A stretch of 43,955 nucleotides of DNA from Mollicutes bacterium (GTDB taxonomy: Bacteria; Bacillota_I; Bacilli_A; Izemoplasmatales; Izemoplasmataceae): NCBI GenBank assembly GCA_003568315.1, contig PWYL01000026.1, forward strand, positions 1-43,955, read 5' to 3'. This document shows, piece after piece, positions 1 to 43,955 of the stretch. The first letter of the stretch is position 1. Each line of letters opens with the position of its first letter. Made by a program: the position numbers and the translations under genes. The notes beneath the pieces are model-generated. The model did not search any database and was not told the origin of the DNA. It saw only the letters and a program-made list of their open reading frames with translations.

Positions 1-1547
1 ACCCCCGCCTCTCCCAACAATGGTTCGTCAAGATGAAACCCCTGGCCAAACAGGCGCTCGCCAAATCGAGTGCCCGTTTCATTCCGCCCCGTTTCGAGAA
101 GGTTTTCAGACGCTGGATGGAAGACATCCAGGATTGGTGCATAAGCCGCCAGCTCTGGTGGGGACACCGCATACCCGCCCATTACGGACCGAACGGCGAG
201 GTCTATGTCGGCGACAACCCGCCCGAAGGCTACAAGCAGGACGAGGACGTTCTCGACACCTGGTTCTCTTCGGCGCTTTGGCCCTTTTCGACACTGGGCT
301 GGCCCGAAGAGACCGAGGACTTCCAAAGGTATTATCCCACCCAGACGATGGTGACGGGCTACGACATCATCTTCTTCTGGGTCGCGCGCATGATCTTCCA
401 GGGATTGGAATTCACGAACGAGACGCCCTTCGAGAAGGTCCTCATCCACGGACTTATCCGGGATGAAAAGGGGCGGAAGATGTCGAAATCGCTCGGCAAC
501 GGCGTCGATCCCATGGATGTCCGTGACGAGTACGGGATGGACACACTCCGCTATTTCCTCTCGACGAATTCCGCGCCGGGCCAGGACCTCCGCTTCGAAT
601 TCGAGAAGGTCGCTTCGAGCTGGAACTACATCAACAAACTCTGGAACATCTCCCGTTTCGTGCTCATGCATCTAAAGACCATGGCAGAAGAAGACCTCAC
701 CACAGACAAAGAGGAACTCTCTTTGCCCGACCGCTGGGTGCTCTCAAGGCTCCAATCGGTCATCGCCGAGGTGGACAAAAACTATGAGAAGTTCGAGTTC
801 GGCGAAGTCGCCCGCACCCTCTACAATTTCAGCTGGGAAGAGGTCGCGAGCTGGTATGTCGAGATGAGCAAACCCATCCTCTATAGTGATGACGAGAAAA
901 AGAAGAAGACGACGAAAGCAATCCTGCACGAGGTCTTGCTCAATATCATGAAGATGTTGCATCCGTTCATGCCTTTTGTGACCGAGGAGATCTATCAGAA
1001 CCTTCCCGTGAAGGAAGCGGCGTCGATCATGGTCGCCCCCTGGCCGAAGCCGGACAAGACGCGCCTCGACAAGGAGGCCGTGGAGAGTTTCGGGATCGTC
1101 AAATCGATCATCACCCGCGTCCGGAACGTCCGGAGTGAATACGATGTTCCCGCCAAACAGCCCATCGACATCCATATCGCCTGCAACAAGCGCGCCGAGC
1201 GGATCATCCTTGACAACAAGCGTCTCATCCGTTCTTTTGTGACACCGGACACGTTCGCGGTCGGGCAAGACCAAAAACCAAAAACGAAAGCCCGTTCCTT
1301 CGTCGATGTCGAGTTCACCCTGCATGTGCCGCTCGGCGACCTTTTCGACATCGAAGCGGAGATACGCAAGCAGAAAGCCGAGAAGAAGCGTCTCGAAAGT
1401 GAGGTCGCCCGCGCCAAGAAGATGCTTGCCAACGAGGGCTTTTTGGCGAAGGCGCCCGAAAAGAAAGTAAAAGAGGAGAAGCGGAAGCTCGAACGCTACC
1501 GAAAACAACTCGAGCAAGTCAAAAAAAGGATCGAGGACCTTTCGTGA
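1..1547 (+). CDS. valS: Valine--tRNA ligase, C-terminal part (5' end outside window)
   Basis: Class I aminoacyl-tRNA synthetase that charges tRNA-Val in the cytoplasm. The open frame enters from the left edge (first full codon at base 3), so the N-terminal catalytic portion with the HIGH motif and much of the editing domain lies outside. Visible parts are the DWCISRQLWWGHRIP segment typical of the second catalytic half, the DVLDTWFSS motif, the KMSKS loop near bases 477-491 followed by LGNGVDP, the anticodon-binding helical domain, and a C-terminal Lys/Glu-rich coiled coil (about bases 1350-1540) that is characteristic of bacterial ValRS and contacts the tRNA. It ends in TGA one base before the next ATG, so it is probably co-transcribed with folC as in many Bacillota. 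Identification is firm; only completeness is in question. Confidence 0.97.
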   Translation, partial: PRLSQQWFVKMKPLAKQALAKSSARFIPPRFEKVFRRWMEDIQDWCISRQLWWGHRIPAHYGPNGEVYVGDNPPEGYKQDEDVLDTWFSSALWPFSTLGWPEETEDFQRYYPTQTMVTGYDIIFFWVARMIFQGLEFTNETPFEKVLIHGLIRDEKGRKMSKSLGNGVDPMDVRDEYGMDTLRYFLSTNSAPGQDLRFEFEKVASSWNYINKLWNISRFVLMHLKTMAEEDLTTDKEELSLPDRWVLSRLQSVIAEVDKNYEKFEFGEVARTLYNFSWEEVASWYVEMSKPILYSDDEKKKKTTKAILHEVLLNIMKMLHPFMPFVTEEIYQNLPVKEAASIMVAPWPKPDKTRLDKEAVESFGIVKSIITRVRNVRSEYDVPAKQPIDIHIACNKRAERIILDNKRLIRSFVTPDTFAVGQDQKPKTKARSFVDVEFTLHVPLGDLFDIEAEIRKQKAEKKRLESEVARAKKMLANEGFLAKAPEKKVKEEKRKLERYRKQLEQVKKRIEDLS

Positions 1548-1548
1548 C

Positions 1549-2844
1549 ATGTTCGAAACCCTGAAAGAGGCCCAACGCTGGATCGAGGGCATCACCCGTT
1601 TCGGCGACAAATACGACCTCTCGCGCATGGAACGGGCCGTAGAGCTTCTCGACCATCCGGAAAAAACTTTCAAGACCGTCCACATCGGCGGCACGAACGG
1701 CAAAGGCTCGACCCTCACCTATCTCAAAGAGATTCTCTTGGAGGCGGGCTACAAGGTCGGCACGTTCACATCCCCCTATGTCGTTTCGTTCAACGAGCGG
1801 ATCACTTTGAACAACGAGCCGATCGCCGATGAGGACCTCCTTTTCTACATCAACAAGATCCAAGATTTCCAAGCATCCTACCGCGAAAAACACCATGACC
1901 AGATCACGTTCTTCGAGCTCGTCACCCTCGTGAGTTTCCTCTATTTCCGTGATCGTGATGTCGACTATGTCCTCTACGAGGTCGGTCTCGGGGGAACGTT
2001 GGATGCCACGAACGTCATCATGCCGGAACTTGCCATCATCACCACCGTGGGCTATGACCACATGCACGTGCTCGGCGACACGCTCGAAGAGATCGCCGAG
2101 AACAAACTCGGCATCGTGAAAGCGAACGTCCCTCTCGTCGCGGGAGGGATCGATCCTGCCCTCGAAGGTCTCTTCGCCGAACACGCACAAAAGCAAAGAA
2201 GCGACCTCCACCTCATCCGCGACCATCCGGCGCGAAACATACATCCCGCGATTCCCACGACATTCACGTTGGCCGATACCGCCTACACCCTCTCCATGAT
2301 CGGCCTCCACCAGGTGGAAAACGCCCGTACCGCCTTGCTTGCGGCGGATGTCCTCAAAGACAAAGAGAATCTCCATATTTCACCCGAAGCGAAGAAGAAG
2401 GGGCTTTTGCGGGCCCGTTTCCCCGGAAGGATGGAACGTTTCGGCGAAAACGTGCTCCTTGACGGCGCCCACAACATCTCCAGCCTCGAAGCGACAATCG
2501 CCTCGATGCGCGCTTATTTTCCAAAAAAGAGGATACGTGTCCTCTTCGCTGTCATGGCCGACAAGGACTATACGCCGATGCTGAGGCTTTTGGAAGATTT
2601 CGCCGACGAACTCTTTTTCACAGAGATCCCTTACCATCGCGCCGAAAAGGCGGAAAACCTCGCGAAAAAAACCCGTCTTCCCCGAGCCAAGGCTTTTTCC
2701 GACTATCGTGAAGCCTATGATGAAGCCCTCGACAAAGACGAGAAAACGCTCCTTCTCATCACGGGCTCACTCTATTTCATCAGTGCTATCCGCACCTACA
2801 TCCTTGATAAAAGCGCCCCCTTGCAAAAGCGAAAAAGCGCTTGA
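1549..2844 (+). CDS. folC: Bifunctional folylpolyglutamate/dihydrofolate synthase
   Basis: Mur-ligase-family enzyme, 431 aa, that adds glutamate to folates with ATP in the cytosol. The P-loop GTNGKGS sits at residues 48-54 and is followed by the TSPYVVSFNERI block. The central ATPase domain includes the YEVGLGGTLDATN segment, and the C-terminal domain has the LLDGAHN motif. Length is normal for the family. The start ATG lies one base after the valS stop, so translation is probably coupled; there is no separate promoter and no strong SD. A good intrinsic terminator follows directly, making valS-folC the end of a transcription unit. Whether it also has dihydrofolate synthase activity cannot be read from the sequence; no other folate gene is nearby. 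Confidence 0.95.
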   Translation: MFETLKEAQRWIEGITRFGDKYDLSRMERAVELLDHPEKTFKTVHIGGTNGKGSTLTYLKEILLEAGYKVGTFTSPYVVSFNERITLNNEPIADEDLLFYINKIQDFQASYREKHHDQITFFELVTLVSFLYFRDRDVDYVLYEVGLGGTLDATNVIMPELAIITTVGYDHMHVLGDTLEEIAENKLGIVKANVPLVAGGIDPALEGLFAEHAQKQRSDLHLIRDHPARNIHPAIPTTFTLADTAYTLSMIGLHQVENARTALLAADVLKDKENLHISPEAKKKGLLRARFPGRMERFGENVLLDGAHNISSLEATIASMRAYFPKKRIRVLFAVMADKDYTPMLRLLEDFADELFFTEIPYHRAEKAENLAKKTRLPRAKAFSDYREAYDEALDKDEKTLLLITGSLYFISAIRTYILDKSAPLQKRKSA

Positions 2845-2860
2845 TGAAGCCGTCGAAGGA

Positions 2861-2886
2861 AAGCGCCACGGATGGGCGCTTTTTTC
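2861..2886 (+). terminator. Rho-independent terminator after folC
   Basis: AAGCGCC and GGCGCTT form a 7-bp stem with a 7-base loop, running directly into six T residues. It starts 17 bases after the folC stop. Confidence 0.9.
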
Positions 2887-3099
2887 TGCCCCAAAGTTGT
2901 AATATGTCCTGAAAGTGCTCAGAAAAGCTGTTTTTGGCTTTCAGAAGGCTTGATACATCCGACAAATGGGCAAAACGGGTTGCCATAAGGCACTCAGCGA
3001 GTTGTCCTTTGTGTCGACAGCTAAGGGGTCCAAGAAAAGTATGCATACATACGAATAGCCATATCAGCACTCATCTTCATACGGAAAGCCGGTGCCCCG

Positions 3100-4125
3100 A
3101 TGACATCCAATCCCGAAAAGTTCGTAGAGAGACTATGTGGTTGGTACGAGCGCAACAAGCGTGCGCTCCCTTTTAGAGAAACGCGGGATCCCTATGCCAT
3201 TCTCGTGGCGGAAACCATGTTGCAGCAAACGCGCATGGAGACCGCTTTGGGATATTATGAGCGTTTCCTCGAGGCTTTTCCCACCGTGGAATCCTTGGCC
3301 CGGGCGGACACGGACAAGGTGTTGAAACTCTGGGAGGGACTCGGGTATTACCGACGGGCGCGGAATCTGCAAAAGGCGGCACGAATCATCGTCTCGGACC
3401 GGGAGGGGACATTCTCAGCCGATTTGGAATCCTTGCGCAAGCTTCCCGGTGTCGGACCCTACACCGCCGCCGCCTTGGCGGCCATCGCTTTCGGGAAAAA
3501 AACGCCCGCCGTCGACGGCAACGTCATGCGCATCATGGCGCGAATCGCAGGAATCTTTGAAGACATCGACAAGACACGCACGAAAAACATGGTGCAAGAC
3601 ATGTTGGTCACGCCCATGGGACATGCCGATCCCCGGACGTTCACGGAGGCGCTCATGGAGTTGGGCGCTCTGGTGTGCAAAAAACGCCCCCTATGTGAAA
3701 GGTGCCCGCTCGGGGAATATTGTTTCGCATACAAACAGGATAGGGTTGCCGATTTCCCTGTGCAAAGGACCAAGAAAGCAAAAACCACAGAGACCTATCA
3801 GACATTCGTCGTGAAAAACCAGCGCGGCATCCTTTTGGAAAAACGAGCCGACAAGGGCCTCCTCGGCGGATTGCACACCCTGCCGCAGTATGCGAAGAAT
3901 CTTGACAGAGCCCTTGCGGGCTTGCGAGCGGATCATAATGTCCAAACCGAGGATATACGCCCCCTCGGCACGTTCACACACGTCTTCACCCACAAAATCT
4001 GGCGGATGGAGGTCTTTCTCGTTGATACAGACACCTCCGGGAAAGGATTCCACGATCCCTTCTCGTCCGCGGTCGCCATCGCGCGGGCCCACGGGAAGAT
4101 TCTTTCCTCCCTGAAAGAGAAATGA
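3100..4125 (+). CDS. mutY: Adenine DNA glycosylase (A/8-oxoG)
   Basis: Removes adenine mispaired with 8-oxoguanine in base excision repair. The 341 aa hold an HhH-GPD glycosylase domain (about 1-215) with catalytic Glu38 in AETMLQQT, the helix-hairpin-helix LPGVGPYTA (115-123) and catalytic Asp139 in VDGNVMR. An iron-sulphur loop follows with Cys193, Cys199, Cys202 and Cys208. The C-terminal NUDIX-like domain (about 225-341) reads 8-oxoG and contains TFTHVFTHKIW. The first cysteine spacing is C-X5-C rather than the common C-X6-C. SD is weak (GGAAAG about 12 bases upstream), but no better start exists. radC follows 42 bases after the stop, so a DNA-repair pair is likely. The C-terminal domain separates it from endonuclease III. 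Confidence 0.95.
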   Translation: MTSNPEKFVERLCGWYERNKRALPFRETRDPYAILVAETMLQQTRMETALGYYERFLEAFPTVESLARADTDKVLKLWEGLGYYRRARNLQKAARIIVSDREGTFSADLESLRKLPGVGPYTAAALAAIAFGKKTPAVDGNVMRIMARIAGIFEDIDKTRTKNMVQDMLVTPMGHADPRTFTEALMELGALVCKKRPLCERCPLGEYCFAYKQDRVADFPVQRTKKAKTTETYQTFVVKNQRGILLEKRADKGLLGGLHTLPQYAKNLDRALAGLRADHNVQTEDIRPLGTFTHVFTHKIWRMEVFLVDTDTSGKGFHDPFSSAVAIARAHGKILSSLKEK

Positions 4126-4167
4126 CCCCGCTTTTTGCGTATCATCGGGGGGAAAGGGGGCGGTCTC

Positions 4168-4845
4168 ATGTATATGATCAAAGAGATGCCGGATGCCGAA
4201 AGACCGCGGGAAAGATTTTTGCGGCAGGGGCGCGAAGCCCTTTCCATCCATGAACTCATCGCCATCATCCTGCGCACGGGGACGAAAAAGAAAAGCGTGC
4301 TCGATTTGGCCAAGGAGGTCGCCTGTCGGTATCCTTCCATCCGCATGCTCGACGAGGCGAGCATTCGTGAGCTCACAAAGATTCCCGGCATGGGTGAAGC
4401 GAAGGCGATCCAGCTCATGTCCGCACTGGAACTCGGCAAGCGGCTCATGGCCGAACCCTTCCCTTCGCGAAAGAAATTGCTCAATCCGGAAGCCGTATAT
4501 GAACACATGCGCCTCGCTTTGGAGATGAAGACGCAAGAGACATTCTATGCTCTCTATCTCGACACGAAAGGAGCCCTCATCGAAAAACACAGACTCTTTG
4601 TCGGCTCGCTTTCGGCCGCCCTCGTGCATCCCAGGGAACTCTTCAAACATGCCGTGGTGCTTTCTGCGGCCTCCGTCATCCTCGTCCACAATCATCCTTC
4701 GGGCGATCCCTCCCCTTCGGCAAGCGACAAGCGGATCACCGACACCATGGTGAAAAACGGACGTCTCATGGACATCGCCGTCCTCGACCATATCATCATC
4801 GGGAAGGGTCGTTATCATTCTTTCAAGGAGCACGGCGACCTTTGA
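4168..4845 (+). CDS. radC: RadC family JAB-domain protein
   Basis: The 225-aa protein has an N-terminal helix-hairpin-helix part (MPDAERPRERF at the start, KIPGMGEAKA near 71-80) and a C-terminal JAMM/JAB metallo-hydrolase-like domain with HNHPSGDPSPSASD (174-187), whose two His and terminal Asp are the expected zinc ligands. Historically tied to recombinational repair; the biochemical role of RadC is unsettled and I do not assign one. Start ATG 4168 is preferred over a TTG 33 bases upstream because AAAGGGGGCGG lies at correct distance and family members begin with this MIKEMP-like segment; ATG 4174 is also possible. It follows mutY closely and has no terminator of its own before the L21 promoter. 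Confidence 0.93.
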   Translation: MYMIKEMPDAERPRERFLRQGREALSIHELIAIILRTGTKKKSVLDLAKEVACRYPSIRMLDEASIRELTKIPGMGEAKAIQLMSALELGKRLMAEPFPSRKKLLNPEAVYEHMRLALEMKTQETFYALYLDTKGALIEKHRLFVGSLSAALVHPRELFKHAVVLSAASVILVHNHPSGDPSPSASDKRITDTMVKNGRLMDIAVLDHIIIGKGRYHSFKEHGDL

Positions 4846-4868
4846 AAGGGAAATTCGTCGTTTCCGCC

Positions 4869-4897
4869 TTTACAAGTAGTCTCGCATCCTGTATAAT
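4869..4897 (+). promoter_or_regulatory. Sigma-A type promoter for rplU-rpmA
   Basis: TTTACA (4869-4874), 17-base spacer, TATAAT (4892-4897). Near-consensus, located about 170 bases before rplU, leaving a structured leader. Confidence 0.88.
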
Positions 4898-4900
4898 AGG

Positions 4901-5048
4901 GTAGCTGTTCGGTGGGATACACCGACAAACGGCTTCCCTTGAAGCCTACAAGGCTCTCAAGGGAACCACACGCTCGGCAGCATACCGCTCAGAAAGGGTT
5001 TGAAAGCATGGTCTTCGACCATCACCCCCATGGCGAGTCTTGACAACG
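4901..5048 (+). ncRNA. L21-leader-like 5' untranslated RNA
   Basis: The transcript leader before rplU folds into at least two clear hairpins: TCGGTG/CACCGA around 4909-4925, and TTCCCTTGA/TCAAGGGAA at 4934-4965 with an inner AGCCT/AGGCT extension. Neither is followed by a T-run, so they are not terminators. A structured leader before the L21 gene is known in Bacillota (Rfam family L21_leader), where autoregulation by the ribosomal protein is assumed. Assignment rests on position and hairpin layout; I did not score it against the family model. Confidence 0.55.
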
Positions 5049-5065
5049 AGGAGGTGCTCGTGAGC

Positions 5066-5374
5066 ATGTACGCAGTGTTCGAAACCGGCGGAAAGCAGTT
5101 CCGCGTCCAAAAAGGCGAAGAGATCTATGTCGAAAGACTGGATGCGGAAGAAGGCAAGACCGTGACATTCGACAAGGTCCTGCTCGTCGGCGGGGAAAAG
5201 ACCGTCGTCGGCGCTCCCCATGTCAAAGGGGCCAAGGTCGAAGCGAAAATCGTCAAACACGGAAAACGAAAGAAGATCACGGTTTTCAAGATCAAGCCGA
5301 AAAAGAACTATCGTCGCAAGAAGGGACACAGACAGCCCTACACGAAACTCGAGATCACCAACATCCAAGCATAG
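5066..5374 (+). CDS. rplU: 50S ribosomal protein L21
   Basis: The 102-aa large-subunit protein that binds 23S rRNA. It begins [14 protein letters not shown] and ends with the [15 protein letters not shown] segment; both are family hallmarks. Start ATG 5066 is fixed by AGGAGGTG at 5049-5056, nine bases upstream, and by the family start; in-frame upstream codons would only extend into the leader. The gene is followed 32 bases later by rpmA. In most Bacillota the cysteine protease gene prp lies between these two; here there is no room for it. Confidence 0.97.
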
Positions 5375-5406
5375 TTTTTAGAAAGCGAAAGCGGAGGTGA
5401 GTGGAA

Positions 5407-5691
5407 ATGTTGATGGATATCCAAGTCATGAAGTTCATGGCCACGAAGAAAGGTGTCGGCTCGACCAAGAACGGTCGGGACTCCGAAGCGAAACGCCTCG
5501 GAGCCAAGCGTGGAGACGGGCAACGGTGCAAGGCCGGTGCCATCATCTATCGCCAGCGCGGCACGAAGGTCCATCCCGGCGTCAATGTCGGCGTGGGTGG
5601 AGATGACACCCTCTACAGCAAAGTCGACGGCATCGTCAAATTCGAACGGATGGGCAAATCGAAAAAACGCGCTTCGGTGTATCCCGAATAG
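5407..5691 (+). CDS. rpmA: 50S ribosomal protein L27 with N-terminal extension
   Basis: A 94-aa ribosomal protein whose N-terminal tail reaches the peptidyl-transferase centre. The body [19 protein letters not shown] and [15 protein letters not shown] is diagnostic. Start ATG 5407 is nine bases after GGAGG of a strong SD (5393-5400); GTG 5401 is in frame but too close. The product carries a 12-residue extension, [12 protein letters not shown], before the TKKGVG start of the mature protein. In Prp-containing bacteria this extension ends in LQFF-A and is cleaved by Prp; here the Phe-Phe is replaced by Phe-Met and prp is absent from its usual place. Cleavage is therefore uncertain. Confidence 0.96.
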
Positions 5692-5693
5692 TC

Positions 5694-5726
5694 AGGCAGA
5701 CAGTCAAAGGCTGTTTGCCTTTTTTC
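5694..5726 (+). terminator. Intrinsic terminator after rpmA
   Basis: AGGCAGACAG pairs with CTGTTTGCCT (10 bp, one G-T pair) around a 7-base loop, followed by T6. It starts three bases after the rpmA stop. Confidence 0.93.
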
Positions 5727-5742
5727 TTCGGCGCCGCTATTG

Positions 5743-5748
5743 TATAAT
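5743..5748 (+). promoter_or_regulatory. -10 element before the GNAT-kinase gene
   Basis: TATAAT lies 19 bases before the ATG; no convincing -35 is visible because the region upstream is the rpmA terminator. The transcript would have a very short leader holding the GGGTGA SD. Confidence 0.6.
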
Positions 5749-5766
5749 GGCTTATGGGTGAATGAC

Positions 5767-6765
5767 ATGATACGACTTGCGAAAAGAAGCGACCTCGCTC
5801 GAATCGACGCCTTGAGTGTCCGGACAATCGAGGATATGCGTGCGGGGGGGATCAAACAATGGGACACGACGTATCCCAGGAAAGAACATTTCGCCGCCGA
5901 CATCGAGAAAGACGCCCTCCACGTCTTTGAGGAGGAAGGAAGGATTCTCGCTGCCATGGCGGTGCTTCCCGGGGACGAGAAAGTCTATCGTTTTGTTTCT
6001 TGGATGAGAGAGAAGTCCTTGGCCGTACACCGGATTGTCGTCGACCCCGCCGCACAGCGTAAGGGGATTGCCACGGCACTCTTTCTTTGGCTTTTTCGAA
6101 AAGCCGAAAGCCAAGGCATGGAATCCATCCGGATCGACACCCACCCGGGCAACGACCGTATGCGCGGGTTCCTCGAGAGACTCCAATTCGATTACATTGG
6201 CTACATCCCCTCGATCCACCGTCTGGCCTATGAACGTCTCGTGGGCGGGGCGTTCATGAAACGGATCGTCATCCTCGGAAGCAGCGGCAGCGGCAAGACC
6301 ACCCTGACCCGCATGATCGGCGAAAGACTCGCCATCCCCATACTCCATCTCGACACCGTCTATTGGAAGAAAGACTGGACGGCGATCGACAAAGACCTCT
6401 TTCAAAAGAGAATCAGACAGTTCATGCGTGAGCATTCCCGTTTCGTCATGGACGGAAACTACCTCCACACACCGACGTTTTCCGACCGTCTGCGTTATGC
6501 CGACACCGTCATCTTGCTCTGTTACGACCGCAAGGAGGCCTTGAGAGGCATCATCGAGCGGGAAGCGAAATACAAACACCGGCACCGAAGCGACATGGCC
6601 GAGGGTTGTGACGAGGACATCGACCAGGAATTCCTGCGGTATGTGTACTTCTTCGATACGTATCGCAAACAAATCGAAGGTATCGCGAACACCCTTGCGC
6701 ACAAAAAGCATTTCTTGCGATTCTCCACGCGCGAAGCCTTGGACCACTGGCTCGCGACACTGTAG
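5767..6765 (+). CDS. Fusion: GNAT acetyltransferase + FlaR-like P-loop kinase
   Basis: One uninterrupted 332-aa frame. Residues 1 to about 160 form a GNAT domain; HRIVVDPAAQRKGIATALF matches the acetyl-CoA-binding motif A, and HPGNDRMRGFLERLQF matches motif B. Residues 164-332 start MKRIVILGSSGSGKTTLTRMIG, a P-loop followed by the LHLDTVYWKKDW block seen in small adenylate-kinase-like proteins often annotated 'DNA topology modulation protein FlaR'. The second half has its own internal ATG (6256) with weak purine-rich sequence upstream, so a separate short product is conceivable. Start ATG 5767 has GGGTGA five bases upstream. Substrates of both halves are unknown. The following obg start is only 12 bases beyond, so they share a transcript. 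Confidence 0.85.
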   Translation: MIRLAKRSDLARIDALSVRTIEDMRAGGIKQWDTTYPRKEHFAADIEKDALHVFEEEGRILAAMAVLPGDEKVYRFVSWMREKSLAVHRIVVDPAAQRKGIATALFLWLFRKAESQGMESIRIDTHPGNDRMRGFLERLQFDYIGYIPSIHRLAYERLVGGAFMKRIVILGSSGSGKTTLTRMIGERLAIPILHLDTVYWKKDWTAIDKDLFQKRIRQFMREHSRFVMDGNYLHTPTFSDRLRYADTVILLCYDRKEALRGIIEREAKYKHRHRSDMAEGCDEDIDQEFLRYVYFFDTYRKQIEGIANTLAHKKHFLRFSTREALDHWLATL

Positions 6766-6777
6766 GGAGTGACCCCC

Positions 6778-8061
6778 ATGTTCATCGACATTGTGAAAAT
6801 CACTATCAGAAGCGGCAAAGGCGGCGACGGCATGAGTGCCTTCCGCCGCGAGAAGTATGTGCCCAAGGGCGGTCCTTCCGGCGGCAACGGCGGCCGGGGG
6901 GGCGATGTCTATTTCGTCGGGGACGAAGGGCTCTCCACCTTGCTCGAGTTCCGCTACAACCGCTTGCTCAAGGCCGAAGACGGCGAAGCCGGCAAGAACA
7001 AGAAAATGCAGGGCAAAGACGGCGAAAACCTCTTCTTGAAGGTGCCCGTCGGCACGACCGTCTTCAATGCCCGCACCGGCAAGGTTCTCGCCGACATCAC
7101 CGCAAACGACCAGAAGGCGCTCATCTTGAAGGGCGGCCGGGGCGGCCGGGGGAACGCCGTTTTCGCGAGCAGCCGCAATACCGCCCCCGATTATGCCGAG
7201 AAAGGCGAACCCGGGAAGGAACTCGATTTGCAAATCGAGCTCAAACTGTTGGCCGATGTCGGCATCATCGGCATGCCGAATGCGGGAAAATCAACCCTGA
7301 TCAGCGTCATTTCCGCCGCCAGGCCCAAAATCGCGAGCTACCCTTTCACGACGATCGTCCCCAATCTCGGTGTCGTCGGCACGGATGACGGCAGGAGTTT
7401 CGTCGCCGCCGACATGCCGGGGCTGATCGAGGGCGCGAGCCGGGGACAAGGCCTCGGACAACAGTTCTTGCGCCATATCGAGAGGACGAGGGTTCTCGTG
7501 CACGTGGTCGACATGAGCGCATTCGAGGGACGCGACCCCTATGAGGATTGCAAAACCATCAACGATGAACTCGCCGCTTACGGTCACAAGCTGGAGAAAC
7601 GTCCGCAAGTGATCGTTGCGAACAAGATGGACATGCCCGAAGCGGAATCGAATCTCGAACGCTTCCGACGTCTTTATAAAGGGGATCATCCCATCATCCC
7701 CATAAGTTCTGTCACGAAAAAGAACATCAAAAAGCTCGTCTATCTTGTCGCCGACGAGCTCGCCGAGACGAAGAAAAAGGCCCTCTACGAGCCCGATGCG
7801 TTCGCGCCCTACGTCGAATACACGTTCAACGGAGAAAAGGAACCCTTCACGATCCGTCGCGGTGACGACGGCATCCTCGAGGTCGAAGGCGAGGGAATCG
7901 AGAAACTCTTCGCCATGACCGATTTCGCGAAACACGAAGGTGTCCGGCGGTTCGCCCGTCGTCTGAAAGAACTCGGGGTCGAAGCCGAACTGAAGAAACT
8001 CGGTGCCGAGACGGGGGATACCGTCCGTATTCTCGGTGAAGAGTTCGACTTCTCCGAATAG
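6778..8061 (+). CDS. obg: GTPase Obg/CgtA
   Basis: Essential ribosome-associated GTPase of 427 aa. The N-terminal glycine-rich Obg fold (1-155) includes GGNGGRGGDV and GGRGGRGN. The G domain (about 155-330) has G1 GMPNAGKST (155-163), a DMPGLIEGAS switch-II motif and NKMD. A C-terminal OCT domain (about 340-420) is typical of Bacillota and actinobacterial forms. ATG 6778 is preferred over GTG 6769 because the SD AGGGAGTGA overlaps the latter and the family starts MFID-V-I-----GGDG. Gene neighbours rplU-rpmA-obg are conserved in many bacteria, here interrupted by the GNAT-kinase fusion. Confidence 0.97.
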   Translation: MFIDIVKITIRSGKGGDGMSAFRREKYVPKGGPSGGNGGRGGDVYFVGDEGLSTLLEFRYNRLLKAEDGEAGKNKKMQGKDGENLFLKVPVGTTVFNARTGKVLADITANDQKALILKGGRGGRGNAVFASSRNTAPDYAEKGEPGKELDLQIELKLLADVGIIGMPNAGKSTLISVISAARPKIASYPFTTIVPNLGVVGTDDGRSFVAADMPGLIEGASRGQGLGQQFLRHIERTRVLVHVVDMSAFEGRDPYEDCKTINDELAAYGHKLEKRPQVIVANKMDMPEAESNLERFRRLYKGDHPIIPISSVTKKNIKKLVYLVADELAETKKKALYEPDAFAPYVEYTFNGEKEPFTIRRGDDGILEVEGEGIEKLFAMTDFAKHEGVRRFARRLKELGVEAELKKLGAETGDTVRILGEEFDFSE

Positions 8062-8093
8062 AGGTTCGTATACGTACCACAATTGCCGCCGAC

Positions 8094-8128
8094 AATCCCC
8101 GTATCGATGTGTCGAAATCCGGGGATTT
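8094..8128 (+). terminator. Weak terminator-like hairpin after obg
   Basis: AATCCCCG and CGGGGATT form an 8-bp stem with an inner TCGA/TCGA pairing; the following tract is only TTGTTG, so termination would be inefficient. The next -10 element starts five bases downstream. Confidence 0.45.
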
Positions 8129-8132
8129 GTTG

Positions 8133-8138
8133 TATAAT
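8133..8138 (+). promoter_or_regulatory. -10 element upstream of ruvA
   Basis: TATAAT with no clear -35; positioned 130 bases before ruvA, giving a leader of about 120 bases that contains a possible short reading frame. Confidence 0.5.
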
Positions 8139-8172
8139 AGGCTTGTTCGGGACGTTTGCGAGGTTTTCGAAG

Positions 8173-8253
8173 ATGAATGAAGCTTGGCGGAAGATTTGCC
8201 ATCTCCTTGACGATGGTCAGCATGTTGTCATGAGGTTTTCTGCACAACTATAA
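8173..8253 (+). CDS. Possible 26-aa leader peptide before ruvA
   Basis: ATG at 8173 opens 26 codons ending in TAA at 8251-8253, about 35 bases after the -10 and 14 bases before the ruvA start. The SD is poor (GAGG about 10 bases upstream). The predicted product, starting MNEAWRKICHLL, is mildly amphipathic and resembles nothing I know. It could be chance in an otherwise structured leader. It matters only if its translation affects access to the ruvA SD, which overlaps the TAA region. Confidence 0.2.
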   Translation: MNEAWRKICHLLDDGQHVVMRFSAQL

Positions 8254-8267
8254 AGAGGTGGATGTCC

Positions 8268-8828
8268 ATGTACAGTTACATGAAAGGCACCGTCACCGAA
8301 ATCGAACCGGAAAAGATTACCCTCGAGGTCGCGGGCGTAGGCTATCATGTCGTCGTACCGAATCCTTTCACTTTCCAAGAGGACTCCTTCACGAAAGTCT
8401 ATATCCATCATCATGTCCGTGAGGACGCACATACGCTTTACGGGTTCTCGACCATCAAGGAAAAACGTCTCTTCGAACAGCTCCTCGATGTGAAGGGGAT
8501 CGGACCGAAAAGCGCGCTCGCTGTTGTGGCGGCCGCGGATGTCGCAGAAATCGTGAGAGCCATCGAGATGTCGGACACGAAATATCTCAACCGCTTCCCC
8601 GGCATCGGTCCGAAAGCGAGCCAGCAGATCGTGCTGGATCTCAAGGGCAGACTGCAGACGGATGTTTTCACCATCAAAGGAAGGAAGAAGGTCGAAGAAC
8701 TCGAGGACGCTCTCCGCGCTCTCGGCTACAAGAAGAAAGAGATCGACAGAGTGGTGACCGAACTCGACACCTCGAAGGAAACGGCGGTGCTCATCAAGGA
8801 AGCTTTGCGGATCATCGCCAACCGTTAG
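8268..8828 (+). CDS. ruvA: Holliday junction branch migration protein RuvA
   Basis: The 186-aa protein forms tetramers on four-way junctions and recruits the RuvB helicase. Domain I (1-63) is the OB fold starting MYSYMKGTV. Domain II has two helix-hairpin-helix motifs, VKGIGPKSAL (75-84) and FPGIGPKASQ (110-119). Domain III (about 140-186) carries EDALRALGYKKKEI, the RuvB-contacting part. ATG 8268 is chosen over ATG 8262 because GAGGTG at 8255-8260 then has proper spacing. ruvB usually follows immediately, but here the next gene is a metallopeptidase, so ruvB must be elsewhere. Confidence 0.96.
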   Translation: MYSYMKGTVTEIEPEKITLEVAGVGYHVVVPNPFTFQEDSFTKVYIHHHVREDAHTLYGFSTIKEKRLFEQLLDVKGIGPKSALAVVAAADVAEIVRAIEMSDTKYLNRFPGIGPKASQQIVLDLKGRLQTDVFTIKGRKKVEELEDALRALGYKKKEIDRVVTELDTSKETAVLIKEALRIIANR

Positions 8829-8837
8829 GTGGTTGAC

Positions 8838-9974
8838 ATGAGCTTTTCTGAATTCGTACGGGCATCCCGCATGTATGCGAAGAAGGAATGGGAAAACATC
8901 GTCGAAGAAGCGAAGAACGACCTTTCACCTTTCGACGACAAGATATTCAAAGCGGCCGAAACCCTCGACAAGAAGCAACCCGCCGTGCAACGGGCACTCA
9001 TCGAACACCACCCCGGAATCGCCCGCCTCCGCAACCGCATCGAAAGTCTCACCAACTATCCCAAAGACAGAAACCTCCTTTCCCGCGCCTTGCGTCCCGA
9101 CGTGGTCCGTCTCATGGCCATGCGCACACACCGCGCACAAATGCTCGGGCGCGAAGACTATCTCGACTTCGTCTTGGACACCGCGGGCATATCCTTCGAC
9201 CGGATGGAAGGGCTCCTCGAAGAGACCCTCGGGAAGTATCTGCCCCAAGCGCAAAGACTCGCAAAAGAAAAGGGGCTTGATTGGGAAAACTGGTTCAAGC
9301 GGCTCAAAGACGCCTACCCTTTGGAGAAAGAGCCGGATGCGGAAGCGATCGTGAAAGCGGTCGAAGAATATTTCAAAGGACAGGATTGGAACCGTTCGCT
9401 CACAATCCACATTTTTGAAAAAGGCCTCGCCGGATTCGCGAGAAAATTTCCGGACGGATCGGTCCATGTGAAAATCCGTCCGTTGACAAATGCATTCTCC
9501 CTAAAAACGTTCATACACGAACTTTCACATGCCGGTCTATATCTCGAAAGCGACCCGGATCATCCGAAAAATTTCATCACCCCGCCGACCGACGAATTTT
9601 TGGCGGCACACATCGAAGATGCCCTCATCAATAAAATTTGTACACAAACGGAGAAGGAGGCCATCCGGGAGATCCGGACACTCGAACTCGTTCGCATCAT
9701 CCTCTCGGCCCAGTTCGAACTCGACCTCTGGAAGAGGCGGGGAATTCCGGAAGAACGTTACCGGATTCGTCACGAGAAGTTGCTGCCCGTGCTTGATGAC
9801 AAAATCTGGACGCTCGATACGTTCCGGAGCGTCGACTCCCTCCTCATCATGTTCTATGCACTGGGGCAGGCGTCCCGGGATTGTCCACGGGAGGAACCGG
9901 ACGTCAAAAAAGCAAGAATTCCCGCTGATCCGGCCGGGGTGAGAATCGCCGATTATTTTGGGGCTGTGAATTGA
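8838..9974 (+). CDS. Small M3-like zinc metallopeptidase (HExxH)
   Basis: This 378-aa protein contains HELSH at 227-231 inside FIHELSHAGLYL, the zinc-binding helix of gluzincins; TDEF (Glu253) or IED (Glu260) downstream could supply the third ligand. The helical N-terminal half, with LGREDYLDFVLDTAGI, recalls oligopeptidase families M3/M32, but the protein is far shorter than the usual 550-600 aa M3 enzymes. No signal peptide or membrane segment, so it is probably cytosolic. ATG 8838 has AGGTGG five bases upstream overlapping the ruvA stop. It is likely co-transcribed with ruvA and ended by a strong terminator. Family placement is tentative; the substrate is unknown. Confidence 0.7.
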   Translation: MSFSEFVRASRMYAKKEWENIVEEAKNDLSPFDDKIFKAAETLDKKQPAVQRALIEHHPGIARLRNRIESLTNYPKDRNLLSRALRPDVVRLMAMRTHRAQMLGREDYLDFVLDTAGISFDRMEGLLEETLGKYLPQAQRLAKEKGLDWENWFKRLKDAYPLEKEPDAEAIVKAVEEYFKGQDWNRSLTIHIFEKGLAGFARKFPDGSVHVKIRPLTNAFSLKTFIHELSHAGLYLESDPDHPKNFITPPTDEFLAAHIEDALINKICTQTEKEAIREIRTLELVRIILSAQFELDLWKRRGIPEERYRIRHEKLLPVLDDKIWTLDTFRSVDSLLIMFYALGQASRDCPREEPDVKKARIPADPAGVRIADYFGAVN

Positions 9975-10012
9975 AAAAACGCACGCAGGGAGACCCTCGA
10001 CGTGCGTTTTTC
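9975..10012. terminator. Bidirectional terminator between converging genes
   Basis: AAAAACGCACG pairs with CGTGCGTTTTT (11 bp) with an inner AGGG/CCCT stem. A T-run is present on both strands, so it can end the ruvA operon and the asparaginase gene. Confidence 0.9.
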
Positions 10013-10083
10013 TTATGGGAACGGGCAAGAATATCCGTGAAAAATGACGTTTAACGTTTTAACAAAGCCAGAAACACGCGATT

Positions 10084-11061
10084 TCAGTTTTTGAAGACGG
10101 CCCCGATTTCCCCATGGTCCATGCCGTTTCCGAGGGCGACCATGAGCAGAATACGGGCTTTCGGTCCCGAAAGGGTGCCGCCGAGGATGCAACCGTGACG
10201 GACGAGGTCCTTTCCGCCGCCGGGATACCCATAGGTGTCGAGCACCCGCCCGGCCACGGCGCGGGAGGTGATGATGATTTCCAGCTCCGCCTCGCGGGCT
10301 TTTTTTATGCCTTCCATCATGTCGATGGGGACATTCCCGCGGCCGAGGGCCTCGATGACGACGCCCCGGTAGCCCTTGTCGATGTAGTGGTCGAAAACAT
10401 CGCCCTTCATTCCCGCGCCAGCCTTGACGAGCGCGACCCGGTCGTCGATCTCGTTTTCGAGACCATATGCCCCGCGTGATGTCAGGGTGCGGTAATAGAG
10501 AACGTCCTCGCCGTCGATGATGCCCAAGGGACCGAAATCGACGCTTTTGAACGTGTCGAGATTCAGCGTGTGCGTCTTTGTCACTTCGAAGGCGGAATGG
10601 ATCTGGTAGTTCATGACGACGAGCACGCCTTTGCCGCGGGATTCTTCATCAAGCACGACGCGGATCGAGGAATCGAGATTCGTGAGGCCGTCATAGCCCA
10701 GTTCGCTCGCATTCTTCATCGAGCCCGTGACGACGACGGGTTTTTCGCTCTTCATCGTCGTGTCGAGATAGAAGGCCGTCTCCTCGAGGGTGTCCGTGCC
10801 GTGGATGACGACTACGCCGGCACACTCGCCATCTTGGAGGAATTTTTCGACCTCGGTCCGCAAGCCCCGCATTTTCTCCGGCGTGATGGCAGGACTCGGA
10901 AGACGGGAGAACTCGAAGGCTTCGAGATTCTCGTGTGCGGTCTCCCTTTTCAATGTCTCGAGAATTTCGCCGGGAGAGACGGAGGGTATGGCACCTTGAA
11001 GTTTGGAGTTGACTTTCATGGCGATCGTGCCGCCGGTGAAAATGAGTGCGACTTTCTTCAT
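10084..11061 (-). CDS. L-asparaginase (asparaginase/glutaminase family)
   Basis: Hydrolyses asparagine to aspartate and ammonia. The 325-aa protein opens MKKVALIFTGGTIAM, with the nucleophilic Thr12, and has the second signature HGTDTLEETA (His87-Thr89-Asp90), so both catalytic triads of the classical bacterial fold are present. No signal peptide, which suggests a cytosolic enzyme. The start ATG at 11061 has GAGGTGAT five bases upstream on this strand; a longer frame upstream lacks any SD. It stands alone, with its 3' end facing the bidirectional terminator at 9975. Glutaminase side activity cannot be judged. Confidence 0.93.
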   Translation of the reverse strand: MKKVALIFTGGTIAMKVNSKLQGAIPSVSPGEILETLKRETAHENLEAFEFSRLPSPAITPEKMRGLRTEVEKFLQDGECAGVVVIHGTDTLEETAFYLDTTMKSEKPVVVTGSMKNASELGYDGLTNLDSSIRVVLDEESRGKGVLVVMNYQIHSAFEVTKTHTLNLDTFKSVDFGPLGIIDGEDVLYYRTLTSRGAYGLENEIDDRVALVKAGAGMKGDVFDHYIDKGYRGVVIEALGRGNVPIDMMEGIKKAREAELEIIITSRAVAGRVLDTYGYPGGGKDLVRHGCILGGTLSGPKARILLMVALGNGMDHGEIGAVFKN

Positions 11062-11269
11062 GGGATCACCTCGGAAGTTTTGACGGATGAAAACATGTTC
11101 GTCTCTGAACCATCCAAAATCGTATGGAGTTGTGGCTGCCAAATCAGTTTTTCAGGATGCGGCCATTTGGGTGTCCTGTCCTTGGAAAAGCACAACATTT
11201 ACATTTTGTACATACCGAGGGCGAAACACGCACAGCAACATCAAGGCGAATAGACAAGTTAACATAATA

Positions 11270-11424
11270 TATATTATAGGAAGTAATGCGGCTGTTAAAT
11301 TAATCGCTTCTTTCGAAGCGTAAGGGGTGTATTTGCATATGTTGGTTATGTTTTTGCCGGAGAACCATGGTGGTGGATTTCCCGGAACGGGGTCAAATGA
11401 AATCGGTGACCCCGTTTATTTTCC
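11270..11424 (+). ncRNA. Candidate small RNA ending at an orphan terminator
   Basis: No protein gene lies on the plus strand between 9975 and 12563, yet a strong plus-strand terminator sits at 11386-11424. The AT-rich block at about 11255-11275 (TTAACA and TATAGG-like elements) could be its promoter. The roughly 150-base transcript would contain the CGCTTC/GAAGCG tetraloop hairpin and a CCGG-flanked segment before the terminator. It does not contain the conserved cores of SRP RNA, 6S RNA, tmRNA or RNase P RNA. Confidence 0.3.
11386..11424 (+). terminator. Strong orphan terminator (plus strand)
   Basis: AACGGGGTCA and TGACCCCGTT form a perfect 10-bp stem around an 11-base loop, followed by TTTATTTTCC. 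The opposite strand has no T-run, so it acts on plus-strand transcription, where no gene is upstream. Confidence 0.85.
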
Positions 11425-11540
11425 TCTTCTATTACTCTCGGATTCCGCGAGAGACCCTTTCGCCTGATGCGTTTTTCGTGCTTAGACGACATTCTGACAA
11501 GCCACCGGACAAAAATCGCTGAGAACGCAAATTTCGCCGG

Positions 11541-12335
11541 TTATCTGTCATCTAAGGACAAAGTCTCGCAGACGGTGAGCTCCCAGCGTTCGATGATCCG
11601 TTCGGCTTTCCGCATGGCATCGTCATAGAGTTCTTTGGGATTGTGGGCGTCGGAACTGAGAAGGATCTTGCAGCCGGCATCTTCTGCGATGTCGAAAAAA
11701 GGCTTTCTGGGGTAGTGGTAATGCTTTCCGTCTTCGCTCTCGATGAGCCCTCGGCGGATGCCGTTGGCGTTGAACTCGAGCGGCACACCGTGCTCTTTGG
11801 CGCTTTCGGCGATGATTCTCGACGCCTTTTCGGCGTGTTCGTCGAAACGGGGATAGGTCGCGAGGAATATGTCCGGGTGGGCCACGAACGCGAAGTATCC
11901 CGTCGAAATCGCCTCTCTGACGATTTTTGCGTAGGCGATGAGGTCTTCACCACTCTCCAGGTCAAAAGTGTATGAGACGCCGTTTTTGACGGGGTCTCCT
12001 TCCAAGTAGTGCTGACCGAGGACCAGGTAGTCGACTTTTTCCAAAAGCGACTCGTAATAGGCGTCCGTGGCGGGGTCGTATTCGATCTCGAGGCCGGAGA
12101 GGATGCGGATCCTCTCACCATAGAGGCCTCTGGTCCTCTCGATGTCGGCGAGATAGAGGGGGAGCTCTTCCAATCGCATGCGGGTGTCGTCGTCGAAATG
12201 CGCATGCGGGGCGTGATCGGAGATGCCGATCTCTTTGAAGCCGAGTGCGAGCGCTTTTTCGACATAGTCCCCGGCGGTGCCTTGCGCATGCCGGCAGAGT
12301 CTGTGGTGGGTGTGGTAGTTCGTCCTGACAAGCAT
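11541..12335 (-). CDS. PHP-family histidinol phosphatase-like protein (HisJ/HisK type)
   Basis: A 264-aa PHP-domain metallophosphoesterase. Metal-ligand motifs are YHTHHRLCRHA at the N-terminus, GISDHAPH, a central GLEIEYD and VLGQHYLEGD, HPDIF, and SSDAHNPKEL at the C-terminus; together these match bacterial HisJ histidinol phosphatases. ATG 12335 is preceded by AAGGATGAG, an SD at good distance. No other histidine-biosynthesis gene lies in the window, so the true substrate may be another phosphomonoester. It is preceded by an extended -10 promoter and a 130-base leader with terminator and alternative stem, suggesting control by transcription attenuation. Confidence 0.85.
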   Translation of the reverse strand: MLVRTNYHTHHRLCRHAQGTAGDYVEKALALGFKEIGISDHAPHAHFDDDTRMRLEELPLYLADIERTRGLYGERIRILSGLEIEYDPATDAYYESLLEKVDYLVLGQHYLEGDPVKNGVSYTFDLESGEDLIAYAKIVREAISTGYFAFVAHPDIFLATYPRFDEHAEKASRIIAESAKEHGVPLEFNANGIRRGLIESEDGKHYHYPRKPFFDIAEDAGCKILLSSDAHNPKELYDDAMRKAERIIERWELTVCETLSLDDR

Positions 12336-12401
12336 GTTCTCATCCTTTGTCGATACGTCCTTTTTCCTTCTCTCGTCGCCTTTTCGATCTTTGGCGGGTG
12401 G

Positions 12402-12458
12402 AAAAAACCTCCCGACATCCCTTCTTGCGGGAGAGGGCGAATTTGCGGGGGTGTCGGA
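12402..12458 (-). promoter_or_regulatory. Attenuator-like leader upstream of the PHP phosphatase gene
   Basis: Reading on the minus strand, CTCCCG pairs with CGGGAG around a 13-base loop and runs into GTTTTTT (terminator form). The TGTCGG within the 3' arm can instead pair with CCGACA about 30 bases upstream, extended by CCC/GGG, which would break the terminator. Mutually exclusive stems between promoter and gene are the hallmark of a riboswitch or attenuator. No T-box or known riboswitch core was recognised. Confidence 0.4.
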
Positions 12459-12469
12459 ATGCCAAGCCC

Positions 12470-12478
12470 ATTATAACA
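12470..12478 (-). promoter_or_regulatory. Extended -10 promoter for the PHP phosphatase gene
   Basis: TGTTATAAT on the minus strand (TG one base before TATAAT). No good -35 was seen, as is usual for extended -10 promoters. It lies 135 bases upstream of the gene. Confidence 0.6.
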
Positions 12479-12527
12479 GTCTTTGTGTCGGTAATCCATG
12501 AAAAAAGGGCGTGAGGGGTGGGAAAAA

Positions 12528-12536
12528 TGGTATAAT
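12528..12536 (+). promoter_or_regulatory. Extended -10 promoter for rarA
   Basis: TGGTATAAT directly upstream of rarA (28 bases before the start). No convincing -35 element. Confidence 0.65.
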
Positions 12537-12563
12537 CGGGGTGGAAGAAAGGGGAATCTATCC

Positions 12564-13808
12564 ATGAATGAACGACCGCTCGCCCACAAGGCGCGCCCGA
12601 GGAATCTCGACGACATCGTCGGCCAGGACCATCTGGTGGGTGAAGAAGGCATCATCCGCAAGATGGTCGAGAGGAAACGCTTCTTCAGCCTGATCCTCTA
12701 TGGTCCCCCGGGTATCGGCAAGACGACGATCGCCCGCGTCATGGCGGACGAATTCGGGCTCAACACCCACACCTTCAACGCCTCGACCGACAACAAGGCG
12801 CAACTGAAGGATATCATTTCGCAGGCGAAACGTTACGGGTCCCTCCTCATCGTCGACGAGATCCACCGGATGAAAAAAGACATCCAGGATTTTTTGCTGC
12901 CGGAAGTCGAGGCCGGAAACGTCATCCTTGTCGGTTTGACGACAAACAATCCATACCACAGCGTGAACCCGGCCGTTCGTTCCCGAACACATATTTTGAA
13001 ACTTTTGCCGGTTTCCGAAGATGGACTTTTCCCCTTCTTGAAAAAACTGAAAAAACGGTTTCCAGACGATTTGACTGCCAACTTTTCCGACGAGGTCTAT
13101 CGCTATGTCATCCAAGCGAGCAACCGGGAAATCCGCACCGCGATCAACATGCTCGAGATCATCGAGATCGTCCATCCGGGTGAGGATGTCACCCTGGAGA
13201 TGGCCGAAAAGGTCGTGCTGACACCCGCTTTCGAGCTCGACAAAGACGAGGACAACTACTACAACATCCTCTCCGCCTTCCAGAAATCGATCCGCGGGAG
13301 CGATGTCGACGCGAGCCTCCACTACCTCGCGCGACTCATCAAGATGGAGGATTTGGCTAGCATCCTCCGGCGGATGAGTGTCATCGCCTATGAGGATGTC
13401 GGTTTGGCGAATCCGGCGATCTTCGCCCGGATGGACGCTTGTGCGCGGGCGTGTGAGCGTGTGGGCTTCCCCGAAGCGCGCATCCCGCTCGCCGCGCTTG
13501 TCGTCGAGATGGCGCTCTCACCCAAGTCGAACAGCGCCTACCTTGCCGTGGACAAGGCTTTGAAGGACCTCGACGAAGGGGCGATGAGAAAGATTCCGAA
13601 CCATCTCATCAACGTTGAGAACTTCGAAGAGAAAGACAGCTATCTCTACCCCCACGACTATGATTCGCATATCGTGAACCAGCAATACCTCCCCGAGGGG
13701 CTCACGGATCGTTGCTATTACAGGGCCGCCCCGACGAGCAAGTTCGAACGCGCCCTCGCCGAGAGGCTGGAGGCGATCGACAAGGTCTTGCAAAAGAAAA
13801 GGGACTAG
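12564..13808 (+). CDS. rarA: Replication-associated recombination protein A (AAA+ ATPase)
   Basis: Clamp-loader-like AAA+ ATPase (MgsA/RarA) acting at stalled replication forks; 414 aa. Walker A GPPGIGKTT (47-55), Walker B LLIVDEIH (94-101), sensor 1 LTTNNP, then arginine-finger and sensor regions, and the C-terminal tetramerisation domain with RRMSVIAYEDVGLANP and the YLPEGLTDRCYY ending, all typical. ATG 12564 follows AAAGGGGAA at good distance; upstream in-frame ATG 12498 lies before the promoter and is rejected. Its stop overlaps the stop of the converging GNAT gene by three bases, with no terminator between them. Confidence 0.96.
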   Translation: MNERPLAHKARPRNLDDIVGQDHLVGEEGIIRKMVERKRFFSLILYGPPGIGKTTIARVMADEFGLNTHTFNASTDNKAQLKDIISQAKRYGSLLIVDEIHRMKKDIQDFLLPEVEAGNVILVGLTTNNPYHSVNPAVRSRTHILKLLPVSEDGLFPFLKKLKKRFPDDLTANFSDEVYRYVIQASNREIRTAINMLEIIEIVHPGEDVTLEMAEKVVLTPAFELDKDEDNYYNILSAFQKSIRGSDVDASLHYLARLIKMEDLASILRRMSVIAYEDVGLANPAIFARMDACARACERVGFPEARIPLAALVVEMALSPKSNSAYLAVDKALKDLDEGAMRKIPNHLINVENFEEKDSYLYPHDYDSHIVNQQYLPEGLTDRCYYRAAPTSKFERALAERLEAIDKVLQKKRD

Positions 13809-14341
13809 TCTTTTTCCAAAGACAGTCCCATTTCGAGCCGGACCTCGCCTTTCTCGATGTCGTCGTCGGAATAGGCGGTGATATCGAGGCCGATGAAGGA
13901 GAAACCTTGGTTTTTGTAGAAGTCGATGGCGCGGATGTTGCAGCTTTGCGTCTCGAGGACGATCTCCCTAAAACCCTCTTCGCTCGCGATCCTTTTCACA
14001 TGTTCCATGAGGGCGGAGCCGATGCCCTTCCCGCGATATTTCGCGAAAACAAGGAGCTCCGTGATTCTCAGCCGGTTCGCGAAGCGCTGCCTGTCTATTT
14101 CGATCACACCGAGCCACTTTTCGTTCTCGAAATAGCCGTAGGCGGAAGGCTCTTCCAGCCAGGACTCGTAAAGTTTGTCGGTGAAGGTCTTCTTTTGCGC
14201 CTTTTCCAAGGGACGCCGTTTCAGCTTGAAGCTCACCACGTTCTCGTCTTCATACTTGTCGACGGCGTAGTGTTCCTCCCGCATGTATTCGAAACGCAAG
14301 GCGTATTCCGCATAGTCCTTTTTCGGCAGATGTCTGATCAT
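13805..14341 (-). CDS. GNAT family N-acetyltransferase
   Basis: A 178-aa protein with the GNAT acetyl-CoA motif VFAKYRGKGIGSALMEHV (about 110-127), followed by NIRAIDFYKNQGF motif B. The substrate is unknown. Start ATG 14341 has GGGAGGG about seven bases upstream. It is transcribed away from the second GNAT gene (start 14411), so the two share a 69-base divergent promoter region. Its stop overlaps that of rarA. Confidence 0.85.
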   Translation of the reverse strand: MIRHLPKKDYAEYALRFEYMREEHYAVDKYEDENVVSFKLKRRPLEKAQKKTFTDKLYESWLEEPSAYGYFENEKWLGVIEIDRQRFANRLRITELLVFAKYRGKGIGSALMEHVKRIASEEGFREIVLETQSCNIRAIDFYKNQGFSFIGLDITAYSDDDIEKGEVRLEMGLSLEKD

Positions 14342-14410
14342 CGTCTTTCCCTCCCAGAAGGCTCAGGTTTGTATTCATTGTACCGCGACCACGGACAAAG
14401 GGGAGTCATC

Positions 14411-15217
14411 ATGTGTGAAGATGCACTCAGGAAAGCCCATAAGCTGCGTCATCGTTTCCTTTTTCCTTCCGAGGAAGAAAAAAGAGATTTCTTGGCGGTA
14501 AAAGACGCCCGCATCCTCGATCTCGGCGACACGATCTTTTTTCTGGAGCCTTCCGAGACCGCCCCGACGGAGATCCGCTTCGCCACAGACAGCATAGAAC
14601 GATTGTTTGAAGCCTTCGCCCGCCTAAAAAAGTTCGTAGGCGAAGGAAAGCGCTTTGTCATCTCTTTGGCCGAAGATGAGACGACGAAGGGGGCGATCGC
14701 CGCCGTGCGCGGTTCCTTGCTGGCGGCGGGGATGGAAGAAAGGGAGGAGCACATCGGCTACCGCGCGAAGCGGCTCCCTTCTTTCCCGAGTGAACCTTCA
14801 TCGGCAATCGGGGAGATCGCCGAAGGGGAAACGGAGAAGGTCTATGCCCTCGCCTTGTATTTGCTCGATCGGGCCAAGTTCGCGATGAGTCTCGAAGGGT
14901 TCCGCCGCTTTCTTTCGGCCGAAGGGAACGTCTGTCTCGTCTGGCGGGAGAAAGATGTCAAGGGGTTCGTCCTCGGCCGGCTCTACAACGACGGTGAATC
15001 CCTCTTCATCCGCGGTCTCGGCGTGGACGGCCCCTATCAAGGACTCGGTATCGGGAGAGCTCTCATGCAAGGCGTCTTCGTCTGGGCGAAAAAGCGGGGG
15101 GCGAAGGATTCCATGCTCTGGGTGGAAAAGGAAAACGTCCGCGCGCGAAGGCTTTACGAGCGTTTCGGCCATGTTCCCTACGGGGACAGGGAGGCGACCT
15201 TCGTCTGGCGGACGTGA
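14411..15217 (+). CDS. Two-part GNAT acetyltransferase
   Basis: This 268-aa protein has a C-terminal GNAT domain (about 150-268) with GLGVDGPYQGLGIGRALMQG and NVRARRLYERFGH. The N-terminal 150 residues are compatible with a degenerate second GNAT fold, with no readable acetyl-CoA motif. ATG 14411 is chosen because AAAGGGGAG lies at the right distance; the frame stays open much further upstream, but that stretch is antisense to the preceding gene. Substrate unknown. It converges on the radical SAM gene, 24 bases away. Confidence 0.82.
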   Translation: MCEDALRKAHKLRHRFLFPSEEEKRDFLAVKDARILDLGDTIFFLEPSETAPTEIRFATDSIERLFEAFARLKKFVGEGKRFVISLAEDETTKGAIAAVRGSLLAAGMEEREEHIGYRAKRLPSFPSEPSSAIGEIAEGETEKVYALALYLLDRAKFAMSLEGFRRFLSAEGNVCLVWREKDVKGFVLGRLYNDGESLFIRGLGVDGPYQGLGIGRALMQGVFVWAKKRGAKDSMLWVEKENVRARRLYERFGHVPYGDREATFVWRT

Positions 15218-15241
15218 GGGAATCTTCGCTTTGTCTTCGCT

Positions 15242-16177
15242 TCAGTGTTTCAGTCTATGGATCCTGAAGCCCTTGTAGGTAAGGGTCTCGACGCTACTGT
15301 CTTTTTCGAGGGCGGCGAGGACCTTTTCTTTTTCTTCTTCATTCCGCCCCCTTTTCTCTAAAAAGGCCTCGATCTCGAACTGGTGCAGGGGGTGTCTTCT
15401 TATGAGGCTCTTGATCGCGTCCGCATCGTCTTTTTCGAGACTGACATAGCTCGCTTTGCTCAAAAAGTCCAAGGGGATGCCGCCTATTTCTTGTTGGATC
15501 CTTTTCATGGTCTCGGCGGTGACACTTTCGGCACAACTTTCGGTCGGTGGCCGCACGGGGGTGTTCAGATAGAGCCGCTCGCAATCGATTTCCGCAAGTA
15601 GTGCTTTCAGCTTGGCGACGGCTTCGGGGTGGTCGTTCATGCCTTTCACGAACATGATCTCGAGCCAGAGATGACCGCTGTATCCCTTGGAAAAAAGGAC
15701 GATTCCCCGGTAGTACTCTTCGAAAGAGAGACCGCCATGCGGCCGGTTGATGCGCCGGAAGGAAGTCTCATCAAAACAATCGAGCGAAGGGCAGACGATG
15801 TCGGCCAACGCGGCGTCCGCCCGCGCTTTTTCATCGAAAAGAAGGGCGCCGTTCGTGATGAGGACGACCGGTTTTTCCGTCCTTGCCTTGAGCCCCTTGA
15901 TGAGCTCGCCCAAGTTCTCTTCCAACAAGGGCTCGCCGTCACCGACGATGCTCACGACGTCGAAGGCGACGTCTTTGGCTTTCACTTCGTCGAATTCGGC
16001 GAGCACTTCGTCGATATCGACGAAGGAGCGTCTTATGTGCGGGACATAGTCCGTTTTCCCGAGTTGACAATAGACACAGCCGAAATTGCAGGTGTTGCCG
16101 CCGACGGGGCTTATGCCTAATGAGACGCCGAGTCTCCGGCTGCCGATCGGGCCATAGACAAAGCGGAAACCTTCCAT
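15242..16177 (-). CDS. Radical SAM protein, COG0731-like
   Basis: The 311-aa protein has CNFGCVYC (Cys30, Cys34, Cys37), the ligands of the radical-SAM 4Fe-4S cluster, preceded by YGPIGSRRLGVSLGISP, a block shared with wyosine-base-type oxidoreductases (COG0731). VSIVGDGEPLL is the glycine-rich SAM-contact strand. The C-terminal 70 residues look like a small winged-helix-type addition. Function in bacteria is not established for this group, so no substrate is given. ATG 16177 has GGAGGG at correct spacing. It begins 16 bases after the EIIC-like gene ends, so these two are likely one transcript. Confidence 0.85.
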   Translation of the reverse strand: MEGFRFVYGPIGSRRLGVSLGISPVGGNTCNFGCVYCQLGKTDYVPHIRRSFVDIDEVLAEFDEVKAKDVAFDVVSIVGDGEPLLEENLGELIKGLKARTEKPVVLITNGALLFDEKARADAALADIVCPSLDCFDETSFRRINRPHGGLSFEEYYRGIVLFSKGYSGHLWLEIMFVKGMNDHPEAVAKLKALLAEIDCERLYLNTPVRPPTESCAESVTAETMKRIQQEIGGIPLDFLSKASYVSLEKDDADAIKSLIRRHPLHQFEIEAFLEKRGRNEEEKEKVLAALEKDSSVETLTYKGFRIHRLKH

Positions 16178-16193
16178 GAAAATCCCTCCGGGG

Positions 16194-17192
16194 TCAATCG
16201 AGTTTGAAATCGCCCGCGCCGATGAAGCCTTTCATCCGCATGATGAGTTCAATCGCGAAGACGAGAAGGACCGGGCCCGCGAAACAGAGGATGCCGATGA
16301 TGACAAAGACGTTCGCTTCATGCCCCATGGCATCGAGCACGCCGATTGGCCCGACGAGGCCGCTTGTGCCCATGCCGCTAGCGACGGGGGTGCTTTCCAT
16401 CCTGAGGGCGACGGTGGCGAGCGGACCGAGAATCGCCGAGGCGATGATCGGGGGAAGCCAGATGACGGGCTTTTTCAAGACGTTCTTGAACTGCAACATC
16501 GACGTGCCGAAAGCGGTCGAGAGCACCGTGCCGATGTTGTTGTCTTTGCGGGCCATGACGGCGAAACCGACCATCTGGGCCGCCCCGCCCGCGACGGCCG
16601 CGCCGGCGGCGATGCCGGAAAGGCCGATGGAGAAGCCGATGGCGGCACTCGAGACGGGGGATGTGAGGATCATACCCATGACGACGGCGATGACGATGCC
16701 CATGAGGAAAGGCTGATAGGTCGTCGCCTGTTCGATGAAGTTGCCGATCTGTGTCATCCCGAAGGCGACGGGTTCACCGATGAGCATCGCGGTTGCGTAG
16801 GCGGTCGCCCCCGCGAAAAGGGGGATGAGGATGATGTCGATGGGGGTCTTTTTCCGGAGAATCCAACGCATGGCCTCGATGGCGGCGATCGCGGTGAGAT
16901 AGGCCACCACCGGATCGAACATGATCGCCGTGGCGATGCCGCCGGCCACGGCGCCGCCGACCAGTTTCAGATCCTTCAGTCCGAGGCTGTGGGCCACGCC
17001 CACGCCGATGCCCACACCCAAAAAGCTTTTCAGGATGTCGGCGAGTTCGAAGAGGTGATGCGAATCGAAGGCGATGGCGACCTGTTCGACGATGACCCCG
17101 ATGATGAAGGTCGCGAAAAGGCCTTTCGCCATTCCGTTCAATGTCTTGATGAAGTATTCGAGCACTTGTCTTTTCTTGGTTGTCTCTGTCAT
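16194..17192 (-). CDS. PTS EIIC_2-type integral membrane protein
   Basis: A 332-aa highly hydrophobic protein with about nine to ten membrane segments and glycine-rich loops. It starts with the MTETTKKRQVLEYFIKTLNGMAKGLF segment (split here only in description) and has conserved motifs such as GEPVAFGMTQIGNF and LTSPVSSAAIGF, matching the EIIC_2 membrane family. No EIIA or EIIB domains and no sugar genes are adjacent, so phosphotransferase transport is unproven. ATG 17192 follows GAGGTG at ideal distance. It lies just downstream of the rib operon terminator and upstream of the radical SAM gene. Confidence 0.8.
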   Translation of the reverse strand: MTETTKKRQVLEYFIKTLNGMAKGLFATFIIGVIVEQVAIAFDSHHLFELADILKSFLGVGIGVGVAHSLGLKDLKLVGGAVAGGIATAIMFDPVVAYLTAIAAIEAMRWILRKKTPIDIILIPLFAGATAYATAMLIGEPVAFGMTQIGNFIEQATTYQPFLMGIVIAVVMGMILTSPVSSAAIGFSIGLSGIAAGAAVAGGAAQMVGFAVMARKDNNIGTVLSTAFGTSMLQFKNVLKKPVIWLPPIIASAILGPLATVALRMESTPVASGMGTSGLVGPIGVLDAMGHEANVFVIIGILCFAGPVLLVFAIELIMRMKGFIGAGDFKLD

Positions 17193-17236
17193 GTTCGCAC
17201 CTCGCTAGTAGTTTGCACACGTTCACATTCTACCAC

Positions 17237-17274
17237 GAAAAGACGTTTTCCCGAGGAAATCTTTGGAAAACGTC
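17237..17274 (-). terminator. Terminator of the riboflavin operon
   Basis: On the minus strand GACGTTTTCC pairs with GGAAAACGTC (10 bp) followed by TTTTCG, starting seven bases after the HAD gene stop. Confidence 0.88.
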
Positions 17275-17280
17275 CGCGCT

Positions 17281-17940
17281 TCAAAACACCTTTTGCAGTT
17301 CGGTGATGTCCTCGATGGTGTGATCGGCTTCTTCCAGCTCATCGGAGTCTCCGAAACCGTAACGGGCCGCTATGGTCAAAAGATTGTTCTTGCGCCCCGC
17401 TTCCATGTCATGATGACGATCGCCGACGATGGCCATTCTTTCGGGGAAGTCCTTTTTCACGCGTGCCAAGACGAGATGTTTCGCCTCGATGTCGGCGAAC
17501 GTGTCCGAACAGACCATTCGGTCGAAATAGTCATCCAGGCCGAACACTTTTGCATGGGCGTGCATGTAGTAGTTCTTGCAGTTGCTGATGAAGATGAGTT
17601 TGTAGCCTTTCTTCTTGAGGTCGGAAAGGGTCGCCAACGCGTTGTCGAAAAGACGCGCGTGGCCGTCTTCGACGAGTCTTTGCATTTCTTGACCCAAAAT
17701 GGTCGAGGCTTCGGCCTTGACTTCCTCGGGAAGGTCGGCGCCGAAGATGTCCCACATCTCCTTGGGCGTCATGCCGAGGAATTGGCCGAGTTCCGCATCG
17801 GCCCATCTCTTCTCTTCCAGACCGTGGTTTTCCACCAGATGGCGATAGGCTTTGCGGAAAGCGGGGGCATAGACATGGAGGCTGTCGTGCAGCGTGCCGT
17901 CATAATCGAGAAAGATCGTTTTGATGTCTTTTTTGTCCAT
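17281..17940 (-). CDS. HAD-superfamily phosphatase in the rib operon
   Basis: The 219-aa protein has all four HAD motifs: DYDGT (nucleophile Asp12, Asp14), SNCKN (motif II), a Lys in ARVKKDF (motif III), and GDRHHDMEAG (motif IV). The helical cap sits between motifs I and II, as in phosphoglycolate-phosphatase-like enzymes. Start ATG 17940 is one base past the ribH stop, so it is translationally coupled to riboflavin synthesis. In bacteria the dephosphorylation of 5-amino-6-ribitylamino-uracil 5'-phosphate is done by HAD phosphatases usually encoded elsewhere; this gene is a natural candidate. FMN hydrolysis or general housekeeping are alternatives. Confidence 0.88.
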   Translation of the reverse strand: MDKKDIKTIFLDYDGTLHDSLHVYAPAFRKAYRHLVENHGLEEKRWADAELGQFLGMTPKEMWDIFGADLPEEVKAEASTILGQEMQRLVEDGHARLFDNALATLSDLKKKGYKLIFISNCKNYYMHAHAKVFGLDDYFDRMVCSDTFADIEAKHLVLARVKKDFPERMAIVGDRHHDMEAGRKNNLLTIAARYGFGDSDELEEADHTIEDITELQKVF

Positions 17941-17941
17941 G

Positions 17942-18403
17942 CTACACCGTCTTCATGAGGTTGGCCATCTCGATGGCGGAAAGTGCCGCATCGAAACCCT
18001 TGTTTCCGGCTTTCGTCCCGCTTCTCTCGATCGCCTGTTCAATGGTGTCGGTGGTGAGGACGCCATAGATCACGGGGACGCCCGTTTCCAGCGAGACGCT
18101 CGCGATGCCTTTGGTGACCTCGCTCGCCACATACTCGAAATGGGGGGTGTCCCCGCGGATGACGGCGCCCAGGGTGATGACGGCGTCGAAGTTTCCGCTC
18201 TTGGCGATTTTTTTCGCCACGAGGGGAATCTCGAAAGCGCCCGGAACCCAGGTCACGGCGATGTCGTCTTCTTCCATGCCGTGGCGGGTCAGAGCGTCCA
18301 CGGCTCCACTCAGGAGCTTGCTTCCCAAGAATTCGTTGAAGCGACCGACGATGATGTTCATCTTCAGCCCCTTCGCATCCAGTTTGCCTTCAAACTTTTT
18401 CAT
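17942..18403 (-). CDS. ribH: 6,7-dimethyl-8-ribityllumazine synthase
   Basis: Condenses the ribitylamino-pyrimidinedione with dihydroxybutanone phosphate; 153 aa. Diagnostic blocks are [11 protein letters not shown] (start of the phosphate site), [29 protein letters not shown] with the conserved His, and [14 protein letters not shown] with AGNKG at the end. ATG 18403 overlaps the ribBA stop in TAATG and has AAGGAGGAG upstream; the long open frame further upstream is only antisense or off-frame to ribBA. Expected to assemble into an icosahedral shell, as in the Bacillus enzyme. Confidence 0.97.
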
Positions 18404-19614
18404 TATTCCTTCTCCTCCTTGATATCGATCAGGTGTCCCAACCGATCCCTTTTGGTTTTGAGATAGCGTTTGTTCTTGATGTTGCCGTCCGTTTGCAGCG
18501 GCAAGCGTTCGACAATCTCGAGGCCATACCCCGCGAGACCGCGGATCTTCTTGGGGTTGTTCGTCAGAAGACGGATGCGCCGCACACCCAGATCCCGCAA
18601 TATCTGTGCTCCGATGCCGTAGTCGCGCATGTCGGCGGGAAAGCCCAAAGCCTCGTTCGCCTCGACCGTGTCGAGCCCCCCGTCTTGGAGGTGGTAGGCT
18701 TTGATCTTGTTGATGAGGCCGATGCCCCGGCCTTCTTGGCGCATGTAGAGGAGCACACCCGTGTCTTCTTGCTGTATCCTTCTCATCGCGTTGTCGAGTT
18801 GCTCGCCGCAATCACAACGTTTCGAGCCGAAGGCATCCCCCGTCAGGCACTCGGAATGCACCCGGACGAGAATGTCCGCCCCCTCGTAAATTTCGCCTTT
18901 GACGAGCGCCACATGGTGCTCGCCGCTCAAGGTGTTCTCGTAGCCGACGAGGCGGAATTCCCCGTGTTCGGTGGGAAGCGTGCTTTCCGCCGCCCGCCGC
19001 ACATAGATGTCTTTTTGGCGCCGGTAAGCGATGAGATTGGCGATGGTGACCATCTTCAAGCCGTGTTTTTCGGCGTATTTCTCGAGGTCGGGAACGCGTG
19101 CCATCGAGCCGTCGTCGTTCATGATCTCGCAGATGACGCCCGCGGGCTTGAGCCCGGCGAGACGGGCGAGATCGACAGCGGCCTCGGTGTGTCCGGCGCG
19201 TTTCAGCACGCCGCCCTCCTTGGCGATGAGCGGGAACACGTGCCCGGGTTTTTTGAAGTCGGTGGGCCGCGCTTTGGGGTCGAGGACCTTCTTGATAGTC
19301 TGCGCCCTTTCGTAGGCGCTGATGCCGGTTCTCGTCTCGATGTCGTCAATCGATTCGGTGAAGGCGGTGTGCAACTGGTCGGTCTCGTTGTCGACCATCT
19401 TGTCGATGCCGAGCTGGTTCAGACGGTTTCTCGTCAAGGGCATGCAGATGAGGCCCCGGCCGTGGGTGGCCATGAAATTCACGGCTTTCGGGGTGACTTT
19501 TTCGGCCGCCATGACGAGGTCGCCCTCGTTTTCGCGGTCCTCGTCGTCGACGACAATGACCATCTCGCCATCCTTGATGGCCTTGACAGCTTCCTCTATG
19601 GTATTGAATGGCAT
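18403..19614 (-). CDS. ribBA: Bifunctional DHBP synthase / GTP cyclohydrolase II
   Basis: 403 aa with two fused enzymes. Residues 1 to about 200 form 3,4-dihydroxy-2-butanone-4-phosphate synthase, with [11 protein letters not shown] and the [14 protein letters not shown] block. Residues 205-403 form GTP cyclohydrolase II, with zinc-ligand cysteines in [29 protein letters not shown], and the LLTNNPKKI motif. Both branches of riboflavin precursor supply are thus in one protein. ATG 19614 follows AGGAGTGAG at good spacing; upstream extension has no SD. Confidence 0.97.
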
Positions 19615-19651
19615 GCGTCTCACTCCTACTACACTTTTCTTGCTTCGGGTT

Positions 19652-20296
19652 TTATTGATGGAATCCGTGTCGTTCCAAGAACGCGCGGTCGATTCCCTTG
19701 TCGTTGTTGTCGGCTTTTGTGAGGCTTTCCACATATTTGGCGATGACGTCGCATTCGATGTTCACTTTGTCTTTGGCGCTTTTGGCGATGAGAGTCGTCT
19801 CTTTTTCGGTATGGGGGATGATAGAGACCGTGAAGGCATCCCCTTCCACCTCGACGACGGTGAGGCTGATGCCGTCCACGGCGATGGAGCCTTTGGCAGC
19901 GACATAGCGCATGAGGTTCTTCTCGAGACGGATTGTCACCCGATGGGCGATGTCCGCCCTTTTCTTCTCTACGATCGTGCCGATGCCGTCGACATGGCCG
20001 CTCACGAAGTGTCCGCCCAGACGCGAATCCGCGCGGAGCGCACGTTCGAGATTGACTTCTCCGCCCTTCTTTTGGTCAAAAAGCGTGCTTTTTCGCACGG
20101 TCTCCTCCATGACATCGGCGGTGAAGGTGTTTTTGGTCATGTCCGTGACCGTGAGACAGACGCCGTCCACGGCGATGCTGTCGCCGATGGCAGTCTCTTC
20201 GAGCGCTTTTCGCGCTTCGATCTCCAAACGGAGCGAACGCGGCTTCTTCATCATCTTTTTGATCGTGCCCACCTCTTCGATGATTCCCGTGAACAT
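19652..20296 (-). CDS. ribE: Riboflavin synthase alpha subunit
   Basis: Dismutates two lumazines into riboflavin; 214 aa composed of two homologous lumazine-binding repeats, [10 protein letters not shown] to about 95 and then [13 protein letters not shown] onward. Each has an S-I-VDG-LTV strand ([12 protein letters not shown] and [12 protein letters not shown]). Normal length. The start could be ATG 20299 or 20296; 20296 gives the family start MFTGII and is slightly better spaced from the GGGAGGGG upstream. It overlaps the ribD stop, so the two are coupled. Confidence 0.96.
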
Positions 20297-21396
20297 CATT
20301 TGTCCCCTCCCTTGAAGTCGTATGTGACCATGACATCACCATCGAACGTATCGATGGCAACGAATGTGAGTTTCTCGGCATCCGCGACCTTCGCGACACC
20401 TTCGCCGCCCACGGGGGTGAGTGCCTCGTTCCCCCCGATGATTTTCGGGGCGATGAACAAATGGAGCCTGTCGACGACCCCGGCTTCGATGAGCGAGGCG
20501 TTCAGGAGTGACCCGCCCTCGACGAGGATGCTGTCGATGTTCTCTGCGGCGAGTCTCTTCATGAGCGCGGAAAAATCGATGCCGCCTTCCGTTTCGTCGG
20601 CGAAAAGGAGGCGCGCGCCCTTGCTTTCGAAGCCGGCAAGATTGGCCTTTGGCGCTTTCAGGGTGGTGACGATCCAGGTTGCATGGGAAGCGGCCGTATC
20701 CAAGACTTTCGCTTCCAAAGGAATCTCGCCGTGGGCGTCGACGATGATACGCACGGGCTGACGGCAGCCTTCCTCATGTCTTGCCGTGAGCAGGGGATCG
20801 TCGGCGATGACAGTGTTCGCCCCGACCATCACGGCCGCGAGGCGCGTCCTTAATTCGTGTACGAATCTTCTTGAGGATTCGTTCGTGATCCATTTGGCAT
20901 CGAGTGTTTTTGTTGCGGTCTTGCCGTCGGCGCTCATCGCCGATTTCATCACGATAAAAGGCCTTCTTTCCTTCATAAAATGAAAGAATATCTCGTTGAG
21001 TTTTTGGTTTTTTTCGTCCAGAACGCCCGTCTCGACCTTGATACCGGCTTTTTTCAGCTTTTCCACGCCTTTTTCGGCAACAAGCGGGCTCGGATCCGTC
21101 GAGCCGATGACGACGCGCTCGATGCCGCTTTCGATGATGGCGTCGGCGCAAGGCGGCGTCTTGCCGTGGTGCACACAGGGCTCGAGCGTCACATACATGG
21201 TGGCACCTTTGGCCCTGTTTTTGGCTTTGTTGAGCGCATTCACCTCGGCGTGCGGTTTCCCCGCGGCTTCATGGAAACCTTCGGCGACAATCTCTTTGTC
21301 TTTCACGATGACGGCGCCGACCATGGGATTCGGATTCGTTTTCCCGAGTCCTTTTTTCGCCAGTTCGAGCGCTTTTTCCATATAGTTCCCTTCCAT
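20296..21396 (-). CDS. ribD: Riboflavin biosynthesis deaminase/reductase
   Basis: 366-aa bifunctional enzyme. The N-terminal cytidine-deaminase-like domain (1 to about 145) has HAE (49-51) and PCVHHGKTPPC (Cys74 and Cys83) zinc ligands. The C-terminal dihydrofolate-reductase-like domain (about 146-366) starts RRPFIVMKSAMSADGKTA and contains ILVEGGSLLNASL. The start ATG 21396 matches the family start of the type ME--YM--AL-LA; ATG 21381 has a GAAGGG SD and is the alternative. First gene of the rib operon, directly behind the FMN riboswitch terminator. Confidence 0.96.
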   Translation of the reverse strand: MEGNYMEKALELAKKGLGKTNPNPMVGAVIVKDKEIVAEGFHEAAGKPHAEVNALNKAKNRAKGATMYVTLEPCVHHGKTPPCADAIIESGIERVVIGSTDPSPLVAEKGVEKLKKAGIKVETGVLDEKNQKLNEIFFHFMKERRPFIVMKSAMSADGKTATKTLDAKWITNESSRRFVHELRTRLAAVMVGANTVIADDPLLTARHEEGCRQPVRIIVDAHGEIPLEAKVLDTAASHATWIVTTLKAPKANLAGFESKGARLLFADETEGGIDFSALMKRLAAENIDSILVEGGSLLNASLIEAGVVDRLHLFIAPKIIGGNEALTPVGGEGVAKVADAEKLTFVAIDTFDGDVMVTYDFKGGDK

Positions 21397-21411
21397 GTCC
21401 ACCACCCTTGG

Positions 21412-21455
21412 AAAAACAAAAATGAAAATGCCCCGGATAAACAAATCCAGGGCAT
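21412..21455 (-). terminator. Riboswitch-controlled terminator before ribD
   Basis: On the minus strand ATGCCCTGGAT pairs with ATCCGGGGCAT (11 bp, one G-T) followed by TTTTCATTTTTG, between the FMN aptamer and the ribD SD. This is the expression platform for transcriptional attenuation. Confidence 0.88.
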
Positions 21456-21476
21456 GATAATCAGAAAAAGGACACG

Positions 21477-21583
21477 CATCTTCTTCCATCCAGACTGTGA
21501 CTGTCGGTATGGGAATCGCACCCATTCAGCTTGCGCTCGCGGACTGTACCGCCGGTCGGGAATTCCACCCTGCCCTGAAGATG
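21477..21583 (-). promoter_or_regulatory. FMN riboswitch (RFN element)
   Basis: Read on the minus strand, the conserved RFN core is plain: AGGGCAGGGTGGAATTCCC, then GACCGGCGGTACAGTCC, GCGAGC, a GGGTGCGATTCCCATACCG stem, and GACAGTCACAGTCTGGATG closing with the AAGATG that pairs with the CATCTTC at the 5' end. When FMN binds, the downstream terminator should form and shut off ribDE-BA-H and the HAD gene. Confidence 0.97.
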
Positions 21584-21592
21584 TCCACATGT

Positions 21593-21621
21593 ATTATATG
21601 CAAGGAATGTGTCAATGTCAA
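21593..21621 (-). promoter_or_regulatory. Perfect-consensus promoter of the rib operon
   Basis: Minus strand TTGACA (21621-21616), 17-base spacer, TATAAT (21598-21593). Both hexamers match consensus exactly; the start point would fall just before the FMN aptamer. Confidence 0.95.
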
Positions 21622-21623
21622 CG

Positions 21624-21643
21624 AAAAAGGCAATCGGGTTGCC
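21624..21643 (-). terminator. Short terminator after the LRR lipoprotein gene
   Basis: Minus strand GGCAA/TTGCC (5 bp, 5-base loop) followed by T5, immediately upstream of the rib promoter -35. Confidence 0.65.
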
Positions 21644-21678
21644 AAGAAGTCCTTGCCCGGGCTCGCTCTCTCTCTTCC

Positions 21679-22461
21679 CTATTCTTCGAGGGCGACGATT
21701 TGATCCGTGTCCAGAGCCTCATTCCAGCGAGCATCGTTCCGGTATTCTTTTAGGCTGCATGCCGGCACGTGGACCCTGAGCGATGATTTCGTGCCGTAAA
21801 ACGGCATGAACATCTCGCTTTCCCATTCGGAAAGGGCGGTGATTCCCTCTTCTGCCGTCCTTTCCACGATGAGAGTCTCCAGTGCGCTCGTGTTCTTGAA
21901 GGCTTTTCGGCCGATGGATTCGACATCGGCCGAAAGTGCCACGGTCGCGATGTTTTTTGCATCTTTGAACATCGCGTCGGTGACGGAAGTGGTCTTTTCG
22001 CCGATGGCAACATGGATGAGCGCTTCGGGAATCGCGCTCGCGGTGGAGCCGAAATAGGCATATAGTCGCGCGAAGCCGGGAATGGTAAGTGAGGTGAGGT
22101 TCTCGGTTCCCGCCAGCGGATGTTTCCCGATAGCGCCCAGAGACGGCATATGAAGCGTTTCCAGACGCTTCATTCCCGAAAGCGCATAATCGCCGACCCC
22201 CGGAATGTGCTCCATGGTGAGTTCTATGATTGTGTCATCCCCTTTGAAGGCTTCGGGGCCGAGGCCCGCGATGGGGGCGTGGGTGAAGCGTTTTGGGATA
22301 TCGAGCCGTTCCACAGCTCCTTCATAGCCGATGATGGTCTGTCTGCCGCCTCTGACGACATAGATGTAACCGTCATGTTCATATTCTCTGTCGCAAGCGG
22401 CGAGAACGAGCGAAATTATGGCCATGAGTGCGATGATGACGAGTTTCCGCCATTTTTTCAT
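21679..22461 (-). CDS. Lipoprotein with BspA-type leucine-rich repeats
   Basis: 260 aa. The N-terminus MKKWRKLVIIALMAIISLV plus lipobox LAAC (Cys23) is a clear lipoprotein signal, so the protein is anchored outside the membrane. The body has LRR_5/BspA-like repeats with spaced blocks such as GLGPEAFKG, GVGDYALSG, SVTDAMFKD and SIGRKAFKN, each ending in a hydrophobic strand. Such proteins often take part in adhesion or surface interaction; no ligand can be inferred here. ATG 22461 has AAGGGGGG upstream. It starts 39 bases after glpK on the same strand, so it may be the last gene of that transcript, closed by a short hairpin terminator. Confidence 0.83.
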   Translation of the reverse strand: MKKWRKLVIIALMAIISLVLAACDREYEHDGYIYVVRGGRQTIIGYEGAVERLDIPKRFTHAPIAGLGPEAFKGDDTIIELTMEHIPGVGDYALSGMKRLETLHMPSLGAIGKHPLAGTENLTSLTIPGFARLYAYFGSTASAIPEALIHVAIGEKTTSVTDAMFKDAKNIATVALSADVESIGRKAFKNTSALETLIVERTAEEGITALSEWESEMFMPFYGTKSSLRVHVPACSLKEYRNDARWNEALDTDQIVALEE

Positions 22462-22500
22462 GTTGTCCCCCCTTTTTGTTGTTTCGGGATTTTGTGGTGG

Positions 22501-24047
<1,547 letters not shown>

Positions 24048-24117
24048 TAAGACGGTCGTTTTCCGGGTCACCGAGAAGGTGCGGATGGAATAACGCGAGC
24101 AAGGAGGGAATGGACGT

Positions 24118-25512
24118 TCAAGCCGCTTGCGCGGCGCTTTTTCCCGCGATTTCGCCAAAAACCAGACAATCCGTGATAGCGACGCTTCCGAGCCGGCTTA
24201 TTCCGTGGATGCCCCCACAGGCCTCACCGGCCGCATAGAGCCCTTTGATCGGTTGGCCCCTTTCATTGAGGACACGGGCTTTTGCATCGATGGCGAGTCC
24301 TCCCATCGTGTGGTGGGTCTTCGGACGGATACGCATGGCATAGAAAGGCGGCGTGGCGATGGGGCGGTTCTCGTTTGTGAGCGGTTTTTGGAAATCCCTG
24401 TCATTCTTCTCCCCGACGAATTTGTTGAAACGTCTGACGGTTTGCAAAAGCTCGTCTTCGGGGATTCCCTCTTCTTTCGCCAACACGGCCAAGTCCGGAT
24501 ATTTCCTGACAACATGTTTCGCGAGGGCCTTGCCGATATCGCGGTTGATGGATGTCAAAGCCTCGTGATCGGCGATGGCCACGACTTCTTCTTCGCGGGC
24601 GAGAATGGCCTCGGCGACAATACGCCGGTCGGCGAGCTCGTTTACGAATCGTTCAGCACTGTCCTTGCCGACAAGGATTCCCAGCGGCAACGCCACATAG
24701 TCGGCAAAAAGCGGTCCGTCACCGAAACCCGCCTCTTCCGGAGAGGTCCACGGGGCCAGTTGGACGTCTTCCATCCCCGAAAGAGCGGCTCCGACATCTT
24801 TGGCGGCGCGAAGGATCTCTCCCGTGGCCGAAGCTTTGTTGGTGGTGTCAATGCTTACATCCAGGCGTTTGTCGAAAAGTCTACGGTAGGGGATGTCGGC
24901 CGCGAACCCCCCACTCGCGACAACAATGCCCCGCTTCGCCAAAAAGCGTGTCACAGTCTCGGGAGGCGGAGCGTTGAAACGATAACTCGGTGCGCATTCC
25001 ACACCGGACATCCTGTCTTTATCCGCGAGGAAACGTTTCACATAATGGGCTTTGCGGATGTCGACGCCTTGTTCTTCACACCGTTCTTCCATCCTTTTGA
25101 TGTAGGGGCGGCCGCTCGGAAGGCCTTCGGGCGAATGCGAGCGGGGAACGCTATGGCCGCCGAAAAGTTCCACTTCTTTCCGGAAAGGTACCCCGAGCAC
25201 GTCTTTCGCCCATGCGAAAGCTTTGACGGACTCTTCGGCGACAATCCTGACGAGCTCCTCCCTGCAGCCTTCGCCGCCGGCCCTCAGGATGTCTTTTGCC
25301 ATGAGGGAAGGGGAATCCTCAATGCCCAGATGTTTTTGGAAAGATGTTCCCGCGGCCGCCATCCCCCCGTCACTGATGACGGAGTTGCCGCCGACGGTGC
25401 GCATCTTTTCCAGAACCAACACGTCCGCACCTTGTTGGCGGGCGCTCAAGGCGGCCCGTAACCCCGCAAAGCCGGAACCGATCACGATCACATCGAATGA
25501 CTCTTCACGCAT
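24118..25512 (-). CDS. FAD-dependent reductase, fumarate/urocanate-reductase-like flavoprotein
   Basis: A 464-aa FAD_binding_2 protein. The dinucleotide-binding VIGSGFAGLRAAL sits at residues 10-22, followed by VLEKMRTVGGNS. The active-site region GGHSVPRSHSP and the HHTMGGLAID block are typical of soluble fumarate reductase, flavocytochrome c and urocanate reductase. No FMN_bind or haem domain, no signal peptide and no membrane segment, so it would have to take electrons from a soluble donor or partner protein encoded elsewhere. Substrate is not decidable from sequence. ATG 25512 follows GGAGGAAG at ideal spacing. It stands alone, upstream of glpK. Confidence 0.88.
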   Translation of the reverse strand: MREESFDVIVIGSGFAGLRAALSARQQGADVLVLEKMRTVGGNSVISDGGMAAAGTSFQKHLGIEDSPSLMAKDILRAGGEGCREELVRIVAEESVKAFAWAKDVLGVPFRKEVELFGGHSVPRSHSPEGLPSGRPYIKRMEERCEEQGVDIRKAHYVKRFLADKDRMSGVECAPSYRFNAPPPETVTRFLAKRGIVVASGGFAADIPYRRLFDKRLDVSIDTTNKASATGEILRAAKDVGAALSGMEDVQLAPWTSPEEAGFGDGPLFADYVALPLGILVGKDSAERFVNELADRRIVAEAILAREEEVVAIADHEALTSINRDIGKALAKHVVRKYPDLAVLAKEEGIPEDELLQTVRRFNKFVGEKNDRDFQKPLTNENRPIATPPFYAMRIRPKTHHTMGGLAIDAKARVLNERGQPIKGLYAAGEACGGIHGISRLGSVAITDCLVFGEIAGKSAAQAA

Positions 25513-25690
25513 ATTCTTCCTCCGGAGATGACTTGGTTGCCTTTATGATAACACATCTTCGGCTTTCTCCGGCCCATCGGCGGAAATCTAGGATGAAGAA
25601 ATGTGGCGGCCATATTCTTGCAGCTTGTCCGTCTTCCTGCGGTCACCTCGAACGCCTTTGCTCTTCTTCGGGAAAATTTCCGCGAACGCC

Positions 25691-25719
25691 TTGACAGCGC
25701 CACCATTTTTTTGTATGCT
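25691..25719 (+). promoter_or_regulatory. Promoter of groESL
   Basis: TTGACA (25691-25696), 17-base spacer, TATGCT (25714-25719). The expected start point lies at the beginning of the CIRCE repeat. Confidence 0.9.
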
Positions 25720-25723
25720 TTTA

Positions 25724-25750
25724 TTAGCAAAGGGCGCTATCGAGTGCTAA
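25724..25750 (+). promoter_or_regulatory. CIRCE operator (HrcA binding site)
   Basis: TTAGCAAAG, 9 bases, GAGTGCTAA. The right arm and 9-base spacing match the CIRCE consensus exactly; the left arm keeps TTAGCA but has AAG instead of CTC. Predicts HrcA-mediated heat-shock control of groESL. hrcA is not in the window. Confidence 0.88.
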
Positions 25751-25789
25751 AAACTATCAAAGACCACATAAGGAGGTTGTGACAAGGAC

Positions 25790-27696
<1,907 letters not shown>

Positions 27697-27705
27697 TTGG
27701 AAAGG

Positions 27706-27735
27706 AAAGGCCCGGAAAGGGCCTTTCTTCTTTTG
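27706..27735 (+). terminator. groEL terminator
   Basis: AAAGGCCC/GGGCCTTT stem (8 bp, 5-base loop) followed by CTTCTTTT, nine bases after the stop. Confidence 0.85.
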
Positions 27736-27756
27736 AAGGCCAAGAATACGCATCAG

Positions 27757-27802
27757 ACAAGAGGCACCCCCGAGCCGTTCACGGCTCGGGGGTGCCTCTT
27801 GT
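27757..27802. repeat. 46-base perfect palindrome
   Basis: A 21-bp uninterrupted inverted repeat with a TTCA loop; arms begin ACAAGAGGCACC and the core is CCCCGAGCCG. It lies between the groEL terminator and the 3' end of the converging gene at 27840. Only short T-runs flank it, so it may act as a bidirectional terminator or mRNA-end stabiliser, or as a protein-binding site. Confidence 0.9.
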
Positions 27803-27839
27803 TCGTGTTGTCATGTGGGGATTGCTCCCGGAAGTCGTT

Positions 27840-28343
27840 TCAATCAGCGTCGGTCTCTTTCTTCGCTGTCTGTCTCAAAGCCTCGGCGAGCTTCTCGGCC
27901 GCTTCTTTCGGAATCAATAGAAGGCGTGTCCGGGGCTTTTCGCCCGCTTTGATGCGGAACCGGAAGATGACCTTGCTCAGACCGAACCATCCATAGAATA
28001 CGGGCGAGAAACGGACCTCTCGGAGCGAGTCCCGCTTATAGGTCACATCATCCTTGAACGTGAGCGTCTCCCCCGCTTTGTCGAGCGTGAGGCGTTCCTT
28101 GTCATAGAGGCGGAATTCCCGATAGAAATGGATGAAACTGAGAAGGATGCCCGCAACGATAAGAATCACGTAATTCCAAAGACCGCCGTCGGCGATGAAG
28201 TGCCAGGTCCTCTCCTCATCGGTGATGTTCACGACCCGCGCGACCAAGAATATGAGCACCGAGGCGATGAGAGACCCCGCGACGAGCAAGACGAAGAATT
28301 GTTTCCGATCCGGTCTTTCTCCTCGGAACGACGTCTTTTCCAT
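27840..28343 (-). CDS. Membrane protein with PH-like (YcxB-type) domain
   Basis: 167 aa with two adjacent membrane helices (about 17-40 and 55-77), then a cytosolic stretch with alternating beta strands (YDKERLTLDKAGETLTF, REVRFSPVFYGWFGLSKVIFRF) that looks like a bacterial PH-like fold. The function of this class is unknown. ATG 28343 has AGGGGTG seven bases upstream and lies 14 bases after the NYN gene. It is the last gene of a probable five-gene unit; assignment rests on pattern only. Confidence 0.65.
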   Translation of the reverse strand: MEKTSFRGERPDRKQFFVLLVAGSLIASVLIFLVARVVNITDEERTWHFIADGGLWNYVILIVAGILLSFIHFYREFRLYDKERLTLDKAGETLTFKDDVTYKRDSLREVRFSPVFYGWFGLSKVIFRFRIKAGEKPRTRLLLIPKEAAEKLAEALRQTAKKETDAD

Positions 28344-28357
28344 GGAGGACACCCCTG

Positions 28358-29116
28358 TCATTTCTTCTTGTTCCGGATGTAGGCGACCTTGTTCTCGATT
28401 TTCACTTCGAAAGCCTTGTGGTTTTTGAAATAGGTGATCGGCCGGACGTTCTTGCCGTAGTTCCTGGGGTGGAAACCCGGGAACTTCTTTTGCAGAAGGT
28501 CGGCCACGATGCTCCAATATGCCCAGCCGTCGTCCTCTTGGTTGTTCTCGATGATGTGTTTCAGTTCCTTCTCGATGGTCTCGGGCGGGGTGATGGAACT
28601 CTCGGCCTTGTTGTTCGCGGGCTTCTTCCGCTTGCCTTTGGCGGGCGGTTTCTCCTCTTTTTTCACCCCTTCTTCCTTCGCGAGCATCTTGTTGAGATAA
28701 GCGAAGGCCTCGCAGGAGTTCACGAGGGAAATCGGGGTCTTGCTCTCGCCCATGCCGAAGACGAACATGTCGTCTTCGCGGAGGCGGGTGACGAGCTTGG
28801 TGAAATCGGAATCGCTCGTCACGAGGCCGAATGCGTCCACTTTCCCCGAATAGAGGATGTCCATCGCGTCGATGATCATCGTGAAGTCGCTCACGTTCTT
28901 GCCCGCCGTATAGACATTCTGCTGGACGGGGGTGAGGCCGAACTCGTTGATTTTGCCTTTCCAGGCGGAAAGCTGGTCCGTGGTCCAATCGCCATAGACC
29001 CGTCGGTAGTTGATCTTTCCGTATTTGTTGGCTTCATCGACGATGATCTCGATGTATTTCGGCGAGATGTTCTCCGCGTCGACGAGCAGTGCGATGTTTC
29101 GGTTCTCGATAGCCAT
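28358..29116 (-). CDS. NYN-domain RNase-like protein with C-terminal LOTUS/OST-HTH-type domain
   Basis: 252 aa. Residues 5-150 are a PIN-like NYN (LabA/DUF88) domain: LLVDAENIS with Asp13, Asp77 and Asp83, and TSDSDF (Asp102, Asp104), the acidic set expected to bind Mg. A Lys/Pro-rich linker (about 155-180) leads to a C-terminal domain (about 190-252) with AYWSIVADLLQKKFPGFHPRNYG, typical of OST-HTH/LOTUS RNA-binding modules. The whole architecture is known as a DUF88-OST-HTH protein; RNA cleavage or binding is inferred. ATG 29116 has GGGGCG upstream; ATG 29128 is an alternative. Confidence 0.85.
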   Translation of the reverse strand: MAIENRNIALLVDAENISPKYIEIIVDEANKYGKINYRRVYGDWTTDQLSAWKGKINEFGLTPVQQNVYTAGKNVSDFTMIIDAMDILYSGKVDAFGLVTSDSDFTKLVTRLREDDMFVFGMGESKTPISLVNSCEAFAYLNKMLAKEEGVKKEEKPPAKGKRKKPANNKAESSITPPETIEKELKHIIENNQEDDGWAYWSIVADLLQKKFPGFHPRNYGKNVRPITYFKNHKAFEVKIENKVAYIRNKKK

Positions 29117-29141
29117 AAAACGCCCCATTTCTTATTAGCGG

Positions 29142-29951
29142 TTATTTTTCATCTTTCGTGCGGTCTTCGATGGTTTCCAGCCATTGTTCGAGGGCATGGT
29201 TGAAGTGGCGGGCATTGTCCTGGTTGGCGATATGACCCGCATCCGGTATGGACCTGTAGACGCTTCCCGGGGTCTCCTCATGCCAACGCTGCGCCTTTTC
29301 GATGAGCCATTTCTGGTCGTTTTCGCCATGGACGATGAGAAGTGGCGTCTTGATGGCTTCATCAATGCCCTTTCTCGCCGTCTTCAACATCATCCTGAGC
29401 ATCTTCAGCATGTCTCTTTTCGCCGTGCGCGAGGCGATGCGGTTGATGAGGTAGTCTTGACTCTTCTCCGTGCGGCCGCGGTCCTTGCCGGCGATGATCT
29501 TCACGAGGATCTGTTTCGGGATGAAGCGGCACGAGGCGAAAAAGAGGCGGAGCTTGAGATAGTTTCGGAAAGGCAAGGGCTTGTGCAAGGGGGTGCTTCC
29601 GACATCGACCACCCCTGCGACATATTCGGGGTGATGGAAGGCGAAATGCTGTACGAGATGTCCGCCCATGGAAAGGCCGCACAAGACCGCCCTCTCGATG
29701 CCTCGGGCGTCGAGGAGCTCTTTCACGGTGTCGCTCACGGATTCGTAGCTCATGCCGTTTGTGAAAGTGAACGATTCGCCGTGGTTGGGAAGGTCGAACG
29801 CGATTACACGGTACTTTTTGCGGAAATGCACGAGCTGTTTCACGAAACAACGATGGTCGGCCCCGAGTCCGTGCACGAAGACGAGGGCGGTGGATGACCT
29901 CGGGCCCTCGTCGCGAAAACGCAAGGGGCCCCGTTTTGTCTTCAAAATCAT
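29142..29951 (-). CDS. Alpha/beta hydrolase
   Basis: 269 aa with a complete hydrolase-fold core: VFVHGLGADHRC (oxyanion loop HG), nucleophile elbow GLSMGG (Ser94), acid in VHGENDQ and His in DAGHIAN. The cap region (about 120-190) is basic, with GKDRGRTEK. Similar to MhpC/3-oxoadipate enol-lactonase-type proteins, but the substrate is unknown; no signal peptide. The start ATG 29951 lies seven bases past the ankyrin-like gene and has no clear SD, suggesting translational coupling. Confidence 0.87.
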   Translation of the reverse strand: MILKTKRGPLRFRDEGPRSSTALVFVHGLGADHRCFVKQLVHFRKKYRVIAFDLPNHGESFTFTNGMSYESVSDTVKELLDARGIERAVLCGLSMGGHLVQHFAFHHPEYVAGVVDVGSTPLHKPLPFRNYLKLRLFFASCRFIPKQILVKIIAGKDRGRTEKSQDYLINRIASRTAKRDMLKMLRMMLKTARKGIDEAIKTPLLIVHGENDQKWLIEKAQRWHEETPGSVYRSIPDAGHIANQDNARHFNHALEQWLETIEDRTKDEK

Positions 29952-29958
29952 GCGCGGA

Positions 29959-31476
29959 TCAGTTCAAGAACCTCTGCGACCTCTTGATCACGGGGTCGTA
30001 GGTGATGTTCTCCAAGGGGATGTCGTAGTAGAAATGGAGATAGTAGACATCGACGAGATGGGTGTGCACGGTCGCCTGTTTTTCGACCTCACCGCCGGGA
30101 AGGAAGGTGTATTTGATATAGGCCATCTTGTTCAAGGTGTAGTCCTCGGTCTCGATGATGATGGGGGTTTGGTTCTGCTTGGCGAAGTCTTTGAAGATGT
30201 TGAGCAGATTCGCGTCCAGGTCGTAAAAATCGACGGAAAGCTGCAAGGTCCGGTGGGTGTCGTGCTTGATGGTCTCGGGGAACATCTCCTTCAGGGTCAT
30301 GATGTCGTAGACCTCGATGTCCTTCGCTCGCAATTCTTCCTGCAACATGTTCCTCGTGCCCCTGTCATCGACGCGTGTCAAGGTGAGATAGGGCGTGAAG
30401 ACCTCGATGTCGAAAAGGTAGGAGAGGTTGTAGAACTCTTCTTCGGAAAGTTCGTAGAAATAGTCCTCTTCCATGTTCAAAGCGAGCCGCACGACACCGA
30501 TGATGTCTTCATGCCGCAAATCCTTCTTCCGCTGCATGTCGTCGTAGTCCTGCAGCGTCAAGCCGTGGCGGTCCTTGGCGTTGAAGTCGATGTGGGAAGA
30601 GAGGTCCAGGGTGAACTGCGCATCACGGAAGAGAAGCTGATGCGCCGGGGGAAAGCCCGCGGCGGTCTTCTTCCTGGTCTTGGCGCCCTTTCCGACGAGA
30701 ATTTCCACATAGCGGGGTGTCTGCGCATAGCGCAAGGCCATGTGGAAGAGCGAGAGCCCGAAATCGTTCTGCATGTTTATGGTCCAGCCGCGTTTCAGAA
30801 GGAAGGCGAGGACTTTTTGGAAATCCTCTTCGTGTTCGAGATGGAGGATGTTGTGGAAGAGGTCGGTGTTGACGAGGTCGGTGAGGTCCTTCACATCCTC
30901 AGACAGATGCAAAAGCGGCGGATGATAGCTCAGAATGTCGTAGAGGATGTCCTTGTCCTTCAAGAGGGGCTTGAACTCCCTTCTGCCGATGAGATACATG
31001 AAGACCTCGTAGTTCGCGAGCGCGATGCGCAAGAGTTCGACTTGATAGGCGGGCTCCAGAGGATAGTCCCGATAGAACTGCCGGAAATACTCGCCGTCGT
31101 AATGGTCGATCATGTAGGTGTACATCTCGAGGAGATGGTCGGGAGAGAAATCGAAGGTCTCGAGCGCCGTGAGGAGATAATCCTCGCGTTCGAACACCAA
31201 TAGGACGACCAAGAGGGAAAAGTCCACCGCATTCTTGAAATCGGTGTAATCATAGGTCGCCAGGAGGTATTCATAGATCTCTTCGACATCGTAGGCGATG
31301 GCGAGCTCGATGGGGTCGAACATCCTTTCATCCTCGTCAAAGGGTTCATACGTGCGGATGAAGGTCTCGAGGTCGCCCTCCTTTATGGCTTCGGCCCATT
31401 CGAGGACCTCGAAGATGTCGCTCGAATAGATGAAGTTCCGGTATGTCGAATACATGTTTCCGTCCCAATCATACAT
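29959..31476 (-). CDS. Large ankyrin-repeat-like protein of unknown function
   Basis: A 505-aa acidic, Tyr/Asp/Glu-rich protein. Much of the sequence is helical; residues about 230-320 (LLKRGWTINMQNDFGLSLFHMALR and VEILVGKGAKTRKKTAAGFPPAHQLL) resemble two ankyrin repeats, followed by IDFNAKDRHGLTLQDY, a third. The C-terminal 150 residues are a mixed alpha/beta domain with no known match. No signal peptide, membrane segment or catalytic motif. ATG 31476 has AGGGAT upstream; ATG 31455 with GGGACGG is close behind. Probably a protein-interaction scaffold; a specific role cannot be given. Confidence 0.6.
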   Translation of the reverse strand: MYDWDGNMYSTYRNFIYSSDIFEVLEWAEAIKEGDLETFIRTYEPFDEDERMFDPIELAIAYDVEEIYEYLLATYDYTDFKNAVDFSLLVVLLVFEREDYLLTALETFDFSPDHLLEMYTYMIDHYDGEYFRQFYRDYPLEPAYQVELLRIALANYEVFMYLIGRREFKPLLKDKDILYDILSYHPPLLHLSEDVKDLTDLVNTDLFHNILHLEHEEDFQKVLAFLLKRGWTINMQNDFGLSLFHMALRYAQTPRYVEILVGKGAKTRKKTAAGFPPAHQLLFRDAQFTLDLSSHIDFNAKDRHGLTLQDYDDMQRKKDLRHEDIIGVVRLALNMEEDYFYELSEEEFYNLSYLFDIEVFTPYLTLTRVDDRGTRNMLQEELRAKDIEVYDIMTLKEMFPETIKHDTHRTLQLSVDFYDLDANLLNIFKDFAKQNQTPIIIETEDYTLNKMAYIKYTFLPGGEVEKQATVHTHLVDVYYLHFYYDIPLENITYDPVIKRSQRFLN

Positions 31477-31586
31477 CGTGGATCCCTGTCTTTCGCTTGA
31501 GATGTGCGGACCGGATGGATAGCGGTCCGTCCTTGATTCTGTCATTTTCGCGATGCGAAACGCTCAGGGCGTCATCCGGATGCCCG

Positions 31587-32177
31587 TCAAACGTCTTCTT
31601 CATCGTCTTTTTCCGGATCTTTCGTTTCGCTCTCGAGACGTTCCTTTTCCACTTCTTCCATCATCGCGGCGAACGTATCGACGACGTCCTCTGTTTGGGA
31701 AAAATCCTTCAATATGCCTTCCAAAGTCGCATCACCCTTCGCTTCTAGATCGTCGAAAAGCAAGATGCCCTTCTCTTCTTCAAGATAGCGGTCCGTGAAG
31801 TCGACGAAGGCGATGAGGATCTTCATGATGGTTTTTCCGAGCCCTTTTAGAAGTTTGCCGGCGAGATAGACGAGGTTCAAAGGCAGAAAAAGCAAGAAGA
31901 CGAGAAAGCTTCCGAGGGTATAGACGCGCTTGAAGGCCTGTTCGGCCAGTATCCTCTTTCTGAAGATTCTCGCCTGGATGCGGATGAACTGGCGGAAAGG
32001 CACGAAAAAGAGCCTTTCAAGAAGGAAAGCCGTTCCCGTGAACAGGAAAAGGGCGGTGTTCAAAACGAGGATGAGGGGCGAGAGGAAGATTTTCCCAAGC
32101 ATCTCCCGACGCTTGTAGTCCTTCATGTCGAGAAGGTAGACATAACTCCTCAATCCCTGTTTCAGTGCGCTCATCAT
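31587..32177 (-). CDS. Membrane protein of unknown function
   Basis: 196 aa with two hydrophobic regions (about 28-60 and 86-105) and basic interhelical stretches (RQFIRIQARIFRKRIL); the C-terminal 65 residues are acidic and charged, ending EKDDEEDV. No recognised domain. Start ATG 32177 or 32174 with weak GGACGTGATG upstream. A TGGTAGAAT extended -10 lies 32 bases before, overlapping a run that resembles a Fur-type box. A 110-base gap separates it from the ankyrin-like gene downstream on this strand. Confidence 0.65.
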   Translation of the reverse strand: MMSALKQGLRSYVYLLDMKDYKRREMLGKIFLSPLILVLNTALFLFTGTAFLLERLFFVPFRQFIRIQARIFRKRILAEQAFKRVYTLGSFLVFLLFLPLNLVYLAGKLLKGLGKTIMKILIAFVDFTDRYLEEEKGILLFDDLEAKGDATLEGILKDFSQTEDVVDTFAAMMEEVEKERLESETKDPEKDDEEDV

Positions 32178-32194
32178 GTCATCACGTCCGTTTC

Positions 32195-32217
32195 GTAAAT
32201 CATTATCATTCTACCAC
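32195..32217 (-). promoter_or_regulatory. Extended -10 with Fur-box-like repeat before the membrane-protein gene
   Basis: Minus strand TGGTAGAAT, then GATAATGAT. The run AATGATAATGATT carries two NAT(A/T)AT-like hexamers of a Fur box but lacks the inverted third one. A Fur/PerR gene lies 800 bases away. Tentative. Confidence 0.3.
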
Positions 32218-32225
32218 AGCGGACA

Positions 32226-32258
32226 TAAAAAAACTACCACGCCTTGCGACGTGGTAGT
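32226..32258 (-). terminator. Terminator of the peroxiredoxin gene
   Basis: Minus strand ACTACCACG/CGTGGTAGT (9-bp stem, 8-base loop) followed by T7, eight bases after the stop. Confidence 0.93.
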
Positions 32259-32266
32259 GGATGTCG

Positions 32267-32965
32267 CTATTTTTTGTCTTTCTTGAAACACATGAACCAA
32301 TCGACGCAATACATCTCGTCATCCGCTTTCCCGCTGCGCGCGTTGGCGGTCTCCATATTGCTGGCGGGCGGTACGACAAGATCGTCTCCGGGACGCCAGT
32401 CGGCGGGCGTGGCCACACCTTCGGCATCGGTCTTTTGGAGGGCGAGGATGATGCGCTTCAACTCGTCGAAGTTCCGGCCCGTCGAGAGGGGGTAATAGAG
32501 GATGGTACGGATCCGACCTTTGGGATCGATCACGAACACGGCGCGCACGGCCTGTGTGCTCGATTGGTTGGGCTGGATCATGCCGAATTTCTTCGCGACG
32601 TCCATCTTGATGTCCTCGATCAAAGGGAACTTGACGTCCATGTCCTTCATGCCCTTGAACTCGATTTTTTCCTTGATGGTGCGCAGCCAGGCGATGTGCG
32701 AATGCAAAGAATCGATCGAGAGGCCGATGAGTTCGGTATTGAGCGCGCGGAATTCCTCATGCATCTTCGCGAAGGTCATGAACTCCGTCGTGCACACGGG
32801 GGTGAAATCCGCCGGGTGGGAAAAGAGGATCACCCATTTTCCTTCGTAGTCTCTGGGGAAATGGATGGTGCCGTTGGTGGTCTTTGCCGTGAATGCGGGC
32901 GCCAAGTCACCGATCAAAGGCATGCGGTACGTTTCTTCCGTTTGTTCTTTGTGGCTTTCTTCCAT
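32267..32965 (-). CDS. Peroxiredoxin, Prx6/archaeal-type
   Basis: Thiol peroxidase reducing H2O2 or organic peroxides; 232 aa. Peroxidatic Cys58 in PADFTPVCTTEF, with the conserved Thr55 and, further along, Arg in AVRAVFVIDPKGRIR. The C-terminal extension ends with Cys220 and Cys226 in YCVDWFMCF, the pair found in long Prx6-class enzymes of archaea and thermophiles, which can act as resolving cysteines. ATG 32965 has GGAAGG 11 bases upstream. It follows the PerR/Fur gene by 26 bases on the same strand, so the two are likely one transcript under peroxide control. Confidence 0.93.
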   Translation of the reverse strand: MEESHKEQTEETYRMPLIGDLAPAFTAKTTNGTIHFPRDYEGKWVILFSHPADFTPVCTTEFMTFAKMHEEFRALNTELIGLSIDSLHSHIAWLRTIKEKIEFKGMKDMDVKFPLIEDIKMDVAKKFGMIQPNQSSTQAVRAVFVIDPKGRIRTILYYPLSTGRNFDELKRIILALQKTDAEGVATPADWRPGDDLVVPPASNMETANARSGKADDEMYCVDWFMCFKKDKK

Positions 32966-32991
32966 TGGGTTCCAATCCTTCCTATATTTTT

Positions 32992-33408
32992 TTATGCGTG
33001 CTCCTTTTTCTGTCGGTTTTCTCGGCAGGAACCGCAAACTCCCCGGTAGGTGAGTTGCACCTCTTCGACGTGGAACCCTTCCGGATATGTCGCGCTCGGT
33101 GCGATGGCGACATCCGTGATCCGGCCGCACACACGGCAGACGAAATGGGCGTGTGGAGGCTCGAGGACGTCATAACGGCGTTCGTTCCGCTCGTTGAAGA
33201 CGGTGGAGGCGAGTCCCTTCTCTTCGAGGAGTTTCAACGTGTTGTAGACGGTGGTTCGCGAAAGGGTGGGAATGTCATCGATGAGATCCCGATGGATCTC
33301 TTCCGCCGTCGGATGGCTTTTCGCCCGCATAAGGTGGTCATAGATTTTCATCCTCGTCAAAGAGGGACGGATATCCTTTTCGAGGAGTTGTCCTTTCACG
33401 TCTTTCAT
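32992..33408 (-). CDS. perR: Fur-family regulator, PerR-like
   Basis: 138 aa with an N-terminal winged helix (LTRMKIYDHL, HPTAEEIHRDL, LSRTTVYNTLKLLEEKGL) and a C-terminal dimerisation domain. Structural zinc site Cys91-X2-Cys94 (CRVC) and Cys125-X2-Cys128 (CGSC); regulatory metal ligands are likely His34 or nearby, Asp80, His86 and His88, and Asp99, as in PerR. Fur cannot be excluded, but the peroxiredoxin directly downstream favours PerR. ATG 33408 has TAGGAG 10 bases upstream. The promoter contains a 7-1-7-like AT-rich palindrome consistent with autoregulation. Confidence 0.85.
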   Translation of the reverse strand: MKDVKGQLLEKDIRPSLTRMKIYDHLMRAKSHPTAEEIHRDLIDDIPTLSRTTVYNTLKLLEEKGLASTVFNERNERRYDVLEPPHAHFVCRVCGRITDVAIAPSATYPEGFHVEEVQLTYRGVCGSCRENRQKKEHA

Positions 33409-33436
33409 GGTTTTTCGCTCCTAAAATGTAATGAAT

Positions 33437-33451
33437 ACATATTTAATATAA
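33437..33451 (-). promoter_or_regulatory. PerR-box-like palindrome on the perR promoter
   Basis: Minus strand TTATATT-A-AATATGT; central ATATT-A-AATAT is a perfect palindrome, resembling the 7-1-7 PerR/Fur box (TTATAAT-N-ATTATAA). It covers the -10 element. Confidence 0.5.
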
Positions 33452-33473
33452 ATCCAAGAGAGGTTTTTGTCAA
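33445..33473 (-). promoter_or_regulatory. Promoter of perR-peroxiredoxin
   Basis: Minus strand TTGACA (33473-33468), 17-base spacer, TATATT (33450-33445). Confidence 0.85.
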
Positions 33474-33490
33474 GAGATGCGGCAGAATAT

Positions 33491-33519
33491 TTGAGCGAAA
33501 GCGTAAGGGCTGGTATAAT
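33491..33519 (+). promoter_or_regulatory. Promoter of the small GNAT gene
   Basis: TTGAGC (33491-33496), 17-base spacer, TATAAT (33514-33519) with TGG directly before it (extended -10). Confidence 0.75.
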
Positions 33520-33549
33520 CAATATAGGAAGGACAAGGAGTGATCGACT

Positions 33550-33822
33550 TTGAAAATCGAGAAAGGGGACAACCGTTTCTACATCCCCGGCAAGGAAGGC
33601 ACGCTCGCACACATCACTTTCCGCCCGGAGGACAAAAAGACCATCATCGCCGTGTCCACATTCGTCGCTCCTTCCATGCGCGGACAGGGCATCGCGAAGA
33701 AACTTCTGGACCGTTTGGCCGAGCACGCCCGGGAAAACAACCTCAAAATCCGCCCGCAATGTTCGTATGTGGTGACGGCCTTCGAGGAGCACGAAGAATA
33801 CAAGGATGTGAAGGCCGGCTAG
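33550..33822 (+). CDS. Short GNAT acetyltransferase (NATD1/YjdJ-type)
   Basis: 90 aa; a minimal GNAT domain with VSTFVAPSMRGQGIAKKLLDRLAEHA, the acetyl-CoA-binding motif, and an IRPQCSYVVTAFEEHEEY end characteristic of the small YjdJ/NATD1 group. Such proteins occur widely; their substrate is uncertain. The start is TTG 33550: a TGA lies nine bases upstream in frame, and AAGGAG sits 10 bases before the TTG. It is monocistronic, with its own promoter and a shared bidirectional terminator downstream. Confidence 0.85.
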   Translation: MKIEKGDNRFYIPGKEGTLAHITFRPEDKKTIIAVSTFVAPSMRGQGIAKKLLDRLAEHARENNLKIRPQCSYVVTAFEEHEEYKDVKAG

Positions 33823-33946
33823 CCAGAGACCGTCCTTTGCCCCACGCCTTTCACACTTTATTTCGTGTGCCCTGAGACGCTAGGCATGGCGACACCCACA
33901 AAAATCGAATCAAACAAAGACGAGTTTCCTGTCGGGGAAGATTATC

Positions 33947-33988
33947 AAAAAGGGCCTGCATGCAGAATCGCATGCAGGCCCTCTTTTT
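33947..33988. terminator. Bidirectional terminator between small GNAT and opuA genes
   Basis: AGGGCCTGCATGC/GCATGCAGGCCCT (13-bp perfect stem, AGAATC loop) with A5 on the left and T5 on the right, so it works for both converging units. Confidence 0.95.
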
Positions 33989-34001
33989 ATTTTGGCCATT
34001 G

Positions 34002-35177
34002 TCAATCCGCGAGCGCCTCGACGACAACGTTGTAGTCGAGCACGCCGCGCAGACGGCCCTTGCCGTCGACGACCGGAAGGTCGTATTCGGCTTCTTTCAA
34101 CTTGTGCCAAGCTTCACGGAGATAGGCGTTCCTATAGATCACGGTATCGTCCTCGTTGACGAGTTTGTTGATGGTTTGGCCGCGTGATTTCTGGAGGTCC
34201 TCGAAACGGATGTATCCTTGGAACTTCCGGTTCTTGTCGGTGACATAGCAGAAATCCATGTCTCTCTCCTTCAAGGCTTCCCGCGTTTCTTTCACCGAAT
34301 CGCCGAGTTTGGCGACATAGCCGGGGCGATGCATGATGGAGCGGACTTTCAGGATCCGCGTCTTGTCGACATCGGCGATGAAATCCCGGACATAGTCGCT
34401 AGCGGGTTTGTCGAAGAATTCGTCCGGGGTGCCGATTTGGACGATTTCCGCGTCTTTCATGAGCGCGATTCTGTCACCCAGCCGGAAGGCTTCGTTCATA
34501 TCATGCGTGATGAAGAGGATGGTCCTGTCCATCTCGTCTTCGAGTTTCAGGAGTTCGTCCTGCATGTTGCGGCGGATCAGGGGGTCCAAGGCACTGTAGG
34601 GCTCATCCATGAGGAGAAGCTCCGGGTCGTTCGTCAGCGCGCGGGCAAGGCCGACACGTTGGCGCATGCCGCCCGACAGCTGGTTGGGCATGTGGTTCTC
34701 CCAACCGGAAAGACCGACGAGGTCGATGGCGTCTTGCGCTGTTTGGCGACGTTTTTCTCTGGCGACACCTTGGACTTCCAGAGGGTATTCGACGTTCTGC
34801 ATGACCGTGCGGTGGCTGAGCAGGGCGAAGTTTTGGAAGACCATAGAAGCATCGTTACGGCGATAGGATCTGAGTCCAGAGCTCGAGAGCTCCGTCAGAT
34901 CCTGCCCGCCGACAGTGATTGTGCCGCGGGCGGGTCTGTTCAAGAGGTTCAGCGTACGGATGAGGGAACTCTTACCGCTTCCCGAAAGACCCACGATGAC
35001 AAAGAGTTCTCCTTCTTCAATCTCGATACTGAGATTTTTGACGGCCACCGTGGCGCCGGTCTCTTCGCGGATCTCGTCAGCGGTCATGTCTTCGTCCAAA
35101 AGTTCTATGGCGGCTTTTCTCTGCATCTTCGTTCCGAACACGACACTCATGTTATCAATTTTCACATCTCTGGCCAT
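34002..35177 (-). CDS. opuAA: Glycine betaine/proline ABC transporter ATPase with CBS domains
   Basis: 391 aa. ABC ATPase (about 1-265): Walker A GLSGSGKSS (63-71), signature LSGGMRQR, Walker B LLLMDEP, His switch ITHDMNEA. Tandem CBS domains (about 270-391) follow, with RSIMHRPGYVAKLGDSV and LPVVDGKGRLRGVLDY. In the Lactococcus OpuA the CBS pair senses c-di-AMP and ionic strength, so a similar gating is expected. ATG 35177 has the SD GGAGTGATC that contains the opuAB stop. Last gene of the opuA operon; a bidirectional terminator follows. Confidence 0.95.
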   Translation of the reverse strand: MARDVKIDNMSVVFGTKMQRKAAIELLDEDMTADEIREETGATVAVKNLSIEIEEGELFVIVGLSGSGKSSLIRTLNLLNRPARGTITVGGQDLTELSSSGLRSYRRNDASMVFQNFALLSHRTVMQNVEYPLEVQGVAREKRRQTAQDAIDLVGLSGWENHMPNQLSGGMRQRVGLARALTNDPELLLMDEPYSALDPLIRRNMQDELLKLEDEMDRTILFITHDMNEAFRLGDRIALMKDAEIVQIGTPDEFFDKPASDYVRDFIADVDKTRILKVRSIMHRPGYVAKLGDSVKETREALKERDMDFCYVTDKNRKFQGYIRFEDLQKSRGQTINKLVNEDDTVIYRNAYLREAWHKLKEAEYDLPVVDGKGRLRGVLDYNVVVEALAD

Positions 35178-35183
35178 TTTTGA

Positions 35184-36056
35184 TCACTCCGTCTCCATGG
35201 TTTGGTCGAATCGGGCGGTGACACCTTGCAAGAGTCTGTCAAGGATGATGGCCACAAAGACAATGGCCAATCCCGCCACGAAACCGTCGCCCACATTGAT
35301 TTGTCGGATGGCGATGAGAACTTCCTGTCCGATGCCGCGTGCGCCGATCATCGAGGCGATGACGACCATCGCGACGGCCATCATGGTGGTCTGGTTGAGA
35401 CCGGCGGCTATCGTCGCCAGTGCTTGGGGCAGTTCGATCTTGAAAAGCATCTGCATGGGAGTGGACCCGAAGGAGATGCCCGCTTCGATGACTTGTTCAT
35501 CGACATTCTTGATGCCGAGGAACGTCAGTCGGATGAGGGGCGGCACGGCATAGATGGTTGTCGCGAAGACGGCGGGTACGCGCCCGATGCCCAGGAGCAT
35601 CAGTGCCGGGATGAGATAGACGAACGAGGGCAGAGTCTGCATACCGTCGAGAATCGGCTTCAAGACAGATTCCAACCGGCTTGACTTGGACATGAGGATT
35701 CCGGTGGGCAGTCCGATGAGGAAACTGATGAAGACACTGATGAAGATGATGGCCAAGGTGTAGATCATCTCGTCCCACAAACCGCTTACACCGATAAGGA
35801 AGAGCAGCAAGGACAGTATGACGCCCGTCTTCACATTGTAGAGTCTCCATCCGGCGATGAACAAGAGGCCGATGTAAAGCCACCACGGCATCACGCCGAG
35901 GACGAATTCCACACCGTCGAACATGGTGAGGATGACATCGCGGATGATGTCGAAAAGCCACTCGAATGTATTCGAAAGCCAATCGACAAAGCGGTCGATG
36001 TAAACACTGTAGTCGAAATACAGTCTTTCGGGGAAATCACGTATCGTTTGCCACAT
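35184..36056 (-). CDS. opuAB: Glycine betaine/proline ABC transporter permease
   Basis: 290 aa with about seven hydrophobic segments. The permease core (about 90-280) has the EAA-type loop EAGISFGSTPMQMLFKIELPQAL contacting the ATPase, and the family motif LPTGILMSKSSRLESVLKPILDGMQTLPSFVYL (in parts) typical of ProW/OpuAB. An N-terminal extension with two helices precedes it. ATG 36056 has AAAGGAG 10 bases upstream. It is separated from the binding-protein gene by a 169-base gap holding two large hairpins but no promoter that I can see. Confidence 0.95.
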   Translation of the reverse strand: MWQTIRDFPERLYFDYSVYIDRFVDWLSNTFEWLFDIIRDVILTMFDGVEFVLGVMPWWLYIGLLFIAGWRLYNVKTGVILSLLLFLIGVSGLWDEMIYTLAIIFISVFISFLIGLPTGILMSKSSRLESVLKPILDGMQTLPSFVYLIPALMLLGIGRVPAVFATTIYAVPPLIRLTFLGIKNVDEQVIEAGISFGSTPMQMLFKIELPQALATIAAGLNQTTMMAVAMVVIASMIGARGIGQEVLIAIRQINVGDGFVAGLAIVFVAIILDRLLQGVTARFDQTMETE

Positions 36057-36129
36057 GGTACATGTCTCCTTTCATGGTTGTCGCCTTCAAGCGGATGTGC
36101 AGTAATATTCGGGTTCCGTGTTTTTCCTT

Positions 36130-36171
36130 AAAACGGCCACGCTCGAGGACTCGCCCGAGCGAGGCCGTTTT
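36130..36171 (-). terminator. Intercistronic hairpin 1 (opuAC-opuAB)
   Basis: AAAACGGCC/GGCCGTTTT stem, an A-A mismatch, then CGCTCG/CGAGCG. Followed on the minus strand by AAGGAAAAAC rather than a T-run; the 3' arm ends in TTTT, so partial termination is possible. Confidence 0.6.
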
Positions 36172-36177
36172 AGGGAG

Positions 36178-36207
36178 CGCAGGCAATCCTTGTCCGGATT
36201 GCCTGCG
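36178..36207 (-). terminator. Intercistronic hairpin 2 (opuAC-opuAB)
   Basis: CGCAGGCAATCC/GGATTGCCTGCG, perfect 12-bp stem with a 6-base loop, 18 bases after the opuAC stop. No T-run; a likely 3' mRNA stabiliser for the binding-protein message. Confidence 0.65.
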
Positions 36208-36225
36208 TCAACCTGATTGATAGAA

Positions 36226-37197
36226 TTACTGGAGAGCGTCTCTTACATTGTCGGCGACATCTTCAGGAACCCAGGGGGTCCAGATGTCTTCATTGTTGCG
36301 GAGCCACTCTTTTGCGGCTTCCATGGCGTCATCGAGTTCATCCATGAGCACGAGTGCTTCCGAGGTGATGTCCGCAGAGGTCTCATAGTTGCTCAGGAAT
36401 TCGAAGATTTCCGGATAACGCTCTTCAAAGCCGTCGGTGACGACGACGGTGACCGGTGTGGGCGGAATGTTTCCTGTTCCTTCATCGTAGTCGTACTCGT
36501 AAGGATCTTCGAGGAGACGCAGGTCCATTTCCGCATGCGGCCAAGTAGGCGTCCAGTGGTAGCCGACCCAAGCTTCTTCGCTCTCATAAGCGTCGACCAG
36601 GGTGACGTTCAAGGTCGCGGTGGATTCGAGAGGATAGAATTCGAAGGCATCACTGAGGTCGCCGTAAATCTCTTCGTTATTGAACTTGTTTTGTAAAAAG
36701 TTGGTCGCGGCCCAGCCACTGGGACCACCATGGACGATACCTTTTTCGTCTGCCACTTCAGTACTGTAGAACATCTCCTTGTGCTCGATCAGATCGAACA
36801 CGGTGTAGATTTCGTAATCATCCTGGAGATAGCCGGGAATCCAGAGACCTTGGAAGTTGTCGTCGAAATTCGTGGCGATTTCATGGTAGTATCCCGCTTC
36901 GAGGTCGTCTTGATAGCTGGTCACATTGTCGGACCACATCTCGGAGTTGACATCGATATCACCCGTTCTCAGCGATTGGACCACAACGGGAGTATCCGCT
37001 TGGACATCCTCCCATTCGGCACCGTAACCATGTTCGAAGATGAAGCCCATGACACGGTTGTGGAATACCTGGCTTTCCCAGTCGCCTTCAGCCAGACTGA
37101 TGACATCTTCTTCTTCTCGACATGCAGCAACCGTGAAAGCCAGTGCTATGCCGACAAAGACGATGGAAAGTTTCTTGATAAAGTTTTTCACAATCAT
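36226..37197 (-). CDS. opuAC: Glycine betaine-type substrate-binding lipoprotein
   Basis: 323 aa. The signal peptide ends in lipobox VAAC (Cys26). The rest is an OpuAC-type periplasmic-binding fold with aromatic-rich ligand segments: WESQVF, DVNSEMWSDN, GLWIPGY, GGPSGWAATNF, WVGYHWTPTWPHAEMDL. The Trp clusters would form the cage for a quaternary ammonium compound (betaine, proline betaine, carnitine or choline; not decidable). ATG 37197 is three bases from the SD AAAGGAG, whereas GTG 37191 would be nine bases away; either start keeps the signal peptide. First gene of the operon, ahead of permease and ATPase. Confidence 0.93.
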   Translation of the reverse strand: MIVKNFIKKLSIVFVGIALAFTVAACREEEDVISLAEGDWESQVFHNRVMGFIFEHGYGAEWEDVQADTPVVVQSLRTGDIDVNSEMWSDNVTSYQDDLEAGYYHEIATNFDDNFQGLWIPGYLQDDYEIYTVFDLIEHKEMFYSTEVADEKGIVHGGPSGWAATNFLQNKFNNEEIYGDLSDAFEFYPLESTATLNVTLVDAYESEEAWVGYHWTPTWPHAEMDLRLLEDPYEYDYDEGTGNIPPTPVTVVVTDGFEERYPEIFEFLSNYETSADITSEALVLMDELDDAMEAAKEWLRNNEDIWTPWVPEDVADNVRDALQ

Positions 37198-37216
37198 TCA
37201 CTCCTTTTCTTTTTTT

Positions 37217-37243
37217 ACAACCCTGATATTAACACAGGGTTGT
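37217..37243. promoter_or_regulatory. Operator O1 at the opuA promoter (BusR-type inverted repeat)
   Basis: ACAACCCTG-N9-CAGGGTTGT, a perfect inverted repeat centred on the -10 element of the opuA promoter. The same half-sites recur at the regulator gene's own promoter (37962-37987 and 37996-38020). Confidence 0.85.
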
Positions 37244-37254
37244 CAGTTTGTAAA
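37226..37254 (-). promoter_or_regulatory. opuA promoter
   Basis: Minus strand TTTACA (37254-37249), 17-base spacer, TAATAT (37231-37226). The -10 lies exactly in the spacer of operator O1. Confidence 0.8.
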
Positions 37255-37258
37255 GTTT

Positions 37259-37277
37259 TACAACCATCAGGGTTGTA
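37259..37277. promoter_or_regulatory. Second half-site pair upstream of the opuA promoter
   Basis: TACAACC-N5-GGTTGTA, upstream of the -35. Same half-sites as O1 but with a short 5-base spacer. Confidence 0.6.
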
Positions 37278-37284
37278 TTTCCAT

Positions 37285-37302
37285 AAACGCCTAATTCAGG
37301 CG
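37285..37302 (-). terminator. Weak terminator after the regulator gene
   Basis: Minus strand CGCCT/AGGCG (5 bp, GAATT loop) then TTTATGG, just before the opuA operator region. Confidence 0.35.
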
Positions 37303-37321
37303 GTTCATGAGCATTTTGACG

Positions 37322-37939
37322 TCAATCTTCTTCCGGTTTGAACAATGAAAGTGTTTTCTTCTTCACGTTTTCATCGCCGAGGACGTAAAGGATCATTCCC
37401 GCTTCCAATGGCATATTGGGATTCGGGGCCTGATAGAGCTGTCCTTCGGCTTCGATGGCGAGCACGAGACCGTGGGTCTCGCCCCAGAATTTCAACGCTT
37501 TCAGACTTTTGCCGAGGTTCTTGTCGGTGTCTCGGAGACGTAATGTGAAGAAATCGAAGGGGAAGACATCGCTTTTCGCGGTCTCGAGGAGTCGCTTGAT
37601 CCTCCTTTGCAGGACACTTTGGATCCTTTCCGATTCCTCGAGGAGTTCCAACGTGTCGGAAAAGAGTTTGTGGGCCTCGCTCTGGCTCCGGTATTGTTCG
37701 ACATACATCTCGGCCGCGTTCCTTGAGAGGACATAGATGCCGCTTCTTTGCTTGACCTGTACGACGCCGAGGTTCGCAAGCAGTCGCATCGCTTTGCGGA
37801 TCGTCTCGCTCGAGACTTCGAATTCACCCGCGAGCATCGACCGGCCGCGCATTTTATCGCCTTCGTCGAGTTTGCCCGCGACGATACGCTTGGCGATCTC
37901 GTAGGCGATGGTCTGATAACGTGCTCCATTTTTGGTCAC
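37322..37939 (-). CDS. busR: GntR-type regulator with RCK_C domain (BusR-like)
   Basis: 205 aa. An N-terminal GntR winged helix (8-72) with YQTIAYEIAKRIVAGKLDEGDKM and SSETIRKAMRLLANLGVV. A helical linker (about 75-118) then joins a C-terminal RCK_C/TrkA_C domain (about 122-203) with RDTDKNLGKSLKALKFW and LEAGMILYVLGDENV. This architecture is that of BusR, the c-di-AMP-responsive repressor of the busA/opuA betaine transporter in lactic streptococci. Start GTG 37939 has GAGGTG six bases upstream; an upstream start would run through its own operator. It lies next to opuA, and matching operators sit at both promoters. Confidence 0.87.
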   Translation of the reverse strand: MTKNGARYQTIAYEIAKRIVAGKLDEGDKMRGRSMLAGEFEVSSETIRKAMRLLANLGVVQVKQRSGIYVLSRNAAEMYVEQYRSQSEAHKLFSDTLELLEESERIQSVLQRRIKRLLETAKSDVFPFDFFTLRLRDTDKNLGKSLKALKFWGETHGLVLAIEAEGQLYQAPNPNMPLEAGMILYVLGDENVKKKTLSLFKPEED

Positions 37940-37961
37940 TCCGACCACCTCGCTTTCTATA

Positions 37962-38021
37962 CAACCCAAGATTACCACAGGGTTGTCAGAAAGTCAACCC
38001 ACATAATGAATATGGGTTGTC
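37962..38021. promoter_or_regulatory. Tandem operators at the busR-like gene promoter
   Basis: Two inverted repeats: ACAACCC-N12-GGGTTGT (37962-37987) and CAACCC-N13-GGGTTG (37996-38020, followed by T). The first surrounds the -10, the second covers the region just upstream of the -35. Confidence 0.82.
37970..37998 (-). promoter_or_regulatory. Promoter of the busR-like gene
   Basis: Minus strand TTGACT (37998-37993), 17-base spacer CTGACAACCCTGTGG-containing, TAATCT (37975-37970). The spacer is almost identical to that of the opuA promoter. Confidence 0.8.
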
Positions 38022-38073
38022 AGATGCGGGGCGAATTTACCAAAACGGCTTCATCAAGAGAAAAAGAGGCAAG

Positions 38074-38095
38074 AAAAAAGCCCCTCGCGAGGCTT
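38074..38095 (-). terminator. Terminator of the yolD-like gene
   Basis: Minus strand AAGCCTC/GAGGCTT-type stem (7 bp with one G-T, GCGA loop) followed by T6, overlapping the stop codon. Confidence 0.88.
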
Positions 38096-38421
38096 CAGAG
38101 CACCCGGATGTCGACAAGATCGCAAAAAGCGAGGGGGGCATCGTCGATGAAAAGGAGCCTTTGTTCCCTGTCGATGCCGGAAAGGTGTCCCGCGATCTTT
38201 CTTCTTCTGCCGTTTTCGAAATGGAGGACGCGCAAGGGCCTCTTTTTCATCCACGCCTCCTCGACGGCGTATTGCATGGCGGCGCACTGGTCTTCGCTCA
38301 AGCGGGGACGATCTTCTTCCGCCATCCGCGTGTGGAGGTCGGCGTGGTATTCGGCTTGCGCCTCCAGCGCCTCGAACGGCAGCCACTTCAACATGCCGCG
38401 GTCGTGGTAGGTCTCACTCAC
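38095..38421 (-). CDS. YolD-like protein
   Basis: 108 aa. The N-terminal YHDRGMLKWLPFEAL block is typical of YolD-like proteins, and the C-terminal half is beta-rich (KRPLRVLHFENGRRRKIAGHLSGID). YolD-like genes are usually found paired with UvrX/YqjW-type Y-family polymerases, as here. Start GTG 38421 has GGGTGG six bases upstream and overlaps the polymerase stop by eight bases; GTG 38430 and ATG 38394 are alternatives. Molecular role unknown; a polymerase cofactor is the usual guess. Confidence 0.83.
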   Translation of the reverse strand: MSETYHDRGMLKWLPFEALEAQAEYHADLHTRMAEEDRPRLSEDQCAAMQYAVEEAWMKKRPLRVLHFENGRRRKIAGHLSGIDREQRLLFIDDAPLAFCDLVDIRVL

Positions 38422-39685
38422 GGTGACCACCCACGAGATTCGCCCGTCTTTTTGCCGTGCCGGCGTCGAAACAGGAAGAAAGCCGCAAGACCGCCGCCTT
38501 GCCGAAACGTTTTCTCACGCTGTCCAGAGTCTCCATGAGTCTTTTTTCCCTCTCTTTGCGCACATGGTCTTGAAAGAAGGAAAGTTGCGTGAAGGGGCGT
38601 TTCTTGGAGAGGTTTCCGGCGCGGATCGCGATCTTGCGCACGGGAGCATCGTCGTAGTGTCTCTCGAAGAGGGTGAGGCAGGCTCGGCGGATGTCTTCGG
38701 CGCTGTCGGTGGGCGCATCAAGGGTCAACTGCCGCGAGAAGCCCCCGGGGGCGACTTTGCTGTAGGAGACGGAAAGATGGATCGTTTTCGCCTCTTTTTG
38801 GAGGAAGCGCAGCCTTTCGGCGGTGTCGTCCGTCATCTCGAGGATGAGGGTGAAGATGTCGGGTGCGGTGTAGTCCCGAAAAAGCGTCTGGCCTAAACCT
38901 ACGCTCTTGATGGGAGAGCGGGAATGGTCGATGGGCTCGCTTATCATTGATTGGTCGATGCCGTGGGCGTGGAAGAAAAGCTCCGAGCCTTTCACGCCGA
39001 AGAATCTCTTCAATTTCTTCTTGTCATAGCGGGCGATATCGCCGACAGTGAAAAGGCCGAGGGCGTTCAGTCTCCTTTCCATCCCCGGCCCGATGCCCCA
39101 CATCTTCGCCAGGGGTGAAAGGGGCCAGAGGTCCTTTTCCACATCGTCATAGTCCATCATCGCCAGGCCGGAATCACTCTTTTTGGCCTTGAGGTCGAGG
39201 GCGAGCTTGGCGAGGAGGAGGTTCTTGCCGATGCCCGCGGCGGCGGGGACCCCCGTCTTGTCGCGGATGTCGCGGATGATCCTTCCGGCGAGCGAAAAGA
39301 TGTCCTCTTGATAATAGCTCTTGTAAGCGGTGAAATCCAAGAAGGCCTCGTCCACGCTGTAGATGTGGAGGTCCTCGGGGGCGACGTAGGAGAGATAGAT
39401 CTTGTTGACCGCTTGCGCGACCTCGAGGTATTTCCGCATGCGGGGGCGGGCGATGATGAGGTTGTCGATCTTCGGAAGTTCATAGAGGCGGAAGCGCCCC
39501 GGCAGACCCTGCGCCTTGAGAAAGGGACTCACCGCGAGGACGATGGAGCCTTTGCCGCGCGACTCGTCGGCGACGATGAGCGCCGTTTCATAGGGGTCGA
39601 GACCTCGTGCGGCACACTCTACGGAGGCATAGAAACCCCGGAGGTCGACACAGAGGATGTCGCGAAAGATGCGGTATTCTTCCAT
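38414..39685 (-). CDS. Y-family DNA polymerase, UvrX/YqjW type
   Basis: 423-aa translesion polymerase. Catalytic acids are Asp14 in VDLRGFYASVE, and Asp112 and Glu113 in SVDEAFLDF; the LAVSPFLKAQGLPGRFRLYELP block is typical of UvrX/YqjW rather than DinB, whose motif differs. The thumb HhH AKMWGIGPGMERRLNALGL and the little-finger domain follow to about residue 370, then a basic C-terminus. ATG 39685 has GGAGGG at good distance. A TACAAT -10 lies about 35 bases upstream; no clear LexA box was seen. It forms a pair with the YolD-like gene. Confidence 0.92.
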   Translation of the reverse strand: MEEYRIFRDILCVDLRGFYASVECAARGLDPYETALIVADESRGKGSIVLAVSPFLKAQGLPGRFRLYELPKIDNLIIARPRMRKYLEVAQAVNKIYLSYVAPEDLHIYSVDEAFLDFTAYKSYYQEDIFSLAGRIIRDIRDKTGVPAAAGIGKNLLLAKLALDLKAKKSDSGLAMMDYDDVEKDLWPLSPLAKMWGIGPGMERRLNALGLFTVGDIARYDKKKLKRFFGVKGSELFFHAHGIDQSMISEPIDHSRSPIKSVGLGQTLFRDYTAPDIFTLILEMTDDTAERLRFLQKEAKTIHLSVSYSKVAPGGFSRQLTLDAPTDSAEDIRRACLTLFERHYDDAPVRKIAIRAGNLSKKRPFTQLSFFQDHVRKEREKRLMETLDSVRKRFGKAAVLRLSSCFDAGTAKRRANLVGGHRE

Positions 39686-39765
39686 GGGGACCGTCCCTCC
39701 GAAAAAAGGATGATTCCATTGTAGAACGAAATCTTCTCGGGATAAACTCTTGACAAACGCAGGGA

Positions 39766-39804
39766 TTTTTGAAAGAAAAGAGCCGTCTCGCTCGACGGCT
39801 CTTT
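39766..39804 (-). terminator. Terminator of the rluD operon
   Basis: Minus strand AAAGAGCCGTC/GACGGCTCTTT (11-bp stem, 6-base loop) followed by TCTTTC; ends the tcdA-to-rluD unit and also lies before the polymerase promoter. Confidence 0.9.
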
Positions 39805-39820
39805 GGAATTTTTCCGTTTT

Positions 39821-40723
39821 CTATTTTTGGCGGTTTTCTTGCAGACGTTTTTGGAAAAAGAAGGGCAAAGGGCTTTCCGTGGCGATTTTTTCGCCGGTGT
39901 CGGGATGGGGGAAAACGAGCCGGAAAGCGTGCAGGAACTGTCCGTGGCGGGTATCGGTCTTCTTTCTTCCATAATGCGGATCCCCCACGACGGGATGGCC
40001 GATGTAGTCGAGATGGACCCGGATCTGGTGGGTCCTCCCCGTCTCGAGGTCGAGACGGAGGAGCGTCTCTTTCTCGAAACGTTCCTTCACGGTGAAACGG
40101 GTAACGCTCGCTTTGCCTTTGGCGGTGACGGCCATGAGATGGCGTTTCTTCTCGTTCCTGCCGACGGGGGCGTCGATCTTTCCCCTTTCATGCGGGACGA
40201 GGCCCTCGACGAGGGCGAGGTAGGTTCGTTCCACCGTCTTTTCCCTGAGGTCCGCCTGGAGTTTCTCGAGCGCGCGATTCGTCCGCGCGACAAGCAAGAG
40301 CCCGCTCGTCTCCTTGTCGAGGCGGTGGACGATGCCCATCCGCTCGGGAGCGGGGAATTCCTCTTGAAAATAGGGTAGGAGCGCGTGCAAGAGGGTGGTC
40401 TCATCCGCGGTCTTCGCCGGATGGACGATGAGTCCCGAAGGCTTGTTCACGACGAGAACGGCCTCATCCATATAGACGATCTCCAAGGGCAGGGCCCGGG
40501 GCCGCAAGGGGATTTTCTCTTCTTTCAAGACGAGGATGCGGACCTCGGTCCCTTCCGGAAGACGGTCCTTGCCTTGGGGATTGCGGCCCTCGACTTCGAC
40601 GAGGCCTTTTTCGAAGAGTTCTTGCACCTTCGTGCGCGACCAGGAGGGGAGGAGTCTCGCGAGAATCCAGTCGAGCCGTTTTCCCGCATGCTCCTTGGGA
40701 ATCCTCACCCGTTTCTCATCCAT
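39821..40723 (-). CDS. rluD: RluA-family rRNA pseudouridine synthase
   Basis: 300 aa. An N-terminal S4 RNA-binding domain (about 8-60) is followed by the pseudouridine-synthase domain, with catalytic Asp136 in HRLDKETSG, VVNKPSGLIVHP and GRTHQIRVH motifs. The RluD/YlyB subgroup (modifies 23S rRNA or tRNA) is likely because lspA lies directly upstream, as in Bacillus. ATG 40723 overlaps the lspA stop by eight bases and has GGAG upstream in the lspA coding end. Precise RNA target cannot be read from sequence. Confidence 0.93.
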   Translation of the reverse strand: MDEKRVRIPKEHAGKRLDWILARLLPSWSRTKVQELFEKGLVEVEGRNPQGKDRLPEGTEVRILVLKEEKIPLRPRALPLEIVYMDEAVLVVNKPSGLIVHPAKTADETTLLHALLPYFQEEFPAPERMGIVHRLDKETSGLLLVARTNRALEKLQADLREKTVERTYLALVEGLVPHERGKIDAPVGRNEKKRHLMAVTAKGKASVTRFTVKERFEKETLLRLDLETGRTHQIRVHLDYIGHPVVGDPHYGRKKTDTRHGQFLHAFRLVFPHPDTGEKIATESPLPFFFQKRLQENRQK

Positions 40724-41222
40724 GATTCGCTTCTCCTCTTTTCTTTTCGAAGAACAAGAGGTCGACGGTGAAGAGCGCGACTCCCACCGTGAGGCAGATG
40801 TCGGCCACGTTGAAGGCGGGGAAATTGTAGCCGAAGATGTGGAAATCGAGGAAGTCCACAACGTATGTCTCGCCTTCTTCATTCATGCGGAAGAGCCGGT
40901 CGATGAGGTTGCCCATACTTCCCGAGACCAAGAGCAAGAGTCCTGTGGAATAGAAGAATTTCGTCCTAAAACAGGCCTCCCGGAAAAGATAGAGGAAAAG
41001 GGCGAGCGCCACGAAGGTGACGATGACGAGGAAGGTCTGGTTCCCCGCGAGGATGCCCCAGGCCCCTCCCGTGTTCCGTTTGTGGACGATGTGGAAGAAA
41101 CCCTCGACGACGACAAAGCCGTCTTGGTGTTCGATCGCACTTTCTATCAGCCATTTCGTGAACTGGTCCATTCCCACAAGCAAAGCGAAGACGCCCCCGG
41201 CGGCGAGCAAGGTCCTTTTCAT
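40716..41222 (-). CDS. lspA: Lipoprotein signal peptidase (signal peptidase II)
   Basis: 168-aa integral membrane protease that cleaves prolipoproteins. Four membrane helices; catalytic Asp108 in GNLIDRL and Asp141 in FNVADICL; the NTGGAWG loop (residues 50-56) replaces the more common N-GAA-G with Gly52-Gly53. Its substrates in this window include the lipoproteins OpuAC and the LRR protein. Start overlaps the preceding stop in ATGA with GGGTGG upstream, so it is translationally coupled. Confidence 0.95.
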   Translation of the reverse strand: MKRTLLAAGGVFALLVGMDQFTKWLIESAIEHQDGFVVVEGFFHIVHKRNTGGAWGILAGNQTFLVIVTFVALALFLYLFREACFRTKFFYSTGLLLLVSGSMGNLIDRLFRMNEEGETYVVDFLDFHIFGYNFPAFNVADICLTVGVALFTVDLLFFEKKRGEANHG

Positions 41223-41593
41223 CCTGCCACCCCCAGGAGATATGCTGGGAGGATGACACGGGACAAGGCGATGCCATAGGCGAGAAAGAGCCAGACCAAG
41301 CCGCCGGCGATGATGATCATCCTTCTTCGCAAGAGTTCTTTCTTGTCGGGGCGATAGATGATGAGCGTCTTGTGGTAGAAAAAACTCAAGAGTACGCCGT
41401 ACACGACGGCGACGGATATGATAAGAACAGCCCAGAGCAGGATCAGATTGACGAAAATGAAAAGGAGATTCCCGAGAAGAAGGAAGAACGGAAGGACCGG
41501 GAGCGAAGCGAAAACGAAAGCGGTGAGGGCGCTTTTCAATCGCATCGTGCGTGGGAACTCATCCCGGTAGCGTTTGGGCTTCTTCTCATTCAT
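41219..41593 (-). CDS. Small membrane protein of unknown function
   Basis: 124 aa with three to four membrane segments (about 22-44, 46-70, 93-120) and a basic N-terminus MNEKKPKRYRDEFPR. No recognised domain. ATG 41593 overlaps the sepM-like stop and has GGAGGCG upstream; the gene is therefore coupled on both sides, between the SepM-like protease and lspA. That position suggests a membrane-related job, but nothing more specific. Confidence 0.7.
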   Translation of the reverse strand: MNEKKPKRYRDEFPRTMRLKSALTAFVFASLPVLPFFLLLGNLLFIFVNLILLWAVLIISVAVVYGVLLSFFYHKTLIIYRPDKKELLRRRMIIIAGGLVWLFLAYGIALSRVILPAYLLGVAG

Positions 41594-42623
41594 CGTTATC
41601 GCCTCCAATCTTCCTGAGATGGTCGATGGCCTCTTTCATACTCGACACGGGGACGATATCCAGCGCGAAACCGAATTCGTCACGCGTCTCGAGAGCTTCG
41701 GTGTAGTTGGCATCGTTTTCCAAAGAAGGCAAAGGGACGAACATGACATCCGCACCCTTCTGTGCGGCGGTGATGACCTTCTCCCGCACACCGCCGACGA
41801 GACCGACATTCCCATCGGCGTCTATTGTGCCCGTGCCGGTGATGATCCTCTCGCCGGAGAGGTCCTCGCCGGTCAGGGCGTAATGAAAATAGAGGGCTTG
41901 CATGAGACCGCCGGAGGGTCCGCCGACGAAATCCGTCCAATCCCTCCTGAATATGATTTCGGGGTGGATACTGCCGTAATCGATTTCATAGCCGTCGACA
42001 AGCGCGAGGCCGAAAACGCATTCTCCGTCTCCAACTTCCACCTTCCTCATCTTTATCGTGCGGGGTTCTTCTTCGCGCGCCTCGTCTTGGACGACAAGCT
42101 CGACTTCCGCTCCGCAAGGAGCTTCCATGAGGGCTTGTCGGACGTCTTCTCTTCCGTTCACACTGAGAATTCTCTCCCCGGCGGCGATATCTTCATGGGT
42201 GGCGCTTCTGTATACCGCGTTCACGCGTGTGTATGTAGTGTATTCGACTTGCATGTCGAGTTCTTTCAAGGTCGCGATCATCGCGGCCCTAAAAGAGAGT
42301 CGCCGTTGGGCCTGACCGGTTTCATAAGGGTTGCGGACACGGCGTTCGACTGGCGGAATATCATCCAAACGGAGCGTTGTCGACACCCTTCCCATGCCGT
42401 ATTGGAACAGGGTCGGTCTGTCGAAACTCATGACGAAGATGCTGTGATAGGGGTTTTCTGTCTTCCATTCCCGGTTGATGGAAAGGAAACCTTCCGTCGC
42501 GGTGATATTCCCCGGGGCGATGATACGCGCCTCCATCGGGAACAAAAGGACCACGAGACCGGCGATATAGGGAATCGCGAGGATGAGAAAGAACTTCTTC
42601 GCGCGTTTGAACATCTCAAGCAT
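41586..42623 (-). CDS. SepM/YlbL-type PDZ-Lon membrane protease
   Basis: 345 aa. N-terminal transmembrane helix (about 10-29), then a PDZ-like domain (about 110-190, TTYTRVNAVYRSATHEDIAAGERILSVNGRED in parts), and a C-terminal Lon-type catalytic domain with Ser237 in GGPSGGL and Lys282 in GGVREK, the expected Ser/Lys dyad. Matches YlbL/SepM of Bacillota, extracytoplasmic proteases. ATG 42623 overlaps comEB by eight bases and is preceded by GGTGGCG; a second ATG lies three codons on. Confidence 0.92.
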   Translation of the reverse strand: MLEMFKRAKKFFLILAIPYIAGLVVLLFPMEARIIAPGNITATEGFLSINREWKTENPYHSIFVMSFDRPTLFQYGMGRVSTTLRLDDIPPVERRVRNPYETGQAQRRLSFRAAMIATLKELDMQVEYTTYTRVNAVYRSATHEDIAAGERILSVNGREDVRQALMEAPCGAEVELVVQDEAREEEPRTIKMRKVEVGDGECVFGLALVDGYEIDYGSIHPEIIFRRDWTDFVGGPSGGLMQALYFHYALTGEDLSGERIITGTGTIDADGNVGLVGGVREKVITAAQKGADVMFVPLPSLENDANYTEALETRDEFGFALDIVPVSSMKEAIDHLRKIGGDNDE

Positions 42624-43089
42624 GGGTGATCGCCACCGTGACTTTCGGCATCTGCCGGAGTTTCACACCGGCATCCTTCAACATCCGCATCGAGGCTTGG
42701 ACACTTTCGGCTTCTTGGTATTTGTTCTCGACATAGACGATTGTCTTGACGCCGCTTTGGATGATGAGTTTCGCGCATTCGTGACAAGGAAAAAGCGTCA
42801 CATAGAGGGTCGTGTCGTCAAGCGGCACGGTGCTGTTCAGGATGGCGTTCGGCTCCGCGTGCACGACATAGGGGTATTTTGTGTTCAGAAACTCCCCTTC
42901 GCTCTCCCAGGGGTAGGTCTCGTCGTCGATGCCCACGGGGAAGCCGTTGTAGCCGATGCCGACGATGCGTTTTTTTGCGTTTACAATGCACGCGCCTACT
43001 TGCGTGGCGGGATCTTTACTGCGAAGGGCCGACAGGGCGGCAACGCCCATAAAATACTCGTCCCAGGAAATGTAATCGCTGCGTTTCAT
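42616..43089 (-). CDS. comEB: dCMP deaminase family protein (ComEB)
   Basis: 157-aa zinc-dependent deaminase. Metal site His77-Ala-Glu79 (HAEPNAIL) and PCHEC (Cys102, Cys105). Opening KRSDYISWDEYFMGVA and the GYNGFPVGIDD block are those of bacterial dCMP deaminases; converts dCMP to dUMP and so feeds thymidylate synthesis. The name ComEB comes from its place in the Bacillus comE operon; no competence gene is near here. ATG 43089 has TAGGTGAG upstream. Confidence 0.94.
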   Translation of the reverse strand: MKRSDYISWDEYFMGVAALSALRSKDPATQVGACIVNAKKRIVGIGYNGFPVGIDDETYPWESEGEFLNTKYPYVVHAEPNAILNSTVPLDDTTLYVTLFPCHECAKLIIQSGVKTIVYVENKYQEAESVQASMRMLKDAGVKLRQMPKVTVAITHA

Positions 43090-43097
43090 CTTCTCAC

Positions 43098-43586
43098 CTA
43101 CTTCACGTTTTTGACGCTAGACAAGTTGATGTGACAATAGCCATTCTCGTGTTTGTCGAGGTAGTCTTGGTGCGCTTCTTCGGCTTCATAGAAAGGGCTG
43201 TCCCGTTTCACATCAACGTGGATGGGTCGGGTGTGTTTCCTCCGCAGTTCCTTGAGGTACTCGGCAATCACGTTGTCATCGCGCTCATGAAAATTATACA
43301 TGCCGGTGCGATATTGCATGCCGATGTCGGGACCTTGGCGGTTTTTGAGTGTCGGATCGACGATGTTGAAAAAATGCTCAAGCAACGTATAAAGCGACAC
43401 GATACGCTCGTCGTAGACGACGCGAACGGCTTCGGCGTGGCCGCTTCCGGCACACACTTGGTCGTAGGTTGGGTTTTTGGTTGGGCCGTCAACGTAACCG
43501 ACGGTGGTGTCTGTGACGCCCTGCACAAGCTTGAAGTAGGCTTCAACGCCCCAAAAACAACCGCCGGCAAAATCGATGCGTTTCAT
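43098..43586 (-). CDS. msrA: Peptide methionine sulfoxide reductase MsrA
   Basis: 162-aa repair enzyme for methionine S-sulfoxide. Catalytic Cys10 in GGCFWGVEAYF, TVGYVDGPTKNPTYDQVCAGSGHAEAV (described in parts) and GPDIGMQYRTGMY are family hallmarks. One further Cys near position 45 and one near the C-terminus (GYCHINL) could be resolving residues. The start ATG 43586 shares its A with the preceding gene's TGA (TGATG), and AAAGGATG lies upstream; no msrB is next to it. Confidence 0.95.
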   Translation of the reverse strand: MKRIDFAGGCFWGVEAYFKLVQGVTDTTVGYVDGPTKNPTYDQVCAGSGHAEAVRVVYDERIVSLYTLLEHFFNIVDPTLKNRQGPDIGMQYRTGMYNFHERDDNVIAEYLKELRRKHTRPIHVDVKRDSPFYEAEEAHQDYLDKHENGYCHINLSSVKNVK

Positions 43587-43955
43587 CACAAATCATCCTT
43601 TCCGATGAGGTGGTTTACAATCCTTGATGCGGCCACCAAGCCTGCCGCAGGCGGCACGAACGGGCTTGAGGCGGGATAGGGAAGCGAGTTGGGTGTCGGT
43701 GGTTCAAGGCTGAAGACGCAGGGCACACCTGCGGTGATGCCGATGCGGCGAAGGCTTCCCCGCATCACCCGAGCGAGCGGGTCGTGGGTGACCGAGAAGA
43801 GATCGCCGACGCGAATGGCTGTGGCATCAAGCCGATTGCCTTGGCCACAACTCGTTAAAAGCGGTATGCGGTGAGCACGGCACTCGCGCACCAAATCAAT
43901 TTTAAAGGTCACCGTGTCAATGGCGTCGAAGATGACGTCAGGTGTGGCGTCAAAG
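43586..43955 (-). CDS. tcdA: ThiF/TcdA-like enzyme, C-terminal part (5' end outside window)
   Basis: The frame runs in from the right edge. Its visible part begins FDATPDVIFDAIDTVTFKIDLV, the E1-like/ThiF motif, and continues LLTSCGQGNRLDATAIRVGDLFSVTHDPLARVMR, typical of tRNA threonylcarbamoyladenosine dehydratase (TcdA/CsdL). That enzyme converts t6A to its cyclic form in an ATP-dependent step. The ATP-binding N-terminus lies outside. Its stop overlaps the msrA ATG in TGATG, so it heads the visible tcdA-msrA-comEB string. Confidence 0.88.
   Translation of the reverse strand, partial: FDATPDVIFDAIDTVTFKIDLVRECRAHRIPLLTSCGQGNRLDATAIRVGDLFSVTHDPLARVMRGSLRRIGITAGVPCVFSLEPPTPNSLPYPASSPFVPPAAGLVAASRIVNHLIGKDDL

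Follow-up and report, generated by a model that had tools for sequence, protein, structure and literature searches.

In bacterial riboflavin biosynthesis, the dephosphorylation of the RibD product, 5-amino-6-ribitylaminouracil-5'-phosphate (ARPP), is presented in the available excerpts of two papers as the only step for which most organisms have no dedicated enzyme, the haloacid dehalogenase (HAD) phosphatases that serve it being redundant (PMC12051542; PMC13028884). According to an excerpt of the first, the HADs that act at this step in B. subtilis, E. coli and Arabidopsis are nonspecific, and the dedicated enzyme of Aquifex is a histidine phosphatase (PMC12051542). The corresponding part of the second agrees on both points and adds that single deletions give no auxotrophy (PMC13028884). 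Promiscuity is common among HAD phosphatases, many of which hydrolyse FMN (PMC12051542, excerpt). In the accessible portions of two further reports, the mycobacterial enzyme is called unknown (PMC12855090) and, for Bifidobacterium, the step is listed as catalyzed by an "unknown enzyme" (PMC7522473).

In one instance, rib genes in a Mycoplasma were described together with a ycsE-like phosphatase (PMC6965317, excerpt). For Acholeplasma laidlawii, a mass-spectrometric ARPP signal was reported along with enzymes for conversions of diaminohydroxyphosphoribosylaminopyrimidine; in the available part of that paper, two tables seem to disagree on the ARPP signal in other species (PMC3942410). A literature search, with most subscription journals outside its scope and some sources available in part, returned neither a dedicated bacterial HAD for the ARPP step nor a HAD encoded in a rib operon, and neither the truncated operon described below nor the rib genes of the Acholeplasmataceae-like group that carries it.

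A HAD gene at the end of a rib operon

The stretch of DNA analyzed here, referred to as the window, comprises 43,955 nucleotides from a Mollicutes bacterium with a genome of 1.41 Mb and 96.6% completeness. Five genes in the order ribD-ribE-ribBA-ribH-HAD lie together on its minus strand. The deaminase/reductase gene ribD (20296..21396, start codon inferred) was identified by Pfam and TIGR00326 (393.8 bits), and the riboflavin synthase gene ribE (19652..20299) by Pfam and TIGR00187, which scored above its cut-off. Pfam, NCBIfam and motifs support ribBA (18403..19614, start inferred), in which the RibB motif (15 residues) and the RibA motifs are both intact in the alignment, and Pfam and NCBIfam support the lumazine synthase gene ribH (17942..18403). 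The fifth gene, here proposed to encode an ARPP phosphatase (17281..17940; Pfam match and catalytic motifs), is an open reading frame of 219 amino acids with an ATG start. As the preliminary description had stated, it begins one base after ribH, whose TAG stop codon occupies 17944-17942.

The cluster is headed by an FMN riboswitch aptamer (RF00050; 21474..21586, minus strand; 109.6 bits, E 9e-25, gathering threshold 66.2), which bears out the same description. A terminator-like hairpin found by a terminator consensus scan (21428..21455, minus strand) lies in the interval between aptamer and ribD and is a candidate expression platform. Directly 5' of the riboswitch, on the same strand, there is a sigma-70-type promoter-like site, a perfect 12/12 consensus match to TTGACA-17-TATAAT (21593..21621). 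The HAD gene is probably co-transcribed with ribD, ribE, ribBA and ribH, and the riboswitch would govern its expression, which should fall as FMN accumulates because the gene is co-oriented and nearly contiguous with four rib genes behind a single FMN riboswitch.

The HAD gene had also been described as the last one before the rib terminator, a claim that stands in part. A 10-bp hairpin followed by UUUU does occur beyond the gene (17242..17274, minus strand; fold z -2.0), and this candidate closing terminator has moderate support and is absent from the consensus terminator scan of the window. Since a PTS EIIC gene on the same strand starts approximately 90 bases 3' of the HAD gene and the hairpin is unlisted in that scan, read-through past the HAD gene is possible, and the end of the transcript is uncertain. 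Of the 23 stretches fetched from relatives, 11 also have a homolog of this PTS gene (PTS_EIIC_2, PF13303; 16194-17192, minus strand) on the downstream side, at a distance of about 100 bases in some cases and 1-2 kb in others.

The HAD protein matches PF00702 (69.6 bits, cut-off 26.4, E 5.9e-19) and PF13419 (65.1 bits, cut-off 23.8) and carries the motifs D12xD14GTLH, S119N, K154 and G173DRxxD178. The residues that define the superfamily (DxDGT, S/T, K and GDxxxD), namely D12, D14, S119, K154, G173, D174 and D178, are fixed in all 56 aligned members of its family, as are Y24, M62, W63, N120, R175 and E201, with H18 conserved in 55. In a phylogenetic tree, these 56 proteins are split from 11 other HADs of the same order by a branch with 100/100 support. 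H18, Y24, M62, W63, R175 and E201 distinguish the family; the 11 other HADs are without them and instead carry V/I at position 18, I/L at 24, T/I at 62, F at 63 and N/T at 175. A second HAD encoded in the window genome is only 28% identical to the operon HAD. The AlphaFold model (pLDDT 94.1) has a Gph-like fold with a helical C1 cap, whose predicted helices (21-39, 48-54, 59-64 and 72-91) fall between motifs I and II; its best structural match is 2ah5 (Z 25.4, rmsd 2.2 over 203 residues), and AlnB, the alnumycin P phosphatase, is among the nearest solved structures.

No NCBIfam equivalog reached its cut-off for the window HAD. An identity as phosphoglycolate phosphatase was rejected on the scores of NF009695 (74.2 vs 225 bits) and TIGR01449 (37.7 vs 180), and those of PpaX and YjjG on scores far below the respective cut-offs. 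Orthology to YigB was likewise set aside, the similarity being confined to a 37-residue local match of 26.6 bits, as was membership of the Cof-type HADs, given that PF08282 was unmatched at E <= 0.001 and that the model has a C1 cap.

Linkage to riboflavin genes within and beyond close relatives

The preliminary description had taken the proximity to ribH as a functional hint, to be abandoned if the linkage were not conserved. The linkage recurs in relatives and is far beyond chance. A set of 81 genomes (the window genome and 80 relatives) comprised 23 with ribH and 58 without; close orthologs of the HAD were recognized at E <= 7e-47, the next-best HAD in the set scoring 2e-11. Such an ortholog is present in 20/23 ribH-positive and 0/58 ribH-negative genomes. 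In 19 of the 23 ribH-bearing relatives, and so in all but one of the 20 with an ortholog, the HAD gene follows ribH immediately on the same strand; in the remaining one, G014, the contig stops at ribH and the HAD gene occurs next to tRNA genes on a different contig. Genera g8 and g17 contain species with both ribH and the HAD gene and species with neither, as expected if the two were gained or lost together.

Three genomes (G008, G023 and G030) have ribH without the HAD ortholog, so another phosphatase can perform the ARPP step there. No replacement phosphatase adjoining ribH was seen among the open reading frames read in G008 and G030; the neighbourhood in G008 contains a convergent transporter-like frame. 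In G030, ribH is followed by the gene for an ECF riboflavin transporter S component (PF07155; L072:5266-5784, minus strand), placing synthesis and uptake genes side by side.

A scan of genome contigs confirmed 235 relatives of the HAD, of which the best 80 were kept, so that the counts are biased as a measure of prevalence in Clostridia. Among the best 80 of 235 loci, 75 have the HAD gene immediately 3' of ribH (gaps of -3 to 197 bases, median 18), 2 have it directly 3' of ribBA and 3 are without a rib gene in the stretch; all four rib genes fall inside the fetched stretch in 67. When the 16 MAGs shared with the relatives set are removed, the corresponding counts are 60, 2 and 2 of 64. The closest relatives found in this way are "Mollicutes" and "Candidatus Izimaplasma" MAGs, and the families among the best 80 include Clostridiaceae, Lachnospiraceae, Tissierellaceae and Carnobacteriaceae, among others. 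The hosts in these best 80 loci include Clostridium, Anaerocolumna, Herbinix, Mobilitalea, Tepidibacter, Alkaliphilus, Soehngenia, Alkalibacterium, Trichococcus, Marinilactibacillus and one Spirochaetia MAG. An FMN riboswitch was found in all eight ribH-linked loci scanned with Rfam (L090, L106, L129, L136, L138, L149, L153 and L155).

In an even draw of 392 near-complete genomes from the phylum, RibH occurs in 12 and the HAD in 4 of those 12. Thus, the gene is frequent in particular lineages without being universal. The earlier remark that rib operons seldom encode the HAD enzymes of this step fails for this subgroup, although most ribH-bearing genomes of the phylum sample lack the HAD.

At two Eubacteriaceae loci (L131:1585-2250 and L151:5974-6645), a family member is flanked by a uridine-kinase-like gene and cysK. 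These HADs are 45-46% identical to the window HAD, their genomes are without RibH and RibBA, and a change of substrate is possible. At a further locus (L135:6001-6636), the HAD of "Sedimentibacter sp. SX930" is nearly identical in the tree to those of Trichococcus, possibly through a misnamed record or a recent transfer.

Truncated and split operons

Two of the best 80 loci, labeled "Acholeplasmataceae" (L126:498-3912) and "Bacillota" (L154:495-3865), contain ribD-ribBA-HAD without ribE or ribH. The same arrangement, usually headed by a MarR gene and with a degenerate RibB half, was collected from 19 Acholeplasmataceae-like genomes (stretches L189-L207), 18 of them among the 61 genomes of a search around G081 and one (G391) from the phylum sample. 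These stretches contain ribD in 18/19 (L198 is cut by a contig end), ribBA in 18/19 (L197 is ribD-HAD), the MarR gene in 16/19 and a glutathione peroxidase gene in 14/19; ribE, ribH and an FMN riboswitch were found in 0/19. Genome-wide searches with PF00885 (RibH) and PF00677 (RibE) detected neither in 16 of the 19 genomes (controls 14/14 and 11/14). Completeness is 96-99% for four of these genomes, labeled G160, G263, G291 and G391 in the phylum sample, the first three of which match G113, G127 and G132 by coordinates.

In the truncated operons, the RibB half of RibBA appears to be dead and the RibA half intact. In all 16 full-length proteins compared, the RibB motif RENEGD is lost and GHTEA is altered, and the RibA motifs, one of 15 residues and the other RQEGRGIGL, are preserved; the other 2 of the 18 fell short of an 85% coverage rule, L192 because it is in two pieces and L198 because a contig end truncates it. 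Among 77 RibBA rows from full operons, which include duplicates (the window twice and some MAGs twice), RENEGD is intact in 76, with one gapped, and GHTEA in all 77. The RibD motifs are intact in 18/18 truncated-operon proteins compared. In the tree, the 12 truncated-operon HADs included form one group (100/98) among the ribH-linked HADs, as would fit an origin from a rib operon. At other places in the genome, 18 of the 19 have FMN riboswitches; in the four stretches read around them, outside rib clusters (L240, L241, L243 and L246), the one downstream frame that was tested encodes an ECF transporter component, so riboflavin uptake is likely in these bacteria.

A further arrangement is found in G088, G090 and G103, where ribE, an intact ribBA and ribH stand in a row with neither ribD nor the HAD gene in the fetched stretch, and a MarR-ribD-ribBA-HAD operon is on a separate contig. 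An FMN riboswitch directly precedes ribE in G088 and G090; in G103 a contig end cuts the sequence short a little way 5' of ribE. RibD and the HAD stay together, with RibE and RibH elsewhere. Because the truncated and split operons both keep ribD-HAD apart from ribE and ribH, the HAD goes with RibD and not with the flavin end of the pathway.

These gene contents suggest that truncated operons produce 5-amino-6-ribitylaminouracil for a non-flavin purpose. It is somewhat favored that the HAD family marks a second pathway as well, in which this compound is an end product or the precursor of a metabolite other than F420, possibly tied to peroxide stress. 5-Amino-6-ribitylaminouracil is a precursor of MAIT-cell antigens and of F420. 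As a destination, F420/F0 was rejected because CofH is unmatched in 19/19 genomes, with a control over the cut-off in 3/14. Downstream of the truncated operon lie genes for 2Fe-2S proteins, FAD oxidoreductases, 4Fe-4S proteins, BFD and aldehyde dehydrogenase; this cluster was set aside as a pathway part, since it is mostly separated by about 100-180 bases, is absent in some genomes and resembles an amino-acid dehydrogenase cluster. The truncated operons raise the question of how 5-amino-6-ribitylaminouracil is used where its conversion to riboflavin is impossible.

The proposed reaction and its relation to known phosphatases

In nearly all arrangements, the HAD is accompanied by RibD, and usually by RibA as well. 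RibA and RibD convert GTP into ARPP, and this conserved tie to the ARPP-making genes is what a dedicated ARPP phosphatase would show. The main function of the window HAD is very probably that of such an enzyme. It would remove the phosphate from ARPP, the product of RibD, and so supply the substrate of RibH, with Asp12 as the putative phospho-aspartyl residue and Asp14 as the putative acid-base residue, in keeping with the general chemistry of HAD enzymes. The earlier nomination of this gene for the dephosphorylation step is supported by the conserved ribH linkage, and on gene content the truncated operons point to the RibD product over FMN. Weighing against the ARPP role are the L131 and L151 members in genomes without RibH and RibBA, the three ribH genomes without the HAD, the unlinked gene of G014, the frequent promiscuity of HAD phosphatases and the 4/12 occurrence in the phylum sample.

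An operon under an FMN riboswitch would also suit an enzyme that recycles FMN to riboflavin and thereby keeps the riboswitch from closing the operon, and approximately 30% of HAD phosphatases, YigB included, hydrolyse FMN (PMC12051542, excerpt). Such an enzyme would be expected with the riboswitch and the flavin end, whereas the HAD accompanies RibD, which supports ARPP as the substrate: 19 genomes keep it with ribD and/or ribBA but have no riboswitch, ribE or ribH next to it, RibE and RibH are missing altogether from 16 of these, and the split-pathway ribE-ribBA-ribH clusters are without it. FMN phosphatase activity as the main function is considered improbable. A broad housekeeping enzyme for phosphoglycolate, nucleotide or sugar phosphates, hitchhiking in the operon, is slightly more improbable; the nearest folds are indeed Gph-type HADs and the L131 and L151 members would fit, but the scores for phosphoglycolate phosphatase, PpaX and YjjG are far too low, the linkage extends over many families and orthologs are absent from all the ribH-negative genomes in the relatives set.

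The linkage to RibA and RibD is also compatible with damage control, in which the HAD would dispose of the unstable RibA product or of oxidized ARPP and an unlinked phosphatase would carry out the productive step; ARPP (as ARAPDP) is reported to be unstable in oxygen (PMC12051542, excerpt). Under that scheme, however, truncated operons would yield only waste, and a phosphatase linked with RibA and RibD would most simply perform the missing step, which leaves damage control the least probable of the alternatives. With dedicated ARPP dephosphorylation as the preferred reading, a rib-operon HAD conserved across many Bacillota offers concrete proteins to assay and a part for riboflavin production, and the gene can be deleted in culturable hosts such as Clostridium, Anaerocolumna, Trichococcus and Alkalibacterium.

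Among known enzymes, the Gph-type C1 HADs (2ah5, 2hsz and 3mc1) and AlnB (4ex6/4ex7) resemble the HAD model most closely in structure (Z 22.7-25.4 over 203-209 residues), but these proteins are only 22-24% identical to the window HAD, which does not reach the phosphoglycolate phosphatase cut-offs. YcsE, YitU and YwtE of B. subtilis and YbjI of E. coli are HAD phosphatases with reported activity on ARPP, the substrate proposed here. These are Cof-type HADs with a C2 cap and a PF08282 match, and the window HAD, with its predicted C1 cap and no PF08282 match (E 0.001), is set apart from YcsE and YbjI by that family assignment. The HFP of Aquifex aeolicus shares with the window HAD a proposed role as dedicated ARPP phosphatase (PMC12051542, excerpt), yet it belongs to the histidine phosphatase superfamily, whose fold is unrelated to the HAD sequence and predicted fold of the window protein. 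E. coli YigB, described as nonspecific in an excerpt of PMC12051542, is like the window HAD a member of the HAD superfamily for which the same reaction is proposed, and its D12, D14 and GD...D motifs align. It differs from the family at H18, Y24, M62, W63, R175 and E201 and, unlike the window HAD gene, yigB lies outside rib operons, in the order dapF-yigA-xerC-yigB-uvrD.

Follow-up and report, generated by a model that had tools for sequence, protein, structure and literature searches.

The window analysed here, a stretch of 43,955 nucleotides that makes up one entire contig of a 1.41-Mb genome in 83 contigs, most probably carries a BusR-type osmoregulatory repressor together with its regulon. 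Protein family, operon, promoters, operators with their conservation and the genes for c-di-AMP enzymes were all observed. Its closest relatives with a name are MAGs of 'Mollicutes bacterium' and Candidatus Izimaplasma, which carry isolate names like B1Sed10, T1Sed10 and CSSed10, and the regulator is 92% identical to its B1Sed10_81 counterpart. We take these isolate names to denote soda-lake sediment samples, a setting that would suit osmotic control.

The regulator gene lies upstream of an opuAC-opuAB-opuAA operon encoding a CBS-domain ATPase, with all genes on the minus strand (Table 1). OpuAA could be aligned end to end with the L. lactis OpuA ATPase (7ahc, E = 1.4e-100). An earlier sequence-only reading of this DNA had described a GntR winged-helix/RCK_C protein adjoining an OpuA betaine transporter, and both the Pfam domains and the operon genes bear this out. 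Directly upstream of busR, also on the minus strand, lies a pair of genes for a YolD-like protein and a Y-family DNA polymerase (38095-39685).

Table 1. Genes, promoters and predicted BusR operators at the locus (window coordinates).
Feature	Position	Strand	Description
busR	37322-37939	minus	GntR wHTH, 51-residue coiled-coil helix and RCK_C; 205 aa; GTG start
opuAC, betaine-type substrate-binding lipoprotein	36226-37197	minus	PF04069, 4e-40
opuAB, permease	35184-36056	minus	PF00528
opuAA, ATPase with tandem CBS	34002-35177	minus	PF00005 and PF00571; TIGR01186 above cut-off
BusR operator of PopuA (predicted)	37216-37244	minus	GAC-N23-GTA, centred on -10
BusR operator of PbusR (predicted)	37960-37987	minus	GAC-N22-GTA, centred on -10
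PopuA	37226-37254	minus	-35 TTTACA (37249-37254), N17, extended -10 TG-n-TAATAT (hexamer 37226-37231); promoter scan
PbusR	37969-37997	minus	-35 TTGACT (37992-37997), N17, TG-n-TAATCT (hexamer 37969-37974); read by eye
Second imperfect PbusR operator	37993-38021	minus	GACAACCC-N13-GGGTTGAC, near-palindrome overlapping -35
Extra half-sites upstream of PopuA	37260-37276	minus	ACAACCCTGATGGTTGT

Judged by its sequence, the 205-residue GntR/RCK_C protein is identifiable as BusR. Both of its domains, PF00392 GntR (2e-13) and PF02080 TrkA_C/RCK_C (1.5e-7), score above the curated cut-offs, and its GTG start at 37939, preceded by the ribosome-binding site AGGTGG, coincides with the ATG of the 92%-identical relative (L028). 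Among PDB sequences, the sole full-length matches found with phmmer were the BusR proteins of S. mutans (7wjg, 5.7e-32) and S. agalactiae (7b5t, 3.6e-25); a search of NCBIfam gave no matching BusR equivalog, with GntR-domain matches alone, far under cut-off. An AlphaFold2 model built from 34 window and locus sequences (mean pLDDT 87) has a single unbroken helix, residues 74-124, joining the two domains. Foldseek with this model returned BusR chains at ranks 1-13, followed by the RCK_C domain of BusR, both c-di-AMP-bound and free (domain-wide TM 0.71-0.84), so that the identification as BusR made in the earlier reading is upheld by the top matches in both sequence and fold. Whole-chain TM-scores were low (0.37-0.53), which we read as probably reflecting differing hinge angles, and the fold evidence is thus domain-wise. 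In the winged helix, five of seven residues of S. agalactiae BusR are identical (Tyr13, Arg38, Arg53, Lys54, Gly72), the changes being Lys36 to Arg and Gly70 to Arg; Gly70 is required for DNA binding in the S. agalactiae protein. By homology, the window protein would be a tetramer. Together, 17 Mycoplasmatota-type BusRs group in a clade of their own (support 100/98), separate from the streptococcal, enterococcal, clostridial and bacillar clade, with which one Izimaplasma sequence (L046) groups on a long branch and with unsure placement.

The palindromes reported by the earlier reading do straddle the -10 boxes of both promoters, as ACAACCC-N13-GGGTTGT at PopuA (37217-37243) and as ACAACCC-N12-GGGTTGT at PbusR (37961-37986), and the operator on the regulator's own promoter, like that on opuA's, stands as described there. 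The minus-strand sequence of PopuA is TTTACA-aac-TGACAACCCTG-TG-T-TAATAT-CAGGGTTGTAA, where the TG ahead of the -10 overlaps the letters before it; that of PbusR is TTGACT-ttc-TGACAACCC-TGTGG-TAATCT-TGGGTTGTA. ACAACCC occurs ten times in the window, six of them within these two promoters, and the pattern ACAACCCN{11,15}GGGTTGT matched only these two palindromes in the 1.41-Mb genome (control, 0). The near-palindrome at 37993-38021 is retained solely in the window's own genome and in G040, which keeps ACAACCC alone of the half-sites at 37260-37276; these extra upstream copies are a recent elaboration.

The published BusR motif is GAC-N22-GTC, the spacing being 22 bp at each of the four sites established by experiment; in S. 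agalactiae pAB2 it lies over the -35/-10 region (PMC8517857). The window sites share this layout, but PopuA has N23 while PbusR has exactly N22, and both read GTA on one side; in the lineage as a whole, N23 predominates over N22. Half-sites differ by one letter, GACAAC in the window lineage versus GACCAC in Streptococcus and Enterococcus, as seen in Enterococcus canis (GACCAC-N16-GTGGTC) and Streptococcus pacificus (GACCAC...ATGGTC, N22). After comparison with the promoters of these two species, we rejected the operator as a different sequence class. The 'different operator sequence' of the earlier reading was therefore overstated, as the published BusR core occupies the same place relative to -35/-10, with modest differences.

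Alignment across relatives showed the operator ahead of opuAC in the Izemoplasmatales genera g1, g2, g10, g11, g16 and g17 as well as in Acholeplasma-like genomes. The eight genomes of g1, g2 and g11 that carry busR all have it ahead of this gene too, so that conservation of the repeats, a point the earlier reading had left to be checked, is found at both promoters. Autoregulation appears confined to three genera around the window. When a loose pattern was scanned over 49 family genomes, chance sites turned up as well, the reversed control giving as many or more overall; only sites inspected individually and located ahead of opu genes or busR count as evidence here. The six sites away from busR that were picked by eye for a promoter-like core, and hence not in a blind test, all lie upstream of opuA genes (G041, G043, G002 twice, G003 and G022); in G041 and G043 the gene is that of the OpuA ATPase, on a contig without busR. 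Operators before such unlinked opuA operons point strongly to a regulon, not to the decay of a local repeat. No BusR match was found in G002, G003 or G041, genomes that are 73-91% complete, despite the operator before opuA (in G003, at G003:C3:2063-2088, L160). A second OpuA was sought in the window's own genome and none was found; therefore the two-operon regulon of G043 is not applicable here.

The genome encodes a CdaA-type cyclase bearing the DGA and RHR motifs, which answers the search for a diadenylate cyclase suggested alongside the earlier reading, as well as the phosphodiesterase GdpP and two further RCK_C proteins, one of them KtrA-like. Among the 49 family genomes, 47 have a DAC domain and just 17 have BusR. 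By Pfam, GdpP has PAS, GGDEF_GdpP, DHH and DHHA1 domains and is fused C-terminally to ribosomal protein bL9 in one open frame (L162:952-3372, G000:C2). The gene following the cyclase (L001:1911-3110) is neither CdaR nor GlmM; it looks like one for a membrane protein that has a PAS/GGDEF-like region. Compared to S. agalactiae BusR, whose numbering we use, the ligand pocket keeps Trp159, Pro179 and Pro181, has the conservative changes Ile153 to Leu and Ile166 to Val, and is otherwise altered at Gly154 (Lys), Asn157 (Lys), Val158 (Phe), His160 (Gly), Ala164 (Gly), Thr165 (Leu), Gly180 (Asn) and Phe182 (Asn). Lys157, Phe158, Gln160 and Gly164 are common among Bacillota homologues; Leu165 with Asn180 is a mark of the window's clade. 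Because several c-di-AMP pocket residues are not kept, ligand binding by BusR is something we can only infer, though it is plausible, and sensing of c-di-AMP by both BusR and OpuA is putative.

These substitutions raise the question of what the repressor reads. It is unlikely, in our estimate, that a BusR-family repressor of opuA and of itself here answers mainly to ionic strength or to another ligand instead of c-di-AMP through its changed pocket. Such a reading could draw on the substitution of Asn157, His160 and Thr165 throughout the window's clade, on the conservation within that clade of the substituted motif itself (FWxxTxGLVLAIE...YQAPNP) and on the dependence of L. lactis BusR DNA binding on ionic strength in vitro (PMC10243994). 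However, the genome holds both cyclase and GdpP, the tryptophan and two prolines are retained, Enterococcus and most Clostridia and Bacilli homologues have Gln at position 160, the pocket rim varies widely across the family, and the key adenine contacts are made by the backbone (PMC8517857). A stricter form, in which the pocket has been rebuilt across the Mycoplasmatota clade (FW-x2-T-x-GLVLAIE...YQAPNP) and a ruler-type repressor on the same operator responds to another ligand or solely to ionic strength, seems to us rather improbable.

It is very unlikely that the protein acts here as an activator, or as a regulator with another primary target, and that the palindromes belong to another factor: nothing specific speaks for this, although an activator might make use of the second half-sites upstream of PopuA and three incomplete genomes have the operator with no BusR detected, whereas palindromes straddling the -10 are in the position of a repressor site, accompany busR and opuA in different genera, and have no further copies in the genome. 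That the repeats are a coincidence of promoter elements with no regulatory function is scarcely credible. The -10 and -35 boxes do lie inside or beside the repeats, and their conservation is in part promoter conservation, but neither half-site falls within the hexamers: the right half, GGTTGTA, follows the -10, and the left half sits in the spacer between -35 and -10. The right half is nevertheless kept across 22 promoters aligned by the left half, an alignment in which one row (L035) is anchored on a site within a gene and not on its real operator; in 300 simulated windows, a looser form of the palindrome gave at most one match, with a chance expectation of 0.007 per window.

Several known systems come close to that of the window. 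In S. agalactiae and S. mutans BusR (PDB 7b5t, 7oz3, 7wjg; PMC8517857, PMC5919688), as in the window, a GntR winged helix, a long coiled-coil helix and RCK_C are combined, the operator at the betaine transporter promoter lies over -35/-10, and Tyr13, Arg53, Lys54 and Trp159 are conserved. The window protein differs in sequence (28-36% identity) and in its partly substituted c-di-AMP pocket, and its operator, found also on busR, has GACAAC half-sites, a 22- or 23-base spacer and GTA on the right side. Whereas busR adjoins opuA in the window, the two are 655 kb apart in S. agalactiae, where the busA promoter is also two-site; the extra upstream copies of the window are reminiscent of this but placed differently. 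In L. lactis (PMC6108528, PMC10243994), busR is likewise directly upstream of the betaine transporter operon and the OpuA ATPase carries tandem CBS domains, but BusAB is a fusion of substrate-binding protein and permease, in contrast to the separate first gene for the substrate-binding protein in the window. BusR-like regulators of Mesobacillus, Clostridium and Oscillospiraceae share the domain layout as well as the FW and PGPY motifs, and ACAAC-N17-GTTGT sites lie close to some of them as in the window, yet they form a separate clade and several appear to adjoin genes other than opuA. In genus g9, BusR-like genes (L039, L041, L042) have Trp159 replaced by Lys and lie directly downstream of permease genes that look nucleoside-ABC-transporter-like, L042 in a BMP-type operon; in G022, a BusR-type operator precedes an unlinked opuAC. 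Repurposing or regulation in trans is possible in these cases.

We infer a mechanism in which BusR, by homology a dumbbell-shaped tetramer, would grip two GACAAC half-sites, separated by roughly three turns of the helix and lying on either side of the -10 in the opuA and busR promoters, blocking RNA polymerase. With enough turgor or internal solute, c-di-AMP, presumably made by CdaA and removed by GdpP, would bind the RCK_C dimer, free the DNA-binding domains and strengthen repression; under hyperosmotic stress, c-di-AMP would fall, opuA would be derepressed and betaine, which protects against salt, would be taken up. The operator on busR may add negative feedback, making autoregulation a functional loop. 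The literature searched, which did not extend to the first reports on L. lactis (Romeo 2003, 2007), contained no statement on busR autoregulation, and we claim no novelty for it.

The finding is the occurrence in a new lineage of the known BusR-BusA system, a sound but essentially expected extension whose modest variations, autoregulation and a changed pocket, can be tested; we found no literature joining Izemoplasma and c-di-AMP. It extends the BusR switch beyond Bacillota to Izemoplasmatales, which are related to the wall-less mollicutes, and more than a dozen genomes have a defined operator. The natural variation in half-site, spacer (22 versus 23) and ligand pocket offers material for testing the molecular-ruler model, and the pocket variation allows one to ask which RCK_C residues c-di-AMP truly requires.
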